64,000 nucleotides of DNA, taken from assembly GCA_025462735.1 (NCBI GenBank), contig JAOAPC010000012.1, forward strand, positions 1 through 64,000, in the 5' to 3' direction. Shown here piece by piece: positions 1-64,000 of the stretch. The DNA comes from Acidobacteriaceae bacterium. GTDB taxonomy: Bacteria; Acidobacteriota; Terriglobia; Terriglobales; Acidobacteriaceae. The notes beneath the pieces are model-generated. The model had not been told where the DNA came from. It worked only from the letters and a program-made list of their open reading frames with translations, and made no database searches. How positions within the stretch are numbered: the first letter of the stretch is position 1; each line of letters opens with the position of its first letter. A program made the translations under genes and the position numbers.

Positions 1-119
1 GACGCTAAGAATTTTCCGCAGATGTCATCTTAAGGGAATTCAGAACTTCATAGTAGGTTAGTAGAACTTGAAGCTCGACCGAGAGCTGGCCCATGTATTG
101 AAATTGGTTTTTGTTTTTC

Positions 120-592
120 CTATAGATCAAGGGCCAGAAGCGACGTGTTGAGATTGCTTCCGGCATTGGCTGTGACCGTGCCTGTGACTGGAAACGTCCC
201 ACCAGCGCCGGTTACGGTCAGCGTGTTTTGCAGGAGGAAACTTAATTCCTTCATGACCTGCATTAAGGTGATCGCGGTCGTATCTGTGGCCGCGCTCTTG
301 GCGTCGGCTTTCGCGCCGATGGTTGCCTGATCTCCATCCGCAGACTTAACGGCAACCTTGGCCCCGCTGACCGCACCCGCAAGAGTGGCAAGATTTCCCC
401 CGGTTTCCTGCGCTGCATTGGAAGGGAGCGGCAGAGATGAGGCGGTTACGGCTGTCGTCGGAGCGGTATCGACAATCACATGCTGCGCCGAAGGAAACAC
501 TACATCCGCGTTTCCGCTGGTGTCGCTCTTCGCGCGCTGTACGTTGGTTCCATCGAAATAACCCACTTGGAATTATCGCGATTTTTAGCCAT
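120..592 (-). pseudogene. Phage-like Ala/Thr-rich protein, probably frameshifted near its start
   Basis: The longest open frame runs from a GTG at 566 to a TAG at 120 (148 aa). It is low-complexity, rich in Ala, Thr and Ser, with a predicted beta-rich tail. The style is that of small phage or metagenomic virion-associated proteins, but I do not recognise a named family. A stop lies two codons upstream of the GTG. An ATG at 592 in another frame reads MAKNRDNSKWV and meets the GTG frame around 566-568, at a GGG run. This suggests one indel joined two parts of one gene; the alternative is that the GTG is the real start. It lies divergently from the cytochrome operon. Function unknown; the frameshift is an inference. 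Confidence 0.45.
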
Positions 593-797
593 CTTCAAAC
601 CCGCGTTGACAAGCTCTCCAAGCAGTGAGAAACTTCTGACCCTAGAAGAAGTGATTCAGAATTCGTTCCCGTTCGTGAATGTCGTTATCGGACGACTCGC
701 GTTGCAACCCTACTCCTCAGCATTGAATCGCTTAAACGGCTCGCATTTTCCATACTGCTGTCGTCCATCCCAACCAGCGGTCGGCGAATCCAGGAAA

Positions 798-3700
798 ATG
801 TCACGCATCGGCCTTCGTTTGGTCGTTGCGGCTCTCGCAATCGGCGGGGCCGCCGGTTGCAACCGCGTGCAGATTACGCGACGCCTCGATTTCAATCAAG
901 ATGTGCAGCCGATCCTGGCCAGTCGTTGTTTCGCTTGTCACGGTCCCGACCCAGAAATGCGCAAGGCTGGCTTGCGGCTCGATCTGGCTGAGTGGGCGAT
1001 GAGGAAACGCGAAGGCCGTCACGACGCTATCATCCCTGGTCATCCTGAGAAAAGTGAATTAGTCAAACGAATTGAGTCCAAAGACCCGCACTATCTCATG
1101 CCGCAAACTGCGCAAGGTGAGGCCAAGCCGATGAGTGCGGAAGAGATTGCAATTCTCAGGGAATGGATCAAGCAAGGCGCTGTCTACCGCCCGCATTGGG
1201 CCTTCGAAGTACCTATTCGACCGGCTATTCCTCACGAGAGTGGGAGCGACGTTTGGGCGAAGAACACTATCGACAATTTTATTTTTGCAAAACTAAAAAG
1301 AGCAGGTCTGCAACCTTCTCCAGAAGCCGGTAAGGCGGCCCTCATTCGCCGTGTAACGCTTGATATCACCGGGATGTTGCCTACGCCCGAGGAGGTTCAG
1401 GCATTCGTAAGCGATTCTTCTTCGGACGCATACGAGCATCTTGTCGACCGGCTACTCGCCCAGCCTACCTTTGGAGAACACCGGGCACGCTACTGGCTCG
1501 ACTACGCCCGGTACGCCGATACTTACGGTCTGCATTTCGACAATAGTCGCGACATCTGGCCCTACCGTGATTATGTGATCCGCTCATTCAACAGCAACAA
1601 GCCCTTCGACCAATTTGCCGTTGAGCAGATCGCTGGCGACCTGATGCCGATGAAAAATCTCGATCCACTGATCGGCAGCGGTTATGTTCGCTTGGGTGTC
1701 AGCAGCAATGAAGGTGGAACAATCCCCGAGGAGTTACGCGTCAATATCGCACGTGAGCGCACGGAAGCATTCGGCGCCACATTCATGGGGCTAACTGTTG
1801 GTTGTGCAGTCTGTCATGATCACAAGTTCGATCCAACTACCCAACGCGATTTCTATGCCCTGAGCGCGTTCTTCAATAATCTCGACGAAAAACCTTTTAA
1901 TGACGACCGTCCGGTGTGGGCGCCTGCCGTCCGGGTTCCACACGCCGAGAAAATGGGGCAGTACAACCGGGTACTGGCCCAGCGCTCAGAACTTCAGGCG
2001 AAGCTGAATGCAATGCGTCTCGACGCCCGAAATCTGGTGGCTCGCTGGCTGGCGACTAAAAAGGACCCTGCGCGTCCAGTCTCTACCGACGGGCTCATTA
2101 TTCGCCTGCGGCTGGATGAGGGCCGCGGTGAAGCGTTGAAGAACAGTGCGCCAAACCCAAATCCCGCAAGCTTAAATACAACGACGATGAAACCTGAATG
2201 GGGAGAGACCACGTGGCTGTGGCCCGACTTCCGCATGCAGTCGAGCACCCGAGTGCTGCTAGGGCAAGCTGGCGATTACGACGCGAAGCATGCTTTTTCC
2301 GCGGGCGGTTGGTTCATGTTCCGGTCGGCGCCATTTCATCCCGGCAGTTTCGGAACGTTGCTTTCGAAGATGGAATCGACGCAGCACGATCGCGGATGGG
2401 AACTCGCCGCCGACGACAACGGCGTTTTGAGCGTGGCTCTGGTCAATCAAGCGCCGAAAGAAGGTAAACCGGAGAAAAAGAAGAACAAGAAAGACTCACA
2501 CAAGGAGCCACCAGTTCCGAAGGAACCTTTTGACTATCCTACCCCGCAGGATCTCGGCAAAAAGGATCTGGCGCCGAACAAGCCCCCCATACAATTGAAA
2601 GCCGAGAAAGAGCAGGAGAAAAAAGGAAAAGCCGAGGCGGAATCAGACGCCAAGAAGAAAAAATCAAAACCCAGCGAAAAGCCAGAGGAGAGCGTCCCCG
2701 AGGTGGCGGCCCGTGTCGCCACCGTGAAGCCACTGCCGCTTGACAACGCGTGGAAGCACATCTTTTTCACCTATGACGGCTCCGGCCGCGCCTCTGGCGT
2801 CAAGATTTACGTCAATGGCGTGCCCGTCGAAACGCGTGTGCTCAAGGACAACCTTGGCCAATGGAGCATTCGCACGGACGCTCCCATGCAACTGGGCTGG
2901 CGCAATCCAGATGAGCATCCCGCGAAGGACGCGCGTTACCAGGACATCCGTCTTTATGCGCGAGTTCTTGCGTCGGGCGAGGTCGAACGGATTCCATTCG
3001 AAGACTACGCCGCGGAAATTTCGGCGCAGCCGGCAGCCCGGTGGACCGAAGACCAGTTGCATGTTGTCACCGAGTTCTACCTCAATAACGTTGACGCTAC
3101 TTGGCGGCGGATCCAACGTGAAATCGTTCTCCTCGATGAGCAGTTGGATCGCCTATCCTCAGGCGGTGATTTGACGTTGGTTTCTTGGGAGAAGTCCACG
3201 CTTCCATATGCTCATGTGCTGACCCGCGGAGTGTACACGGCCCGGACTCAGCGAGTTGAGGCCAACACACCTCACTTTCTGCCACCGTTGCCTCAAAACG
3301 AACCGCGCAATCGTCTTGCTCTGGCCAAATGGACCATCAGCCCAGAGAATCCGCTCACCGCCCGCGTCACGGTGAACCGTATGTGGTACGAGCTCTTCGG
3401 TACAGGGCTGGTGGAGACAACCGAAGATTTCGGAATAATGGGACAGCGGCCGACACATCCTGAGTTACTCGATTGGCTTGCCGTCGAATTCCGTGATAGC
3501 GGATGGAACATCAAGCACATGTACAAGCTGATGGTGATGTCGGCTACGTACCGGCAAAGCTCGAAGGCAATCTCGCAGCAGCTGGCAAAAGATCCCAGAA
3601 ATATTTTGTTGTCTCGCGGCCCCCGCTTCCGTATGGACTCCGAGATGGTTCGTGATATCGCACTACAGTCCGGCGGTCTGCTGGTACAAAAGATCGGTGG

Positions 3701-4256
3701 ACCGAGCGTCAAGCCCTACCAACCACCGAATATTTGGGAGCAAGTAAGCTACCCAACCAGCGACACAGTACATTACGTGCAGGACCGCGCCGATTCGCTC
3801 CATCGTCGAAGCATGTACACCTATGTGAAACGCATGGCACCACCGCCTAACATGGACGCCTTCGATGCTCCTACCCGCGACGTGGTCTGCACCAGACGGC
3901 AGCGGACCGATACACCGTTGCAAGCTCTCGTGACCATGAACGATGTGCAGTGGGTGGAATCGGCCAGGGCCCTGGCTGAGCGCGTAATTCATGAGGCGGA
4001 GCCAAACCCCGAGCAGAGGATAAACCGCATGGGCCTGATTCTGCTTGCGCATGTGCCTTCTCCAAAGACGGCCGCGGTTCTGGAGAAATCGTTTAATGAT
4101 ATGCAGAAGCATTACTCCGCAAATCCAAAGGATGCCCGTTCTCTCGTGAGCATCGGCGAAAAGCGAGTTGACACTTCTATTCCGGCGCCGGAACTGGCTG
4201 CCTGGACTATGATCGCCAGTGAAATGTTGAACCTTGATGAGACCATCAACAAGTAG
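798..4256 (+). CDS. Large lipoprotein: cytochrome c (PSCyt1) - DUF1549 - LamG - DUF1553
   Basis: This 1152-aa protein begins with a lipoprotein signal (lipobox AAGC, Cys21). A PSCyt1-type haem c site follows (CFACH, Cys44/Cys47/His48). Next come the DUF1549 (PSCyt2) region with a second CxxCH ([10 protein letters not shown]), a LamG/concanavalin-like domain interrupted by a very Lys/Glu-rich linker, and a DUF1553 (PSD1) C-terminus. This architecture is typical of Planctomycetes and some Acidobacteria. Its biochemical role is not established; a periplasmic or surface electron-transfer or glycan-related role is usually inferred. I chose the ATG at 798 over upstream frame-open codons because AGGA precedes it and the signal peptide starts there. 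It is the first gene of a tightly packed four-gene operon; the next start is 11 bases away. Confidence 0.9.
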
Positions 4257-4267
4257 ATAAGGATCGT

Positions 4268-5818
4268 ATGAAACAGCACCCCCTGTGTACTGATTGCGAA
4301 GACAAGATCACTCCGATGGATCTGCCCATCCCCGTTGGACTCAAGAATGAGTGGTCGGTTTGCGAGTCCCGCCGACAATTCTTTGGCCGCTTCGGGAAAG
4401 TGCTTGGCTGGGCGTCGTTGGCAACGCTTTTCGGCGAAGCGAATCTTCGTCACCTTGCTTTTGCATCAGGCGCCAGCTCGCAGGCAGGATTCGGGGTTAA
4501 CAATCTCGGACTCCCACACTTTGCGCCCAAGGCCAAGCGCGCAATTTATCTCTTCATGTCTGGAGCTCCGCCTCAGGTTGATCTTTTTGATTACAAGCCG
4601 AACCTTGCCGTGCAATTCGACAAAGACATGCCCGCTTCGGTTCGAGGCAACCAGCAACTAACCGGGATGACCGCCGGCCAGGCTCGTTTCCCGATTGCTC
4701 CTGCACACTGGCCCTTCAATCAGTATGGTCAAACCGGAACGTGGATGAGCGACTTGCTTCCGTACACCGCGCGCATGGTGGACGATCTCACCTTTATCAA
4801 GTCAACCAATACTGATGCCATCAATCATGAGCCAGCCATCATGCTCATCAATACGGGCAACATGAATGCGGGCAAGCCGTGCCTTGGTGCGTGGCTGGCG
4901 TACGGCCTCGGCAGCATGAACGACAACTTGCCGACTTTCGTTGTTCTTCAGACGAAGACTAATCCCAAAGAGAACAACCAGCCGGTTTCTTCCCGTTTGT
5001 GGAGCAGCGGTTTCCTTTCATCTGAATTCTCGGGCGTCGGGCTGCGATCGGCCGGCGATCCTGTGCTTTACCTGCAAGATCCCGCCGGCGTGGATCGCGA
5101 TACGCGGCGCAAAATGCTGGATGCGGTAGAAGCGATCAATCGGCAAACACTCGCCGAAGTTGGCGATCCCGAAACGAACTCGCGAATCGCGCAATACGAA
5201 ATGGCGTTTCGCATGCAATCATCCGTGCCGGACCTCACGGATCTCAGCAAAGAGCCGGAGTCAACTTGGGACCTTTACGGTCCGGAAGCTAAAGAGCCCG
5301 GTACGTTCGCATACAATTGCCTGCTCGCGCGCCGCATGGCCGAGCGCGGTGTCCGCTTCACCCAGATTTATAAGCGAGGCTGGGACGTGCACGACAATGT
5401 CGTCGGCAACCTACCGGTGCTTTGTCACGAGACTGATCGCGGCGGTTATGCCCTGGTGACTGATCTCAAACGCCGAGGCTTACTCGATGACACGCTCGTC
5501 ATCTGGGCGGGCGAATTCGGACGCACTGTGTACAGCCAAGGCGGGTTGAGCCAGGAAAACTACGGCCGCGATCATCACCCCCGCTGCTTCACCACCTGGA
5601 TGGCCGGCGCTGGCGTGCGACCCGGAGTCACCTATGGCGAGACCGACGACTATAGCTACAACGTTGTAAAGGATCCGGTACATGTACGGGATTTCAATGC
5701 CACGATTCTTCATTGCCTGGGCATAGACCACGACAAATTTACTTACGAGTTTCAAGGTTTGAATCAAAAGCTCACTAGTCCCGTGCCGGCAAGGGTGGTG
5801 CAAGGAATATTGGCTTGA
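4268..5818 (+). CDS. DUF1501 family protein, Tat-exported
   Basis: A 516-aa DUF1501 protein, a sulfatase-like fold family that nearly always accompanies DUF1549/DUF1553 proteins. The N-terminus has a twin-arginine signal (SRRQFFGRFGKVLG followed by a hydrophobic stretch) after an unusual leader of about 35 residues. The family motifs PHFAPKAKRAIYLFMSGAPP, DVHDN, WAGEFGRT and GRDHHP are present. These His/Asp clusters resemble the metal site of the alkaline phosphatase superfamily, but no substrate is known. AAGG lies a few bases before the ATG. The stop codon overlaps the TTG start of the next gene (TTGA), so the two are probably translationally coupled. It likely acts in the periplasm with the cytochrome lipoprotein upstream. 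Confidence 0.9.
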   Translation: MKQHPLCTDCEDKITPMDLPIPVGLKNEWSVCESRRQFFGRFGKVLGWASLATLFGEANLRHLAFASGASSQAGFGVNNLGLPHFAPKAKRAIYLFMSGAPPQVDLFDYKPNLAVQFDKDMPASVRGNQQLTGMTAGQARFPIAPAHWPFNQYGQTGTWMSDLLPYTARMVDDLTFIKSTNTDAINHEPAIMLINTGNMNAGKPCLGAWLAYGLGSMNDNLPTFVVLQTKTNPKENNQPVSSRLWSSGFLSSEFSGVGLRSAGDPVLYLQDPAGVDRDTRRKMLDAVEAINRQTLAEVGDPETNSRIAQYEMAFRMQSSVPDLTDLSKEPESTWDLYGPEAKEPGTFAYNCLLARRMAERGVRFTQIYKRGWDVHDNVVGNLPVLCHETDRGGYALVTDLKRRGLLDDTLVIWAGEFGRTVYSQGGLSQENYGRDHHPRCFTTWMAGAGVRPGVTYGETDDYSYNVVKDPVHVRDFNATILHCLGIDHDKFTYEFQGLNQKLTSPVPARVVQGILA

Positions 5819-7248
5819 GCGTCGCGGCGAAATTTGTGGACGCCGCTGGCGATGTGCTGCGAAGAACACGCCTGATTCCTCGAGTGTGGATCGCTTGCAT
5901 CTGTGCGGGCGCCTTCATCGTTCTTTTGCCGCTCTCTTTCCCTCTGGACGGTAAACCCCACGGGGACTGGCTGCAATTCCTCGGCCGCTTCCACCCGTTG
6001 CTTGTGCATCTTCCCATCGGCCTGATTGTGCTCCTCCCCTTGCTGGAGTTTGCGGGGACAAGGCGTCAATCCCTGCGCGAGGCGGCAGGTTTCGTGCTGC
6101 TGATCGCTCTGGCAACCTGCGTCCTTTCTATTACTTTTGGACTTCTTCTGGCCTACGGCAGCGGAGAAATTGGAAATACCGTAACACGTCACATGCGCGG
6201 TGGAATCGCATTGGCGATTGAATTGTTGTTATGCCTTGCCGTCCGGCGCTCATACGCTGCGGGGGAGCAATCACGCTCGTATTACATCTTGCTCACTACG
6301 GTTCTAATTACACTCGCCTGGACCGCACATCAAGGTGGCTCACTTGCGCGCGGAAGCGATTACTTGACCCGTTACATGCCACCCAGACTCAAGCGACTTA
6401 TCGCTCCAAGCGCGGTCTCGTCTCATCCCAATTCTTTTTTCGCCCGGCATATCTACCCAGTTCTCGACACGAAGTGCGTCGCGTGCCATGGTACGAATAA
6501 AGAGCAAGGCGGCCTGCGACTGGATTCCTATGAGTCACTCATGGAGGGGGGAAAAGATGGCATCGTGATCGTTCCCCGCCATCCTGACGGTAGTCTCCTG
6601 TTGAAAAAAGTCACGCTTCCTCCGAACGATCCTCACTTCATGCCTGCGGAAGGGCGAACACCCTTGACGCCCGAGGAAATTGCGCGGATCCACGCGTGGG
6701 TATTACAGGGAGCGTCGCCTGATGCCACCAGCGTTCCAGGGATTTTCATCGCAGAGGATCACGAGGAAGCGCCCCCGCCAGTTGGCGATTACACTGCATT
6801 CATGGGCGAGATTCGGCAGATGCAGCAATCACAAGGAGCGAAACTGGTGCCGGTGTCGGCGAATCCGGCGGATGGCCTGATCCTTCGCACAACCGACGCG
6901 GCTGCTACTTTCGACGATGCGCAGCTTGCAAAGTTTCAACATTTTGCGCCTTTCATCGTTGAGGCGGAACTGGGACGAACCGCAGTTACTGATGTCGGCG
7001 TCGAAACCCTAAGCCAATTCAGGAATCTTCGGGCTCTCCATCTGGAGGGAACTGCAGTGATTGGGCGAAGTCTCGCCAAGCTTTCTTCCTTGTCGCAGCT
7101 CACCTATTTGAATCTGAGCGGGACAAAAGTGACCAGCGACGCAGTAGCTCGTTTGAAGAGGGCACCCAATTTGCGTCATCTTTATCTTTTCAACACGCCC
7201 GCCGATCCGGCATCGACGGCGGACAGCGGCGTCAGGAGCACACAATGA
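5815..7248 (+). CDS. Membrane protein with DUF2231-like, cytochrome c and leucine-rich repeat parts
   Basis: A 477-aa protein starting at a TTG that overlaps the previous stop by 4 bases. It contains an N-terminal membrane domain with several helices and the motif FHPLLVHLPIGL, as in DUF2231-type domains. A periplasmic PSCyt1-like haem c domain follows (CVACHG, then GGLRLDSYESL and HFMPAEGRTPLTPEE). The C-terminus has at least three leucine-rich repeats (LRALHLEGTAV, LTYLNLSGTKV, LRHLYLFNTPA). This arrangement is common in Planctomycete/Acidobacteria cytochrome operons. It would anchor the system in the inner membrane and could pass electrons to or from the lipoprotein encoded upstream. That role is an inference. 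The stop overlaps the following ATG (ATGA). Confidence 0.85.
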   Translation: MSVAAKFVDAAGDVLRRTRLIPRVWIACICAGAFIVLLPLSFPLDGKPHGDWLQFLGRFHPLLVHLPIGLIVLLPLLEFAGTRRQSLREAAGFVLLIALATCVLSITFGLLLAYGSGEIGNTVTRHMRGGIALAIELLLCLAVRRSYAAGEQSRSYYILLTTVLITLAWTAHQGGSLARGSDYLTRYMPPRLKRLIAPSAVSSHPNSFFARHIYPVLDTKCVACHGTNKEQGGLRLDSYESLMEGGKDGIVIVPRHPDGSLLLKKVTLPPNDPHFMPAEGRTPLTPEEIARIHAWVLQGASPDATSVPGIFIAEDHEEAPPPVGDYTAFMGEIRQMQQSQGAKLVPVSANPADGLILRTTDAAATFDDAQLAKFQHFAPFIVEAELGRTAVTDVGVETLSQFRNLRALHLEGTAVIGRSLAKLSSLSQLTYLNLSGTKVTSDAVARLKRAPNLRHLYLFNTPADPASTADSGVRSTQ

Positions 7249-7985
7249 CAAACTTCAATCGGCGCGCCTTCATTAGCGTGGCGGGAGTCGCAGCAGCTAT
7301 ACCGGCTATGTCCACGCTTCTTCCCGCTGAAACGAGAACGACCACATTCCCTGCGGTCCTAACCGGAAATGGCGAATGGACCTACGAAGTTGTGCCGGGC
7401 TGGGGATCGCTGCCGTCAGGCACGAGTTTTGGAGGGACACATGGCGCTATCGCGCAGGACAATGCCCGCAATATCTACGTCAGCACCCAAAGCGCAACCG
7501 GAGTGCTCGTCTACAACCGTGAGGGGATACTGATCAGAACTATAGCCAACGCTTACCCCGAAGTGCATTCCATGGTTCACGCCGAAGAACACGGAGAGGA
7601 GTTCTTTTACGCTACCGTCCAGAAAGGCACGCCCGCAGAGAACTGGTTGTTCATAAAGATGAAGATCGACGGCACAGTGGTGTTGAAGATCACAGCTCCC
7701 CCCGGAAGCCGGGTTTAAGGCTCCTAACGAGTGGCGCCTCACGGCTGCGGTTCTTGCTCCGGACGGCTCCATCTTTATTGCCAACGGTGACGGCAATTCG
7801 CGCATTTTCCGTTTTGACAAGAACGGCAATTAGAAGGGAACCTTCGCAGAGAAAGGAAGCGGTGATGGGCAGCTTGACTGTTCTCATGGTCTCAGCCTCG
7901 ACCAGCGGTACCAACAACCGCTGCTACTGGTGTGCGATCGAGAGAACCGGCGCTTGTGCCACTTCGACCTTGATGGCCATTGCAG
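7245..7985 (+). pseudogene. Decayed Tat-exported NHL/six-bladed propeller protein
   Basis: The first 157 codons encode a Tat signal (NRRAFISVAGVAAAIP) and propeller-type repeats (GAIAQDNARNIYVST, GVLVYNREG). The frame then stops at 7718. Removing one C from the six-C run near 7698 restores the frame, which continues through KAPNEWRLTAAVLAPDGS and SRIFRFDKNGN to a TAG at 7831, where a Tyr codon would fit. It then resumes as KGTFAEKGSGDGQLDCSHGL and RENRRLCHFDLDG before losing similarity near 7980. The gene therefore carries a frameshift, a nonsense codon and a 3' truncation. Its ATG overlaps the stop of the membrane cytochrome gene, so it was the fourth member of that operon. A sequencing error could explain the frameshift but not the truncation. 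Confidence 0.75.
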
Positions 7986-8182
7986 ACCACATGCTTCAGG
8001 GAACCACAGGCACAGAGCTTGCCAGAGAAATGAAGAAGATCAAGCCTGATGTTCCGATCATTCTGTTTTCTGGCTCGCTTCCGCAAAACTTCAAAGGTGT
8101 AGACGTTTACGTTAATAAGGGCGAACCCACAATGACGTTTCTCGGTATCGTCCGAGAAGTCGTTCAGCGGTCCTGTTCTTAA
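7985..8182 (+). pseudogene. C-terminal remnant of a response-regulator receiver domain
   Basis: The last 64 codons of the frame ending at 8182 read HMLQGTTGTELAREMKKIKP, then DVPIILFSGSLPQN and VDVYVNKGEP. This matches the second half of a CheY-like receiver: the loop after the phospho-Asp, the Ser/Thr of the fourth strand, and the conserved Lys (YVNKGEP). The N-terminal half with the acidic pocket is missing. The frame is open further upstream only because it happens to run out of frame through the propeller pseudogene. I read this as a deletion junction near 7980-7990 joining two broken genes. An intact regulator starts 21 bases downstream, so this may be what is left of a neighbour lost in the same event. 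Confidence 0.65.
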
Positions 8183-8203
8183 ACATTACGTACAGCCTAA
8201 ACC

Positions 8204-8608
8204 GTGAAGCTCACTCGAAAACGCCTTCTGTTCGTAGACGATGAACCCGCAATCCGCACTACGCTATCCGCAATTTTGCGACGATACGGGTTTACAGTAA
8301 CGCTGGCCGCCACAGTAGCGGAGGCCATTCACGAAATAAAAACCCAGGAGTTCGACCTGCTCCTTTGCGATTTAAATATTGAGCGTGAAGACGACGGATT
8401 GGAAGTTGTTCGTGCGATGCGGGAGATCACCCCTCATTGCCTCAAGATTATTCTTACCGGATATCCGAACGAGGAAAGTGCGGAGCAAGGCATTCGTTTA
8501 GGAATAGATGATTACATTGCGAAACCCACGAACGCTGATACGCTCGTCGCACTGCTGGCAGACAAATTAGCCGCTCGGCAGCGGCGTCTTACTGCGTCTC
8601 AGTCATAA
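8204..8608 (+). CDS. Single-domain response regulator
   Basis: A 134-aa CheY-like receiver starting at GTG. The acidic pair is in FVDDEP (Asp12/Asp13), the phospho-acceptor is Asp56 (LLLCDLNI), the switch Thr is Thr85 (IILTGYP) and the conserved Lys is Lys107 (YIAKPT). No output domain follows; only about 15 residues remain after the receiver. It would act as a phosphorelay intermediate or by protein contact. No histidine kinase is seen in the window, so its partner is encoded elsewhere. A tiny ORF starts 13 bases after its stop and may be co-transcribed. Confidence 0.88.
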   Translation: MKLTRKRLLFVDDEPAIRTTLSAILRRYGFTVTLAATVAEAIHEIKTQEFDLLLCDLNIEREDDGLEVVRAMREITPHCLKIILTGYPNEESAEQGIRLGIDDYIAKPTNADTLVALLADKLAARQRRLTASQS

Positions 8609-8620
8609 ATACCGGATTGA

Positions 8621-8800
8621 ATGGCCGAACGTAACTTTGAAGATGTTCAGCGAGAGCTAGACGAAACCCTTTGGAACCTGAAGGGAACAAAGGATTCTGA
8701 GTTCAGGCGATCATTTCTCCGAAAGATGCACCGTTTGGTGGAGGAGGCGACCCGACTTCTCGACGCAGCAACAAACAGCAGCTCTCCACATCGTCAATGA
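8621..8800 (+). CDS. Small charged helical protein (59 aa), unknown
   Basis: An ATG-started ORF of 59 codons beginning MAERNFEDVQRELDETLWN and ending in a Ser/His-rich tail. It is rich in Arg, Glu and Leu and should be largely alpha-helical (FRRSFLRKMHRLVEEATRLL). It lies 13 bases behind the response-regulator gene, on the same strand, so it could be a small partner of that regulator. I do not recognise the family. Support is the coding-like composition and the spacing, not similarity. Confidence 0.5.
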   Translation: MAERNFEDVQRELDETLWNLKGTKDSEFRRSFLRKMHRLVEEATRLLDAATNSSSPHRQ

Positions 8801-8938
8801 GCTAACCATACATCGGTTTCCAATTTGAAGAGCCCTGACTGGATTTTGCAGGCCGAGACTTGGTTCGAGGGAGCCTTGAAGCACAAAGGTAACTGGGCAG
8901 GGGAACGTTTAGCGCCCGAATCGCGTACCATTTAATAT

Positions 8939-9115
8939 ATGCACGCTGAAGTTGAGCTTAACCCTGAGACCATCGAACGCTTAGAGGAACAGAGTGGGTT
9001 GCTGTTGAGGACCTACGACCAAGACAAGGATCATCTCAATCGTTTTCGCGTTGTCGGCTATGACAGGTTCGCGACGTTCGATCCGACGTTATTTCACAAG
9101 CCGAAGCCGTGCTGA
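8939..9115 (+). CDS. Small hypothetical protein (58 aa)
   Basis: An ORF of 58 codons, starting MHAEVELNPETIERLEEQSG and ending FHKPKPC. It has an acidic helical first half and a basic end. The composition looks coding, but no family is recognised and no good ribosome site precedes it (the upstream bases are A/T-rich: tttaatat). It lies between the regulator cluster and the 3' end of hsdR, at or near a possible island edge. It may be a real small gene or the end of a decayed longer one. Confidence 0.3.
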   Translation: MHAEVELNPETIERLEEQSGLLLRTYDQDKDHLNRFRVVGYDRFATFDPTLFHKPKPC

Positions 9116-9203
9116 GTGGAGAGGTGGTTCTGACACGACGATACTTTTAGAGATTTGTAGGAGCAGGAATTCATTGTTCAAGATAGTTATAAATTCCGAA
9201 ATG

Positions 9204-12200
9204 CTAAGCGGCAGCTCTGGCGCGAATCTCGTTGAGAATTCCAATTAGTTGGCTTACCTGGTCCGAGTTGAAAACTCCGTCAACGCCTCTCGGGCTGTAA
9301 TCCGTGAAAGGAGTTTCGTAGAGCTGAGCAGCGCTCATCCACCCCGCATGGGTCAAATAGTCGATCACCAGGTTCACGAACTGAATTTGATTCGCCGTTA
9401 GCTTCTTGCCGTCAAGAAATCCAGCAAACGCGCGTTTCGCAGCTTCCCGATCCAGACCTACCAGAGATCGGACGAACAGCCCCAACTGACCATTGGAACG
9501 AACCTTCTTCAGTCCATCCGTGCTCTCCGCGCCCGCCTGGGCCATCATCTTCTCAAGCCTATCGAGGTCTTCTCTGGTCAGTGGCTCATTCCAGCGCAGT
9601 TTGTGAATGACGGGATCGTCCTCATGCGCTTTGAGGAACCGCTGAGTCTTGTCGCGGAAGCGTTCGACATCGTGCCCGGAGTCAAAGCCCGGCAGATCGA
9701 TTTCCCGCTCCTCACCCATGAGATCGAGGAAATCCGTGTAAATGTTTGTGCGGCCCGTCCTCTCGACGAACTTCACCAGGCTGCGTAGCCGCTTACGAAC
9801 ATCCTCCAGCATCGGAGTGGTGATGTCCTGCCAGAACTCGTCCGTTTGTACCTCGATGATGAGTTCCAGTTGCTCGCGGACCATTGGAATGCTGGCTTTC
9901 TCCTCCAGTGCTCCAGCGATCTCGCGCACGTCTTCACTCCAACGTGTGAAAGATTTTTCGTGCCGCAACAGACCGAGCTGCAGCCGTAAGATCAGCAGGT
10001 CAAATTGTTTCGCTTCCTGATCGTCATCTATCAGCTCTGAAGGCAAGCCAGCGACTTCAGCAATCAGTTCCGACTTCTGTTCATCATCGAGGCTCTGCCA
10101 TGCTTTTCTGTCGCCGTACTTTTCCACCAGCTTGCGTTTTGGTCGAACGATGAAGTTGTTCACATTCATCCGCTCGACTTCCTGGCGCAGGCGTTCGGCA
10201 ACTTCGCTCCGCAATTCGGGCTTACCTGCAGCACTCTGACGTTTATCCAGCTCGCCGATCAGCTCGACGCGGCTGGCGAAAAGTTTTTTGCTCAATGACT
10301 CATTTGCCGAGCCCGACGTCGTCTCCGGGTTCTGGCTGAAGAATTCGAGGTTCTGACAGTAGTCGAATATGTAGAAGCACTTCTTGTTGCGACCTGGCCC
10401 GAATAGATCAGGGCGCAAGCGCGTCCCGCGTCCCACCATCTGCCAGAATTTAGTCTTCGAGCGGACCATTTTGAAGAAGACAAGGTTCACGACTTCAGGA
10501 ATGTCAATGCCGGTATCCAGCATGTCTACGGAAATCGCAATGTGTGGCGCTCGCGCGGGATTCGAAAAGTCATCTATCAACGATTGTGCGTACTCGACCT
10601 TAAAATCAATCACGCGCGCGAAGCTGCCCTTGTACTGCGGATAATTCGCGTCGAAACGGTCAGCAACGAATTGAGCATGAGCATGATTCTTGGCAAAGAT
10701 TATCGTCTTCCCCAGGCGGTCACCGTCGGCTACCTTTTCCCCCTTTCGCATTAAGTGCTCAAGAACCTTGTCGCCTGTGTCTTCGTTGAATAGCCAGCGG
10801 TTCAGTGCCTCCGGCTCGATGGTTCCCGGCACACTGCCATCTTCATCCCATTCGATTGCGTCCCAGCGTTCTTTCTCTTCATCGGTTAGATCCTTGTAGC
10901 TAATGCCCTCCCGCTGGAATTTCATCGGCACCGAAACCGATCGAGGCGGTACCAGGAAGCCATCTTTCACGGCTTCTTCCAATCCATACGCGTCGGTTGG
11001 GACTCCGTCTTCTAGATCAAATAATCCGTAGGTGTTGTGGTCCACCTCGTCCTTAGGCGTCGCGGTCAGGCCGACAAGGAAGGAGTCAAAGTACTCAAAG
11101 ATGGCGCGATACTTCTGATACACCGAGCGGTGCGCCTCGTCGATGATGACCAAATCAAAATGCCCCGGCCCGAACTTGCGCTTGTCATCTTTCGTTTCAT
11201 CGATCAACCGCAGCATTGTCGGATAGGTCGAAACCAGCACCCGCGCTTCCGCAATCTGCTCCGGATGCTCCAGTACATTCACTGCCGCTGCCGATGGCAA
11301 AAACTTTTTGAATACATTCGTGGTCTGTTTCACTAACGCGATCCGATCGGCCAGAAACAGCACCCGCTTCACCCAATTGCAGCGCATCATTAGGTCGCAG
11401 AGCGCAGCCACTGTCCGGGTCTTTCCCGCGCCTGTCGCCATGACGACAAGCGCTTTGCGCTCGTGGTCTTTTTCGAAGGCGTCTGCAATGCGGCGGATAG
11501 CGCGCTCCTGGTAAAAACGCTCAACAATTTTCTTGTCTACCTCCTCCGAACCAAGCGAACTACGCGTGCTGCGCCGCTGAATCAGCCGCTCCAGTTCATC
11601 TTTCTTATAAAAGCCCTGCACCTCCCGCGGAGGATAGTTCTGGTCATCCCAAATCCAATGCTCGTAGCCATTGCTATAGAAAATCACCGGGCGCTGCCCA
11701 AACTTCTTTTCCAGACAGTCGGCGTAGAGCTTCGCCTGTTGCTGTCCCACGCGCGCATCGCGTTTGGTGCGCTTGGCCTCCACCAGTCCCAAAGGCTTGC
11801 CGTCGTCGCCCCACAGAACGTAATCCACAAAGCCTTCGCCTTCTTCATTCGGCATGCCCGCGACCGGATATTCCCGGTCCTGCTGCTTATCCAAAGGCCA
11901 TCCTGCTTCTTTCAGCAGCAAATCAATAAAGTAGTCGCGGGTTTCGGCTTCGGAATAGTTGTGCGTGTCCGGCGTGGCCTCATTCTGTTTCTTGATCTCG
12001 GCAATCTCGGCGCGCAGGCGTTCGAGTTCGGCATCGAGCGCGGCCTTTCCGGTAAGCAGCTCTGTGAGCTGGGTGTCTTTTTCTGCCAGTTGGGATTCAA
12101 GCTGCTGGAGTTGCGTCAGCGTTTGTGGCGGGACCGAAGAAGTTTTCGGCAGGAGCGTGGAATCAAACGCCAGCCCATCAGCTGGTTTGCGAGTTTTAGA

Positions 12201-12569
12201 ATATGTTCGTGCCAGCCAGAAGCACACGTGGAACAATTCCCGCACCGCGACCATCGAGTCAGACTGACCCAGCTGCTTGTGGCTGTGCGCCGCCAGATTG
12301 CCCAGGTCTTTAATTAGCTTGGCTTTTACGAAAATTTTCTGTCCGACAGTAGCCTTGAATGTGGGCTCATGAATCAGCGCGCTGAGATTGTCTTGATACG
12401 GAAGCTTGAACGACGGATCACTCTTGTAGAGCCACGTGATAGCTTGCTCAAGAGTTCGACGAGCGTAGAAGCAAGAAGTGCGCGGGTCAGGGATGACGAG
12501 ACCTTCGGATTTCTCCGCATCAGCACAGAGCTCCGGCCATTCGGATTGAAGAAAGCCGAAGTTGGTCAT
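9204..12569 (-). CDS. hsdR: Type I restriction enzyme, R (endonuclease/translocase) subunit
   Basis: A 1121-aa HsdR of the EcoEI-like type. In order it has a DUF4145-like N-terminal domain (about residues 1-125), a coiled-coil stretch (about 155-200), a PD-(D/E)xK nuclease core (VDYVLW ... LVEAKRT, about 248-268), an SF2 helicase with Walker A ATGAGKTRT (about 378-386), DEAH (about 478), GLTATP and QMVGRGTRLRPD, and an EcoEI-type C-terminal region. It cuts and translocates DNA as part of the HsdR2M2S complex. The preferred start is the ATG at 12569, whose ATGA overlaps the hsdS stop. An ATG 18 bases upstream (12587) is also open. All motifs look intact. Confidence 0.95.
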   Translation of the reverse strand: MTNFGFLQSEWPELCADAEKSEGLVIPDPRTSCFYARRTLEQAITWLYKSDPSFKLPYQDNLSALIHEPTFKATVGQKIFVKAKLIKDLGNLAAHSHKQLGQSDSMVAVRELFHVCFWLARTYSKTRKPADGLAFDSTLLPKTSSVPPQTLTQLQQLESQLAEKDTQLTELLTGKAALDAELERLRAEIAEIKKQNEATPDTHNYSEAETRDYFIDLLLKEAGWPLDKQQDREYPVAGMPNEEGEGFVDYVLWGDDGKPLGLVEAKRTKRDARVGQQQAKLYADCLEKKFGQRPVIFYSNGYEHWIWDDQNYPPREVQGFYKKDELERLIQRRSTRSSLGSEEVDKKIVERFYQERAIRRIADAFEKDHERKALVVMATGAGKTRTVAALCDLMMRCNWVKRVLFLADRIALVKQTTNVFKKFLPSAAAVNVLEHPEQIAEARVLVSTYPTMLRLIDETKDDKRKFGPGHFDLVIIDEAHRSVYQKYRAIFEYFDSFLVGLTATPKDEVDHNTYGLFDLEDGVPTDAYGLEEAVKDGFLVPPRSVSVPMKFQREGISYKDLTDEEKERWDAIEWDEDGSVPGTIEPEALNRWLFNEDTGDKVLEHLMRKGEKVADGDRLGKTIIFAKNHAHAQFVADRFDANYPQYKGSFARVIDFKVEYAQSLIDDFSNPARAPHIAISVDMLDTGIDIPEVVNLVFFKMVRSKTKFWQMVGRGTRLRPDLFGPGRNKKCFYIFDYCQNLEFFSQNPETTSGSANESLSKKLFASRVELIGELDKRQSAAGKPELRSEVAERLRQEVERMNVNNFIVRPKRKLVEKYGDRKAWQSLDDEQKSELIAEVAGLPSELIDDDQEAKQFDLLILRLQLGLLRHEKSFTRWSEDVREIAGALEEKASIPMVREQLELIIEVQTDEFWQDITTPMLEDVRKRLRSLVKFVERTGRTNIYTDFLDLMGEEREIDLPGFDSGHDVERFRDKTQRFLKAHEDDPVIHKLRWNEPLTREDLDRLEKMMAQAGAESTDGLKKVRSNGQLGLFVRSLVGLDREAAKRAFAGFLDGKKLTANQIQFVNLVIDYLTHAGWMSAAQLYETPFTDYSPRGVDGVFNSDQVSQLIGILNEIRARAAA

Positions 12570-13798
12570 TCCGTTCCCCTGGTCCAAGCCGTTGCCACAG
12601 CTTGAAATCCCAGACCAGCGCCGAAAACGTCTCCTCGAAAAGCGCCACTTTGCAGCGCGTTGAAAAGTTTATTTAGTCGCGAGAAAGAATCGCGTTGTAA
12701 CCGTTTCAGGTTCTCGACAGCGGCAATCTTACTTGCGAAACCGCGCTGTGCAGACAATGGCGGGACGCGGATCGGAAGCTCTCGAAGGCGAGTTAGCGTG
12801 ATCTCACGAAATGTTGCGCCTTTGATCTGAAGGCTTATCCAGTGCTGCACGGCGGAAGAGCGTAGATAATACAGCAAGTATGTTCGTTCGACGGATTCTC
12901 CCGGTGCAATTCGCGCGGTTCCTTGAGTTAGGTTTGCGCCGTCCAATTCCGGCGGGACCAGAGCTGTAGTTCCGACAGTGGCGCGAATGCTCATCACTAT
13001 CTCGCCTGATTCGACGCGTGATCGGAGGAACTTCGCTGCGATAGCAGGATTTGTATGCCGCAGACCCAATTGCAATATCTCGCCATCGGCTATGTCTCCT
13101 GTGCGAATGTAAGGGACTCCGCCGGTATATTCTTCACCCGCCTGGACGATACCGTAGGTTACGACTGTCCCTCGTTTCACGACCTCTTGCAGGGGGACAA
13201 CCGGCCATCGCTTCGGATTGGTTGCCGGGTCGCCGAAGAGGTCGAGGAAGATGGATTGAGTGAGAGTGTCGAGTTGGGTGAGGGCGGCGCGGCGCTTGGC
13301 CCGCAACGCCTCCGCCCGGTCCAGTACCTCCGCAATCAGCCGCTGCTCCGCCAATGAAGGAAGTGGAATCTGGACGCGCTTGAGATCCGAAAGGACTATT
13401 CTCCGAATTGCCGAACCCGTCTTTCGCTTTATTGCGTCTTCGAGCGCCATCGGCGAGCGCAAGACGTGGCCTAGATATTTAGAGTCAACACGATTCCGTT
13501 TTGGGCGAAGTATGGCCAAGGAGGATAGAACCGCAAAAGGTTCGTCTGTCATCACTACGTGAACCTTGCCGACTGTGCCATCCTTTGAGAACAGCACGTC
13601 CCCTTCCTGGGGAGCTGAATTGCCCGCTTTTGCTGCTCGGTAGTCTTCATGTGTGATGAAGGAGCAATTAACGAAGTCCAATTTCGAATCCGTGACATCC
13701 TTTACCGTAAGGAATGGAACTCCGTTGCCGACGTTTTTCGGGGTGAAATGAGTGCCATCCGTAACCATGTCGCAGGCTTCGTCAACCGTCGCGATCAC
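12566..13798 (-). CDS. hsdS: Type I restriction-modification specificity subunit
   Basis: A 410-aa HsdS. It has two target-recognition domains separated by a conserved helical spacer (LPSLAEQRLIAEVLDRAEAL) and a second spacer near the C-terminus (PPLSAQRGFASKIAAVENLK). The first domain begins close to the N-terminus (DMVTDGTHFTPKNVGNGVPF), the second at about residue 200 (KRGTVVTYGIVQAG). The two domains set a bipartite DNA target that cannot be predicted from sequence alone. It sits between hsdM and hsdR, with a 4-base ATGA overlap at each junction. This fixes all three starts and shows tight translational coupling. Confidence 0.93.
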   Translation of the reverse strand: MIATVDEACDMVTDGTHFTPKNVGNGVPFLTVKDVTDSKLDFVNCSFITHEDYRAAKAGNSAPQEGDVLFSKDGTVGKVHVVMTDEPFAVLSSLAILRPKRNRVDSKYLGHVLRSPMALEDAIKRKTGSAIRRIVLSDLKRVQIPLPSLAEQRLIAEVLDRAEALRAKRRAALTQLDTLTQSIFLDLFGDPATNPKRWPVVPLQEVVKRGTVVTYGIVQAGEEYTGGVPYIRTGDIADGEILQLGLRHTNPAIAAKFLRSRVESGEIVMSIRATVGTTALVPPELDGANLTQGTARIAPGESVERTYLLYYLRSSAVQHWISLQIKGATFREITLTRLRELPIRVPPLSAQRGFASKIAAVENLKRLQRDSFSRLNKLFNALQSGAFRGDVFGAGLGFQAVATAWTRGTE

Positions 13799-15333
13799 TG
13801 CAGCATTCCCTCCAACTCCTTCATCCCTTGCTGAATCTCAGCCTCCAACTTGGCCAACTCCGCGAGGATTTCTTTCGGCGGGCGATGCGCTAATTCTTCA
13901 TGCATCGCTTCTTTATAGAAATTGACGCTCAGGCCGTAATCCTTCCCGGCTATATCTGCTTTCGGCACGCAGAAACTTTGAGCTGTACGCGGAGCCTTGC
14001 GTTCTTTGCCGTTACGATCTTTCCAGCGAGCAAGAGTATCGGGCAAGTTGTTTTTGACGTGGTCGTTTTTATCAAGCTTGACCTTCGGTAAGCAGCCGAG
14101 CTTGTCTTCATTCAAGAGCGGCGTCCTCTTATCATCGAGTGACCAGCCATCCGCTTCTACCTCATAGAACCACACGTAATCCGTTCCGCCGGAGTTGGTT
14201 TTGGTGAACAGCAGAATCGCCGTCGAGACCCCAGCGTAAGGTTTGAAGACGCCGCTGGGTAGTGAGATCACAGCGTCCAGCTTCTGGTCTTCGATGAGCA
14301 TGCGACGCAAACTCTTATGCGCGTTGCTCGATCCAAAGAGAACACCTTCGGGCACGATGACGGCGGCACGTCCGCCCGGCTTGAGCAGCCGCAGAAAAAG
14401 CGCCAGGAAAAGCAGCTCGGTCTTCTTGGTCTTGACCACCTGCTGCAAGTCTTTGGCGCAGCTTTCGTAGTCAAGCGATCCGGCAAACGGCGGATTGGCC
14501 ATGACCAGCGTGTATTTGTCTTCTTCGCCGGCATGGTCCTGGGAGAGCGAATCGCGGTAAAGCACGTTCGGGTTCTCCACCCCGTGCAGCAGCATGTTCA
14601 TGCTGCCGATGCGCAGCATAGTGTTATCAAAATCGAAGCCGTGAAAAAGCTCGTTGTTGAAGTGCTTCCACAACTTGGAAGTCGTGCGAACTTCAGGATG
14701 GCGGTCACGCAGCGACTCGCCAATCGCTACCAGGAATCCGCTGGTTCCGCAGGCTGGGTCGCAGACAACGTCGGTGGGCTTGGGCTCAACCATCTCCACC
14801 ATCAGCCGGATGATGTGGCGCGGGGTGCGAAACTGTCCGTTCTGCCCGGCAGAGGCAATCTTGCCCAGCATGTATTCGTAAAGATCGCCTTTGGTGTCAC
14901 GGTCCTCCATGGGGACCTTGTCGATCATGTCCACGACTCTGGCAAGAAGCGCCGCCGTGGGAATGGTGAAGCGTGCGCCCTCCATGTGCTTGGAGTAAGT
15001 GGTGCCATTGCCGCCTAGAGTGCGCAGCCAGGGGAAGACGTGCTCGCTGATGACGGTGTACATGTCCCGCGGCTCGAAGTTCCTGAAGTTCTTCCAGCGG
15101 AAATCCTGGTAAGAGCGCTTCTTGCTGTCCTTTCCCTTGGGAAAGAATGGCTTGACGGCGGCGTTCTTCTCGCGGGTCAGTTTCAGTTCTTCCGCGGTTT
15201 CGAGTTCATCCAGGCGCTTGAGGAAGAGCAGATAGGTAATCTGCTCAATCACTTCCAACGGATTGGAGATACCACCCGACCAGAACGTGTCCCAGATGCG
15301 GTCAATTTGGCTGCGAATCTCACCTGTAAGCAT
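13795..15333 (-). CDS. hsdM: Type I restriction-modification N6-adenine methyltransferase subunit
   Basis: A 512-aa HsdM. An N-terminal HsdM_N helical domain (IWDTFWSGGISNPLEVIEQI, LLFLKRLDE) is followed by the methyltransferase core. The SAM-binding motif I is DPACGTSGF (about residues 192-200) and the catalytic motif IV is NPPF (about 280-283), the adenine-N6 signature. The enzyme methylates the host's HsdS-specified sites and supplies the M subunits of the restriction complex. It is the first gene of the hsdM-hsdS-hsdR operon. The order with M first lets methylation precede restriction after transfer. No strong ribosome site is seen before the ATG. Confidence 0.95.
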   Translation of the reverse strand: MLTGEIRSQIDRIWDTFWSGGISNPLEVIEQITYLLFLKRLDELETAEELKLTREKNAAVKPFFPKGKDSKKRSYQDFRWKNFRNFEPRDMYTVISEHVFPWLRTLGGNGTTYSKHMEGARFTIPTAALLARVVDMIDKVPMEDRDTKGDLYEYMLGKIASAGQNGQFRTPRHIIRLMVEMVEPKPTDVVCDPACGTSGFLVAIGESLRDRHPEVRTTSKLWKHFNNELFHGFDFDNTMLRIGSMNMLLHGVENPNVLYRDSLSQDHAGEEDKYTLVMANPPFAGSLDYESCAKDLQQVVKTKKTELLFLALFLRLLKPGGRAAVIVPEGVLFGSSNAHKSLRRMLIEDQKLDAVISLPSGVFKPYAGVSTAILLFTKTNSGGTDYVWFYEVEADGWSLDDKRTPLLNEDKLGCLPKVKLDKNDHVKNNLPDTLARWKDRNGKERKAPRTAQSFCVPKADIAGKDYGLSVNFYKEAMHEELAHRPPKEILAELAKLEAEIQQGMKELEGMLQ

Positions 15334-15519
15334 AGGAATTCAAAGCGGGGAAGAACTCAGAATATAACCCAAATCAGGAGTTCTGACGACCAAATCCGAA
15401 CCATTTCGAGCAGCCCTCGGGTAAAATTATGGTACGCGCAAAAGGCTGTTCCAGCCGACCTCCTCTTCGCGCCGATTCGCACGTCAAATCAAGTCTGATC
15501 TCAATTCCAGCCGGAATTT
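15334..15519. promoter_or_regulatory. Divergent intergenic region between hsdM and the 386-aa gene
   Basis: This 186-base A/T-richer stretch must hold the promoter of the hsd operon (leftward) and that of the unknown gene at 15520 (rightward). I cannot place convincing -35/-10 boxes. No gene or strong hairpin is seen. Confidence 0.4.
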
Positions 15520-16680
15520 GTGAGGGATAAGCCTGTGTTCGACCAGGACGAGAACTTCCGGATGGCCATTCGGCAGAAGAGAGCGCGGATGGAGGAGATC
15601 AATCTGATTCTTGCGCGACCAGTCATGAAAGGCGTCACTGCTGGCTCCATACGACGACTCATCGAGGAGCGCCTGCATTTGGAGGAGGCAGTTTCTGAAC
15701 TAGAAGCCGAGAGACAGCGGCTTCAATTTCAAGATGCCAATAATTCATTCCGATGGGAGGACATCGATCAGCCACTCCTCACATCGAAAACGTTCGAGCT
15801 GGCACGAGAGATGCATAAACGCGCAAATGACGGAGAGAGGCGTATTACGTTCGAAGCTGCGCAGAGCGGCAATTCTTCGGGTTATTTACCCCGTTATTTC
15901 GACTTCCATGAACAGCTAGCTGATGAATGGGCTGAAAAGCTGTACGCCGCGTACTGTCAGACGTGGAAAGAGCAGAATCGTCCTTTATTGCCCGCCTTCA
16001 TACGAGCAGTACGCGACCGTGCGATAGCCGAATTGCTGGCCGCAAGGAAATCATCCGTATGTGGCCAGCTCGGGTTTCGCGCAATGAGGATAAACGAGCC
16101 CTTAAACGCCCACGCAATCGGCGAATGGATGCGAAGAATGGATCGCCTAGCCAACCGTTGGCAACGCAAACTGGAGGGCGAAGCAGTTGCAGCGGAATAC
16201 GGCGCCGTTAAACAATCTGGATTCGCGGGCAGCATCGCAGGATCCGGTGAGCATGCTGAATTAGAGGACTCATTGGGAATCGCCGAGTCTCCAAGCCGGC
16301 CTATTTCAGAAGAGCCCAGGAAGTGCGGACGAGCTTCGGTTCGACCTGATCGCTTCGTTGGTGTGGCAGGAAGCTTGTGGTTAGCAGCACGACAGAAAAA
16401 TGGATCGGCAAAAGTATCGAACGGTCAATTACGTGAAATCGCTTCCAATTTGGATGAAAATCAATTTGTGCCTCCTGCTCGATATCTCGAAAGCGATTGC
16501 GCAATGAAGCTGAAAGCATTTAACAGCAAGAACTCCAATTCCAAGACCGGACCCATCATGACCTGGTCTCAACTCGTTACTTTCGCGGACAAAGACCACG
16601 TGCGAGGAATGAGAAGACTGCTTTCGCGGTGTGCTGCGCAGACAACTAATATTTCGATTTGTCCGGCGTCCGGAAACTAA
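15520..16680 (+). CDS. Unknown 386-aa island protein
   Basis: A GTG-started ORF of 386 codons. The N-terminal 80 residues are highly charged and helical (EERLHLEEAVSELEAERQRL), probably a coiled coil. A middle part is rich in Trp, Arg and Ala (EQLADEWAEKLYAAYCQTW). The C-terminus is basic and Ser/Asn-rich (RGMRRLLSRCAAQTTN). No signal peptide, membrane helix or catalytic motif is visible. It lies between a type I restriction operon and the integrase, divergent from hsdM. Such spots often hold accessory or defence genes, but I have no evidence of function. Codon use looks like a real gene, and the length of the open frame supports it. Confidence 0.6.
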   Translation: MRDKPVFDQDENFRMAIRQKRARMEEINLILARPVMKGVTAGSIRRLIEERLHLEEAVSELEAERQRLQFQDANNSFRWEDIDQPLLTSKTFELAREMHKRANDGERRITFEAAQSGNSSGYLPRYFDFHEQLADEWAEKLYAAYCQTWKEQNRPLLPAFIRAVRDRAIAELLAARKSSVCGQLGFRAMRINEPLNAHAIGEWMRRMDRLANRWQRKLEGEAVAAEYGAVKQSGFAGSIAGSGEHAELEDSLGIAESPSRPISEEPRKCGRASVRPDRFVGVAGSLWLAARQKNGSAKVSNGQLREIASNLDENQFVPPARYLESDCAMKLKAFNSKNSNSKTGPIMTWSQLVTFADKDHVRGMRRLLSRCAAQTTNISICPASGN

Positions 16681-16968
16681 TTCCGGACAAAAAACCTCGT
16701 CTAGTGTTTCTTCCATAACCCTTGCTGGTTCCCCGACAGGCAATTGTCCTTGACGTTTTTTCCGGATGTTAATGCCATTCCCAAGCTCAACAGTTCTGCG
16801 GGATAAAGAACCATCGCGAGGGCGCTCAGAACCAGCAATTGGTTCTAGCGTACTCGGAAACCTCAAATGGCAGCCCACCAAAATTTCGAGCTAACCGGTG
16901 GCCAGTCCCGTGATATTGTTCCGACCGAGGCAAACACCGGCAATCCGCTGAAAGGAGACTTTGAGCGG

Positions 16969-18138
16969 ATGGCACGCCGGAGATTTCAAGATCCGACGCC
17001 GAAGCGTCGTGGCGCCTGGTGGACGATTCAGGTACGTCAAGATGTCTTGGTCGGAGGAAAACTAAAACGCAGAAACACACGAGTGAGATTGGCGCCGGCT
17101 ACGATGCCCGAACGCCAAGTTCGCAAGATGGCAGCCGAGCACCTGAGACCGCTAAATCAGGAGCTTCAGGGGATCGGTTCAGCTACCAATTTCGCCCACT
17201 ACATTGAACACACTTATAGGCCTGTGGTGATGCCGCTGTTTGCAAAAAGTACGCGCGATCGGTACGAAGGAGTGCTGGAGAACTACCTCCTTCCTGCATT
17301 CGGCGGACTCGCTCTACGCGACTTAACTGCCCTCTCAGTTCAGAGGTATTTTTCCAATATGGCGACATCAGCCCTTGCCCACGAATCGCGTGACAAGATC
17401 AGGGATGTCCTATCTAGCGTGCTCGGCTCTTCGGTTCGGTACGGATTTCTGTTGAGAAACCCGGTCGAAAACGTGCGGATGCCGGCGGAAAGACGAGGCA
17501 AAAAACGAAACAAGCCCTACCTCACTCCCTTCCAGTTCGACGGACTGCTGCAACTAATCCCTGAGCCCTATGCCACGATGGTTTATGTAGCTATCTACAC
17601 AGGGCTTCGGGTAAGCGAGTTGGCTGGCTTAAGGTGGGACGACATACACGAAGATTCAATCACAATTGATGAGCGGTACTGTCGGGGCGATTGGGGTGCG
17701 CCTAAAAGCGAGTCCTCCAACGCCACAATTGGCGTAAACCGATGCGTCATCGAGCGAATTCACCTGTTAAGACTTATGACGGTGGAGGTGAGGGCGGGAC
17801 GTTCGATTCGCAAGTACCGCGTCGTCAAGTCAGATCAACCCAGCGATTTGGTCTTTCAATCGGTGAAGGATGGAAAACCAATTCGCGACAACAACATCCT
17901 TATGCGCTTCATTAAGCCTCACGCAAGAGCGCTCGGCCTGGGCTGGGTAAACTGGCGAAGTCTGAGAACGTCACACGCCGTATGGCTGAAAATGGCCGGC
18001 GCGGACGTGAAAGATGCGCAAGGCCAGATGAGGCACTCGAGGGCATCAACCACTCTGGATATTTACCAGCAGTTCGTGCCCGAAAGCCAGCAGCGAGTAG
18101 TGCAAAAACTAAGTGCCCTCAGCAAGAGTATCAATTAA
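16969..18138 (+). CDS. Tyrosine recombinase / integrase
   Basis: A 389-aa phage-type integrase. It has an N-terminal SAM-like core-binding domain (YIEHTYRPVVMPLFAKSTRD) and a catalytic domain. The first Arg is in TGLRVSELAGL, the Lys in PKSESS, the second Arg in WRSLRTSHA, the His in RHSRAST and the nucleophile Tyr in DIYQQF. The usual His of the HxxR box is an Arg here (RSLR), so the active site departs slightly from consensus. The ATG at 16969 is preferred because AAAGGAG precedes it by about 11 bases. An in-frame ATG at 16867 would add 34 unusual residues and has no ribosome site. The gene ends 69 bases from the 3' end of tRNA-Phe, the usual place for an element integrated into a tRNA gene. 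Confidence 0.9.
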   Translation: MARRRFQDPTPKRRGAWWTIQVRQDVLVGGKLKRRNTRVRLAPATMPERQVRKMAAEHLRPLNQELQGIGSATNFAHYIEHTYRPVVMPLFAKSTRDRYEGVLENYLLPAFGGLALRDLTALSVQRYFSNMATSALAHESRDKIRDVLSSVLGSSVRYGFLLRNPVENVRMPAERRGKKRNKPYLTPFQFDGLLQLIPEPYATMVYVAIYTGLRVSELAGLRWDDIHEDSITIDERYCRGDWGAPKSESSNATIGVNRCVIERIHLLRLMTVEVRAGRSIRKYRVVKSDQPSDLVFQSVKDGKPIRDNNILMRFIKPHARALGLGWVNWRSLRTSHAVWLKMAGADVKDAQGQMRHSRASTTLDIYQQFVPESQQRVVQKLSALSKSIN

Positions 18139-18150
18139 ATTCAGAAAGGA

Positions 18151-18170
18151 ATTGCAGCCAATTGCAGCCA
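18151..18170. repeat. Perfect tandem 10-mer, two copies
   Basis: The 10-mer attgcagcca is present twice in a row between the integrase stop and tRNA-Phe. Short repeats here may be arm-type integrase sites, but this is only a position-based guess. Confidence 0.5.
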
Positions 18171-18207
18171 AGGAGTGAAATACGAAACGTGCAAATGATT
18201 GAAATGA

Positions 18208-18250
18208 TGGTGGCCAGGGACGGAGTTGAACCGCCGACGCCAGCCTTTTC
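18208..18250. other. Probable attachment site at the 3' end of tRNA-Phe
   Basis: The 3' half of tRNA-Phe lies next to an integrase that points towards it, the classic layout for tRNA-targeted islands. I looked for a second copy of the tRNA 3' end farther left and found none in this window, so the other att site is either outside the window or too decayed to see. Confidence 0.4.
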
Positions 18251-18283
18251 AGGGCTGCGCTCTACCACCTGAGCTACCTGGCC
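18208..18283 (-). tRNA. tRNA-Phe (GAA)
   Basis: A complete cloverleaf on the minus strand: 7-bp acceptor (GGCCAGG/CCTGGCC), D-stem GCTC/GAGC, anticodon stem CAGCC/GGCTG with loop CTGAAAA giving anticodon GAA, a five-base variable loop, T-stem GGCGG/CCGTC with loop TTCAACT, discriminator A and an encoded CCA at 18208-18210. The 3' end faces the integrase. The gene is intact, as expected if an element inserted at its 3' end and restored it. Confidence 0.96.
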
Positions 18284-18389
18284 ACTTGTCCGCTGGTCCG
18301 GCTTGTTTACAGCGCTTAGGCCGGAGTTGCAGCGGGATTCACGAGAGATGCGATGCAGGTGAGCGTCTCGTCCGCGCGTTAAGGGATTG

Positions 18390-18419
18390 ATTATAACAAT
18401 GTGATCAGTTGCGCTCCAA
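18390..18419 (-). promoter_or_regulatory. Likely sigma-70 promoter of tRNA-Phe
   Basis: Read on the minus strand, TTGGAG (18419-18414) is followed after 18 bases by a perfect TATAAT (18395-18390), about 105 bases before the tRNA start. The box match and the lack of another gene downstream support it. Confidence 0.6.
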
Positions 18420-18479
18420 GCGGGTGCGCAAACATCCGAAGTCGGCGTCCGAAGACCAAAGTCGCGCCAGAAGACTTGA

Positions 18480-19799
18480 CTACCGCCTACTCTCGTCCTG
18501 CCGGGATGTGACGGCCATGCCGCCGGCCAGAACCAGTTCACAGCGGTTCGAGGCAGCCCAATAAGAAATTTCCCGATAGTCGCGAACCTTGTAAATGGCG
18601 ATGTCGGCGTCTTTGCCTGGCTCGATTGATCCCTTCTTCTCCTGAATCTGGAGGGCACATGCGGCGTTGATAGTGGCCGCGGAGATCGCTTCGGCTGGTG
18701 ACATCCCCATCTGGGTGGATGCGAGCGAGAGAACGAACGGCATGCTGGCGATTGGAGACGAGCCGGGATTGAAATCGGTCGCCAAGGCAACGGCCACACC
18801 GGCGTCGATCAAGTTGCGTGCCGGAGGAAAGTGTTTCAAGCCAAGAAAATAATTTGCTCCGGGAACCAGAGTCGCGACGGTGCTGCTTTGGGCCAACTGC
18901 GAAACATCGGTTTCGTCGACGTGGTCCAGGTGGTCGAGCGATACTGGATTCATGGCAAGCAGCTTCGCCAGAGGGGTGCGGGCCAGTTGTGAGATGTGAG
19001 CGCGGACCGCCAGCCCGTTTTTGCGGGCTGCGGCAAAAATCTTGAGGGTGTCTTGTTCGCTGAAGGCTCCGCGGTCGCAAAATACATCGACGAACCGCGC
19101 GAGCTTGCGTTTCGACGCCTGTGGGATCATCTGCTCGCAGATCAGGTCGACATATTTCTGTGGTTGATTCTTGAAGTCCGTGGGAACAACGTGCGCGCCA
19201 AGCAGAGTCGGAACCACTGTGCCGGGCCATTGTGCCGCCGCGAGTTGGATAGCTTCCAGGGACTTCAATTCCGAGTCGAGCGACAATCCATATCCCGATT
19301 TCGCCTCGACCGTAGTGGTGCCGTGCGCCATCATTTCTTGAAGGGCGACAAGAACTTTTCCAGCTAATTGCGCCTTGTTCGATGCGCGCACGCCCTCGAC
19401 ACTAGAGCGGATGCCGCCACCGGCTTCTGCGATCTCCTCGTAAGTGGCACCGGCGGTACGCTCTTCAAAATCCACCAAGCGTGGAGAGACAAACGCGGGG
19501 TGCGTGTGGGAATCGACAAAACCTGGCAAAACCACTCTGCCGCCGCAATCGATTTCGACGATTTGACTCCGGTTCTTCTTGATCCAGGAATCACGCAACG
19601 CTTCTCGTGTGTCGCCGACGGAAACAATTTTTCCGCCAACGCAGAGGATTGCGCCGTCTTCAATGATCCCAAGTTGTTTAAGGTCTCCGGCGCGCCTTGG
19701 GCCAGAATTGCCGGAGGTCGAGCGCAGGGTAAGAAGTTGGCCAATGTTTTGGAGAAGTAATGGCCGAGTGGAGTTTGGTTTCTTTGGTGGCGCTCTCAA
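18480..19799 (-). CDS. hutI: Imidazolonepropionase
   Basis: HutI hydrolyses imidazolone-5-propionate to N-formimino-L-glutamate, the third step of histidine breakdown, in the cytoplasm. Amidohydrolase-superfamily signatures are clear: the metal ligands in VDSHTHPAF, then SGYGL, LLGAHVVP, a histidine in RAHISQ and ALATDFNPGS near the C-terminus. I prefer the TTG at 19799 (439 aa), preceded by AGGAAC. A TTG at 19835 would add 12 residues, and both give a non-conserved leader before RPLLLQNIGQLL. HutU lies 4 kb away on the same strand, separated by two secreted-protein genes, so the hut genes do not form a tight operon here. hutH is not in the window. Confidence 0.93.
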   Translation of the reverse strand: MRAPPKKPNSTRPLLLQNIGQLLTLRSTSGNSGPRRAGDLKQLGIIEDGAILCVGGKIVSVGDTREALRDSWIKKNRSQIVEIDCGGRVVLPGFVDSHTHPAFVSPRLVDFEERTAGATYEEIAEAGGGIRSSVEGVRASNKAQLAGKVLVALQEMMAHGTTTVEAKSGYGLSLDSELKSLEAIQLAAAQWPGTVVPTLLGAHVVPTDFKNQPQKYVDLICEQMIPQASKRKLARFVDVFCDRGAFSEQDTLKIFAAARKNGLAVRAHISQLARTPLAKLLAMNPVSLDHLDHVDETDVSQLAQSSTVATLVPGANYFLGLKHFPPARNLIDAGVAVALATDFNPGSSPIASMPFVLSLASTQMGMSPAEAISAATINAACALQIQEKKGSIEPGKDADIAIYKVRDYREISYWAASNRCELVLAGGMAVTSRQDESRR

Positions 19800-19893
19800 T
19801 CTAGTTCCTGCTGTGGTAATGGCTGTGAACTGCAAGCTAACAGCTCTAGCATCTTACAACCGTCGTGGTCGCACAGCTTGCCAAAGGAACGAG

Positions 19894-19925
19894 AAAAAAC
19901 CCACTCCGCATGCATGCGAAGTGGG
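19894..19925 (-). terminator. Rho-independent terminator of the secreted protein gene at 19963
   Basis: On the minus strand a GC-rich hairpin (arms CCCACTTCGCATG / CATGCGGAGTGGG, one mismatch) is followed by TTTTTT. It lies 38 bases after the stop of the minus-strand gene. Confidence 0.85.
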
Positions 19926-19962
19926 TCCTGAAAATCCTGCGCGAAGCAGGCTGGTTTGAGCG

Positions 19963-21366
19963 TTACCTTCCGCAATTAAATTTTTGCGGAGGCGACAGCG
20001 ACGTGAGCGCGGTCTCGTTCGGGTAACTGTAGGCGCCATGAACAGCGAACGACGGCGATTTGAACTCAAACCACGGCAATAGCGCCTCGGTCTGAGGGTG
20101 ATACGCGAACCCATTGATAGTGACTGGATAGGTTGGGTTAGGCAGGTCTTCGATCACATCACCATCTTCCAAAAGGTCTTGGCATTGACCCGCCGGATTC
20201 TTCCAGAAGGGAGTGATGTTATGGATGTTGTCAAAGCCCACGAATGGATCGTTGAACGTCTCCGCGATTTCGTGGCTGTGAGCGGTTACATCTTGGAAAC
20301 AGTTTTCCGGGTCTGTTGTCGAGCAAGTCGGGGCGGCGAACAAACCAGGGCTGATCCAGCTTGAGTAGTTCATCACGTAAAATCTGGTGCGATTGCCATT
20401 GCTGGCGTCGCCAGGCTCTACGTCGAAACTGTGATATCCCAGCACGCAGCAGTCGTTGGGATTATTGTTCGAATAGAGATAAACGTTGGGGAAGAAGAAC
20501 GTGGAGATGTCCTTGGTGGTGATGTCACCAGCGACTTCCGCCTGGCCGATTACGGTTGAGTTGTCCGGGGGTGCGGTGGGCGGAAATAGTTCGCCTGAGA
20601 ACACAGTGTCGCTCACCAGGACGAATGCGCAGCAGGTGCCGTTGTCGTTGAGCGCATAGAAATATGTGCCTTCAATCAGGGCCATCCTGCGTGCCGTCTT
20701 TAGGCTGGGCTGAAGCAGTGTGTGCCACTCAGGACGCCCGAAGTTTCCAAATTCAGCCTTCTGGACAGCATCCGTGAATTGCGTGGGAATGGCGCTGCTG
20801 GTGTAGGTGGATTTCCTAAACACCGGACTGGACAGGAAACGCGCAGTGAAAGGTTGCGGCGTGGAGAGCAGTCGAACCTTTTTGCCGAGCTCACTTGGAG
20901 TGCACTTGGGACAATTACGCGAGTTCGTGATCACGTATCGTGGGGTACCATCCGCGTTCAACATATCGATCGTGACGGGGATCACTGGTGCATTAATTAC
21001 CGTAGTCTGATTGCGAGACGGTGGATTGCCCACGATGCTGTAGTGCCAGTGGTCATTCGGCTTCCCGTTGTAGTTGATGCCAGGCACCGAATAATTGCCC
21101 GTGAAGTTTACTAAGCTGTCCACGCCTGGGGGAAAGGTGGATGTAGTCGTCGCTGTTTTCGAGAGAGCGATTGCTGCGGTCATCGCGTGTTTCTGCGCTG
21201 CGTAAGGGCCGCCAGGAGCCGGATGGGAATACCTAACTTGCTTTCCGGCAAGGTAATTGTTAGGGAGTGCGTCTCTATCTTGTGTGGTTTGCACCGGAGC
21301 GTTCTGTGCGAATGCTGTGACACTGAGCAGCGTCACGAGCAGAAACCCGAGAGCGAATTTCTTCAT
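19963..21366 (-). CDS. Secreted protein with HEIAE motif, unknown
   Basis: A 467-aa protein with a clear Sec signal peptide (MKKFALGFLLVTLLSVTAFA). It is rich in Thr, Asn, Pro and aromatic residues, with several Cys (CPKC, CC pairs) suggesting disulfides outside the cytoplasm. The stretch DVTAHSHEIAETFNDPFVGF resembles the zinc-binding HExxx(E/D) helix seen in some secreted peptidase-like families. The mature domain is otherwise unrecognised, so a metallopeptidase role is only a suggestion. AGGAG precedes the ATG by about 7 bases. It is a single-gene unit with its own terminator, between hutI and another secreted-protein gene. Confidence 0.75.
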   Translation of the reverse strand: MKKFALGFLLVTLLSVTAFAQNAPVQTTQDRDALPNNYLAGKQVRYSHPAPGGPYAAQKHAMTAAIALSKTATTTSTFPPGVDSLVNFTGNYSVPGINYNGKPNDHWHYSIVGNPPSRNQTTVINAPVIPVTIDMLNADGTPRYVITNSRNCPKCTPSELGKKVRLLSTPQPFTARFLSSPVFRKSTYTSSAIPTQFTDAVQKAEFGNFGRPEWHTLLQPSLKTARRMALIEGTYFYALNDNGTCCAFVLVSDTVFSGELFPPTAPPDNSTVIGQAEVAGDITTKDISTFFFPNVYLYSNNNPNDCCVLGYHSFDVEPGDASNGNRTRFYVMNYSSWISPGLFAAPTCSTTDPENCFQDVTAHSHEIAETFNDPFVGFDNIHNITPFWKNPAGQCQDLLEDGDVIEDLPNPTYPVTINGFAYHPQTEALLPWFEFKSPSFAVHGAYSYPNETALTSLSPPQKFNCGR

Positions 21367-21612
21367 ACGATTCTCCTAAAGCGAGGAACTGGGTCGGGAT
21401 ATTAACCTTCAGTGGGACTAGATAATTTGGGAGCCAAACCCGGTGTCGGTCAGTATATCTGAACCAGCAGCCCTGTAAGGGTTTGCATCGAACCGTACGC
21501 GGAATTCTTTTGGGATACACGCGTGCAGCGCAAACTATTTCAGCTTGTGGTACTTAAGGTGTAAATCGGTGCGGGGTGAATTAGCGTGACCATATATGTG
21601 ATCAGGAAAATC

Positions 21613-21648
21613 AAAAAAGCCCCACTCGCATCGCTTGCGGAATGGGGC
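21613..21648 (-). terminator. Rho-independent terminator of the gene at 21717
   Basis: On the minus strand the arms GCCCCATTCCGCA and TGCGAGTGGGGC form a hairpin followed by TTTTTTG. It ends transcription of the 586-aa secreted protein gene. Confidence 0.85.
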
Positions 21649-21675
21649 GGTTAGAGTGCTCGCAGCCCTCATAAA

Positions 21676-21697
21676 GCAGGGGCTCTCGTGCCCCTGC
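21676..21697. repeat. Perfect 8-bp inverted repeat GCAGGGGC/GCCCCTGC
   Basis: Arms of 8 bases around a six-base loop, 20 bases after the stop of the gene at 21717. The same two arms occur again at 50506-50534 after the toxin pseudogene, so this looks like a dispersed palindromic element rather than a one-off terminator. Confidence 0.6.
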
Positions 21698-21716
21698 TCG
21701 TAGACATTTAGTTCCA

Positions 21717-23477
21717 TTACTGCGGTGTGTAGCTGCCGACGAACGTACCCCAGTTCGCATTCACCGTCCGCGGTGCATTCGGGATGTACTCGTTGCCCAT
21801 CCAGATGGCACCGTTCTCATCGGAAACGGCGGCCGAGTAGTCACCCCAGCGTCCGACGCGGTTGCTGCCGCCGAATTGCGGGTACCCGCTGAAGCCGTCG
21901 TCGGGAAGGGCGCCGGCGCCGGAAATCCGGATTGCGCCCGTGCCATTCACGTCAATCGGCGCGTAGGCAGCGCTGGGGAAGAAGTTCAGTCCGACCACGC
22001 TGAACGCCACCACGCCTTTGCCTTGACTGTTGACCCCCACCGACGGATACAACACGCTTTGCTGATTGGGATCGTCGATTGCGATATAGCCCTGGTTGAC
22101 CACGGAGGCCGACACTGCTCCTCCGCTGAGCGAAGGCGACAGGATGAACCACGCCGCGGCTGTGCGCACTGGACCATTCGGCGTTTTCGCCGAGGTGTTC
22201 AGCGCCGTCCACAGCTTGCCATCGGCAAAAACGACCTGGTTCATGCGGTCATCATTTGAAGAGACCAGTTCCTCATGGTCATTCAGCGACATGCCCAGCG
22301 GAAAGTACCCGGGTTTTTGCTGCGCCTGCGGCGGAGCACCATAGGACTGCGTGTCCACCACCGCATTGACCAGCGACAGGTTTGGCGTCGCAGAGTTCAA
22401 GGTGTTGGTGCCAGTTAGCGCCCAGACCACTAGGCGGTTATCCACCGTGTTGTTGAAATCGAGCGCGCTAACGAAGTACTCCGTTTTTGTGGCGAAAGAA
22501 CCGCCAGGCGGGACTGTTGCCGGCTGAATCGAGAAAGCAAACGGCATGCCGGCTTCCGTCAAATTGCTGAACCGCACCCCGGTAATCGCGCCCGCACTCG
22601 CCCTCTCCAGCGCCACTTTGGAGAAGGCATATATGTTCGCTCCGCTGAAACTCGAGGTCGCCAGCCCAAATGCGTTGGTGCTTACATAGAAGCCGTTTGC
22701 ATCGGCGCCAATCAACGGTTGATCTCCAAAGCACGGACACGCGGCAAAAGCACCGCCATCGTTGGTGACATCCAAGTTCAGGATTGTCCAGTTCCCGGTG
22801 GGATCGGGAGTCTGGCTCACCGCAATATAAACCTTCATCGGCGGGGTTAGCGCACCAGTTCCTGAGTTGCGGCCCAACACCAAAGTGGTCAGAAAGAATC
22901 GCTGTGTCGGTGCGTCGTAGTACACCTTGGGATCCGTGGGCTCGGGCCCGAAGACGCCTGTGCTGCGATTGATCGCCGGCGGCAGGTTGAGGAAACTACT
23001 CAAAGCAACTGTTTCGGTCAGAGCCGCTCCCCCGGAGTTGAAAACTCGTACGGCGTCGTTGACTGCCTCTACCACGAAGCCACCGCCCACCGCGAGTCCC
23101 TGGTCGGGCGGCTCAAGGCTGAACTGGTTCCCGTTGTTGGCGAGCCGCTGGTCCCGGTGCGAGATCGCGTTGAAGCCGGAAAATATGTCTCCCGCGGTAG
23201 TGGCGAACGCGCTCCCGTTTGGCGTGGGCACATGCGCCGAAGAGACGCGCGCCGGCGAGATCGATCCTGTGATCTGCGGCTTAGTAAATTGCTCATCTAC
23301 CTCTGGGCCGATGAAGACCTCATTCCCGACCTCCGCCGACGCCGATCCGGGTTGAGCGGATAAGTTGGTGACTCCGGCTACTGTGAGCTGCCGGGTGGAA
23401 CGATTCTGCGCGCACAGTGTGGCGGTCACGCAGAGTACGACGAGGGCTGGCCCGATTAGTCGATCCAATCGCATCAT
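21717..23477 (-). CDS. Secreted beta-rich protein, unknown
   Basis: A 586-aa protein with a Sec signal peptide (LIGPALVVLCVTATLCAQ). The mature part is rich in Gly, Ser, Asn and aromatic residues with repeated short strands (YIAVSQTPDPTGNWTIL, GFYVSTNAFG, AAVSDENGAIWMGNEYI), suggesting a beta-propeller. No catalytic motif is recognised. Similar long secreted proteins are common in Acidobacteria. An AAGGAG site lies five bases before the ATG. It has its own terminator and is not obviously tied to histidine metabolism despite lying between hutI and hutU. Confidence 0.75.
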   Translation of the reverse strand: MMRLDRLIGPALVVLCVTATLCAQNRSTRQLTVAGVTNLSAQPGSASAEVGNEVFIGPEVDEQFTKPQITGSISPARVSSAHVPTPNGSAFATTAGDIFSGFNAISHRDQRLANNGNQFSLEPPDQGLAVGGGFVVEAVNDAVRVFNSGGAALTETVALSSFLNLPPAINRSTGVFGPEPTDPKVYYDAPTQRFFLTTLVLGRNSGTGALTPPMKVYIAVSQTPDPTGNWTILNLDVTNDGGAFAACPCFGDQPLIGADANGFYVSTNAFGLATSSFSGANIYAFSKVALERASAGAITGVRFSNLTEAGMPFAFSIQPATVPPGGSFATKTEYFVSALDFNNTVDNRLVVWALTGTNTLNSATPNLSLVNAVVDTQSYGAPPQAQQKPGYFPLGMSLNDHEELVSSNDDRMNQVVFADGKLWTALNTSAKTPNGPVRTAAAWFILSPSLSGGAVSASVVNQGYIAIDDPNQQSVLYPSVGVNSQGKGVVAFSVVGLNFFPSAAYAPIDVNGTGAIRISGAGALPDDGFSGYPQFGGSNRVGRWGDYSAAVSDENGAIWMGNEYIPNAPRTVNANWGTFVGSYTPQ

Positions 23478-23903
23478 GACTACTCCTTATATGTCTGTGA
23501 GGATTTTAGTGAGGGTGAGGATTTACGGAGCGGGGTAGCAGTGCAGATATTTCTGACATTCAACGCTCTAGGTTTCTAAGCCTATCTTTGTCAGCAGCAG
23601 ATGTCAGCAGCCCAGCAGACCACCCGGAAATCATTGGCCCTTCCGGTCAAACCCCAACAGGGTAGCAGGAGAATCGGCTTCCAGCAAGGCTTTTGGGCGG
23701 CGGGCCTGTTGTGCGCTCTTGCAAAGTCGCGTGCTAGTCTTAGCCGCTCAATTCCATAGCAGGCCAGAAGCGTTTCGCCTCCCGACCGTACGGTATCGAA
23801 CGGGACTTTTGGTGAAAACGCGAACTATTTCAGTTTTGTCGCAAGTTCGGTGCATTGCAATGATCTAAGCTTTGGAACTATGAAGGACATGGGCCTGGCC
23901 GTG
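23478..23903. other. Intergenic region, no gene seen
   Basis: This 426-base gap lies between hutU's stop and the start of the 586-aa secreted protein gene (both leftward). It has no supported gene. It should contain the promoter of the secreted-protein gene and any terminator of hutU, but I see no clear hairpin with a T-run. The region around cagcagatgtcagcagcccag contains only short CAGCAG repeats. Confidence 0.4.
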
Positions 23904-25577
23904 TTACGAGTTCATTGGGACTTTTACGCTTTTTTGCCTGGCAAAATTTATGGCGTCGTCGTAACCCGCATCAACGTGGCGAATAATTCCCGTCCCTGGA
24001 TCAGTTGTCAGCACTCTCTCGATGCGTTTTGCCATGGCTTCGGTTCCGTCCGCGACGGTGACTTGTCCGGCGTGAAGAGAGTAGCCGATGCCGACTCCGC
24101 CACCGTTGTGAATGGATACCCACGAAGCGCCCGCAGCCGTGTTCAGCAGAGCATTCAGCAGCGGCCAGTCGGCAACGGCATCGCTGCCGTCTTTCATGCG
24201 TTCGGTCTCGCGAAATGGAGATGCAACCGAGCCGCAATCCAGGTGATCGCGCCCCATCACAATCGGAGCTTTGATTTTGCCTTTCTTGACCAAGTCGTTT
24301 ATCGCGAGTCCAAACTGCGCGCGCTCTCCGTATCCCAGCCAGCAGATGCGCGCGGGCAGGCCTTGAAACTTAATGCGCTTGCGTGCGAGATCGATCCAGC
24401 GGCGGAGAATGCGATTGTCAGGAAATAATTCGAGCACGAGATCGTCGGTGACGTGGATGTCAGACGGCTCGCCTGAAAGGGCGACCCAGCGGAATGGTCC
24501 GCGGCCCTCGCAAAACAACGGGCGGATGTATGCAGGCACGAATCCGGGAAAGTCGTATGCGTTCTTCACCCCTTGCTGGAAGGCGAAGGTGCGAATGTTG
24601 TTACCGTAGTCGAATGTGACCGAGCCCATTTTCTGAAGACGCAACATGCCTTCGACGTGGCGGGCAATGGCATTCAGCGACTTCTCTTCGTAGGCCTTGG
24701 GATCTCGCTTTCGCAGGTCGAGAGCTTCGTCGAGCGTCATGCCGTTCGGCACGTAGCCGTTTAGGGGATCGTGGGCAGAAGTCTGGTCGGTGAGTATGTC
24801 GGGAACAACTCCGCGCTCAGCCAGCTCGGGAATGACGTCAGCGCAATTTCCCACCAAGCCGACGGAAACATTTTCTTTTTTGCGGACTGCGTTCTTGAGA
24901 ATTCGCAAGGCTTCGTCGACGGTTGTGACCATGAAGTCGCAATAGCCGGTCTTGAGACGCTTCTTGATGCGTTCGGGATCAACGTCAATCCCCAGGAATG
25001 CCGCGCCGGTCATGGTTGCAGCCAGGGGCTGGGCTCCGCCCATGCCGCCCATTCCGCCGCTCACAATCAGCTTACCGGCAAGATCGCCGCCAAAATGTTT
25101 TTCGCCCGCGGCCGAGAAAGTCTCAAAGGTGCCCTGCACGATTCCCTGTGAACCGATATAAATCCACGAGCCTGCGGTCATCTGGCCGTACATCATCAGG
25201 CCGGCACGTTCCAGCTCGTTGAACTTCTCCCAGTTCGACCAGTGGCCCACGAGATTCGAATTTGCGATCAGGACGCGCGGAGAGTATTCGTGGGTTTTAA
25301 AAACTCCCACCGGCTTGCCTGATTGCACGAGCAAAGTTTCGTCGTTCTCAAGGGCTTTGAGGGATCGAACAATGGCGTGATAACAATCCCAGTTGCGCGC
25401 AGCCTTGCCGGTGCCTCCGTAGACGACCAAATCGCGTGGACGTTCCCCAACTTCTTCATCCAGATTGTTCATCAACATGCGCATGGCGGCTTCCTGTTGC
25501 CATCCTTTGCAGGAGAGCGTAGTACCACGCGGTGCGCGAACGGGAGTGTAGGTGGGAGCTTCGATTTCGACGGGCAT
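23904..25577 (-). CDS. hutU: Urocanate hydratase
   Basis: HutU converts urocanate to imidazolone-5-propionate using tightly bound NAD+ as an electrophile. The 557-aa length is standard. Family-typical blocks are present: [20 protein letters not shown] near the N-terminus, [13 protein letters not shown], the glycine-rich [38 protein letters not shown] and [12 protein letters not shown] chose the ATG at 25577 because the conserved family sequence begins just after it. The open frame extends 37 codons upstream, but that leader overlaps the repeat-bearing intergenic DNA and is not conserved-looking. Its product is the substrate of HutI. Confidence 0.96.
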
Positions 25578-25971
25578 AGTTAGATGGTATTGCGAAACGA
25601 GCAATGGATTCAAACCCATTCGACTCCCTTCCTGCGGTCGGTCGCTCAGGGCAGACGTCCGCTTAAATTCATGAACCACTAAGGACACCTTCGACTGCGG
25701 TCAGGGCAGGCTCCGGTTTCACGAAGGTGAAAATGGTCAAGTCCCTTTTGGTGGCTAAACGAGGAATTCCAAAACCGGGGAGAAGCAGGTTCCCATTCGA
25801 CTCCCTCCCTGCGGTCGGTCGCTCAGGGCAGGCCCTCGACTTGCATGATCACTCGCACGGCGAGTGATCACACTTCGCTCGGAATGACAGAGGTAAAACT
25901 GTACGGCCTCGGGGAGGGACAGCGAGAACCAAGCAGGATGAGACTAAAGCCAGAAGCAAGGAGAACCGGAT
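25578..25971. repeat. Intergenic region with dispersed 'ctgcggtcggtcgctcagggcag' type repeats
   Basis: This 394-base gap has no gene. It contains two near-identical copies of a unit that starts cgactccc.tcctgcggtcg (25619-25655 and 25798-25834), a related shorter unit at 25688-25712, and the tail tcggaatgaca (25879-25889). Similar words recur at about 30300 and 52735-52830. They look like a family of short interspersed repeats of this genome. Confidence 0.65.
25846..25870. repeat. Perfect 11-bp palindrome with 3-base loop
   Basis: TGATCACTCGC and GCGAGTGATCA flank acg. The structure lies inside the dispersed repeat block and has no T-run, so a terminator is unlikely. Confidence 0.7.
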
Positions 25972-26412
25972 TCAATACTGGCTATATGCAACGCCGTCGG
26001 TGCCAATGTCGGTGGACGAGCTGTTTACGTCGTCGATGCCACCCTGGTCTTGCTCATCGGGCGACATGATCGTGCCCTCGTCGGCGGTGTGCCAAGTCCA
26101 GTTGGCCTGATTGGTAATTGGGTCAGTGGGGATTTGCTTCAAGTATCCGGCTTGCAGCAGGTCATCTGCCGACTGCGGCATCTTCTGCTTATCGAGCGTG
26201 TACTGGGAGAGGACCGAGCGCATGGTGAAAAGGTCCTGGCGCAATACGGATTCGCGCGCCCGCTTAACCGATGACCGGTATTGCGGCACCGCAATTGAGA
26301 TGAGGATCAGCAGAATGCTGACCACAATCATCAACTCGATCAAGGTAAAACCACGGTTGTCACGGCATGTTTTTGGCGACGGGACGTTCGCTCGGGTTCG
26401 GTTCAGTTTCAT
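25972..26412 (-). CDS. Type II secretion/type IV pilus-like pseudopilin (GspG-like)
   Basis: A 146-aa prepilin. The type III signal is typical: a basic leader, the cleavage motif RGFTLIELM with the Glu at mature position 5, and a hydrophobic helix (IVVSILLILISIAVPQY). A GspG-like soluble part follows (KRARESVLRQDLFTMRSVLSQYTLDK, GYLKQIPTDPIT). It should be processed by a prepilin peptidase and assemble into a pseudopilus. The start overlaps the preceding pseudopilin's stop by one base (TAATG), so the two are translationally coupled. No assembly ATPase or platform protein is nearby. Confidence 0.88.
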   Translation of the reverse strand: MKLNRTRANVPSPKTCRDNRGFTLIELMIVVSILLILISIAVPQYRSSVKRARESVLRQDLFTMRSVLSQYTLDKQKMPQSADDLLQAGYLKQIPTDPITNQANWTWHTADEGTIMSPDEQDQGGIDDVNSSSTDIGTDGVAYSQY

Positions 26413-26867
26413 TACCAGTCCTTGTACTTGGTCCCATCGAGCGCGGTGCCCGTCGATTTGGTGTAAACATCAAAAACGTTGTTGCCGTCCCAGGAGTCAG
26501 ACGTAGGATCATCCTGCATTGAGCGCAAGCCCCACTCGATACCCCCGGTCATCGGGTCGATCGGAATGCGGCGCATAAACTTTAACTTCTTGCCGGCGAC
26601 ATCGACCCCATTCACCAGCGTCTCGAGGTCAGGAGGATATCCCTCAGAACCGACCTTGGTTTGAAACTTGTTTTGACTAGCCGCGTCGTTGTAGCGGTCA
26701 ATGCCGTCCCGCAGTTGCCACAAGGCGGCACGGAGTTCTTTCTCTCTCTGCCGCTTGATTGTGACCCGCGCAAGGGGGACCGCCATTCCGCTCAGGATGA
26801 GGAGGATGGTGGTTGCAATGATCAGCTCAATCAGTGTCAATCCGCGTTGTTTGTTCGCGTTGGCCAC
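26412..26867 (-). CDS. Second pseudopilin (GspG-like)
   Basis: A 151-aa prepilin. Cleavage motif RGLTLIELI is followed by a hydrophobic helix (TTILLILSGMAVPLARV) and the GspG-type region LRDGIDRYNDAASQ and FMRRIPIDPMTGG. It resembles its downstream neighbour in layout but not closely in sequence, so the two may form a major/minor pair or come from an old duplication. It overlaps the next gene by one base and lies 195 bases downstream of the secretin gene on the same strand, so all three probably belong to one export or pilus system. Confidence 0.87.
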   Translation of the reverse strand: MANANKQRGLTLIELIIATTILLILSGMAVPLARVTIKRQREKELRAALWQLRDGIDRYNDAASQNKFQTKVGSEGYPPDLETLVNGVDVAGKKLKFMRRIPIDPMTGGIEWGLRSMQDDPTSDSWDGNNVFDVYTKSTGTALDGTKYKDW

Positions 26868-27061
26868 GTATTTATCCTTAACCTATATCTTTAGGGAACG
26901 CTTCGGATGCTGGAATTTGCATACAATCTGCCGGTGGACACAGACTTAGACTAGTAGGGTCCTCAGCGTCATGAAACCGCGAGTAGCCGCCAGCCAGCGA
27001 CTAAAAGCGGACCACCACACGGGAGAAGACTGTCCCCAAAGCGCGCGAATGCAGGCCCAAG

Positions 27062-29383
27062 CTATTGAATTGTAACCGCTGCGCTGGCCCCATTGACCGG
27101 AAGCGCCTGCATCGCGGGATCGCGAGCTCCGCCTCTTGCAATGGTAAGCGAAGCCTGCCCCGCCGCTTTCGCCACGAAAGTCAGCGTGACCACAGGTCCC
27201 TGGCCGGAGATGCCCGCGGCCCCGGGGGGACGTGTGGCCGTTACCTGCATAGTGCCGTCATCTTCGCGATGGGTGACGGTGACGATCTGTCCATCCTGCG
27301 AGAGGAAGCTACCGTTTGAGACGTTTGCCACCTGCAAGAGCTTAGGATCGTAGGAAATCTGCATCGGTACCTGGAAAATATTTTGCCCGCCATTCAATAG
27401 CACGTTAACAGTGAATGTGGATCCCACATGCTGGATTGTGTTTGGCGGATCAAAGGCGAAGCTTGCCAGCGAAGAACGCTCCATTAATTGCGGCGTCGGC
27501 ATACTGGAACTCGCAGGTGGAGGCTGCGTCACATTTACAGAGCCAGCGCCGGAGGAAGGCCCAGTCGCTGGGGCAGCCGGAGTTGTCGTAGCCGGCGCGA
27601 CCCGGTTCACACGGCGCAGCGCAATTGCGCTCGCTGTGCCCACGTCTATGGCTTGCTGGTTTATCGCTGTCAGCACTTGCCGGCGCACGATATGCGGTAT
27701 GAGAACAAATACGGTTTCGGTCTGCGAATGATCGACTGTACTTTGTCCGAACAGATATTTGAGGATGGGTATCTGCGCCAGTCCGGGGATTCCGGTTAGG
27801 TTCCTAGTTTGCGAATCCTCGAGCATTCCGCCCATTAGATTAGCTTCGCCCTCGCGCAGCCGGACGACGTGCTCAATTTTCCTCTGACCGATAACCGGTT
27901 GCTGGATGCCACCGATATTCTGGAAACTCGTCACCGACGAAATATCCATGATCGTCTTCAGAGTGACGTCGCCATTGGCATGGATGGTGGGCGTGACGTC
28001 GACATTCACGCCGACATCGATGTACTGAAACTGTGTGTTGACCAGCGGGTTGATACCAACTCCACCGATACCCGGCTGGAATGACCCAGAGGCAATGGGA
28101 ACTCGCGAGCCGATCTTCAGCGATGCCTTCTGTCCGTCGACAGCGCGAATCTGCGGGTTCTGAATCAGCTTGGTGTTGTTATCCGAAAACAGGGCACTGA
28201 CGTTGGCTTGACTGATCGTCACTTGAAAGTCAGTTGCATTCAGATTAGCCAGCGAATTCAGGTTAATGGATCCACTGGTGCTGGTCCCGGTTGTGCCGGT
28301 GTTCGTTGTTGTGCCGTTCGTCGTTGGCGTGGTCGTTGTACTAACGTTCGGCTGCAATTGTATGGTCGCGCTGGTGGGCGGACTGATGCCTAACGTGTGG
28401 GTCTTATCTTTGGTGATCTGCATTACCGCGACATCAACAACCACCTCGGGCTTCGATTTATCGAGGTCGCTGACCAGTTTTTCGGCAAGCGCGATTTGGT
28501 CCGGATTGCCGCGCACCACAATCGCGCCTTCCGATGGCAACGGCTGGATGCGCGCGATCTCGAGAATCTGTCGCAGCGCATTCACCACATCCTGCAGCTC
28601 GGTGGGCTGAGACAAGTTTGAAAGATAAAAGGTCTTGATGATGCTCTGCTCGACTTCTTTACGTTTTGCGGGGTTATCGGCGGCCACGAAAATAGTGTTC
28701 GGGGTCACTGGACGCCAGAAAGTTTTTGACTCCAGCGCTACGATTTGCAGAGCCTCTTCGAGCGAAACCGAATTCAGCTCGACCTTAATACGCCGCGAGG
28801 TGTAATCGGGGTCAAACAAAACGTTGATTCCGGCAAGCTTGCCGATGGTCTCGTAAATAACCTTGCTGTCTTCGGTGATCTTGAGGTTAATGGGGACGTT
28901 CGGGATCGACCCCAATTCGACAGGGCCGCCGGCCTGTTGCATCATCTTGTCGAGTTCACTGGGTGGGGGAGCGGCAGCGCTTGGAGCTGGAGACCTGGCC
29001 CCATCGATCATCTGCTGAGTAACTTTGATTTCCTGTTTTGCAATGGCGCTGGAGGGGTCAATCTCTACGGCCTTTTGGAATTCCGCCATGGCTTCTTCCA
29101 GGCGACCGGCCTCGCGAAGCAGTTGTCCGCGGTGGACGTGTGACGCGCCGGCTAGAAACCGCAGGCGTTCATAAGCTGAGCGGTACGAAACATCCTGTGG
29201 ATTTTGGTCGTAAGCCTTTTTGAAGAAGTCGTAAGCCTGTTCGTAATTCTGCCGCGCCTCGGCGATTTTCCCCTTGTTATACAGCGACTTAGCGCTCTCA
29301 GCTGACGATGGAATGATGAGCGTAAAGAGAAGGAGGAATGTCAACGTTGGACGGAATGCACGCTTAATCGGTGAAATTCTCAA
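27062..29383 (-). CDS. Secretin (GspD/PilQ-like) with N-terminal TPR and C-terminal cohesin-like domain
   Basis: A 773-aa outer-membrane secretin. After a signal peptide it has TPR-like repeats (about 30-125), a linker, N0/N1-type domains (about 160-310) and the secretin pore (about 310-570, with VPIASGSF, IDVGVNVDVTPTI and GIPGLAQIPILKYLFG). A Pro/Ala-rich linker (590-635) leads to a C-terminal beta domain (about 640-773) resembling a cohesin (FDPPNTIQHVGSTFTVNVLL, SYDPKLLQVANVS, VTLTFVAKAAGQASL). The start is TTG, with AAGGAG four bases upstream. It would form the outer-membrane channel for the two pseudopilins next door. The cohesin-like tail is unusual for a secretin and may bind substrate or another surface protein. 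Confidence 0.9.
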   Translation of the reverse strand: MRISPIKRAFRPTLTFLLLFTLIIPSSAESAKSLYNKGKIAEARQNYEQAYDFFKKAYDQNPQDVSYRSAYERLRFLAGASHVHRGQLLREAGRLEEAMAEFQKAVEIDPSSAIAKQEIKVTQQMIDGARSPAPSAAAPPPSELDKMMQQAGGPVELGSIPNVPINLKITEDSKVIYETIGKLAGINVLFDPDYTSRRIKVELNSVSLEEALQIVALESKTFWRPVTPNTIFVAADNPAKRKEVEQSIIKTFYLSNLSQPTELQDVVNALRQILEIARIQPLPSEGAIVVRGNPDQIALAEKLVSDLDKSKPEVVVDVAVMQITKDKTHTLGISPPTSATIQLQPNVSTTTTPTTNGTTTNTGTTGTSTSGSINLNSLANLNATDFQVTISQANVSALFSDNNTKLIQNPQIRAVDGQKASLKIGSRVPIASGSFQPGIGGVGINPLVNTQFQYIDVGVNVDVTPTIHANGDVTLKTIMDISSVTSFQNIGGIQQPVIGQRKIEHVVRLREGEANLMGGMLEDSQTRNLTGIPGLAQIPILKYLFGQSTVDHSQTETVFVLIPHIVRRQVLTAINQQAIDVGTASAIALRRVNRVAPATTTPAAPATGPSSGAGSVNVTQPPPASSSMPTPQLMERSSLASFAFDPPNTIQHVGSTFTVNVLLNGGQNIFQVPMQISYDPKLLQVANVSNGSFLSQDGQIVTVTHREDDGTMQVTATRPPGAAGISGQGPVVTLTFVAKAAGQASLTIARGGARDPAMQALPVNGASAAVTIQ

Positions 29384-29696
29384 AAAACTCCTTCCTCTTC
29401 CTCACTGATAGGCCCGACCGACCTTGACCGCTTTAACCTGTAGGAGAAACGCGATTATAGCACCGCAGTAACCGGTCGAAGTTACTGTTCGCGCTGTACT
29501 TAAACTCACAAGTGCTAACACCAAAGGATCTTTCGTCCGCGGATTCAAGGGTTCGAAATTTCAAGGTTTCCCAGTTCGACATCTCGAAGATTCTCGACGA
29601 CGGCGGGCCCCACGAGGGAGGTTCCCTCCGAATATTTCACGCTGAAACTTTGCAACCTTGAAACATGCAAACCTTTCAATACGGTACCCTATTCCC
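29384..29696. other. Divergent intergenic region between secretin and smpB
   Basis: This 313-base gap should hold the secretin promoter (leftward) and the smpB promoter (rightward). It contains a 10-bp inverted repeat, tttcaaggtt at 29559-29568 with aaccttgaaa at 29654-29663. No gene is supported. Confidence 0.4.
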
Positions 29697-30224
29697 ATGG
29701 CGCGTCAGGCGACTCACCAAACCAAGCCGAATGCTGAGAAAAACAAGCGCCGCGATCCGACCGCCGCTGGGCAGAGAGATGCCGCTGTTAATAGGATCGC
29801 TTCTCATAACTACTTCTTGCTGGAAAAATTTGAGACGGGGATTGCCTTAACAGGTACAGAGGTAAAGTCGGTTCGAGGGGGCTTAGTGAACCTGAAGGAC
29901 TCGTACGGCCTCGTAAAGGATGGCGAGTTGTGGCTGCTTAACTGTCATATTGGAGCCTACGAACACGGCAACATCTACAACCACGCGCCCCTGCGCACCC
30001 GGAAGTTGCTGGTACATAAAGAGGAAATCCGTAAGCTGATTGGCCAGACGCAGCAAAAGGGGCAAACCCTGATACCCGTTCGAATGTATTTCAAGAATGG
30101 CCGAGTGAAGGTTGAACTAGCACTTGCGAAGGGCAAACAGCTCTGGGACAAGCGTGAAACCGAACGCCGCCGCACCGCAGACCGCGAGGCTAGAGAAGCG
30201 GTTGCGCGATCAAGGAAGCGGTAG
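29697..30224 (+). CDS. smpB: SsrA-binding protein
   Basis: SmpB, 175 aa, binds tmRNA and delivers it to stalled ribosomes for trans-translation. Conserved family blocks are present: IASHNYFLLEKFETGIALTG (with the GTEVKSVR that follows), NLKDSYGLVKDGELWLLNCH, NHAPLRTRKLLVHKEEI, LIPVRMYFKNGRVKVELALA and the basic C-terminal tail (KGKQLWDKRETERRR) that enters the ribosome. I chose the ATG at 29697; the frame stays open for 13 more codons but the family starts near here. It has a longer basic N-terminal extension than most SmpBs. No tmRNA gene was recognised in this window. Confidence 0.95.
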   Translation: MARQATHQTKPNAEKNKRRDPTAAGQRDAAVNRIASHNYFLLEKFETGIALTGTEVKSVRGGLVNLKDSYGLVKDGELWLLNCHIGAYEHGNIYNHAPLRTRKLLVHKEEIRKLIGQTQQKGQTLIPVRMYFKNGRVKVELALAKGKQLWDKRETERRRTADREAREAVARSRKR

Positions 30225-30264
30225 CTTGTCGAACTGCGACGCGTGAATTGGCCACTCATTTCTG

Positions 30265-30310
30265 CGGATCCAAAGCAGGTTCCTCACCGCTAAAGCGGTT
30301 CGGAATGACA
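30265..30310. repeat. Copy of the dispersed '...cggaatgaca' repeat
   Basis: The segment gcggatccaaagcaggttcc followed by taaagcggttcggaatgaca resembles the repeat block at 25797-25890 and 52735-52830. It lies between the smpB stop and the next gene's terminator. Confidence 0.4.
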
Positions 30311-30325
30311 GCCTTTAGAAAATAC

Positions 30326-30352
30326 AGAAAAGGGGCGGCGGTGGACCGCCCC
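30326..30352 (-). terminator. Terminator of the 313-aa membrane protein gene
   Basis: On the minus strand GGGGCGG and CCGCCCC form a stem around a seven-base loop, followed by TTTTC. It lies 12 bases after the stop at 30364. Confidence 0.75.
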
Positions 30353-30363
30353 TCGCAGTGCAT

Positions 30364-31305
30364 TCACTTCTGTTCCGGGGTCACCACCTGGGCCTTTTCT
30401 TGTGTTGACGTAGCAACTGGTTGCGTTGTTGCAATCTGCTGAGGGGCAGCAGCCTTGTCGGCATTCTCTGTCCGGGTCAGATCAACATCCTTGATCCGCG
30501 CGGTCGTGAGAATTTTCTCGAGTTGATGGAAGACCTTGCCACGGTCCACTTGCGCAAGATCTTCGTCAGCTTTTCTTGAAGTTTCCACGTCGAGCGCGAA
30601 CTCGTAGCAGGCGCCGTTCTTGTACAGATGGAAATACTTCAGATCGGACTGAAGTTCACCCGATCCGCTCATCTGCTCAACTTCGTTGAACTGGTTCGCT
30701 CCCAGTTTGATGGTTGTGGGTTTCAGCGGCTCAGCGGCTGGCTGATCGCCGGTGGCAGACTTGGCAGTGTCAGCGTCATTCGATGGCGTCGCAAACTGGC
30801 CGCACTGCTCCTCGGTCATGCCTTGATTGACGCTGACGTTAAGCAGCGCGGAAGAAAAATCGGTTTCCGGATACAAGCCATCCGGCATATCCAGCGAGGC
30901 AACTTGTACGGCTCCGGGCTTTGCGAAGCTGGTTTGGACCGGCATTTCCTTCTGTTTGTCCGCGGGCTGCAAGCTGTACTTGCGTGGATAGGTTAATGAG
31001 ACTCCGTAGACTCCGTTCACGTAAGTGGCAGTTGTTGGACGATGCTTCTTCGCTGCTTTCTTCGGCGTTTCTGGAATAGCGGCGGCGCTGATGGGAGCGG
31101 GGGTTTGTACAGCGGGCGTTTCCGGTGCTGTGATTTTTGCTGCCGGACTATCAGGCTTCTTCGAACAACTGACTGCCAGGAACAGCACAATGGTCATTAC
31201 TACTCCGGCGCAAATTGCCGGAAGGTAGATGCTTGACCAGCTGTCACTCTCGATCTGTTTAAAGTTCTGCTTATCGTTTCCTTCTGTGCGATTGATGGTT
31301 GCCAT
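30364..31305 (-). CDS. Single-pass membrane protein with Pro/Ala-rich linker, unknown
   Basis: A 313-aa protein starting at the ATG preceded by AAGGAGGG; the frame is open 66 codons upstream but the ribosome site decides the start. A short cytoplasmic head leads into one membrane helix (YLPAICAGVVMTIVLFLAVSC), then a Pro/Ala-rich linker and a soluble domain. The latter includes VNGVYGVSLTYPRKYSLQP, FSSALLNVSVNQGMTEEQC, ANQFNEVEQMSGSGELQSDL and ACYEFALDVETS. The fold suggests a PsbP-like or similar alpha/beta domain that is found in many uncharacterised bacterial exported proteins. No catalytic residues are evident. It is a single-gene transcription unit. Confidence 0.75.
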   Translation of the reverse strand: MATINRTEGNDKQNFKQIESDSWSSIYLPAICAGVVMTIVLFLAVSCSKKPDSPAAKITAPETPAVQTPAPISAAAIPETPKKAAKKHRPTTATYVNGVYGVSLTYPRKYSLQPADKQKEMPVQTSFAKPGAVQVASLDMPDGLYPETDFSSALLNVSVNQGMTEEQCGQFATPSNDADTAKSATGDQPAAEPLKPTTIKLGANQFNEVEQMSGSGELQSDLKYFHLYKNGACYEFALDVETSRKADEDLAQVDRGKVFHQLEKILTTARIKDVDLTRTENADKAAAPQQIATTQPVATSTQEKAQVVTPEQK

Positions 31306-31605
31306 ATTCCCTCCTTGGGACTGCGCTGAAAAGAGTGGCAACTCTGGGCCCAAGCGAGCGGGTGTTGATTTTTCAGAGCTTAGCGGCAACTCTCGCGATT
31401 GATTTGTGGCCGCTGCAACACGGTGTGGAACTCGCAACACAAATTTTGCCGAGGGATATCGCACCCGGAACCGACGAAGATGAACATCCGATGAACAAAA
31501 CACTTAAGCACCTAAGGTGAACTATGCAGCAGACGTTTTCTGAGCAACTGACCTACAGTTGTGAGTTTAGGGCCGGACTCATGCGAGTCCGGCCTTTGTT
31601 TAGAT
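31306..31605 (+). ncRNA. Intergenic region with a possible plus-strand small RNA
   Basis: Between divergently read neighbours (the 313-aa gene to the left, the CYTH gene's 3' end to the right) lie three consecutive hairpins: CACCTAAGGTG (31509-31519), CAACTG/CAGTTG (31545-31561) and a strong GGCCGGACTC/GAGTCCGGCC stem (31571-31594) followed by TTTGTTT. The last one looks like a terminator reading rightward, yet no plus-strand gene lies upstream in the window. A small RNA starting somewhere in 31330-31500 and ending near 31601 would explain it. No promoter can be assigned, and a bidirectional terminator for the CYTH gene is the simpler alternative. Confidence 0.3.
31571..31601 (+). terminator. 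Strong 10-bp hairpin followed by T-rich tail
   Basis: GGCCGGACTC ATGC GAGTCCGGCC then TTTGTTT. The arms are perfect. It lies 5 bases beyond the 3' end of the minus-strand CYTH gene (31606), but the T-run sits on the plus-strand side. Confidence 0.65.
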
Positions 31606-32214
31606 TCATTCTGCAGTATTCGTTTGGCCAGAGCCAATCGCTTCAAACGTCATTTCTTGAGCGTTGCTTCCGTTCTCTCTTCTCCAAGCAAGAAATAGTC
31701 CGGCGTAGGTTTCTGTGATGTATTGCGTGCGGTCGATTTGAAGATCGCGTGCGAGCGAGTCTATCCATTCCGGCGGACCTTCAATCTCGGCGAAGTTGCC
31801 GATGGGAGTTTCGTCGATCACCACGTATCCTTCTCCGCTTGGAGCCTTCCATTCGGCGCGAAATTTTTCGTAGCGGAAGGAAGGCTCGAACTGCACCGCG
31901 CGGAGGATGGCTTCCATCTTCTCGCCATTTTCTACGCGAGTCTCGGTCTCGATGCGCGTTTTGTGCGGCCCGTCTTTCTTGTCGTTCTTGTTTTTGGTTT
32001 TGTGAGTCAGCACCCAGAGTTCGCCGTACTTGCGCAGGCGGAGCACGTCGCCCCGGTCCCGTAGCGGATGTCCTGGCAGATCAAACAGCACATTCATCTC
32101 GTGAGTTCGGGGCGTGACCTGCTGAAATCCAAGCTGGCGAAGGCGGGCGACGAGGCCGCCTAGACCGGTGAGGCGGAACTTGATTTCGACTTCGTTGGAA
32201 GCGGAACCCGGCAT
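31606..32214 (-). CDS. CYTH domain protein (class IV adenylate cyclase / triphosphatase-like)
   Basis: A 202-aa protein of the CYTH family. The N-terminal ExExK-type motif is EVEIKFRL. Further charged residues that line the triphosphate tunnel are in DRGDVLRLRKYGELWVLTHK, HKTRIETETRVE and VVIDETPIGNFAEIEGPPEW. Members hydrolyse or cyclise triphosphate substrates with Mg2+ (adenylate cyclase CyaB, thiamine triphosphatase or inorganic triphosphatase); which activity this one has cannot be told from sequence. It is cytoplasmic, single-gene, and lies downstream of no obvious operon partner. Confidence 0.85.
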   Translation of the reverse strand: MPGSASNEVEIKFRLTGLGGLVARLRQLGFQQVTPRTHEMNVLFDLPGHPLRDRGDVLRLRKYGELWVLTHKTKNKNDKKDGPHKTRIETETRVENGEKMEAILRAVQFEPSFRYEKFRAEWKAPSGEGYVVIDETPIGNFAEIEGPPEWIDSLARDLQIDRTQYITETYAGLFLAWRRENGSNAQEMTFEAIGSGQTNTAE

Positions 32215-32281
32215 CAGGCCCAGTATACGGCGCGTAAGTTGAACTCGGAAGATGAAGTCGGGTGTGGTTCAGAGCGAGGCG

Positions 32282-33253
32282 CTAGCTGAAAGTCGGCAGC
32301 TTCATGAGATCGTTTGCCGGCACCTGTTCAACCGGTTGTCCGGCTTTGCGCCAGGCGGCGAGTCCGCCGGTGATCACAAACGCGCGAAAGCCTTGCTTTC
32401 TAAGTAGCCGCGCCACACGGGCGCTGGTGGCTTCGCGGGCTCAAGTGCAGTAGAGATAAATGTCCTTGTCGTGCGGCAGGGTTTTCAGTTCGTCCGCCAG
32501 CCGGTTAGGTTCAATGCGAATTGATCCTGCAATCCGCTGGGTGCCGGGATCGTAATACCCGTGACTGCGCACGTCAGCCAGTATGACCTCTTTGTCTCCC
32601 TCAGCAGATAGTCGGAGCGCGATTTCTTCGACTCCGACGTGCGGAGGCAGGCCATAAACGCGATAACGAAAATACTGGAAGATGCGGTAAGCGGCGAATG
32701 CCACCAGTGCAAAAATAGCCAAAGCCGCGATGGTGCGGCTTCCGGTCTGCAAGCCATCGGTGATGTGTGCGACAAAGTCACGGAAGATAAAACCCGCTCC
32801 TCCGTAGGCCAGGATGTAAAGGCAAGCACCGGCTATATCAAACTGCAGAAACTGCGACACCCTCATCTTCATGCTGCCGGCCAGCGGCGCTGCCATAGTG
32901 TTCACGCCAGGAATAAACTTGATAAAGAGTAAAGTGGTCCGGCCGTGTTTGTAAAAACTTTCTGCCGAACGCAGAATGCAAGTTTCAGGGTTGAGCGATA
33001 TACCGCAAACAAATCCGAGGAACGCCCATCCCGTTTTGCGGCCAAGGAAAAAGAGTAGCGTGTCACCGAGCAGCATTGCGGTGATCGCGGCCAGGAACGC
33101 GAAGGGCGCGCTCATAACGTGGGCAGCCGCAGCAGAACCAGCCGCAACCAGCGCTAAGGCAGCCGGGGCGGGAAGTCCACAGGCCTCTGCCAAAACGATA
33201 AGGAAGAGCAACGAATGGCCGTGATGTGAAACCGCTCTAAGCAGATCGTTCAT
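32282..33253 (-). CDS. DedA-like membrane protein fused to rhodanese, with in-frame TGA at the active-site loop
   Basis: The first 270 codons (33253 to 32444) encode a DedA/SNARE-associated membrane domain (FLIVLAEACGLPAPAALALV, LLFIKFIPGVNTMAAPLAGS, about four to five helices) and a rhodanese domain (EVILADVRSHGYYDPGTQRI, KDIYLYCT). A TGA at 32443-32441 stops the frame. After it the same frame runs on for 52 codons with clear rhodanese sequence (AREATSARVARLLRKQG, ITGGLAAWRKAGQPVEQV) to a TAG at 32282. As I recall the family, relatives have Cys at the TGA position (YCTC-x-x-EATSARVA). So this is either a fresh nonsense mutation or a selenocysteine codon. The start is the ATG at 33253, by family length. 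A membrane-bound sulfurtransferase or redox role is inferred. Confidence 0.75.
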
Positions 33254-33270
33254 GTAGACCAGAGTACAAG

Positions 33271-33297
33271 AAAAAAAGGACGGCCGCAGCCGCCCTT
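33271..33297 (-). terminator. Terminator of the DUF5818-type gene
   Basis: On the minus strand GGGCGGC/GCCGTCC (one G-T pair) closes a four-base loop and is followed by TTTTTTT. It lies 19 bases past the stop at 33316 and just before the start of the DedA fusion gene. Confidence 0.85.
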
Positions 33298-33315
33298 GAC
33301 CTGAACCAAAACACA

Positions 33316-33645
33316 TTACATTGCGGAGGACGCCTTTTTCAGCATCTTGACGCTCATGACGTGGATCTGGTTTTTGTCAGCGTAAACGTGGGCGCTGAGT
33401 TGAACATGATGGCCTTCATGACCCTTCAGGGTCTCGGGATTCATAACGTCCCAGCTTTTTTGGTCGGCGTCGGAGACGAATGTCACTTTGTCACCTTCGG
33501 CCTTGACCGTTCCCTTCAGCGTTTTTAGCGGCGCAGCAGCTGCTTTGTCCTTACCCATGTCGCAGCTCTTGCCCATCTCCTGCGCCATAGCGGTCATGCT
33601 GAATGCGAGACAAACTGCAAATATCAAAATCCACAGCTTCTTCAT
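33316..33645 (-). CDS. Secreted DUF5818-type protein
   Basis: A 109-aa exported protein with a Sec signal (MKKLWILIFAVCLAFSMTAMA). The mature part, LKTLKGTVKAEGDKVTFVSD then WDVMNPETLKGHEGHHVQLS, matches the DUF5818 style common in Acidobacteria, a small OB-like beta domain. It probably sits in the periplasm. Function unknown. The ATG at 33645 is chosen because AAAGGAG precedes it by about 10 bases and the signal peptide begins there; the frame is open 22 codons further upstream. It has its own terminator. Confidence 0.75.
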   Translation of the reverse strand: MKKLWILIFAVCLAFSMTAMAQEMGKSCDMGKDKAAAAPLKTLKGTVKAEGDKVTFVSDADQKSWDVMNPETLKGHEGHHVQLSAHVYADKNQIHVMSVKMLKKASSAM

Positions 33646-33777
33646 AATGCACAGTCTCCTTTGGAAAACTTGTCCGGTGAAATTAGACTCCATCGTCGAA
33701 TATGAAATCAAGCAGCGAATTGGACGTGGCAGCGAATTGGATGTGAAAGAGACAGAAATGTTACAAGGTGATGAAAA

Positions 33778-34764
33778 CTATTTTTCGCGGGCAACCACGA
33801 ATTCCGGAGCCCAGAGCAGAGCGCGTTTGATCTCGGAACCGGGAAATGTGCAGATCGCCTTGCGGGCGGATTCCGCGAACGCAGCTGCGCGGGTGGTTGC
33901 GGAATCCAGAGACCCGTAACGCTCAAGAATGCCGAGAATCTCCGAATGAGTGACGCCGTTGAATGCGCGCTGGTCGACTACAGTTTCAATCATCTCGCGC
34001 TCTTCTGGGGTGCAGCGCTCGAGAGCGTGAATCACCGCCATAGTCACTTTGCCCTCGCGCAGGTCGCTGGCTACGGGCTTGCCCAGCACACTCTCTGACG
34101 CGGTAAGGTCGAGCACGTCATCTACAATTTGAAATGCCATCCCAAGATCGCGGCCATACCGCGCCACTTGGTCTTCCTGCTCTGGAGTTGCGCCGCCAAG
34201 GATCGCGCCCAGCCGCATGCAGACAGAGAATAGACATGCGGTCTTGCGGTAAATGAGGTCGACGTGTTCGTCCAGAGAAATGAGCTTGCCTAGCTTTTCC
34301 ATCTGCAGCAGTTCGCCTTCGACCATCTGCTGGGTGAGATCGATGAGAGCGTCGAGGATGCGGAAATTTCGTTCTTGTACTGCAACTTTAAACGCCTGCA
34401 TGTAAAGCCAGTCACCCGCCAAGACGCATTTTGAATTGCCCCATTGGGTGTTTGCGGCAGGACGGCCGCGCCGGGTCTCGGCCTCATCGATGATGTCATC
34501 GTGAACAAGAGTCGCGGTATGAATGATCTCAACCACAGCGCCGAGTTTCACGGCGCCGCGCCCTTCGTAATTGAAAAGCTTGGAGGAGAGCAGCAGCAGC
34601 GCCGGACGAATCCGCTTGCCTCCGCCTCCGCGCAGGTATTCCCCGATTTCGGTGATCGCGGTGACGTCTGAAACCGTGTCGCGGCCAAACTCGCGCTCGA
34701 TGGCAGCGAGATCGTCCCGGAGAAGTTCGAAAACTTCCGTTCCGTTAATGGCAATGGTGTTCAT
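33778..34764 (-). CDS. Polyprenyl diphosphate synthase
   Basis: A 328-aa trans-polyprenyl synthase that condenses isopentenyl diphosphate onto an allylic primer to give the side chain of respiratory quinones. The first Asp-rich motif is DDIIDEAETRRG (Asp89-Asp93), the second IVDDVLD (Asp215-Asp219). Also seen are GGKRIRPALLLL near the N-terminus and VLAGDWLYMQAF. The residues before the first motif (IIHTATLVHDD) are small, which fits a long-chain product (C35-C50), but the exact length cannot be given. It follows a repeat element and precedes an unrelated DUF5818 gene, so it is not in a quinone operon. Confidence 0.92.
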   Translation of the reverse strand: MNTIAINGTEVFELLRDDLAAIEREFGRDTVSDVTAITEIGEYLRGGGGKRIRPALLLLSSKLFNYEGRGAVKLGAVVEIIHTATLVHDDIIDEAETRRGRPAANTQWGNSKCVLAGDWLYMQAFKVAVQERNFRILDALIDLTQQMVEGELLQMEKLGKLISLDEHVDLIYRKTACLFSVCMRLGAILGGATPEQEDQVARYGRDLGMAFQIVDDVLDLTASESVLGKPVASDLREGKVTMAVIHALERCTPEEREMIETVVDQRAFNGVTHSEILGILERYGSLDSATTRAAAFAESARKAICTFPGSEIKRALLWAPEFVVAREK

Positions 34765-34769
34765 AATCT

Positions 34770-34898
34770 TTCACCACGGAGGCACGGAGTCACGGAGAAA
34801 CACAAGTGCAGAAAAGTATTACAACAATGGATGCGGATCCCCAGGATTCGTCATCAATGTAAAAGCTCCTCTCCGTGTCTCTGTGCCTCCGTGGTGAA
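34770..34898. repeat. Inverted repeat of the 'caccacggaggcacggag' element
   Basis: The word ttcaccacggaggcacggag (with tcacggag following) at 34770-34797 recurs inverted at 34871-34898 (ctccgtgtctctgtgcctcc then gtggtgaa) with two mismatches and a 73-base spacer. It belongs to the family of 'ccacggag' / 'ccgcagag' repeats seen elsewhere in the window. Confidence 0.75.
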
Positions 34899-34900
34899 CT

Positions 34901-35398
34901 CTAATTGCTCCGGTAATTCGTAAACTGCATATCAATCCCAAAATCCTGCTGCCGCAATAGCGCAATAATTTCTTGCAGCGAATCCCGATCCTTGCCGCTG
35001 ACTCGCACAACATCGCCCTGGATCGATGCCTGAACTTTTTTCTTGGAATTTTTGATCGTCTTGACGATGTCGCGGGCCTTCTCGATCGGAATGCCCTGCT
35101 GCATGGTGATCTTTTGTCTCACCGTACCTGCCGTTGCAGGTTCGACCGCGCCGTAGGTGAGGCCTTTGAGGGGCACGCCGCGCTTAACCAGTTTTTGCTG
35201 CAAAATGTCGTTCACCGCTTTGAGCTTGTATTCGTCGATCGAACTTAGAACGATCGCGTCTTTTCCTTCCATGTCGACGTTCGATTTCGAGTCTTTCAAA
35301 TCGAAACGGGTATGGATTTCCTTGATCGCCTGCTGGATGGCATTGGTGACCTCCTGCAGGTTGATCTGACTGACGATGTCAAAAGTGTTCTCGGGCAT
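34901..35398 (-). CDS. YajQ family nucleotide-binding protein (DUF520)
   Basis: A 165-aa YajQ/DUF520 protein. Hallmark blocks are FDIVSQINLQEVTNAIQQA, RFDLKDSKSNVD, LKAVNDILQQKLVKRGVPLK, EPATAGTVRQKITMQQGIP and VQASIQGDVVRVSGKDRDSL. Some members bind cyclic di-GMP or nucleotides and act as regulators; for this one only the family is certain. It is cytoplasmic and stands alone between two repeat-bearing gaps. Confidence 0.92.
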   Translation of the reverse strand: MPENTFDIVSQINLQEVTNAIQQAIKEIHTRFDLKDSKSNVDMEGKDAIVLSSIDEYKLKAVNDILQQKLVKRGVPLKGLTYGAVEPATAGTVRQKITMQQGIPIEKARDIVKTIKNSKKKVQASIQGDVVRVSGKDRDSLQEIIALLRQQDFGIDMQFTNYRSN

Positions 35399-35483
35399 GA
35401 CCTAATAGATTAACGTAGTTTAACGAATGATTCCCAATGGAAACGATTTTTGACGCCGAGAGCAATTTGTCTGCAGGAAGACT

Positions 35484-35562
35484 TTTTACCGCCGAGCACG
35501 CCGAGTTCGCGAAAGCGCAGGGAAAAATCTTTACCACAGAGGATACGGAGGATCACAGAAGT
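35484..35562. repeat. Intergenic repeat of the 'accgccgagcacgccgag' / 'ccacagagg' type
   Basis: The 214-base gap 35399-35612 has no gene. It holds tttttaccgccgagcacgcc, then gagttcgcgaaagcgcaggg, and a related ttaccacagaggatacggag. The first part closely resembles a segment inside argS (41246-41286), and the second resembles the element at 34770. Confidence 0.6.
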
Positions 35563-35612
35563 TTTTAGCCCGTGTTTGTCTGTGTGTTCGGCAGTTAATC
35601 TTGGGCTAAAGG

Positions 35613-36425
35613 CTAAATGGCCGCAGCCAATTCCGGAAGGGAAAAGAAGTGATAAAAATTCTGCGTAGTTTGAGAGCCTATCTCGTCGGTTGAAAGACCG
35701 CGCAGTTCGCCGATCTGCCGCGCCACCTCTTTGACGTAGGCCGGTTCATTGCGTTTGCCGCGGAAGGGAACTGGCGCGAGGAACGGAGAATCAGTCTCGA
35801 TAAACATGCGTTCGAGAGGAACTTGAGTGGCAGAATCGCGAATCTGCTGCGCCTTGGGGAAAGTGACATTTCCGGCGAAGGAAATGACGAAGCCCATATC
35901 GAGCGCGCGCTTGGCGTGCGGCCATGTGCTAGTGAAACAATGCAGCACTCCTCCTAAGCCCGATGGCTTCCAGTGCTGCTCGATCAATCCGAGGCAGTCT
36001 TCCCATGCGTCGGCGCTATTCTCTGATGGGCGACAATGAATGACGATGGGCAGCTTGGCTGCGCGAGCAAGCTCCATTTGGCGGATAAAAACATTCTTCT
36101 GTATGTCGCGCGGTGAGTGGTCGTAGTAATAATCGAGACCGATTTCACCCCAGGCGATCACCTTGGGCTTACGTGCGAGTGCTTCAAGTTGTTCGAAATC
36201 CCCATCGGTCGCCAATTTCGCTTCATGGGGATGAATGCCGACAGTGGCGTAGACGAAGTGGTGCTGTTCCGCAATCTTTACTGCGCAGTCGAGGGTGCCG
36301 GGGCCGTCTCCGGTGCCGACCGCGAGAATGTTGGCCACGCCGGCGTCCCGAGCACGGGCGATGACCTGTTCGCGATCAGAGTCGAAGCGAGGGCCGTCGA
36401 GGTGGCAGTGGGAGTCGATGAACAT
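35613..36425 (-). CDS. TatD family deoxyribonuclease
   Basis: A 270-aa TatD-type metal-dependent hydrolase. The metal site residues are visible: FIDSHCHLD at the N-terminus, WGEIGLDYYYDHSP, IVIHCRPS, GVLHCFTST and ETDSPFLAPVPFRGKRNEP near the end. Family members are 3'-5' exonucleases with roles in DNA repair or RNA surveillance. The ATG at 36425 is preferred: the family begins MFIDSHCHLD, and the frame open upstream runs through a palindromic repeat. It lies head-to-tail with metG, as often seen in bacteria. Confidence 0.93.
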   Translation of the reverse strand: MFIDSHCHLDGPRFDSDREQVIARARDAGVANILAVGTGDGPGTLDCAVKIAEQHHFVYATVGIHPHEAKLATDGDFEQLEALARKPKVIAWGEIGLDYYYDHSPRDIQKNVFIRQMELARAAKLPIVIHCRPSENSADAWEDCLGLIEQHWKPSGLGGVLHCFTSTWPHAKRALDMGFVISFAGNVTFPKAQQIRDSATQVPLERMFIETDSPFLAPVPFRGKRNEPAYVKEVARQIGELRGLSTDEIGSQTTQNFYHFFSLPELAAAI

Positions 36426-36442
36426 GAGCAATGTCCGTGTGG

Positions 36443-36511
36443 GGCGGACACTCCTGTCCGCCTTTCTTAAGCTCAGATTAGGTGAACCATCTCGCGGACA
36501 AGAATGTCCGC
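36443..36511. repeat. Two related hairpins (GGCGGACA.. and GCGGACA..)
   Basis: GGCGGACA/TGTCCGCC (36443-36462, loop ctcc) and GCGGACA/TGTCCGC (36494-36511, loop agaa) lie in the gap between metG and tatD. Both have the core gcggaca...tgtccgc, so they are two copies of one palindromic element facing each other. Confidence 0.65.
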
Positions 36512-36536
36512 GCCACATGTGTACTGGTAATCCCGC

Positions 36537-38618
36537 TTATTTCAGCCTTGCTCCGACCGGCACCTCTTCTAGAAAGGCAGCCAGCACTGGCCTTCCGCCT
36601 TCGAGTGAGGCCGCCACGATCATGCCATTTGATTCGAGGCCCCGCAATTTTCTAGGCCGGAGATTTGCCACGATTACAACTTTGCGGCCGACCAAAGTTT
36701 CAGGCGCATAGGCTTCGGCGATGCCGGCGACGATCTGGCGCACTTCGGTGCCAAGATCGACTTCAAGTCGCAGCAGCTTGTCCGCGCCTTTTACTTTCTC
36801 GGCGACCTTAACCTGGGCAACACGGAGTTCGATCTTGGCGAAATCGTCGATGGTGATTTTTCCGTCCGATGGCGCGGCTGCCGGCGGTTTGTTTAGCGGA
36901 GCTGATCCCTGCGAGGCTGGCGTTTCGGTTGTGCCGGGCGAGGACGCCCGGCGCTCCAAAACCTCTGTTGTGGTGGCTCCGGCTGCGGCTTCAGTTGCAC
37001 GCCCTTCGTTGGGGTCTGGCCGAGCCTCAGCCGAAGCAGTTCGTTGCTGGTCTTCGATCATCTGCATCCTTTCAATTGCGCTTTTATCGGCGCGGGGAAA
37101 TACCGGCTCGACTTTCCCGACCTTGGTGCCCAACTGGAGTTGCCCCCAGCGCAAATCCGCCAGCGACGACTTCGCGATGTCACCAAGTCCGAGCTGCGCC
37201 CATATTTTTGTAGTCGCGTCGGGCATGACAGGATGGGCAAGGGCTGTGACAATACGCAGCGCCTCAGCAGACGTGTAGAGGACCGTTGCCAGGCGTGATC
37301 GGCTGTGCTCGTCCTGCTTTTCGCCTAATGTCCACGGCTCGTTCTCGACAATGTATTTATCGACCGCGGCGACCAGTCCCCATGCGGATTCCAAAGCCCG
37401 CGAGAACTGAAATGACTCGAACAGCGCATGAAAGTCGCTGATGGTTTTTTGCGCGTGTTTCACTATCGCATCATCTGCGGGAACGCGTGAAGCTGAACTC
37501 GACGGATACGGCACTTCGCCTTTGAAGTAGCGGGTGATCATGGTCAAGGTGCGGCTGGCGAGATTTCCTAGACCATTGGCAAGATCGGAGTTGTAGCGCT
37601 GCACCAGCGCGTCGAAAGAAAACGATCCGTCCTGGCCGAAAACAACTTCGCGCAGCAGAAAATAGCGCAGAGCGTCGGAGCCGAGCACGTCGAGAATGGT
37701 CTCAGTGCGAACAATGTTGCCGCGAGACTTCGACATTTTGCTTTCTTCAAATAGCAGCCAGCCGTGCGCGACGATCGACTTCGGCAAGGGCAAACCAGCG
37801 GCCATCAGGAAGGCCGGCCAGTACACGCAATGGAAGCGAACGATTTCTTTGCCGATCATGTGCACGTCAGCGGGCCAGAACTTCTTGTAATTCGAATCGT
37901 CATCGGATCTGTAGCCCAGCGCGGTAATGTAATTTGCCAGCGCGTCGAGCCAAACGTAGATCACGTGTTTCGGATCATCCGGAACAGGAATGCCCCACGA
38001 AAAAGTCGAGCGGCTGATGGATAAATCGCGCAGACCGGAGCGCACGAAGGCGATCACCTCGTTGCGGCGAGTCTCGGGGCGAATAAAATCCGGCTGGCTG
38101 GTATAGAGCTGCAGCAGCGGTTCAGCGAACACGGAAAGTTTGAAGAAATAATTTTCTTCTTTGATGGTTTCCGTCGGGCGGCCGCATTCCGGGCATGGCT
38201 CACTCGGCCCGACATCGACATAAAGTTCGTCAAACACGCAGTACTGGCCGGTGTAGCTGCCCTTGTAGATGTATCCGTTGTCGCGGATGCGACGCCACAA
38301 CTCCTGCACGCCGCGCTTGTGCCGGTCAGACGTGGTGCGAATGTAGTCGTCGTAGGTGATCCCCATCCGGTCCCAGAGGGCGCGAAACTCGGCGGAAACT
38401 TCATCCGTGAATTGCTGCGGCGATTTTCCGGCGGCTTCGGCAGCGCGCTGGATCTTCTGCCCGTGTTCGTCCGTGCCGGTCAGGAAATAAGTCTCAGAGC
38501 CCAGCAGGCGCTGGCGACGCGCGATGGTGTCGCAGGCGATGGTCGTATACGCGTGTCCGATGTGCGGCCGCGCATTCACGTAATAAATAGGGGTCGTGAT
38601 GTAGAACTTTTTTGCCAT
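36537..38618 (-). CDS. metG: Methionyl-tRNA synthetase
   Basis: A 693-aa class I synthetase charging tRNA-Met. The HIGH motif is PHIGHAY near residue 20, the KMSKS loop is ESKMSKSRGNIV (about 295-305), and a Cys pair (EPCPECGRPTETI) marks one half of a zinc knuckle. A C-terminal tRNA-binding (EMAP/Arc1-type) domain starts at IDDFAKIELRVAQVKVAEKV. Between the core and that domain lies an unusually long low-complexity linker (about residues 525-595, Ala, Thr, Glu, Pro, Ser). Part of this linker is coded by a palindrome resembling genomic repeats. The gene precedes tatD on the same strand. Confidence 0.96.
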   Translation of the reverse strand: MAKKFYITTPIYYVNARPHIGHAYTTIACDTIARRQRLLGSETYFLTGTDEHGQKIQRAAEAAGKSPQQFTDEVSAEFRALWDRMGITYDDYIRTTSDRHKRGVQELWRRIRDNGYIYKGSYTGQYCVFDELYVDVGPSEPCPECGRPTETIKEENYFFKLSVFAEPLLQLYTSQPDFIRPETRRNEVIAFVRSGLRDLSISRSTFSWGIPVPDDPKHVIYVWLDALANYITALGYRSDDDSNYKKFWPADVHMIGKEIVRFHCVYWPAFLMAAGLPLPKSIVAHGWLLFEESKMSKSRGNIVRTETILDVLGSDALRYFLLREVVFGQDGSFSFDALVQRYNSDLANGLGNLASRTLTMITRYFKGEVPYPSSSASRVPADDAIVKHAQKTISDFHALFESFQFSRALESAWGLVAAVDKYIVENEPWTLGEKQDEHSRSRLATVLYTSAEALRIVTALAHPVMPDATTKIWAQLGLGDIAKSSLADLRWGQLQLGTKVGKVEPVFPRADKSAIERMQMIEDQQRTASAEARPDPNEGRATEAAAGATTTEVLERRASSPGTTETPASQGSAPLNKPPAAAPSDGKITIDDFAKIELRVAQVKVAEKVKGADKLLRLEVDLGTEVRQIVAGIAEAYAPETLVGRKVVIVANLRPRKLRGLESNGMIVAASLEGGRPVLAAFLEEVPVGARLK
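36933..36952. repeat. Perfect palindrome inside the metG linker
   Basis: GCCGGGCG aGGA CGCCCGGC within coding DNA. A similar hairpin, CCGGACG agg CGTCCGG followed by ggctc, occurs between genes at 44895-44911. Both continue with gctc, suggesting one repeat family. Confidence 0.6.
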
Positions 38619-38624
38619 GAAATC

Positions 38625-38770
38625 GTCGTTGGTCGTTCGTCGTTCGTCGTTCGTCGTTGGCGAAAGATCGTTGCCGACTGACTGCTTCCTGCTTCAAAAT
38701 CATCAACCACGAAGGACACGAAGTATCACGAAGGAAACCTGGGAAACATTATTTTACTTCGTGGATTTTG
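38625..38770. repeat. Tandem gtcgttc/ttggtcg repeats and 'ccacgaaggacacgaag' element
   Basis: The 164-base gap between larC and metG has no gene. It starts with four copies of a gtcgttc-like 7-mer (38630-38660), then has ccacgaaggacacgaag with a degenerate inverted partner (cttcgtggattttggtgtc, about 38756). The 7-mer tract recurs at 40091-40122 and, inverted, at 40230-40287. Confidence 0.7.
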
Positions 38771-38782
38771 GTGTCTTGTGGC

Positions 38783-40087
38783 TTACTGCTTTTTAGACTG
38801 CAGGTATTCTTGCACTGCTTCCTGCATCACCAACTTCAATGGTACACGGTGCTCGGCGGCGATGCGGCGGCAGTCCTCGTATTCCGGAGCGTAGTTGGTC
38901 ACGGTGCCATTCAAGCTTGCGATCTTGATGCGCACATCGCCAAAGCGGGTCGGAACGGTTTGCCACTTGCGGGCGAGCACTTGCCGTTTTTCTTCGCGGC
39001 GGCGGACGCCCAGGGTGGTGGTTTCAGCAAAAATGATTTGCGCAAGTTTGTCGGCGTCGTCCGGCTTCGCAAGTACAGTAAGCAAGCTCCCGGGGCGATT
39101 CTTTTTCATCTGTACAGGCGTGCCAAACACGTCGAGCGCTCCGGCCTCTAACAAGCGATCCATCACGTAGCCGAATACCTGTGGATTTAGATCATCGAGG
39201 TTGGCTTCCAGCACGGAGATTATTTCCTGCGAGGTGTTTGCGGCGAGTTTGGAAGCAGCCTCACCAATGGTAATGCGCAGTACGTTTGCGTGGCCGGGGA
39301 AGTCGCGGCTACCAGCGCCGTATGCGGCCTTTTCGATCTTCATCTCGGGAAAGGAGGCGAAGCGTGTTGCCAGGGTGCGAACGATCGCCGCACCAGTGGG
39401 AGTGACAAGTTCGGCCTGAAGGCCGGACGAGTACACCGGAACACCTTTGAGCAATTCGACGGTTGCGGGCGCAGGGACGGGAAAAGTTCCGTGAGCGCAG
39501 ACCACCGTTCCGCCCCCCACGTTCAATGGCGAACAGATGATTTCATCCACGCTCAGCGCGTCGGCTCCGACCGCCGCGCAGGTAATGTCGACTAATGCGT
39601 CGACTGCCCCAACTTCGTGGAAGTGGATCTGTTCAATTGGGACGTTGTGGATCTTTGCCTCGGCTTCTCCGAGCTTCTCAAAGATCGCGATTGCAGTTTT
39701 TTTTACTGAGTCGTTCAGAGAAGTTTTGCGAATGATGTCGCGAATTTCTGGCAGTCCTCGGCCATGCTCGTGTTCGTGGGAATCGTGATGAGGCTCATGA
39801 TCATGGTGGTGATCGTGCTCATGAGAGTGCGAATCGCCGTGAGTATGTTCCTGCTCGGCAGCCAAATTGGTCGATCTCGGCGTGTCCTTCTCTCCATTCA
39901 CAATTACATCGACTTTGGTGGCGCTGATGCCGCTGCGGTTCACGCGCGAAATTTCCAGACCTGCTCCGATGTCGAGGGCTTCGACTGCCTGCTCAAAAAT
40001 TCTGGGCGCAACTCCGGCGTCAATCAGGGCGCCGAGAAACATGTCGCCGCTGATTCCGGAGAAGCAGTCTAGATAGGCAATGCGCAT
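38783..40087 (-). CDS. larC: Nickel insertion protein LarC (pyridinium bisthiocarboxylate nickel chelatase)
   Basis: A 434-aa LarC. It inserts nickel into the pyridinium-3,5-bisthiocarboxylate mononucleotide to make the NPN cofactor of lactate racemase and related enzymes. The family start MRIAYLDCFSGISGDMFLGA is present, followed by HFHEVGAVDALVDI, VNVGGG-type SPLNVGGGTVVCAHG, PTGAAIVRTLA and VLEANLDDLNPQVFGYVMDR. A His-rich metal store (HTHGDSHSHEHDHHHDHEP and neighbours, about 80-110) is present as in many LarC proteins. Neither larB nor larE is adjacent. Confidence 0.92.
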   Translation of the reverse strand: MRIAYLDCFSGISGDMFLGALIDAGVAPRIFEQAVEALDIGAGLEISRVNRSGISATKVDVIVNGEKDTPRSTNLAAEQEHTHGDSHSHEHDHHHDHEPHHDSHEHEHGRGLPEIRDIIRKTSLNDSVKKTAIAIFEKLGEAEAKIHNVPIEQIHFHEVGAVDALVDITCAAVGADALSVDEIICSPLNVGGGTVVCAHGTFPVPAPATVELLKGVPVYSSGLQAELVTPTGAAIVRTLATRFASFPEMKIEKAAYGAGSRDFPGHANVLRITIGEAASKLAANTSQEIISVLEANLDDLNPQVFGYVMDRLLEAGALDVFGTPVQMKKNRPGSLLTVLAKPDDADKLAQIIFAETTTLGVRRREEKRQVLARKWQTVPTRFGDVRIKIASLNGTVTNYAPEYEDCRRIAAEHRVPLKLVMQEAVQEYLQSKKQ

Positions 40088-40090
40088 AAA

Positions 40091-40290
40091 TGGTCGTTGG
40101 TCGTTCGTCGTCGGTCGTTGGCCAAAGCCCTCAAGGTCGGACCGGTCCGGACAACTGATCGATTTTAATGCTTTTGCTCTTTAATGCTTTTAATCCTGGC
40201 AGTCTTGCGATGGGATCACTCGAAACCCGCCCGGCCAACGACCCTCGACCTACGACCAACGACGGACCGCGGACGACCAACGACGCTTCT
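40091..40290. repeat. Divergent larC/argS gap with gtcgttg-type repeats
   Basis: The gap 40088-40328 has no gene. It contains ggtcgttggtcgttcgtcg (40091-40110) and inverted relatives, ccaacgaccctcgacctacg and gacgaccaacgacgc (40230-40290). The argS promoter must be just after this. These are the same words as in the 38625 tract. Confidence 0.6.
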
Positions 40291-40328
40291 GCTAAAATCA
40301 CTATTCTCTTCAACTACTTAGAGGACCC

Positions 40329-42359
40329 TTGTATCGCCACCTGGAACGCCGCCTGGCGCAGCATATTCGCGATTTTCTGCGCCGGAGTTACGGCATCGAC
40401 ATTGAACGAATTGTGATCGAGCAACCTCCGAACGTTCGTTTCGGAGAATATGCGCTGCCGCTCGCCTTCGAGTTGGCAAAGAAACTTCGCAAGGCGCCGC
40501 GGAAAATCGCCGAAGAGATCGTTGCCGGCATCGGCCCGATTCAAGATTTCGAAAAGTTCGAAGTCGCGGGGGCTGGTTATATCAATGCGCGACTCAATCG
40601 TGCGGCGCTGGCGTTAGCCGTCGCGAAAGATGAAGAGCCGCAATCGGAGGTCCCGTCCGGCAAAATTCTCGTCGAGCACTCGAGCATCAACCCTAATAAG
40701 GCGGCGCACATCGGCCACTTGCGCAACGCGATCCTGGGCGACACGTTTGTTCGCTTGCTGCAGTACGCCGGGCGCAAGGTGGACGTGCAGAACTACATCG
40801 ACAATACTGGCGTGCAAGTTGCAGATGTTGTGGTCGGGTTTCAGCATCTCGAAAAAAAATCTCTCTCCGAGATTGAGCAACTCACTCGCCGGCCTCGCTT
40901 CGATTACTACTGCTGGGACTTGTACGCGCGGACATCGCAGTGGTACGAGCAAAGTCCGGAGAACAAGAAAATCCGGCTGAGAACTTTGCACGAACTCGAG
41001 CAGGGCGGAAACGAGACCGCGGCTATGGCGGAGCTGATTTCAACCGCCGTACTGCGGCGGCATTTGGAGACGATGGACCGGCTTGATATTGAGTATGACT
41101 TTCTGCCGCGCGAAAGCGAAATTCTTCGCTTGCGCTTTTGGGATGCGGCGTTCGAGAAACTTAGAGCTGCTGGCGTGCTCTATTTCGAGACTGAGGGCAA
41201 AAACAAAGGTTGCTGGGTGATGCGTCGCGCGGGAACTTCTAAGCCTTTAACCGCAGAGAACGCAGAGCCGAACGAGAGCGCAGAGAAGATCGTTTCGGAA
41301 GAAGATCAAAAAGTCATCGTGCGCTCGAACGGCACCGTCGGTTATGTGGGCAAGGACATTGCTTATCACATGTGGAAGTTTGGGCTTCTGGGAAAGGACT
41401 TCGGATACCGGAAATTTTTTATTTATCCCAACCAGCACCAGTGTTGGATTTCTGCGGAGCAGGGCGAACGGGATCATCAGCACTTTGGCGACGTCGCCGA
41501 AATTTATAACGTGATCGATGCCCGTCAGTCCGAAGCGCAGAATACCGTGATCGAAGCGCTGCGCGGGCTGGGGTATGACGAACAAGCCGACCATTACACG
41601 CATTTTTCTTACGAAATGGTCGCGCTGACGCCGCGATGCGCCGCTGAACTCGGATACGAACTTTCCGAAGACGAAAAAGCACGCTCATACATCGAAGTCT
41701 CGGGGCGCAGAGGCTTCGGAGTGAAGGCCGATGATCTTATCGACAAGCTGATCGCATCAGGTCAAAAAGAAGTCGATTCGCGGCATGCTGAGTTGGACGA
41801 TTCCGCGCGGCAGAAGATTTCAAAACAGATTGCCATCGGCGCATTGCGCTACTTCATGCTGAAGTACACCAAGCAGTCCGTAATCGCGTTCGACTTCAAA
41901 GACGCGCTCAGCTTCGAAGGCGAGACCGGCCCTTACGCGCAATATGCGGTGGTCAGAGCGACCAACATTTTTCGCAAAGGCGGAATAGATCCGGACGCAT
42001 TTGCCAAAGAATTGGGACGCAACATCTCTTCCGACGAACTCGGCAAATTCCTGGCGGGCAAAGGCGACAAAGATAAAGACAAAGTTAGTGATGCAGACGA
42101 ACTTTGGGAGTTATGGCTGGCCGCTTCAAAGACGGCGTATCTGGTCGATCAATGCATTGCCACGACTGAGCCTGCGTATCTGGCCAAGCATGTCTTCCAG
42201 TTGTCGCAATTGTTCAACGCTTTTTATCATCGTCATCCGATCCTCGCCGAAGCGGATGAGCGACGGAAGAAGTTTCTGCTGGCGACGGCGGCGGTGGTCA
42301 GACGCGAATTGATCCGCGCCCTCGGAGTGATGGGGATTGAAGTTCCGCCGGTGATGTGA
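40329..42359 (+). CDS. argS: Arginyl-tRNA synthetase
   Basis: A 676-aa class I synthetase for tRNA-Arg. It has the N-terminal ArgS domain (VIEQPPNVRFGEYALPLAF), the HIGH motif SINPNKAAHIGHLRN, DNTGVQVADVV, and the C-terminal DALR anticodon-binding region (TEPAYLAKHVFQLSQLFNAFYH). ArgS usually lacks KMSKS, and none is evident. The start is TTG, with AGAGGA just upstream. A stretch of about 18 residues after CWVMRRAGTSK (LTAENAEPNESAEKIV) is an insertion coded by DNA that looks like an intergenic repeat. In typical homologues the sequence before it leads straight into the following EDQKVIVRSNGTVGY. The enzyme should still be functional, since all core motifs are intact. Confidence 0.95.
   Translation: MYRHLERRLAQHIRDFLRRSYGIDIERIVIEQPPNVRFGEYALPLAFELAKKLRKAPRKIAEEIVAGIGPIQDFEKFEVAGAGYINARLNRAALALAVAKDEEPQSEVPSGKILVEHSSINPNKAAHIGHLRNAILGDTFVRLLQYAGRKVDVQNYIDNTGVQVADVVVGFQHLEKKSLSEIEQLTRRPRFDYYCWDLYARTSQWYEQSPENKKIRLRTLHELEQGGNETAAMAELISTAVLRRHLETMDRLDIEYDFLPRESEILRLRFWDAAFEKLRAAGVLYFETEGKNKGCWVMRRAGTSKPLTAENAEPNESAEKIVSEEDQKVIVRSNGTVGYVGKDIAYHMWKFGLLGKDFGYRKFFIYPNQHQCWISAEQGERDHQHFGDVAEIYNVIDARQSEAQNTVIEALRGLGYDEQADHYTHFSYEMVALTPRCAAELGYELSEDEKARSYIEVSGRRGFGVKADDLIDKLIASGQKEVDSRHAELDDSARQKISKQIAIGALRYFMLKYTKQSVIAFDFKDALSFEGETGPYAQYAVVRATNIFRKGGIDPDAFAKELGRNISSDELGKFLAGKGDKDKDKVSDADELWELWLAASKTAYLVDQCIATTEPAYLAKHVFQLSQLFNAFYHRHPILAEADERRKKFLLATAAVVRRELIRALGVMGIEVPPVM
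41246..41286. repeat. Repeat-like segment coding an insertion in argS
   Basis: tttaaccgcagagaacgcag then agccgaacgagagcgcagag parallels the intergenic tttttaccgccgagcacgcc gagttcgcgaaagcgcaggg at 35484-35523, differing at roughly a third of positions by eye. It is in frame and lies between two conserved blocks of ArgS. Confidence 0.55.
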
Positions 42360-42361
42360 GG

Positions 42362-42580
42362 TTAGTTGCCGCTCTTGCGCCCCGCGACCATCAAGCCTGC
42401 GCCTACCACAAGCAATGCGACGCTCACAGCAGGCGGCAGAAGATCGTCGTGGTGCGTTTTCACGCCGAGGTGGACGTCGCCGGCGTCAACGCCATGACGT
42501 TCGGTATGCGGGACTGGAACGAAGAAGGACAGAATCCCGAGTACTAGAATGACAAGCCCAACCGCGAACAGTGCTCTCAT
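42362..42580 (-). CDS. Small two-helix membrane protein (72 aa)
   Basis: A 72-aa protein with two hydrophobic segments (LFAVGLVILVLGILSFFVPV and AVSVALLVVGAGLMVAG) joined by a His/Asp-rich loop (HTERHGVDAGDVHLGVKTHH). The topology suggests both ends on the same side. Similar small DUF3185-like proteins of unknown function occur widely. It ends 2 bases from the argS stop on the opposite strand and lies 27 bases downstream of pepA, so it may be co-transcribed with it. Confidence 0.7.
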   Translation of the reverse strand: MRALFAVGLVILVLGILSFFVPVPHTERHGVDAGDVHLGVKTHHDDLLPPAVSVALLVVGAGLMVAGRKSGN

Positions 42581-42606
42581 TGAAATTCTCCGTTCGGATT
42601 GCAGAT

Positions 42607-44154
42607 TTAATTCCCAAACTCCCGAGCAAACTCTATCAAACTTCTTACCGCAATCCCGGATGGCCCTTTAGCGATCCAGGGCTTGTTGTCTTCCATCCAG
42701 GCGGTGCCGGCGATATCGAGATGGATCCAGGGAGTATCTTCAGCAAATTCTTTAAGGAACATGGCCGCTGTACTCGCTCCTCCCCATCGCCCGCCGGTAT
42801 TCATGATATCGGCGATATTCGACTTGATCTGCTCTTTGTATTCATCGTCAAGAGGCAAGCGCCACATTTTCTCTCCGGCTTCATTCAGCGCCTTGGCAAA
42901 CTTCTGGTACAAATTGTCGTCATTCGAAAAGATGCCCGCGTTGGTGTATCCGAGCGCGACCACGACTGCGCCGGTGAGCGTGGCGGCGTCGATAAGGTGC
43001 GTGCAGCCCAGCTGACGCGCATAACAAAGACCATCGGCCAGCACCAGGCGACCTTCAGCATCGGTATTGATAATTTCAATCGTCTTGCCCGACATTGCGA
43101 TTTGAATATCGCCGGGCTTTTGCGCCTTGCCGGAGGGCATGTTCTCGGTAGCGCAGACGATGCCAATCACTTTGACCTTGGGCTTGAGCTGGGCGATTGC
43201 CCGCATGGCGCCGATCATGGTGGCGCCGCCAGCCATGTCGTACTTCATCTTTTCCATGCCGTCAGCCGGCTTTATGGAAATTCCTCCAGTGTCGAAGGTG
43301 ATGCCTTTGCCAACCAAGCCCAGCACAGGTTTTTCGGGAGCTCCGGCGGGTTCGTAGCGCATGACGATCAAGGCGGGAGGCTCATCCGAGCCCTGGGCAA
43401 CACCCCAAAAGGCGCCCATCTTTAATTCCTTTATCTTGTCGGCGCCGTAGACTTCGCACTTGAGGCCGAATTCTTTGGACATCTCCTGTGCTCGCTTCGC
43501 CAATATGGTGGGCGTCATGCGGTTCGACGGTTCGTTGACTAATTCGCGCGTGAAATTTTGCGACTCGGCCACGATGCGGGCTTCCTCCATGGCGCGTTGC
43601 AAGCTGCTCTGGTTACCCGAAGCGACGACGGTGATCGAGTCAACTGTCTGATCCTTGCGATCACTCTTGTAAGTGTCAGGATCGAAATTTCCCACAATCG
43701 CGCCTTCCACGATTGCCTTGATCGCATCTTCGGCCGCGATCTGATCGGGAACGACAAATGCAAGGCTGCGAAGGTTGCGCGGTTTGAGCGCGCGCACGGC
43801 TGCCCCTGCAACCTTGCGCAACTCGGAAGGAGAAAAATTCCTGGCTTTGCCACCCCCAACCAGCAGCAGGCGTTTGGCGTTAAGTCCGGCAGGTTTGTGC
43901 AGCCAAGAAACCTCAAAGTTTTTGCCCGCGACATCGCCGGAGGAGATCAAATCGGCAGCGGCCTGCTGCACGGTTTTGTCGGAGGAGGAAACGAAAGCTT
44001 CGGCCTTGTCATTCTTGGGGCGATCGGTTTTCGAACGATCGTTTTTCGCAGGGGTATTATCGGCGCGATCGTTCTCGGCACGATCGAGTACGACCGCGAC
44101 CAGGCATTCGGTTTCAACTTGAGCAGCAGGAGAGAGAGAAAGTATTGTCTTCAT
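42607..44154 (-). CDS. pepA: Leucyl aminopeptidase (M17)
   Basis: A 515-aa cytosolic dimetal aminopeptidase. The N-terminal domain is followed by the catalytic M17 domain: GLVGKGITFDTGGISIKPAD, MKYDMAGGATMIGAMRAIA and the signature NTDAEGRLVLADGL, which carries zinc ligands and the catalytic Arg. Further on are HLIDAATLTGAVVVALG and ADIMNTGGRWGGASTAAMFL. It removes N-terminal residues from peptides. The N-terminal domain carries a short charged repeat (ENDRADNTPAKNDRSKTDR), coded by cgatcg-rich DNA, which looks like a local tandem expansion. Confidence 0.95.
   Translation of the reverse strand: MKTILSLSPAAQVETECLVAVVLDRAENDRADNTPAKNDRSKTDRPKNDKAEAFVSSSDKTVQQAAADLISSGDVAGKNFEVSWLHKPAGLNAKRLLLVGGGKARNFSPSELRKVAGAAVRALKPRNLRSLAFVVPDQIAAEDAIKAIVEGAIVGNFDPDTYKSDRKDQTVDSITVVASGNQSSLQRAMEEARIVAESQNFTRELVNEPSNRMTPTILAKRAQEMSKEFGLKCEVYGADKIKELKMGAFWGVAQGSDEPPALIVMRYEPAGAPEKPVLGLVGKGITFDTGGISIKPADGMEKMKYDMAGGATMIGAMRAIAQLKPKVKVIGIVCATENMPSGKAQKPGDIQIAMSGKTIEIINTDAEGRLVLADGLCYARQLGCTHLIDAATLTGAVVVALGYTNAGIFSNDDNLYQKFAKALNEAGEKMWRLPLDDEYKEQIKSNIADIMNTGGRWGGASTAAMFLKEFAEDTPWIHLDIAGTAWMEDNKPWIAKGPSGIAVRSLIEFAREFGN
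43990..44095. repeat. Local cgatcgtt/cgatcgg tandem-like tract in pepA
   Basis: The segment repeats gcgatcg, acgatcg and ccgatcg-like words (ggggcgatcggttttcgaac, gatcgtttttcgcaggggta, tcggcgcgatcgttctcggc) and codes the charged stretch DRAENDRADN...KNDRSKTDRPKNDKA in the N-terminal domain of PepA. The repetition implies slippage-based expansion. Confidence 0.5.
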
Positions 44155-44415
44155 GAGGATGAAGTAACAGTATGAGAGGCGGGGAGGGAATTACGCAACT
44201 GCGGTTCTCGGAGAGCAGCGCAAAGGGGCGTCGCCGATGAAGGTTCTCAGCGATAGTCTTGCGTGTTCTTTGCATTTCAATACCGAATTTGCGCTCAAGT
44301 TCCAATTCGAAACGGAGGGCTGGATTTTTGCTCCGAGGTCAAAGCAAAGCTGTTATATTTGTCAAAATCCCGACCACTGACCCCAGACCACTGGCCACAG
44401 ATTTAAGGAGCTCTC

Positions 44416-44889
44416 ATGGCAGGAAAAAGCGTCAACAAAGTTACTCTGCTCGGCAATCTCGGCAAAGACCCCGAGGTTAAATACACGCCACAAGGCACTG
44501 CTGTTGCCAAGCTGGCGCTGGCTACGAACGAGCGCTACAAGGACAAAGAAGGCCAGTGGCAGGACCGCACCGAATGGCACAACGTGGTTTTGTGGCAACG
44601 GTTGGCGGAGATCGCCGGTGAGTATTTGAAAAAAGGCAGCAAAGTCTACATCGAAGGCAAGCTGCAGACCCGGTCCTGGGAAGACAAGCAGACCAACCAG
44701 AAGCGTTACATGACCGAAGTTGTGGCCAATGACCTAGTTCTGCTCGGCGGACGCGGCGAAGGCGGCGACTCAGGCGGATATTCGCGCGGCGCGGCGTCTG
44801 GGAATAATAATTTCGACCAGCGTACTCCTGAGCCCGAGCCAGCAGTGGCCGCGTCGAGTCCGATCAGCGACGAAGATATTCCGTTTTGA
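44416..44889 (+). CDS. ssb: Single-stranded DNA-binding protein
   Basis: A 157-aa SSB. An N-terminal OB-fold ([60 protein letters not shown]) is followed by a Gly/Ser/Asn-rich linker and the acidic C-terminal tip SDEDIPF that recruits replication and repair partners. AAGGAG precedes the ATG closely. A small GC hairpin (44895-44911) without a T-run follows the stop. The pterin dehydratase gene starts 53 bases downstream. Confidence 0.97.
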
Positions 44890-44894
44890 TTCCT

Positions 44895-44911
44895 CCGGAC
44901 GAGGCGTCCGG
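44895..44911. repeat. 7-bp palindrome after ssb
   Basis: CCGGACG agg CGTCCGG, followed by ggctc. Similar to the palindrome coded inside metG (36933-36952). No T-run, so not a standard terminator. Confidence 0.5.
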
Positions 44912-44942
44912 GGCTCAGCAGTGGAGCTAATGGACAAGATCC

Positions 44943-45281
44943 ATGTCTGAACTTGCCAGCAAGACTTGCGTGCCGTGCCGTGGCGGAGTGCCTCCGCTCA
45001 AGGGACAGGAACTCGCTGACATTCACAAGCGGATTCCCCAATGGGCGCATTGGAAGATCGTCAATGAGCACCACATCACGCGCGCATTTACCTTCCCGGA
45101 TTTCAAGCAGGCTTTGGATTTTGTGAACCTCGTCGGTGACGTTGCAGAGGCGCAGGGACATCATCCCGACATCCTGCTGACCTGGGGCAAAGTCGAAATT
45201 ACTCTGTGGACGCACAAGGTCGATGGCCTTACCGAAAGTGATTTAATCATGGCGGCCAAAATCGACGGCCTATCTTACTGA
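44943..45281 (+). CDS. phhB: Pterin-4a-carbinolamine dehydratase
   Basis: A 112-aa PCD/DCoH protein that recycles the pterin cofactor of aromatic hydroxylases by dehydrating the 4a-carbinolamine. The typical core is DFVNLVGDVAEAQGHHPDIL, with the catalytic His residues in EAQGHHPD, followed by VEITLWTHKVDGLTESDLIM. The N-terminal part, ELASKTCVPCRGGVPPLKG, is a common extension. No phenylalanine hydroxylase is adjacent. Its last ten or so codons were copied in a tandem duplication (see 46241). Confidence 0.93.
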   Translation: MSELASKTCVPCRGGVPPLKGQELADIHKRIPQWAHWKIVNEHHITRAFTFPDFKQALDFVNLVGDVAEAQGHHPDILLTWGKVEITLWTHKVDGLTESDLIMAAKIDGLSY

Positions 45282-45335
45282 CAATACAGTATTTACCTGA
45301 TAACGAGAGCCGCCCATTAATATGCAGAAACTTGC
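45258..45335. repeat. Direct repeat, copy 1: end of phhB plus spacer
   Basis: Runs from aaaatcgacggcctatctta (the last codons of phhB) through acagtatttacctgataacg and tatgcagaaacttgc. Copy 2 lies at 46241-46317, about 983 bases downstream, with roughly 10 differences by eye. Confidence 0.85.
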
Positions 45336-45489
45336 ACTTGTTTATTAAGTGCTAACGTGAGTACCTCTGAAGTCGAGTGGAACATCACTGAATTGTGTAA
45401 CATACATTTTCGACGGGCTTCCTGCCATTTGGTCTCTCACGTGCGCCTTCCTCTAGCGTTTCCGAATCAATCCCCGGAGGAGGAACACC

Positions 45490-46230
45490 GTGCGCCCTCT
45501 CGTTTCAAGGTTTTCCATTCCAGTTCTTATCGTCGTCGCGGTCTTCGTCGCCGGCCAATCAAGTTCTGCCACCACCCTACCCCTTGACCTCGCGACTCTA
45601 TCCGGAGTCGCGCAGATTGGGACGGTCACGACAACTCAAGTGGGCGGAAACGTCCGGGTCACGATTAGGCTCAATTCCGGATACCTGCTCCCAACCGACG
45701 ACGGCTATCTGATGTTTAATACGAGCGGAAGCCTGAGGCTGACCAAGACATCACTTGGCGGATTTAGCATTTCCAAAATGAGCGACAAACTCACCTACGT
45801 TACAACGATCGGTGGATTCACATTTACCGATATCTTCAAGATCGACACGGGCGAGGGAGGCGAAAAAAGGGAACACTCGTCTTCAGGCCGTGACAACCAC
45901 GACAAGGACGACCGATCCGCCGATGGCGATGACGACAAACGAAAGGGGAAACACCACCACCACGATTCCGACGACCAGATATTGCTCTCGACCCTGACGT
46001 TCACAATTCTGAATGCGAATGTTAACCAGCTAACAGGCTTCGGGGTGCAATTCTGCGTAGTGGATGAGAGCAGCTGTGGCAAGACCGGATTTGCAAAGAC
46101 CAGCGTACCTAGCGTCCCAGAGCCGGGCACTTTGGTGCTCCTCGGCACCGGTCTGGTAGGCCTTGCCAGCGTGGCTCGCCGCTCCGTGCGTAGACGCGCA
46201 AGATCGATGGCCGCATCCAGAATGATTTGA
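45490..46230 (+). CDS. PEP-CTERM sorting-domain protein with acidic/His-rich insert
   Basis: A 246-aa exported protein. After a signal peptide (RFSIPVLIVVAVFVAGQSSSA) it has a beta-rich domain (AQIGTVTTTQVGGNVRVTI, LNSGYLLPTDDGYLMFNTSG), a 40-residue insert of Asp, Lys, Arg and His (including GKHHHHDSDD), a QFCVVDESSCGKTGF block and a C-terminal PEP-CTERM anchor (VPEPGTLVLLGTGLVGLASV then a basic tail). Such proteins are usually exosortase-processed and surface-exposed. GGAGGAGG precedes the GTG start. It is a tandem paralogue of the next gene; the charged insert is absent there. Confidence 0.85.
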   Translation: MRPLVSRFSIPVLIVVAVFVAGQSSSATTLPLDLATLSGVAQIGTVTTTQVGGNVRVTIRLNSGYLLPTDDGYLMFNTSGSLRLTKTSLGGFSISKMSDKLTYVTTIGGFTFTDIFKIDTGEGGEKREHSSSGRDNHDKDDRSADGDDDKRKGKHHHHDSDDQILLSTLTFTILNANVNQLTGFGVQFCVVDESSCGKTGFAKTSVPSVPEPGTLVLLGTGLVGLASVARRSVRRRARSMAASRMI

Positions 46231-46240
46231 TGTGGTCCCT

Positions 46241-46317
46241 AAAATCGACGCCTTATATTACTGAGAATACAGGATTTACCTGATAACTAGAGCCGCACAT
46301 AATATGCAGAAACTTGC
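46241..46317. repeat. Direct repeat, copy 2: phhB end remnant plus spacer
   Basis: aaaatcgacgccttatatta ctgagaatacaggatttacc tgataactagagccgcac then aatatgcagaaacttgc. It reads KIDALYY-stop, a decayed copy of the phhB C-terminus, and starts 10 bases after the first PEP-CTERM gene. It marks the join of a tandem duplication. Confidence 0.85.
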
Positions 46318-46474
46318 GTGTTCTTGCCTCTGAGAAGTCTAATGGCGTTTCCCTCACGCAGTAACCCCTGTTAATGCAGTTACTTACAGAAAGGCTTCTG
46401 GCTGGCTTGACTGGCCACTGCCGTGCTGAGTTGTTCTTTGTAGTACAAAAACTCCGGTCCCAGAGGATCCTACT

Positions 46475-47107
46475 GTGCGCCTCACAAGTCTCAAAATCTC
46501 AATTCTCTCCCTTGTTGTAGTGCTCGGCTTAGCTCTGGCCCCAAGCGCTTCAGCCGATTCATTCACCTTCAATCTCACCTCCAACAATCTTGGCATCGCC
46601 GGATCGGTGGGAACTGTGACAATTTCGGACACCGGTGTCAGCGGTCAGGTAAAGGTTACGATTGCCATGAATTCAGGGTTTTCCTTGAAGTTAAGCGGAG
46701 GCGATGTGGCGTTGAATGGAGCCTCGGGCCTTTCTCTTGCCGCGGTAAGCCAATTGACAGCCGACGCGAGCACCGGGTTGCAATTTGACCACCTGAAGAC
46801 GACTCAGAACGTGAGCCAGTTTGGAACGTTTGCCTTCGACTTCACCAATGTCAAAGGTCAGCCCCATGGTGTAGTGAGTGCCAATACAATGACGTTCCTG
46901 CTTACGTCCACCGGCCTTACCGCAAGCCAGTTCACCGGGGTCAGTATTCACTTCTGCACGGCCTCTGGTGCGAACTGCGGTCCGCAAACTGGGTTCGCCT
47001 ACGGTACGCCTGAGACTCCGACTGTTCCTGAACCTGGCACGCTAGGCTTGCTAGGAACCGGGCTGGTAGGAATTGCAGGTGTCGTGCGCCGCCGCTTGTC
47101 GCTTTAA
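46475..47107 (+). CDS. PEP-CTERM sorting-domain protein
   Basis: A 210-aa exported protein with signal peptide (ISILSLVVVLGLALAPSASA), a beta-rich domain (GSVGTVTISDTGVSGQVKVT, MNSGFSLKLSGGDVALNG), FTGVSIHFCTASGANCG and a PEP-CTERM anchor (VPEPGTLGLLGTGLVGIAG, then basic RRRLSL). It aligns along its length with the previous gene apart from that gene's charged insert, so the pair are tandem paralogues. The start is GTG with AGAGGA upstream. A strong terminator follows. Role unknown; surface or matrix protein by analogy. Confidence 0.86.
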   Translation: MRLTSLKISILSLVVVLGLALAPSASADSFTFNLTSNNLGIAGSVGTVTISDTGVSGQVKVTIAMNSGFSLKLSGGDVALNGASGLSLAAVSQLTADASTGLQFDHLKTTQNVSQFGTFAFDFTNVKGQPHGVVSANTMTFLLTSTGLTASQFTGVSIHFCTASGANCGPQTGFAYGTPETPTVPEPGTLGLLGTGLVGIAGVVRRRLSL

Positions 47108-47132
47108 TCGCCTGATCAATCCTCTTCTGCAA

Positions 47133-47162
47133 CCCCCGGAGAAAATTCCGGGGGCTTTTTAA
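47133..47162 (+). terminator. Rho-independent terminator after the PEP-CTERM pair
   Basis: CCCCCGGA gaaaat TCCGGGGG followed by cTTTTTaat. Perfect 8-bp stem, 25 bases past the stop at 47107. Confidence 0.93.
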
Positions 47163-47196
47163 TTTCCGGAAAGTCTGGGTAACGATGCAAGACCGG

Positions 47197-48243
47197 TCAG
47201 GCTTTGCGGCCGAGCTTCTGCTTTAGATCTTCCTCGATCTGCTGGCCGTGGAAACGGCCGTTTTCAATAAAGATCTCGTTGGTTCGTGATCCTGCAACGA
47301 TCACTCCGGCTACATAAATGCCTGGCACGTTACTCTCGAGGGTGACTGGATCGCACACTGGCCTGCACTGATCGGTTGAGAGTTCGATGCCCATCGCACG
47401 CAAGAAATCGTAATCCGGATGGTATCCGGTCAGCGCAAATACGAAATCGTTTTTGATTCGCAGCTCGCCGTCGGGCGTTTGCAATACCACGTGGTCGGGC
47501 GCAATCTCCTGCACGCTGGTGTTGAAGTAGGCGGTGATCTCGCCGTTTTTGATTCGGTTTTCAATGTCCGGCAAAATCCAATATTTGACGTGCGCGTGCA
47601 TCTTAGGTCCGCGATGAACCAAGCTCACACGCGCGCCGTGCCGCCAAAGGTCCAGCGCCGAAATCGCCGCGGAGTTCTTGCCGCCGACCACCAGCACATC
47701 GTTGTCGAAGTAGGGATGCGGTTCGCGGTAGTAGTGAAAAACTTTGGGTAGGTCCTCTCCTGGAACGCGTAGCAGGTTAGCGCGGTCGTAATATCCGGTT
47801 GCGACGATCACCTTGCGACAAGCGTAGTCGTAAACGCCACCCAGCCGGTCACAGGTGGTGATGTGGAAATCGTTGTCAGCGCCCGTGACCGTCTCTACAC
47901 GCTGGTACTGCCGCACATCCAGCTTGTAGTGCTCGGCGACTTTGCGGTAGTACTCGAGGGCTTCCGGCCGGTTTGGTTTCGGGTTCGCGGTGCTGAAAGG
48001 GATGTCGCCAATCTCCAGCAGTTCCGGCGTAGTGAAAAAAATCATGTTCGCCGGATAGTGGAAGATGGAATTTACCAGGCACCCCTTGTCAAGAGTAATC
48101 ACCTTGAAGCCAGACCGCTGCGCCTCAATGGCGCATGCCAAACCTGTTGGTCCGGCACCGAGCACGATCACATCGGCCTGCATACTCGGACGGGGCCGCT
48201 GTTGTGGTTTAGGCAGCGTGTCTGGAATTAACTTGGTGGACAA
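47197..48243 (-). CDS. ypdA: YpdA family NAD(P)-dependent flavoprotein (putative bacillithiol disulfide reductase)
   Basis: A 348-aa single-domain flavoprotein. FAD-binding VIVLGAGPTGLACAIEAQRS, the family-typical KGCLVNSIFHYPANMIFFTT, the NAD(P)-binding VLVVGGKNSAAISALDL and FALTGYHPDYDFLRAMGIEL, then GIYVAGVIVAGSRTNEIFIE. YpdA enzymes recycle bacillithiol disulfide in Firmicutes and related bacteria. The gene implies a bacillithiol-type redox buffer here, but no bshA/B/C is in view. The TTG at 48243 is supported by AGGAC; an internal ATG (48183) at the start of the Rossmann motif is the alternative. Confidence 0.85.
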   Translation of the reverse strand: MSTKLIPDTLPKPQQRPRPSMQADVIVLGAGPTGLACAIEAQRSGFKVITLDKGCLVNSIFHYPANMIFFTTPELLEIGDIPFSTANPKPNRPEALEYYRKVAEHYKLDVRQYQRVETVTGADNDFHITTCDRLGGVYDYACRKVIVATGYYDRANLLRVPGEDLPKVFHYYREPHPYFDNDVLVVGGKNSAAISALDLWRHGARVSLVHRGPKMHAHVKYWILPDIENRIKNGEITAYFNTSVQEIAPDHVVLQTPDGELRIKNDFVFALTGYHPDYDFLRAMGIELSTDQCRPVCDPVTLESNVPGIYVAGVIVAGSRTNEIFIENGRFHGQQIEEDLKQKLGRKA

Positions 48244-48419
48244 GGCTGTTGTCCTGAGAGGGCAGATGCCGTTTGAGGATTGTCGATTCTAGCACGCGAA
48301 CTTAAAAAGCGGTTTTCGTCCGCATTGCTGCTTCGTTTAGTGCAGGCCATGGGCCGTCACTGGTTTGCGCCTAGCATTGGTAACCGGTTGCTATAATTTT
48401 TGGTTCGCAGGAGCACTTC

Positions 48420-49871
48420 ATGGCCACGCTGACGCAATCCGCGACCCGCACTGAAAAAGATTCTCTCGGCACCAAGGAGATTCCGGCTGAGGTTTATTAC
48501 GGAATCCAGACTGCTCGGGCGGTGGAGAATTATCCAATCTCCGGAATGCGCGCGCATCCTTCTCTGATTCACGCGTTCGGAATGGTGAAAGATGCGGCGG
48601 CCGAGGCAAATCGCGAACTGGGATTGATCGACGAAAAGATCGCGAATGCGATTATTCAGGCAGCAAAGGAAGTCGCAGAGGGCAAGTGGGACCGGGAATT
48701 TGTAGTGGATGTGTTCCAGGCGGGCGCCGGCGTCAGCTTTCACATGAACACTAATGAAGTGATCGCGAATCGGGCTATTAAGATTCTTGGCGGGGTGCTT
48801 GGCGATTATTCGAAAGCCCATCCTAATGATCATGTGAATTACGGCCAGAGCACCAACGATGTCTTCCCAACGGGAATGCGGCTAGCTACGCTGCTCGAAC
48901 TGGAAAAGTTATACCCAGTGCTGGATTCGCTTGTCACAGCGCTTGAGAAAAAAGGAAAAGAGTTTCACGACATTTTGAAGTCGGGCCGCACCCACATGCA
49001 GGATGCGGTGCCAATGCGATTGGGGCAGGAGTTTACGGCATATGCGGGTGCGATCCGGCGGGCGAAAGACGCGATCCGATCGAGTGCCGAATTGCTTCGC
49101 GAACTTGGGCTTGGGGGATCAGCGGTCGGCACGGGAATCAATACGCACCCTGACTATCGCGAAACGGCGATTAAGAACCTGGCGCGAATTTCTGGACAGA
49201 AACTTGTCGCTGTAGACGATATGCGCTATGCCATGCAATCGAACCTGGCAATGACGGCGGTGTCGTCGGCGTTGCGCAATCTGGCGCTGGAGGTGATTCG
49301 GATCTCGAATGACCTGCGGCTTCTCGCATCCGGCCCAAACACGGGATTTGCCGAGATTAATCTGCCTGCTCTGCAGCCGGGATCCTCGATTATGCCCGGG
49401 AAGATTAATCCCGTGATCCCTGAACTCGCGGCCATGGTGTCATTTCAAGTGGTCGGCAACGATGTGGCGGTCGCGATGGCGGTGCAGGCGGGACAGCTTG
49501 AACTGAATGTCATGATGCCGACCATGGCATATAGCGTCTTGCAGTCGATCACCATCCTCACCAACATGCTGCGCCAGTTCACGGATAAATGCGTAGCGGG
49601 CATCACGGCGAATGAGCAGCGCTGCAATTTCTACGCGCAGGCGACGGTGTCGCTGGCGACCGCACTGAACCCGTATATCGGATATGCGAAAGCTGCCGAG
49701 ATCGCGAAAGAAGCCGTAGCTACCGGACGGTCCATCATTGAGATTGCCCGCGAAAAGAAATTACTTAGCGAGCAGGAGATCAACGAAATCCTCGACCCGG
49801 TGCGCATGACTGAGCCGGTGCGCCCGCTGGATGCGGCCAAGAAGCGCGAAGAAATCAAGGGGAAGAACTAG
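48420..49871 (+). CDS. aspA: Aspartate ammonia-lyase
   Basis: A 483-aa member of the aspartase/fumarase superfamily that converts L-aspartate to fumarate plus ammonia. The family regions are AEVYYGIQTARAVENYPISG, NYGQSTNDVFPT, SGRTHMQDAVPMRLGQEF and the catalytic loop PGSSIMPGKINPVIPE, whose PVIPE ending favours aspartase over class II fumarase (which has PTQ). The Gly in MPGK is more fumarase-like, so fumarase activity is not excluded. AGGAG lies just upstream of the ATG. A single gene, read divergently from ypdA. Confidence 0.9.
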   Translation: MATLTQSATRTEKDSLGTKEIPAEVYYGIQTARAVENYPISGMRAHPSLIHAFGMVKDAAAEANRELGLIDEKIANAIIQAAKEVAEGKWDREFVVDVFQAGAGVSFHMNTNEVIANRAIKILGGVLGDYSKAHPNDHVNYGQSTNDVFPTGMRLATLLELEKLYPVLDSLVTALEKKGKEFHDILKSGRTHMQDAVPMRLGQEFTAYAGAIRRAKDAIRSSAELLRELGLGGSAVGTGINTHPDYRETAIKNLARISGQKLVAVDDMRYAMQSNLAMTAVSSALRNLALEVIRISNDLRLLASGPNTGFAEINLPALQPGSSIMPGKINPVIPELAAMVSFQVVGNDVAVAMAVQAGQLELNVMMPTMAYSVLQSITILTNMLRQFTDKCVAGITANEQRCNFYAQATVSLATALNPYIGYAKAAEIAKEAVATGRSIIEIAREKKLLSEQEINEILDPVRMTEPVRPLDAAKKREEIKGKN

Positions 49872-49930
49872 TTTTGACCACCTGCTCGACGGAGTAGCGA
49901 GTTGCGCAGGAATCCTGTACAACATGGTCT

Positions 49931-50215
49931 ATGGTGGAAACCAGCTACAGTAGTTTGCGCGCAAATCTGGCATCGGTATTGGATCGCGTAGTTAATGACG
50001 GCGAGGTGGTCATTGTGCGCCGGAAACGTGGTAAGCCTATTGCCATGATTCCCGCCGACGAACTTTCCGGGCTACTGGAAACTGCCCACTTGCTGCGCTC
50101 TCCGAAGAACGCTGAACGGCTCCTAAAGGCTTTGCAGAGCTCAAAACGAGGCAGAGGCAAGCCTCAATCTGTCGATAAACTGCGTATCGAGATGGGTCTT
50201 GCAGGCTTGCGTTGA
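49931..50215 (+). CDS. Antitoxin of the Phd/YefM family
   Basis: A 94-aa antitoxin. The N-terminal Phd/YefM DNA-binding fold is visible as SYSSLRANLASVLDRVVNDG followed by EVVIVRRKRGKPIAMIPADE; a helical C-terminal part (LLETAHLLRSPKNAERLLKA) would wrap the toxin. It normally binds and neutralises a YoeB/Txe RNase and represses its own operon. Its TGA overlaps a TTG that would start the toxin (TTGA). The toxin is a pseudogene, so this antitoxin is an orphan unless it protects against a related toxin elsewhere. Confidence 0.88.
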   Translation: MVETSYSSLRANLASVLDRVVNDGEVVIVRRKRGKPIAMIPADELSGLLETAHLLRSPKNAERLLKALQSSKRGRGKPQSVDKLRIEMGLAGLR

Positions 50216-50470
50216 AATACAATCCGTCTTTCTGCCATAGTTTCTTGAGACCTACGTTCTTGGATCGAAACTGACAGCCGCATAGCGCTCCGGGTCTTAG
50301 ATTTGATCGAAGCTGTTCTGCGTGGTCCTTTTGATGGAATCGGGAAACCGGAGCCGCTGAAGTACGTCCTGGCGGGCTGCTGGTCGCGTCGCATCACCAA
50401 GGAGCACCGTCTTGTATATCGTGTCGCCGGGACGCGTATCGACTTCCTTCAGGCGAAATATCACTACTAA
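50212..50470 (+). pseudogene. YoeB/Txe family toxin, inactivated near its N-terminus
   Basis: The last 69 codons (from 50261) are a complete YoeB-like C-terminus: WIETDSRIALRVLDLIEAVL, GPFDGIGKPEPLK, WSRRITKEHRLVYRV and the terminal KYHY. Upstream the gene is broken. TTG AAA TAC starts M-K-Y, then the frame shifts. VFLP-TAG-FLE follows in a second frame, where family members have VFHPEFLE. One base is then missing (GAG-ACC instead of GAG-GAC) before DLRSW. So there are two indels and one nonsense codon within 16 codons. The intact domain would be an mRNA interferase cutting at the ribosomal A site. It is almost certainly inactive. Confidence 0.85.
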
Positions 50471-50505
50471 CCAATTTCTCTTATGTAGCGATTAGGTTGA
50501 GTGCA

Positions 50506-50534
50506 GCCCCTGCAGCCGGGGAGCCAGCAGGGGC
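50506..50534. repeat. GCCCCTGC/GCAGGGGC inverted repeat after the toxin pseudogene
   Basis: 8-bp arms with a 13-base loop, 35 bases after the toxin stop. The same arms in the opposite orientation occur at 21676-21697. The gap 50471-50627 has no gene. Confidence 0.6.
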
Positions 50535-50627
50535 CTGATTCCGGCGAGAAGGGTCTCATCGACCCGCCGGCATCCGTGTGTGAATACGCCGAAGCGGGAC
50601 CGGAAGTTCAATGCGGGGTTTGCGCCA

Positions 50628-51509
50628 CTACTTCGCGGCAGCTTTAGGCTGGTCGGCGGAGTATTCGTAAACTCCGCGGCCGCTTTTCTTTCCCAGCCTG
50701 CCGGCTTTCACATACTGCACCAGCAGAGGAGCAGGCCGGTATTTCTCGCCCAAAGTTCTGTGCAGGTACTCAAGAATATGCAGACGAGTATCGAGTCCGA
50801 CGAGATCAACCAGCTCAAAAGGGCCCATGGGATGGTTCAGCCCGAGTTTCAAGGCCTTGTCGATGTCGGCGGCTGAGGCAATTCCTTCTTGCAGCATATA
50901 GAAAGCTTCGTTGCCGATCATGGCGTTAATGCGGCTGGTGATGAAGCCGGGCGATTCTTTGATCACAACGACGTCCTTGCCCATTCGTCGACCCACATCG
51001 GCGGCCGCAGCAATGGTCTCGTCGTCAGTTTCGAGCGCGCGCACCACCTCGAGCAGCTTCATTTTGTGCACCGGATTAAAGAAGTGCATGCCCAGGCATT
51101 TCTTTGCGCGATAGGTAACGCTGGCTATTTCGGTGATGCTCAAGGAAGAGGTGTTTGAAGAAAGGATTGTTGATGGCCGGCAGATTTTATCGAGCAGGGT
51201 AAAAATCTCGATCTTCGATTCCATCTCTTCCGGAACGGCTTCGATCACCAGGTCGGCTTCCCGCGCCGCTTCTTCCACGCTGCCCGCATACTCGAGACGG
51301 CTGAATGCCGCGCGAGCATCATCGGACGAAACTTTTTTAAGCTCAACGGCTTTATCGAGGTTGGTGCGGATCTCGCTTTCGGCCTTGCGCAGCGCTGCAG
51401 GAATCAGGTCTTCGAGGATGGTGCGATAGCCGCCGAGCGTCGCCACATGCGCGATCCCCCGGCCCATAATACCGGCTCCGATGACGGCGATCGTCTTGAT
51501 CTCCGCCAC
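50628..51509 (-). CDS. 3-hydroxybutyryl-CoA dehydrogenase
   Basis: A 293-aa NAD(P)-dependent 3-hydroxyacyl-CoA dehydrogenase. The Rossmann motif is AVIGAGIMGRGIAHVAT. The catalytic His is in KKCLGMHFFNPVHKMKLLEV, with SSNTSSLSITEIAS just before it, and ESPGFITSRINAMIGNEA and NHPMGPFELVDLVGLDTRLH complete the C-terminal domain. It interconverts acetoacetyl-CoA and 3-hydroxybutyryl-CoA in fatty-acid or butyrate metabolism. The GTG start overlaps by one base the stop of a 59-aa ORF (TAGTG), so they are translationally linked. Confidence 0.94.
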   Translation of the reverse strand: MAEIKTIAVIGAGIMGRGIAHVATLGGYRTILEDLIPAALRKAESEIRTNLDKAVELKKVSSDDARAAFSRLEYAGSVEEAAREADLVIEAVPEEMESKIEIFTLLDKICRPSTILSSNTSSLSITEIASVTYRAKKCLGMHFFNPVHKMKLLEVVRALETDDETIAAAADVGRRMGKDVVVIKESPGFITSRINAMIGNEAFYMLQEGIASAADIDKALKLGLNHPMGPFELVDLVGLDTRLHILEYLHRTLGEKYRPAPLLVQYVKAGRLGKKSGRGVYEYSADQPKAAAK

Positions 51510-51688
51510 TATTTCTCCACAATAGCGATTAATTCTTGAATTTTCTCCCCCGCGCTCCTGAGGCTCCCGGCCAGGCGCTTTCTCTCTTCTGCATCTACGC
51601 TCGGCAGGGAAGCGTGAATGCGCCGAATGGTGGTGGTTATGTCGTCAACATAGTTGATGAGGCGGATGAGTTCTCCCGTGGCTGCCAT
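51509..51688 (-). CDS. Small helical protein (59 aa) upstream of the dehydrogenase
   Basis: An ATG-started ORF of 59 codons on the minus strand, MAATGELIRLINYVDDITTT then a charged helical stretch (DAEERKRLAGSLRSAGEKIQ), ending IVEK. Its TAG overlaps the GTG of the dehydrogenase gene by one base, which makes it a likely operon partner and supports its reality. The composition suggests a coiled coil of about 40 residues. No family recognised. It could be a scaffold or a leader peptide that couples translation. Confidence 0.65.
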   Translation of the reverse strand: MAATGELIRLINYVDDITTTIRRIHASLPSVDAEERKRLAGSLRSAGEKIQELIAIVEK

Positions 51689-51840
51689 GAATTGCGCTCC
51701 TATGTCACTTTAGTAATGAGTGGCAAATTCTTTATTCTCAACTGCCGAGCCGATTAAGTAAAGGCAGGATAAGTGGCACGAATGGCTCCCATAGATTCTT
51801 TTACTTATCCTTTAACGCCCACTGTAATCTAATAAAGTGC

Positions 51841-52674
51841 ATGATTGACCCTACGCTCAAAGAATTCATATTCGCCAGTGACTTCGATCAGACACTGACC
51901 TTCAATGACTCCGGCTACGTGCTTGCCGAACTGGTGGGTATTCCAACAGACGAGTTCGAGCGCAAAGCTACTGGAATGGCGCGGCTGAACCTGGTGCAAC
52001 AAGGGGCGGAACTCGCCTACTTGCTGCTGCATGATCCTGAGTTCAAGGGACGCGTCCGCAAAGAGCATCTCTACGAAGTCGGGAAACGCATCCGACTAAA
52101 AGAAAATATCGCTCTGCTTTATCAGATACTGGCCAGCGGAATTCCGGGCTACCATTTCGATTTTTACGTGCTCTCGGCGGCTCCCAGCGAAGTGATTCAC
52201 TCTGCGCTCGAGGGAATTGTGCCGCAGGACCACATCTTCGGAACAGAATTTCTGTACAAGCACTCCGGAGAGATTGACACTATTGTTCGCGCAACCGCGG
52301 GCTACGGCAAGGTGTTCGTGCTCGACCAGCTGCAAAACCGCGCCCAGATCGGTCCCGACCATATTGTTTACACAGGTGACGGCAGCTCCGATGTTCACGT
52401 GATGCTGCATACCAACATCCGCGATGGGTATACCATTGCGGTTTCCGAAGCCAGGCACGTTACGCAGGTCGCAAAGCGCACGATACTAAGTACCAACGCG
52501 CTTGCCGTACTGGCGCCGATCCTTGAAGATATCGCCCTGTGGCCTCGCACACGGATTCGCGCATTCTTCGAATCGTACGGGGTCATGATTCAGGAATGGG
52601 ACCGGGTGCGGACAGACTGGCTGACGCTGCGCGCGGCTACGCCAGAAGCTGTCGAAGCGGCGGGCGCGAAGTAG
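51841..52674 (+). CDS. HAD superfamily phosphatase
   Basis: A 277-aa haloacid dehalogenase-like hydrolase. Motif I is [15 protein letters not shown] (nucleophile Asp in DFDQT), motif II is [10 protein letters not shown], and motif IV is [14 protein letters not shown] helical cap lies between motifs I and II ([20 protein letters not shown]). The layout resembles phosphoserine phosphatase-like enzymes, but the substrate is unknown. Cytoplasmic. It starts 152 bases from the divergent dehydrogenase operon and has no partner gene nearby. Confidence 0.88.
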
Positions 52675-52734
52675 GTTCAGCGGATATTGAGGCCACGAAG
52701 CTTTTCGGGCGAACTTGTTTTTTCATAACCACAA

Positions 52735-52830
52735 GGTCCTTCGACTCCGCTGCTGCTTCGCAGGGCGAAGCGGCAGCTCCGCTCAGGATGACAGGTTGGA
52801 GGGTCGGATAACCGCTCAGGATGACAGGCT
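52735..52830. repeat. Dispersed repeat with nested hairpin
   Basis: ccttcgactccgctgctgct tcgcagggcgaagcggcagc tccgctcaggatgacaggtt, then ggataaccgctcaggatgac a. The core ctccgct...agcggcag is an imperfect hairpin (around tcgcagggcga), and the tail cgctcaggatgacag occurs twice. It is the same family as the intergenic repeats near 25600-25890. No gene lies in the gap 52675-52893. Confidence 0.65.
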
Positions 52831-52893
52831 GAATGACGAGCGCGGCGGACCCGGCGTCTGAATCCCTTTTGCCCTCGACTTCATCTACCAGCC

Positions 52894-53919
52894 ATGTTTG
52901 AACAATATCTCTCTAATACCCAGATTGAAAACGGGCCAGTTCTCGACGCTACACCGACGCACGAAGACTCCACACTGCTGGACGCGTACTCACGCGCGGT
53001 GGTCACGGCTGCGGAAAAAGTAAGCCCCTCAGTTGCCAAGATCGAAGTCACGCAAACCGCTGGCCGCGCGCGCAATGGCGAACCACGCGAACGCCAGGGC
53101 GGCGGTTCGGGATTCGTATTCACACCCGACGGGCTGGTGCTCACGAACAGCCACGTAGTCCACGGGGCTACGCGGATCGGGCTGTCGCTTCCGGATGGAC
53201 GCCACTTTCCCGCGCATCTCATCGGGGATGATCCTGCAACTGACCTCGCGGTCATTCGCATTGATGCGCCCAATCTCACGGTTGCGCCACTTGGGGATTC
53301 GCAAAAGCTGCGTGTCGGCCAGCTAGCGATTGCTATCGGAAATCCCTATGGCTTTCAGTACACAGTCACGGCTGGAGTGGTGAGCGCGCTGGGCCGGTCG
53401 TTGCGTTCTTATTCTGGGCGCTTGATCGAAGACGTGATCCAGACTGACGCTTCGCTAAATCCGGGCAATTCCGGAGGACCGCTGGTTTCTTCTGACGGAC
53501 AAGTGATCGGCGTGAATACCGCGACCATCATGGGCGCGCAGGGACTGTGCTTCGCGATCGGCATCAACACCGCGAAGTTTGTTGCCACCAGGCTTCTGCA
53601 GCAAGGGCGGATTCGGCGCGCATACATCGGTGTGGAAGCGCAGAATGCCCCGCTGCATCGCCGGATCGTGCGATTTTATGACCTGCCGAAAGAAACCGGG
53701 GTGATTGTGCTGGCGGCGGCGGACGGCAGCCCGGCACAAAAGGCCGGACTGCGCGAAGGCGACGTTATCATTGCATTCGGCGGCCAGCCTGTGGCGGGAG
53801 TAGACGATCTGCATCGATTGCTGACCGAGGCGCAAGTCGGAGTAAAGAGTTCGGTCATAATCCTTCGCAGGACGGAACGACTGGAAGTTGGCATCGTTCC
53901 CGAAGAGTCGAAGCAATAG
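52894..53919 (+). CDS. HtrA/Deg-type serine protease with PDZ domain, no signal peptide seen
   Basis: A 341-aa trypsin-like S1C protease. The catalytic triad is His87 (TNSHVV), Asp117 (DPATDLAVIRI) and Ser193 (NPGNSGGPLVS); the C-terminus holds one PDZ domain (GVIVLAAADGSPAQKAGLRE ... GDVIIAFGGQPV). The N-terminus (MFEQYLSNTQIENGPVLDAT) shows no hydrophobic signal or anchor, unlike most DegP/DegS proteins, so it appears cytoplasmic unless a start upstream is missed. Family role: protein quality control. It is a single gene with repeat-bearing DNA upstream. Confidence 0.92.
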   Translation: MFEQYLSNTQIENGPVLDATPTHEDSTLLDAYSRAVVTAAEKVSPSVAKIEVTQTAGRARNGEPRERQGGGSGFVFTPDGLVLTNSHVVHGATRIGLSLPDGRHFPAHLIGDDPATDLAVIRIDAPNLTVAPLGDSQKLRVGQLAIAIGNPYGFQYTVTAGVVSALGRSLRSYSGRLIEDVIQTDASLNPGNSGGPLVSSDGQVIGVNTATIMGAQGLCFAIGINTAKFVATRLLQQGRIRRAYIGVEAQNAPLHRRIVRFYDLPKETGVIVLAAADGSPAQKAGLREGDVIIAFGGQPVAGVDDLHRLLTEAQVGVKSSVIILRRTERLEVGIVPEESKQ

Positions 53920-54074
53920 TCGTACGTTTTTGTGATCGCCGAACACAGTGGACGCGCAGAATGGGTGGGTCGCAGGACGAATCCTGCAGCAAACGCCGCA
54001 AGCTAAGCTGCATATCTCTGTTCATTGCAACTCCGTTTCCCCTATGTTAGTTTCTGAAACAGAAGGGATTACCT

Positions 54075-54878
54075 TTGCAGGCGAGAGTTCCTGCCGGGCT
54101 GGACCGCAAAGAGGCCGAGATATACCAGCGGCTGGATCCGGAACGGCTTCCAAAGCACATTGCAATTATTATGGACGGCAACGGCCGATGGGCGCGCAAG
54201 CGCCACCTGCCGCGAGTAGCCGGACATCGCGCCGGAGTCACGTCTGTGCGCTACGTGGTCGAGTGTGCCTCGCGCATAGGCATCCCGTCGCTCACGCTGT
54301 ACGCCTTTTCCGAAGAAAACTGGAAGCGCCGTCCCAAGGCCGAAGTTGATTTCCTGATGAAGCTGCTCTCCCGCTATTTGAAGCAGGAGGTCCCGACGCT
54401 TCACAAAAACAATGTGCGGTTGCAATATATTGGCAGGCTGCGTGAGCTTCCGGTGTTCGTGCAGGAAAAGATGGAATGGGCACGCGAGGAAACTTCGCGC
54501 AACACCGGAATGGTGCTTACGCTCGCACTGAACTACAGCGCGCGCTCGGAGCTGGTAGACGCATTCCAGTCCATGCTGAAGGCCGCCGCTAACAACGGCG
54601 GAATCGAACACCTGACAATTGATGAAGAGACAGTTTCGCGACACCTTTATACGAGCCACTTACCTGATCCCGATCTTGTGATTCGCACCAGCGGAGAGAT
54701 GCGCCTCAGCAATTTCCTGCTTTGGCAACTGGCCTACGCCGAAATTTACGTTACACCAACGCTATGGCCTGAGTTCCGCGGCGTGCACCTGCTAGAAGGC
54801 ATTGCCGATTATCAAAAGCGCGATCGCCGTTACGGCGGGCTCAACGACTCCCAGTCTGCACGTGCTCTGCGGAGCTGA
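54075..54878 (+). CDS. uppS: Isoprenyl transferase (undecaprenyl diphosphate synthase)
   Basis: A 267-aa cis-prenyltransferase that makes the C55 lipid carrier for peptidoglycan. The signature HIAIIMDGNGRWARKRHLPR carries the catalytic Asp-Gly-Asn-Gly-Arg, and later motifs are SLTLYAFSEENWKR, ALNYSARSELVDAF and DLVIRTSGEMRLSNFLLWQL, ending YQKRDRRYGG. The TTG start at 54075 has AGAAGGG upstream. The next gene, cdsA, starts 6 bases after its stop, so the two form an operon, as in many bacteria. The usual follow-on genes dxr and rseP are missing here. Confidence 0.95.
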   Translation: MQARVPAGLDRKEAEIYQRLDPERLPKHIAIIMDGNGRWARKRHLPRVAGHRAGVTSVRYVVECASRIGIPSLTLYAFSEENWKRRPKAEVDFLMKLLSRYLKQEVPTLHKNNVRLQYIGRLRELPVFVQEKMEWAREETSRNTGMVLTLALNYSARSELVDAFQSMLKAAANNGGIEHLTIDEETVSRHLYTSHLPDPDLVIRTSGEMRLSNFLLWQLAYAEIYVTPTLWPEFRGVHLLEGIADYQKRDRRYGGLNDSQSARALRS

Positions 54879-54884
54879 TCCGAA

Positions 54885-55781
54885 TTGGAACTGCTGAAGC
54901 GAGTACTCACCGCTGTAGTGCTCATCCCGATAGTCCTGCTGCTGGTGCTGCGCGCTCCTGTGCCGGTACTCGCGTTTGTTGCTGGGGTAGTAGCGCTGCT
55001 GGCGATTCATGAACTACTGAAACTGGCGGAAGGCTACAACATCCGTCCGCTTTACGTTCCCACTTACATTTTTGTCGGATTGTTCTTTCTGTTCATCGCC
55101 ATCAGCTCAGAGCCAACACCGGCGCTCTCGACTTCAGGATTCGCGTTCATTGCTGGGTGCGCCGCGGCGCTCGCGCCCTTTGTTTTTCTGGCCATTGCAA
55201 TGCGGCGGGACGAGCTTTCCTCTGCGTTCCCGGCTGCAATGGTTTCCGCGTTCGCCCTGGTTTACATTGCGCTGCCCATGGCTTCTCTGGCGCAATTGCG
55301 CGAGCAGTGGCAAGGCAGTTTTTTCCTTCTGTATTTATTGCTGCTGGTATGGGCCGGAGACATCGTTGCCTACTTCGTCGGTAAGGCGCTGGGCACACAC
55401 CGTATGTCGCCGCGGGTCAGTCCCAAGAAAACCTGGGAGGGCGCGGTCGCCTCTGTAATCGCAAGCCTCGCCGTCGGCATGCTGATGGCTCACTACGCGG
55501 TGCCGATCAGCCGAACCCTCCTGCATGCGCGATTGATCGAACAACGCGACGGGGTTTTTACTGAACCGCATTTGCTCCCGATCGTGCTTCTCTCCATTGT
55601 GCTCAACGTTGCTGCACAGCTGGGGGACCTGGTCGAGTCAGTAATCAAGCGCGGCGCCGGTGCCAAAGATTCCGGCGCCATTCTTCCTGGACATGGCGGT
55701 ATGTTCGACCGCATCGACGCGCTGCTCTTCGCCGCTCCTGTGCTGTGGGCCTACATGGCGTGGCGAGTATTGATGCAATAG
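54885..55781 (+). CDS. cdsA: Phosphatidate cytidylyltransferase
   Basis: A 298-aa integral membrane enzyme making CDP-diacylglycerol from phosphatidate and CTP. Several transmembrane helices are evident (VLTAVVLIPIVLLLVLRAPV, FVAGVVALLAIHELLKLA). The family signature is RMSPRVSPKKTWEGAVAS, with the conserved GHGGMFDRIDALLFAAP near the C-terminus. TTG start (ttggaactgctg), six bases after uppS. It supplies phospholipid synthesis in the same operon as the lipid-carrier gene. Confidence 0.95.
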   Translation: MELLKRVLTAVVLIPIVLLLVLRAPVPVLAFVAGVVALLAIHELLKLAEGYNIRPLYVPTYIFVGLFFLFIAISSEPTPALSTSGFAFIAGCAAALAPFVFLAIAMRRDELSSAFPAAMVSAFALVYIALPMASLAQLREQWQGSFFLLYLLLLVWAGDIVAYFVGKALGTHRMSPRVSPKKTWEGAVASVIASLAVGMLMAHYAVPISRTLLHARLIEQRDGVFTEPHLLPIVLLSIVLNVAAQLGDLVESVIKRGAGAKDSGAILPGHGGMFDRIDALLFAAPVLWAYMAWRVLMQ

Positions 55782-55827
55782 GCGGAACTCTTTTCGCCCA
55801 GGTTACGTATAACTTTCAGGTTCATTT

Positions 55828-56397
55828 ATGAATGCGATGCGAATCTGTTCGGCTCTCTGGATGGCGCTTTCTCTAGTCTGGCTGGTGACTTTGCTGCGAA
55901 CTAAGCGTACGCAGGAACGAGCAGACTTCGGTTCTCGCCTGCTCTATGGAGTTCCAGTAGTCGTCGCGTTTTATCTTCTTTTCGGCGATCACATCCCCGT
56001 CGGGTGGCTGCAGTCACGCATCATTGCGCTAAACGTTTGGATTGAAACGTTTGCGGTATCGCTGACCGCAGTAGGAATCGCATTCGCAGTCTGGGCAAGG
56101 TTTTACATTGGAGAGAACTGGAGCAGCGCTGTAAGCATAAAAGTTGGGCATCAACTCATTCGTACCGGCCCCTATTACTGGGTCCGCCACCCGATCTACT
56201 CTGGCCTACTTGTGGCAACGCTCGGAACGGCATTGGCCCGCCGTGAACCTCGCGGCTTGTTTGCGGTGGTTTTGCTGTTTTTGGGATTCTGGATCAAAAG
56301 CAGAATGGAAGAGGGGTTTATGCACAGGGTGTTCGGTCCGGAATACCAGGAATACAGTAGATCGACCGGCGCTTTGATTCCCCGGTTGCGACTGTAG
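55828..56397 (+). CDS. Isoprenylcysteine/phospholipid methyltransferase-like membrane protein
   Basis: A 189-aa multi-helix membrane protein of the ICMT/PEMT type. The C-terminal SAM/lipid region has the typical LIRTGPYYWVRHPIYSGLLV, then GFWIKSRMEEGFMHRVFGPE and YQEYSRSTGALIP. It probably methylates an isoprenoid or phospholipid-like substrate; the substrate is unknown. It starts 47 bases after cdsA, on the same strand, and may be part of the same operon. Confidence 0.85.
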   Translation: MNAMRICSALWMALSLVWLVTLLRTKRTQERADFGSRLLYGVPVVVAFYLLFGDHIPVGWLQSRIIALNVWIETFAVSLTAVGIAFAVWARFYIGENWSSAVSIKVGHQLIRTGPYYWVRHPIYSGLLVATLGTALARREPRGLFAVVLLFLGFWIKSRMEEGFMHRVFGPEYQEYSRSTGALIPRLRL

Positions 56398-56425
56398 CTC
56401 TCGGTACCACGTCGCGCCTCCCACC

Positions 56426-57355
56426 TCAGGGCCGATTCACGAGTTTTTGAAGGTCCTTCCATTTCACGAGAATGATGTGATTGTCTCCCAGCGCTTTTTT
56501 GAACTCAGGGCTGGTCACGACATCGTAATCGCGCTGGCGCCAGGCCGAGCCGTAGTCGGGATGATCCATCGTGACAGCCTGGAGTTCGGCATCGTCGTGC
56601 CCGAGGTGCACGATCATCTGGGTTAATCCCGGCTTCAGGCCTTTGATCGAATTCAGGTAGAACTCCTTCCATTGATCGGCATGGACCGTAGGCGCGGCCA
56701 TTACCAGCGCATCAAGGACGATGTTTTTCTCTGAAAGCGTCGAAAGAAAAGGCTCGGCGCCGGGAACTCGTACCGCCAGAAACGGAAGATGAAATTCGCG
56801 CGCAACCTTGACATACGCGGCAAAGATTTCTGGAGTGGCGAGGACGGAGCCCATGTGCGTGTCGAGATGCGTAGGGTGAATTCCGAGTGCCATGGCGCGC
56901 TCCACCTGCGCGCGAATTTCACGTTCCGCGTCGTCGGCCTTGGCATGCTGAGCGACCTGCGAGGTGTCACCCCAGAATGTTCCGTCAGGATCGAGCAAGC
57001 TGGGGACTCGGTCGGAAGATGCGACCGCCCCCCAGCGATACGTTTTCCATTCGCTTGTAAGCGTGAGGTGCAGGCCAAGATCCGCATCGGGATGCGCCTT
57101 CGCGTAGACCCCGACCTCAGTAATCCATGGGCAGGGAACCATGATGCTAGCGGAAGTGACAGCCCTTTTCTCCAGCGCGTCAAAGCTCGCCGAATTGACA
57201 GAGTGAGCAACGGCGAGATCATCGGCATGAACGATGAGCAGTTTGGAGTCGGCAGGATAACCGAGTCGTTCCGCGATTGTTTTGGCCTGGGCGAGCATCT
57301 GTCCTACCGAAGCACACAGCAACAAAAGTGAAAAAAGGAATCTCCGCGAATCCAT
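56426..57355 (-). CDS. ChbG/YdjC-type carbohydrate deacetylase, exported
   Basis: A 309-aa protein. After a signal peptide (FLFSLLLLCASVGQMLAQ) it has the YdjC/ChbG metal site: LLIVHADDLAVAHSVN (adjacent Asp ligands), LGLHLTLTSEW and HPTHLDTHMGS (two His). Family members deacetylate small N-acetylglucosamine oligosaccharides. The exported form would act in the periplasm. The ATG at 57355 starts the signal peptide; the frame is open 139 codons upstream but that leader is not protein-like. Confidence 0.87.
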   Translation of the reverse strand: MDSRRFLFSLLLLCASVGQMLAQAKTIAERLGYPADSKLLIVHADDLAVAHSVNSASFDALEKRAVTSASIMVPCPWITEVGVYAKAHPDADLGLHLTLTSEWKTYRWGAVASSDRVPSLLDPDGTFWGDTSQVAQHAKADDAEREIRAQVERAMALGIHPTHLDTHMGSVLATPEIFAAYVKVAREFHLPFLAVRVPGAEPFLSTLSEKNIVLDALVMAAPTVHADQWKEFYLNSIKGLKPGLTQMIVHLGHDDAELQAVTMDHPDYGSAWRQRDYDVVTSPEFKKALGDNHIILVKWKDLQKLVNRP

Positions 57356-57456
57356 GAGAGCTCCGCAACGTGCGTGAAAGAGGGTAGCATAATCAGGAAC
57401 AACGGCCGGGCCCGCAGAAAACGCCCCCCGTCTTTTTATCGGGATTCGCATACGCA

Positions 57457-58032
57457 ATGACATCACCTGCCAAGAAAATTGTCCGTTGCGATTGGGCGAA
57501 GAATGATCTTGCCATTCAGTATCACGATCGCGAATGGGGAGTGCCGTGCCATGACGACCGCGTGCTCTTCGAGTTTCTGGTGCTCGAAGGCGCGCAGGCT
57601 GGCCTGAGCTGGGAGACGATCCTGAAGAAGCGAGAAAACTATCGCGCAGCTTTCGACGGCTTCGACGTTCAGAAAATTGCGCACTACAACCAGCGGCGGC
57701 TGGATTCGCTGATGCGAAATGAGGGTATAGTTCGCAATCGGCTGAAGATTGTGTCGGTGGTAAAGAACGCAAAAGCGTTCTTGGAAGTGCAGACGGAATT
57801 CGGCTCGTTCAATCGATATATTTGGCAGTTCGTCGGCGGCAAACCTCGTAGGAATGGCTGGAAGAGTTTGAGTCAACTTCCGAGCCAAACGGCCGAATCA
57901 GATGCGATGAGTAAGGATTTAAAGAAGCGGGGCTTTACTTTCGTGGGTTCAACGATTTGCTATGCCTTCATGCAGGCGGTGGGCATGGTCAACGATCACA
58001 TGGTAACCTGCTTCCGGTACGGGAAGGCGTAG
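57457..58032 (+). CDS. tag: 3-methyladenine DNA glycosylase I
   Basis: A 191-aa Tag protein that removes 3-methyladenine from DNA in base excision repair. Conserved: CDWAKNDLAIQYHDREWG (Cys and His of the zinc snap begin here), LVLEGAQAGLSWETILKKRE, NYRAAFDGFDVQKIA and GFTFVGSTICYAFMQAVGMV NDH at the end. All zinc-coordinating positions of the family appear to be present. Single gene, divergent from the deacetylase. Confidence 0.95.
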   Translation: MTSPAKKIVRCDWAKNDLAIQYHDREWGVPCHDDRVLFEFLVLEGAQAGLSWETILKKRENYRAAFDGFDVQKIAHYNQRRLDSLMRNEGIVRNRLKIVSVVKNAKAFLEVQTEFGSFNRYIWQFVGGKPRRNGWKSLSQLPSQTAESDAMSKDLKKRGFTFVGSTICYAFMQAVGMVNDHMVTCFRYGKA

Positions 58033-58053
58033 GTTGTCGCCTAACGGCTTGGA

Positions 58054-58902
58054 CTACTGTTTGGACGCGACAATAGTCTGTCGGAGAAGAAGGTTGGCAG
58101 CGTCCGACAGGGTTAGATCGTCCGGCACACGCTCAAAGTTACTGTGAAGTTCTTTCTGCTGGACGGTGATGCTCTTGAACAATAGCGCTTTCCCCCGCAT
58201 GTCCACGGTCATCTCGGTGAGCTCCCAATCTTCCGGTGCCAGCTCGGCCCGCTTCACCGTAAACTGGCCGCCCTTTTCCAGATGCCCTAAGAATCCACCA
58301 GCGAATTTAACCTCATTCATGAGCTGGCCATTGATGCTGACCAAGCGTTTCTGTCTGGCGTCCACCCACATCTCTCCCGCCATTTGCTGTAGAACCTTTC
58401 CTTCGCGAGATGGAGGCCGGAACTGGTGATTGGGTTTGAAGACGACTTTGGCTAAGTTCCCACTTTCGCCTGCGTACTGGAAGACAAATGCGTCCGGAAT
58501 CATCTGCATAAAGGCGGCACACTGTGCCGCATCTTTCCGGCGGGTTTCTTCTGCCTTCCGCTGCTCCTCTGGGCTATGAGAAAACCGCAGGATGCGTCCG
58601 GTCTCACTATTCGCTTGTGCGTCGGTCAAAGGTTTACCCGCGCTCGACAACAACCGGTCGAGAGATCCTGATTTGGTTTCGACGACTTCTCTGGTTTCCT
58701 GCTTACCATCCGATTCCTTGTCCACTCGGTACTTCCAGCGAATGTTTGAGCTTTTCGACGGGTGCAGCTCATTGTAGATAACGGATTTGACCATCTCGGC
58801 AGGGGAGATCTCGGTCGTTGATTGCGACTCGGCCAGCCCGATACACGGGGCCAGAAATAGGGTGACACCGGCGATCAACATTCGTGCTTGAGGTGTGGTC
58901 AC
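58054..58902 (-). CDS. Secreted protein, unknown (282 aa)
   Basis: An exported protein with a Sec signal (ARMLIAGVTLFLAPCIGLAE). The mature part has a charged helical region (HSPEEQRKAEETRRKDAAQC) and beta segments (VFKPNHQFRPPSREGKVLQQ, MAGEMWVDARQKRLVSING, FAGGFLGHLEKGGQFTVKRA). This pattern of strands resembles LolA/LolB-like outer-membrane lipoprotein carriers or sorting proteins, but no family is certain. Convergent with tag. Start supported only by the signal peptide. Confidence 0.7.
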   Translation of the reverse strand: MTTPQARMLIAGVTLFLAPCIGLAESQSTTEISPAEMVKSVIYNELHPSKSSNIRWKYRVDKESDGKQETREVVETKSGSLDRLLSSAGKPLTDAQANSETGRILRFSHSPEEQRKAEETRRKDAAQCAAFMQMIPDAFVFQYAGESGNLAKVVFKPNHQFRPPSREGKVLQQMAGEMWVDARQKRLVSINGQLMNEVKFAGGFLGHLEKGGQFTVKRAELAPEDWELTEMTVDMRGKALLFKSITVQQKELHSNFERVPDDLTLSDAANLLLRQTIVASKQ

Positions 58903-59264
58903 GAGCTGGCTCCTAGAACAACTCTGAGACTAGGGAACCCAAGCTGGGCGTGACAATCAGGAGGATGGGGTAGCAATGGAAAGGAAATCCCTGATTACGA
59001 GGAGAGCTGGGGTGAGCACGCCAGAGGTGGAACTGCAGAAAGCCTTAGAAAAGAACCGAAATCCTTATATGTGGTACAACCCGGTGAGCGTGGGATCCGC
59101 GTGGGCTCGGTCATTAATCGTGGATTTGGCGGCTTCTTAAAACGAACCAGGCTCTTAGGAGATATACGGTTAATTCCCGCGCCAGTAGCGGCTTTTGACA
59201 ATTCAAAATGACAACTCTGCCCTGAGGTGGGCATCTACTCTTCTGCTAGTAGGAGAGCACCACA
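58903..59264. other. Intergenic region, no gene seen
   Basis: A 362-base divergent gap. The only signal is a TTGACA at 59195-59200, oriented toward the HAF-like gene, without a clear -10 box at the right distance. No hairpin with a T-run and no coding frame of convincing composition. Confidence 0.4.
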
Positions 59265-60203
59265 ATGAATCGTCTAATGCTCGCAATCGTATTCTCTTTA
59301 CCGTCAACCTTATTAGCCCAAACCTTTACTTATGCGCCGATTAATGTGCCCGGTGCTGTTGCAACGGAAGCGCGGGGGATCAACAGCAGCGGTGAGGTCG
59401 TGGGCTTCTATTACACAACCAATTCCTGCACAGAACCGACGGGAGAAGTTCAATTCCCGAACTGCATCGTTCAAGGCTTCAAAATGGTCAACGGAACAAT
59501 CACTAAGCTCATGGTTCCAAATTCAATCAGCACCGCAATCATGGGTGTGAACGACTACGGCGATCTTGTGGGCTTCACCCGACTGAAGGATGGGAGCGCC
59601 CACGCATTTCTCTGGTTGCATACGAATGTCGTGAAGCTAATCAATGCTGCGGGTGCCGGGGACAATTCTGACGAGCACACCGTCGCATTCGGGGTAAATA
59701 AGGCCCTCACTGTTGTTGGGGGACTCTGGTTTTTTAGTGATTCACAGGGCAGCGGTGGTTGGGTCTGGCAAAACGGAACCTTCAGCACTATGAACCCCGG
59801 CGACACGGTTTCAGGCACTTGCTGCTGGTCAGTAAACGGAATCTCCAACAATGGCTTTCTCAGCGGGACAAATTTCTACCACGACTTCGTTAGCGCCTGG
59901 TTCAAAAGTGCAACCGATGAGGATTTTTATCCCGTGACAAGAGATACAAATGGCACGGCCGTAAACTCGAATTCAGATGTCATTGGCTACTTCTCGACCG
60001 GGAAGGGCTGGTTTGCCAAGCGTATCGAATCCAACGAAGGCACGAATGACGCGACGGAACACAAGCCCGCATTCATCTCGGTTGCTTACCCTAATGCTAA
60101 GAGCACCTATCCCATGGGACTGAATGATGTGCGGTGGATAGCCGGGGTTTACACCGATTCCAGTGGTGTCATGCACGGCTTCATCGCCAAGCCTAACTTC
60201 TAG
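59265..60203 (+). CDS. Secreted HAF-repeat-like protein
   Basis: A 312-aa exported protein with a signal peptide (MNRLMLAIVFSLPSTLLAQ). The mature part has loosely repeated units of the HAF type: FTYAPINVPGAVATEARGIN SSGEVVGFYY, IMGVNDYGDLVGFTRLKDG (SAHAFLW), GVNKALTVVGG, NGISNNGFLSG and GLNDVRWIAGVYTDSSGVMH. Such repeats form beta structures in many Acidobacteria proteins of unknown function. Followed by a good terminator. Confidence 0.82.
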   Translation: MNRLMLAIVFSLPSTLLAQTFTYAPINVPGAVATEARGINSSGEVVGFYYTTNSCTEPTGEVQFPNCIVQGFKMVNGTITKLMVPNSISTAIMGVNDYGDLVGFTRLKDGSAHAFLWLHTNVVKLINAAGAGDNSDEHTVAFGVNKALTVVGGLWFFSDSQGSGGWVWQNGTFSTMNPGDTVSGTCCWSVNGISNNGFLSGTNFYHDFVSAWFKSATDEDFYPVTRDTNGTAVNSNSDVIGYFSTGKGWFAKRIESNEGTNDATEHKPAFISVAYPNAKSTYPMGLNDVRWIAGVYTDSSGVMHGFIAKPNF

Positions 60204-60230
60204 TTCGCCTTTGTTGCTCGAGCCGGAGCC

Positions 60231-60262
60231 GGACGATTTGCTTGCAGATCGTCCGTTTTTTT
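60231..60262 (+). terminator. Rho-independent terminator after the HAF-like gene
   Basis: GGACGAT ttgcttgcag ATCGTCC followed by gTTTTTTT. It lies 28 bases after the stop at 60203. Confidence 0.93.
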
Positions 60263-60448
60263 ATTTGTTCACCGAGCAGTTTTCGATTCCAGAGCTTTAC
60301 CTGTCAGAAACCCCGGTGCGTCCCGACCTAGACAACTCTTTACTTCTCTTTACGCGAATTTTGCGCCGAGGAAGCGTCTCAAGGACAAGAGCACAAGCAC
60401 GAAAAGGATTGATCTCGTGCGGTGCAATTTCTAAATAGGAAGGTCCTT

Positions 60449-60679
60449 ATGCAGACAACTGAGTTCAAGCCATGGGAAGAACTGTACGTGGCGGCGGTGC
60501 TGGAGAATGATCCCGCAAAGGCCGTTGATCGAATCAACACTGCGCAGGATGCACTTCGCGAGCGGTGGCATGCATTAAGCCAAGTGCCCCTTGCGCGCAA
60601 TCGAGAGAGGCAGCGGGTTGAGGACGCCATCCGAACCCTAAACGTGATACGACTTAACGAACTCGATGCTTCGGTTTAG
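60449..60679 (+). CDS. Small soluble protein (76 aa), unknown
   Basis: A 76-aa ORF, MQTTEFKPWEELYVAAVLEN, then DPAKAVDRINTAQDALRERW and a charged Arg-rich helix (RNRERQRVEDAIRTLNVIRL). AGGAAGG precedes the ATG at 60449. It should be helical and cytoplasmic. No family recognised. It lies downstream of a terminator and is probably a single gene. Confidence 0.65.
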   Translation: MQTTEFKPWEELYVAAVLENDPAKAVDRINTAQDALRERWHALSQVPLARNRERQRVEDAIRTLNVIRLNELDASV

Positions 60680-60756
60680 GTTGCGATGGAGCTGGCATTT
60701 GCATAGCGCGGGCCAGCTCCCGTGTTTAACCTTCGACGCTAGCCGTTCCGAACAAA

Positions 60757-61158
60757 TTATTCGTGCGTTCCCACCGGCGTTACACGCGCCTTAGCGTGTG
60801 TGGAGTCGTATTTACCACGGGCTTCCTGAATTTTCTCGCGGTTCTGGCCGGCCCACTTCGCGAGACCTTGAATCGGCTGCAGCAGCGTACGTCCGAGATT
60901 TGTGAGTTGGTACTCCACCCGCGGTGGGATAGTGGGGTAGACGGTCCGCGTGATCATACCATCGCGTTCCAAACCCTTCAGAGTAAGCGTGAGCATGCGC
61001 TGCGATACGCCCTCGATCATCCGGCGCAACTCACTAAATCGTCTTGGACCTTCTCCGAGCATAGCTATGACCAGGACGCTCCACTTGTCCCCCACACGGT
61101 TCAAGACTTCGCGAATTGCGGGGCATTCAGCGGGAACATGCTTGTGACTCGGTGACAT
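60757..61158 (-). CDS. HxlR-type transcriptional regulator
   Basis: A 133-aa winged-helix regulator of the HxlR family. CPAIREVLNRVGDKWSVLVI is the family start, with RRFSELRRMIEGVSQRMLTL the recognition helix area and VYPTIPPRVEYQLTNLGRTL the wing. Members often sense oxidants or electrophiles and control a divergent redox gene. Here it is divergent from a nitroreductase gene, with an inverted repeat between them, so it probably regulates both. Confidence 0.93.
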   Translation of the reverse strand: MSPSHKHVPAECPAIREVLNRVGDKWSVLVIAMLGEGPRRFSELRRMIEGVSQRMLTLTLKGLERDGMITRTVYPTIPPRVEYQLTNLGRTLLQPIQGLAKWAGQNREKIQEARGKYDSTHAKARVTPVGTHE

Positions 61159-61196
61159 GAATGTGCCTTCTTGTATGCGTGCTGCTTCCTATTATA

Positions 61197-61223
61197 CTGT
61201 TAGTAACAAATAAGTACCAACAG
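61197..61223. promoter_or_regulatory. Candidate HxlR operator between regulator and nitroreductase
   Basis: CTGTTAGTA acaaataag TACCAACAG is an inverted repeat with one mismatch in nine. It lies 38 bases before the HxlR start and 17 bases before the nitroreductase ATG, and contains the gtaa/taagtac words typical of HxlR sites. tattatact (61192-61198) could be a -10 box. Confidence 0.55.
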
Positions 61224-61239
61224 ACAAGAGGGAACCACC

Positions 61240-61860
61240 ATGAATTCAATTCTAACTGAAAGTATTCCGACTACAAACCGCTTGAACGATGATGCATTAG
61301 ACCTGATCTTCCGGAATGCACGCACCCACGGTGCATGGCTTCCCAAACCAGTGCCAATCGAAATCTTGCGGGAAGCTTATGAGGTCGCGCGAATGGGGCC
61401 CACGAGCGCGAATGCTTCGCCGGCACGCTTCGTGTTTCTGACCACTCCGGAGGCAAAGGAGCGGCTGAAACCAACCCTGGCTCCGCTCAATGTCGAGAAG
61501 ACTATGGCGGCGCCGGTGACTGTGATCGTAGCCTGGGACACAGAGTTTTACGAGAAGCTGCCGAAGTTGGTTCCACATCGCGACGCGCGTTCTTACTTTG
61601 TGGGCAACGAAAAGCTCACCGAGGAAACTGGCTTCCGCAACAGTTCTCTACAGGGCGCGTACTTCATCATTGCAGCTAGAGCCTTGGGCCTCGATTGTGG
61701 ACCTATGTCGGGCTTCGACCCGGGCAAATTAAATGCTGAGTTCTTTCCTGACGGCAAGTGGAAGGCGAATTTTATTTGCAACTTGGGATACGGCGACACC
61801 AGTAAGCTCTACCCGCGCAATCCTCGACTGGAGTTTGAGGAAGCGGCTCGGGTGATTTAA
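61240..61860 (+). CDS. Nitroreductase family protein (RutE-like, malonic semialdehyde reductase)
   Basis: A 206-aa FMN-dependent nitroreductase-fold protein. The sequence [20 protein letters not shown] followed by [14 protein letters not shown] (FMN phosphate contact), [20 protein letters not shown] and [20 protein letters not shown] is RutE-like. RutE reduces malonic semialdehyde in pyrimidine catabolism, but many homologues have other substrates, and no rut operon is nearby. Divergence from an HxlR regulator suggests induction by an electrophile or oxidant. Confidence 0.88.
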
Positions 61861-61954
61861 GGACGGCGACTAAGATCCGCCCTGCTGGCAATACGTTGCG
61901 TTAAGAAACTTAGGTCACATTGCGAGCCCTTAGTCCTCTCGGTATGCTTTTGTC

Positions 61955-62620
61955 ATGAGAGCGCTCATGCGGCGAGGCTTTAAGAGGTCTTGGTGTGCCA
62001 GTTTCGTAGTTCTGCTTCTATTGAGCTTGAGTTCTGCCCAAAGTCAGGGGCCATCTTCCTCGTCCTCGTCGCCTTCCCAAGCCGTATCTGGGTCCGAAGA
62101 TTCCCTGGCGGCAGTTGTCAGGCGCGCCAAGGTTCAGAAAGATGGCCACTCCAAGAAAGTCATCACCGACGATGATCTCCAATCAGGCCTGGGTCCGCTA
62201 CCCCGCCTGAAAACGGATGAGGCGGAAAACGGCGAAGATGTAATTGCTGCCATCGCCAAATACAAACAGTCCCATTCTCCCGAACAGACCGAAACGGTGG
62301 TTCGTCGTTGGTACAACGAATACGACACTGAGCTCGCCGCTGCGATCAAGAATAATTTAGAAACCAAAGAGGTCCGCGGGGCCAGCGTCAATAATGCTTA
62401 TGAGGTGTGCCAAAACGAGCAGGATTATAGCGAATGCCGGAGAAGGCAAGTCGCCGAAGCTAAAGGCGCTCGTTACGATCAGGCGGACATCGCTCGCACC
62501 GGCCAGTGGATAGTGCGACTTCAACATTCACTCTCGAACGTCCGCAATCGATTACTGCAGATGGGGTTTCGGTACGACTGGTTCAAAGTCCGGACTACAA
62601 ACAACATCGATCGCTTCTGA
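61955..62620 (+). CDS. Secreted Ser-rich protein, unknown (221 aa)
   Basis: A 221-aa protein with a Sec signal (CASFVVLLLLSLSSAQS) followed by a Ser/Pro/Gln-rich mature N-terminus and a helical body (EDVIAAIAKYKQSHSPEQTE, AAIKNNLETKEVRGASVNNA) with two Cys (YEVCQNEQDYSECRRRQVAE) suggesting a disulfide. No family known. Convergent with the DUF2911 gene, whose stop is 32 bases away. Confidence 0.65.
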   Translation: MRALMRRGFKRSWCASFVVLLLLSLSSAQSQGPSSSSSSPSQAVSGSEDSLAAVVRRAKVQKDGHSKKVITDDDLQSGLGPLPRLKTDEAENGEDVIAAIAKYKQSHSPEQTETVVRRWYNEYDTELAAAIKNNLETKEVRGASVNNAYEVCQNEQDYSECRRRQVAEAKGARYDQADIARTGQWIVRLQHSLSNVRNRLLQMGFRYDWFKVRTTNNIDRF

Positions 62621-62652
62621 TGTTGCGGGTAGAGTGGGCCACTCCTGGGTTG

Positions 62653-63720
62653 CTACTGGTTTATATCCTGCTTGGCTTGAAGCTGTCTTACCAGCCCATC
62701 CAGATAGCTCTTCTGATTGTCCGGAGCCTTTGCCAGCGCGACCTTCATTTCTTTTGCCGCGTCGTCAAAGTTGCCTTGTGAGCAGTACATGCGCGCCAGG
62801 CCGGTATGGACAAACCACTGGTCGGGATGTTTCTTCGCGTTCTCACGATAGATCACAAAGGCTTCTTCGCTCCGCTTTTCGCCCTGCAACTGGCGAGCGA
62901 ACAAGTGGGTTTGCAGCGGGTTGGCAAGCTCCAGCGCCTTCTTCTCCGCGGTTGCGGCATCGTCTTTGCGATTGAGCGCCGTCATGACCTTCGACTTCGT
63001 CATCTCGTTGTCGTAACGGTCTTCGTTTTCGATGGATTCATTTGCATATTTCAGCGCTTCGTTCAACGCAATCTTTTCCGCGAGGAGATAATTGGCCGCG
63101 TCATCCCAGCTCATCCATGTATATTGCGAAAGATTACGGAGCTGCTTCTTCAGGCTTGCCTGCACCACGTCGTGTAAGTCCACGGAGACTTTAAACGGGA
63201 CTGCGACCTTCTCCCACTCCAGTTCCACCACCGCCGAGTCTGATTGCAACTGGTCGAAGTCGTAGGTGAGGGCGTCATGCATGTCCGCCGCCTTGGGCTT
63301 CACGTTCACGCGCAGCGCATCTTCCGCCTGGTCGTAGGTGAACGATCCCCATGAGGTCGAATTCTTCGAGAGAATAATTGTCCATTCCTCAGCGTTCGGA
63401 ATCATGTGCAGCCCGTACGATCCCTTGTCGAGCGGCTTGCCCTCGATCATGACTGGATCGCTAAAAGTGATCGTAGTGTTTTCATTCGCGCCGGCGCGCC
63501 AAACCTTACCGTACGGGACCAGGCCGTCCCAGATCTTGCGATTCTTCACCAGCGGCCGGTGATAGTTGATGGTGATGTTGGTAATGCCAATTCTTTGTGC
63601 GATCTCAGCCCGCTGGCTCTGGTCGGGCAGATCGAGTACGAACGATTGCGCCGCACTTGCGGCAGACATGGCTGTAATCAGCAGGCAAAAACAGAATCCT
63701 CGCAAAGTAGTCCTGAGCAT
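62653..63720 (-). CDS. DUF2911 protein with C-terminal TPR
   Basis: A 355-aa exported protein with a Sec signal (FCFCLLITAMSAASAAQS). The DUF2911 domain includes RIGITNITINYHRPLVKNRK, IWDGLVPYGKVWRAGANENT, FSDPVMIEGKPLDKGSYGLH MIP and WTIILSKNSTSWGSF. A TPR-like C-terminus follows (QWFVHTGLARMYCSQGNFDD AAKEMKVALAKAPDNQKSYL). AGGAGG lies six bases before the ATG at 63720, which settles the start over an upstream ATG. Function unknown; common in Acidobacteria and Bacteroidetes. Confidence 0.88.
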   Translation of the reverse strand: MLRTTLRGFCFCLLITAMSAASAAQSFVLDLPDQSQRAEIAQRIGITNITINYHRPLVKNRKIWDGLVPYGKVWRAGANENTTITFSDPVMIEGKPLDKGSYGLHMIPNAEEWTIILSKNSTSWGSFTYDQAEDALRVNVKPKAADMHDALTYDFDQLQSDSAVVELEWEKVAVPFKVSVDLHDVVQASLKKQLRNLSQYTWMSWDDAANYLLAEKIALNEALKYANESIENEDRYDNEMTKSKVMTALNRKDDAATAEKKALELANPLQTHLFARQLQGEKRSEEAFVIYRENAKKHPDQWFVHTGLARMYCSQGNFDDAAKEMKVALAKAPDNQKSYLDGLVRQLQAKQDINQ

Positions 63721-63949
63721 GAAACGCCTCCTATGCAACTCGCAAAATTTTCGAAACGAGCGACAGGCCGCAGGTCACACCGGCCTGGCAACTTAGACGT
63801 TAGGGGGGAGCTGGATGTGAGCAGGTTTCTTACGATCCGCAGCGTTTCGCAAAGTGGCAGCGTAGCGATGCTTCTGTGGCTGAGGGTGTAGAATGCGTCC
63901 GCCTTAGGTTTGAATCGAGAACTGCAAACTGAAAAAGGAGGAGGATGAC

Positions 63950-64000
63950 ATGCGACGATCACTGTTGATTGTTGGAGTGGTAGCGGCCATGGTGTTCGCC
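63950..64000 (+). CDS. Start of an exported protein gene, cut by the window end
   Basis: AAAGGAGGAGG precedes an ATG at 63950 that opens MRRSLLIVGVVAAMVFA, a typical signal peptide start. It runs off the window, so the product is unknown. It is divergent from the DUF2911 gene. Confidence 0.65.
   Translation, partial: MRRSLLIVGVVAAMVFA

Follow-up and report, generated by a model that had tools for sequence, protein, structure and literature searches.

The window analysed here is a stretch of 64,000 nucleotides from an Acidobacteriaceae bacterium (assembly GCA_025462735.1, contig JAOAPC010000012.1, positions 1 to 64,000 of the forward strand). On its minus strand, a gene joining a DedA/VTT membrane domain to a rhodanese domain is located between genes for a polyprenyl diphosphate synthase and a CYTH-domain protein, and its reading frame contains a TGA codon within the rhodanese domain. 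The features of the locus, in the order of the minus strand, are as follows:

33778..34764, minus strand: upstream neighbour, long-chain polyprenyl diphosphate synthase (PF00348)
32282..33253, minus strand: coding sequence of the DedA-rhodanese fusion, 323 residues with TGA as selenocysteine (Sec), ending at TAG; 120 homologous copies
32792..33148, minus strand: DedA/VTT membrane domain, residues 36-154 (PF09335)
33005..33007, minus strand: Cys83, DedA loop; together with Cys92 in 117/120 copies; Cys in 1/20 DedA proteins without rhodanese
32978..32980, minus strand: Cys92, DedA loop; together with Cys83 in 117/120 copies; Cys in 0/20 DedA proteins without rhodanese
32345..32599, minus strand: rhodanese domain, residues 219-303 (PF00581, PDB sequence and fold matches)
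32447..32449, minus strand: Cys269, presumed rhodanese persulfide-cysteine position; Cys in 120/120 copies; aligned with Y-C of 6mxv
32441..32443, minus strand: TGA codon, predicted selenocysteine, residue 271; TGA in 65/120 copies, Cys in 52
32412..32431, minus strand: originally proposed hairpin GCCAC/GTGGC; can form here, unconserved (25/65 TGA copies)
32410..32424, minus strand: conserved SECIS-like hairpin GCGCC-CGUGU-GGCGC, apical loop 32415-32419, 21 nt after TGA
31606..32214, minus strand: downstream neighbour, CYTH-domain protein (PF01928)

The frame starts at an ATG (33253), runs through YLYCT to the TGA (32443-32441), and continues for 52 sense codons of rhodanese sequence to a TAG at 32284-32282, exactly as originally described. 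With the TGA taken as a residue, the 323-residue product matches the VTT model PF09335 at 37.3 bits (cut-off 33.9) and the Rhodanese model PF00581 at 39.9 bits (gathering score 22.2). The catalytic-loop cysteine of the rhodanese domain is also present. Up to the TGA, the DedA part and half the rhodanese make an open frame on their own, and gene calling with the standard code ends the fusion protein at the TGA, inside the rhodanese domain.

The nearest NCBIfam model of the upstream synthase is octaprenyl diphosphate synthase, matched below its cut-off. Homologues of the synthase and of the CYTH protein are found in the flanks (up to 1.5 kb, either orientation) of 22/29 and 23/29 orthologues, respectively, and the gene may have a link with the metabolism of polyprenyl compounds or quinones. 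A small protein with a signal-peptide-like start is encoded on the minus strand (33319-33645) in the interval separating the synthase gene from the fusion gene; it has no Pfam or NCBIfam match, and a homologue is present in the flanks of 10/29 orthologues.

The TGA codon and the selenocysteine machinery

The source genome (4.36 Mb, 24 contigs, 97% complete) contains a tRNA-Sec with anticodon tca by ARAGORN (69.9 bits), selA (543.7 bits in one frame), selB (374.7 bits) and selD (359.2 bits), each above its curated family cut-off, so that all four components on which the original prediction of a selenoprotein depends are present. The tRNA-Sec search used a loose threshold, matching all 14 control genomes and exceeding the cut-off in 5. 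A second match in the source genome, at 47.1 bits and just above the cut-off, is called tRNA-Ser by ARAGORN. The selA gene (G000:C11:406055-407503) matches its model in two pieces separated by about 100 unmatched bases within a single open frame, and similar split matches in several relatives suggest an insert in SelA. The selD gene of the same genome (contig C18) carries an in-frame TGA near its N-terminus (L020:1531-1533), at what is presumably the known Sec/Cys site of SelD. The genome therefore holds a second likely Sec gene, and the selD product, selenophosphate synthetase, is likely a selenoprotein itself.

When 120 genomes from the same family were searched with the protein, at least 118 gave matches. 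From the matches listed, 120 copies that reach the rhodanese were fetched from 110 genomes; DedA-only matches and two fragments, G071:C374 (with a TGA inside too) and G010:C42, were left out. The codon aligned with the TGA in these copies is TGA in 65, Cys in 52 (TGC 39, TGT 13), Ser in 2 and Arg in 1, with no TAA or TAG in any of the 120. One copy (L137, genome G002) was first reported with an internal TAA; in its open frame the aligned codon encodes Cys, with a TAA as the terminator. The residue two before the codon is Cys in 120/120 copies, and Sec or Cys occupies position 271 in 117/120. The statement in the original prediction that relatives read YCTC is correct in that Cys occupies the site in the 52 copies, and the TGA is not a peculiarity of this strain among TGC-bearing relatives, the two further genomes of its genus that were sampled, G027 and G092, having TGA at the codon as well.

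The codons downstream of the TGA remain under constraint. Among 40 of 41 close TGA copies (the remaining one is truncated at the edge of its contig), pN is lower than pS 3' of the hairpin in 780/780 pairs, with means of 0.21 and 0.67. Since TGA occupies the same codon in 65/120 copies and pN<pS holds in every pair, a TGA by chance is excluded, and the gene combines an in-frame TGA over the homologues' Cys with selection downstream, as expected of a bacterial selenoprotein.

The distribution of TGA copies follows that of selA. This gene is detected in 76/120 genomes of the same family and in 1/14 control genomes; it is present in 63/63 genomes with a TGA copy versus 6/47 with only other copies (Fisher p 4e-24, uncorrected for relatedness of the genomes). 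Under stricter filters, 66/120 genomes have a tRNA-Sec above the cut-off; among the 63 that carry a TGA copy these number 54, the other 9 giving no match. On a quick tree of 118/120 copies (two were too short), for which long terminal branches and the joining of long branches were flagged, Sec and Cys copies are mixed within two paralogous clades, and the Sec label changes at least 3 times (at fewest 6). In the clade holding the studied gene, 5/44 copies have Cys, all 5 in genomes without a selA match; lineages without Sec machinery have Cys at the same place.

A conserved hairpin downstream of the TGA

Counted from the T of the TGA, the conserved stem comprises nt 20-24 and 30-34. All five pairs can form in 63/65 TGA copies versus 3/55 others, and the consensus among TGA copies is GCGCC-CGKGU-GGCGC. 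The consensus fold of the TGA copies displays exactly this hairpin, while that of the other copies displays none. One compensatory change is seen (L141, T-A for C-G). The second base of the loop is G and the next is G or U in 65/65 TGA copies, the loop types being CGGGT (43), CGTGT (18), CGTGC (3) and AGTCT (1). The codons at nt 19-33 encode Ser-Ala-Arg-Val-Ala and are near frozen among synonymous alternatives in TGA copies, with AGC in 62/63, GCC in 65/65, GTG in 61/61, GCG in 64/65, and CGG (43) or CGT (21) for the 64 Arg codons. Copies without TGA use mixed codons (GCC 23/46, GTG 9/20, GCG 23/54).

According to the available text of PMC13188914, a bSECIS has a loop of 3-9 nt, a stem of 4-16 bp, a loop located 16-37 nt from the UGA, a G within the first two loop positions, and a minimum free energy (MFE) of at most -7.5 kcal/mol. 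The studied hairpin fits these constraints, with a 5-nt loop (CGUGU), 5 pairs, G in second position, a distance of 21 nt from the TGA and an MFE of -13.3 kcal/mol (nt 10-42), another stem being preferred when folding begins with the TGA itself. In that minimum-energy fold, over 42 nt from the TGA, the stem present is the GCCAC/GTGGC stem of the original prediction; with a z of -0.19, the fold of the studied gene is not unusually stable. Compared with synonymous shuffles, folding does not set the two groups apart (mean z -0.28 in TGA copies versus -0.25 in others). At least four of the five conserved pairs appear in the minimum-energy folds of 54/65 TGA copies over nt 10-42 and 47/65 over nt 4-54, versus 10/55 of the other copies over both stretches. 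The case for the candidate SECIS is carried by the comparative signal and not by folding energy.

The originally proposed stem does form, and it lies in the right place, but its pairs are the wrong ones: all five are kept in 25/65 TGA copies and 4/55 others, against 63/65 TGA copies for the nt 20-24/30-34 stem, and this comparison rejects it as the SECIS.

From these comparisons, the apparent premature stop is almost certainly a Sec insertion signal kept in dozens of related bacteria. SelB and Sec-tRNA(UCA) would read the TGA as Sec271, with insertion directed by the five-pair hairpin whose loop lies 21 nt downstream, and SelB-mediated insertion of this kind is strongly supported by the aligned sequences. 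The original selenoprotein reading is thereby upheld, with the machinery present and TGA common to 65/120 copies including congeners. The best explanation overall is very probably one DedA/VTT-rhodanese selenoprotein with a SECIS-directed Sec271; the relay proposed below is graded separately.

Two other accounts of the TGA were weighed. Unusual opal-reading tRNAs are known, and Cys is the alternative residue at the site, both of which would fit decoding of the TGA by a suppressor or unusual tRNA that inserts Cys or some other amino acid; yet the TGA is tightly linked to selA, a bSECIS-like hairpin is present and selD contains a TGA as well, which leaves this account very improbable. A recent nonsense mutation or sequencing error, yielding a pseudogene or truncated protein, would need only one base (TGC to TGA) and would leave the DedA and half rhodanese open by themselves, but it is hardly credible and is rejected, with the TGA conserved across genera (65/120 copies, including 2/2 congeners), purifying selection persisting 3' of it, no TAA or TAG at the codon in 120 copies, and the synonymous codons of the hairpin frozen.

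Cysteine pairs and the proposed redox relay

The active site of the rhodanese domain reads C269-T-U271. In alignment, C269 falls on the Y-C cysteine of 6mxv, a rhodanese of solved structure, presumably the cysteine that carries the persulfide, and the predicted Sec therefore lies two residues after the persulfide cysteine. In the DedA domain, C83 and C92 are both Cys in 117/120 copies, that is, in 117/118 fusions alignable there; two of the three exceptions are split copies without DedA in the aligned frame, and the third, L137, keeps only C83. In a hand-picked alignment chosen for spread (A1, 74 of 118 near-full-length copies), positions C83, C92, C269 and 271 are kept in 74, 73, 74 and 73 of 74 sequences (U counted as C). 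The four positions are also kept in 69/69 DedA fusions among the listed loci of a pattern scan (described below) that score >190 bits to a DedA profile made in this analysis, and in 2/3 plasmid homologues examined. Among 20 DedA proteins without a detected rhodanese, picked from the DedA-only matches listed (L275 among them in a longer frame), C83 and C92 occur together in none, and one has Cys at 83.

The AlphaFold model has a pLDDT of 84.7 and a pTM of 0.71. Among PDB entries it matches rhodanese folds best, over about one third of its length, and no DedA structure is among the 50 PDB matches listed. Of six segments compared for charge, the most positive are the C83/C92 loop (mean of 6.8 Lys+Arg) and the stretch before the rhodanese (3.2). 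By the positive-inside rule and the order of the helices, both would be cytoplasmic, which suggests that the C83/C92 loop and the rhodanese site of the modelled protein face the same side of the membrane.

In the proposed relay, C269 would carry a persulfide or be oxidised by a substrate. U271 would then attack C269, giving a selenenylsulfide, and this bond would be reduced through, or hand its oxidising equivalents to, the C83/C92 pair. A redox or persulfide relay is favoured because four Cys/Sec positions are conserved, the DedA pair is tied to the rhodanese, positive charge lies next to both sites and the flippase residues are partly replaced. Against it stands a Burkholderia homologue that has CxC yet no C83/C92. 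C269/U271 chemistry with a C83/C92 relay in a redox or persulfide enzyme is thus put forward tentatively, its chance of being correct falling somewhat short of even. The protein would then be a membrane-tethered redox or sulfane-sulfur enzyme, and not a plain sulfurtransferase or a canonical undecaprenyl-phosphate flippase.

Partial loss of such a relay may have occurred naturally in two settings. The homologue L284, from a Burkholderia stagnalis plasmid, keeps the CxC of the rhodanese and lacks C83/C92, and L140, L142 and L144 have Ser or Arg where others have Sec or Cys. These three form a separate clade on the quick tree.

The main rival to the relay is a selenoprotein whose chief function is to carry lipid phosphates; the rhodanese would then be an accessory for regulation or sulfur relay, and C83/C92 would be structural or metal-binding residues. 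The available text of PMC10127716 describes COG0586 DedA proteins as putative undecaprenyl-phosphate flippases, and the conserved neighbour of the fusion gene encodes a polyprenyl diphosphate synthase, both of which speak for this account. The flippase residues given there are a pair of acids in re-entrant helix 1 and a pair of Arg in re-entrant helix 2. When these positions are assigned by alignment with DedA paralogues lacking rhodanese, rather than with YghB itself, the fusion keeps the first acid (E23) and a basic residue (K112), but has Ala (A32) in place of the second acid and Asn (N118) in place of the second Arg, so that two of the four positions differ. C83/C92, moreover, accompany the rhodanese fusion and are missing from the 20 DedA proteins without rhodanese. 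The carrier account is a serious possibility on which doubt nevertheless weighs.

A wider reading is that a mobile CxU-rhodanese module, with a portable SECIS, has been placed on several carriers, namely DedA, a cation/proton antiporter and a trypsin-like protease. In the DedA form, a lipid-carrier fold would have become a redox enzyme of the membrane, with electrons or sulfane sulfur exchanged between C83/C92 and C269/U271 on the cytoplasmic side; its substrate would be polyprenyl- or quinone-linked and would come from the synthase encoded next to it. This reading, in which the DedA form is a redox enzyme, is unlikely as a whole.

Distribution and comparison with known systems

Contigs of GTDB genomes were scanned at the DNA level for a Cys codon, a Thr/Ser-like codon, TGA and a hairpin; the hairpin was demanded by design, and the scan was not used for hairpin conservation. 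At least 117 loci were found, and 117/117 of those listed lie in frame within a rhodanese, as judged by a profile made in this analysis. They comprise 70 DedA fusions, 10 loci running off a contig end and 37 others. The phyla of the DedA fusions, with 80/117 loci titled, include Acidobacteriota, Rokubacteria, Eremiobacterota and Gammaproteobacteria. Of 20 genomes chosen among those bearing the 117 loci, 18 have selA and 2 lack it. The 37 complete non-DedA loci listed include 9 with a sodium/hydrogen exchanger domain and 9 with a trypsin-like domain; a Pfam rhodanese match (E up to 1e-5) is seen in 35 and an NF041203 match (E up to 1e-10) in all 37, the cut-off of NF041203 being passed by 2/8 non-DedA loci scanned singly (L221, L148). 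A protein search of genome contigs with the fusion protein confirmed no relative. In a plasmid collection 30 records matched, and the 3 examined all have Cys at the site.

Individual loci illustrate the other carriers. A TGA-containing CxU rhodanese with the same hairpin is fused to a sodium/proton antiporter at L190:5314-6999 and L152:630-2498, and a TGA-containing CxU rhodanese is combined with a trypsin-like (HtrA/DegP-related) protease at L164:3473-5053, L205:77-1534 and L146:2330-3904.

The terms selenoprotein, rhodanese and DedA were not found together in a full-text literature search, and among the matches listed for selenoprotein and DedA, none bears on the fusion by its title. Neither 'DedA' nor 'VTT' occurs in the main text of PMC13188914. 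The available text of PMC12013277 puts the known selenoprotein genes of one acidobacterium at 3 but names none of them, so an earlier, unlabelled sighting of the fusion there is possible. A 2006 survey counted 3 selenoprotein families and 4 proteins in Acidobacteria, according to the available text of PMC1794560. With the fusion, the short list of selenoproteins reported from this bacterial group would gain a conserved membrane protein, one that ordinary gene calling would truncate. Its active-site Sec, together with a Cys pair in the DedA domain that is absent from the DedA proteins without rhodanese, points to redox chemistry and names four residues.

CxU rhodanese selenoproteins are already known. 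NF041203, rhodanese_LYCAU or 'rhodanese-related (seleno)protein', corresponds to rhodanese form 3 with the motif CxU in the available text of PMC13188914. It is the best-scoring NCBIfam model for the fusion protein, which shares with it a rhodanese bearing a predicted Sec in the CxU of the active site (C269-T-U271). The model differs in covering 126 positions and one domain, with no DedA part and no C83/C92 pair, and the fusion protein scores 75.9 bits against a curated cut-off of 115, by which membership in NF041203 is rejected. TsoB (NF045694, rhodanese/DsbD fusion-like), as far as its name and entry indicate, likewise joins a Sec rhodanese to a membrane redox partner, but its motif is UxxxxU with two Sec, and it is not among the NCBIfam matches of the fusion protein at E up to 0.1. 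The Cys-type fusions annotated as 'DedA family protein/thiosulfate sulfurtransferase GlpE' (for example WP_003112452.1 and WP_043095768.1) have the same two domains. C83, C92, C269 and C271 are kept in 2/3 plasmid homologues of this type examined, which differ in having Cys in place of Sec and share about 31-35% identity.

Rhodanese fusions are mentioned in a 2023 survey of DedA proteins, the available text of which calls their connection to undecaprenyl phosphate unclear (PMC10127716), and the present protein gives a handle on that question. Compared with COG0586 DedA proteins, the fusion is alike in its VTT domain, the first acid (E23) and one basic residue (K112), and it differs in the replaced second acid and second Arg, the additional C83/C92 pair and the fused rhodanese.
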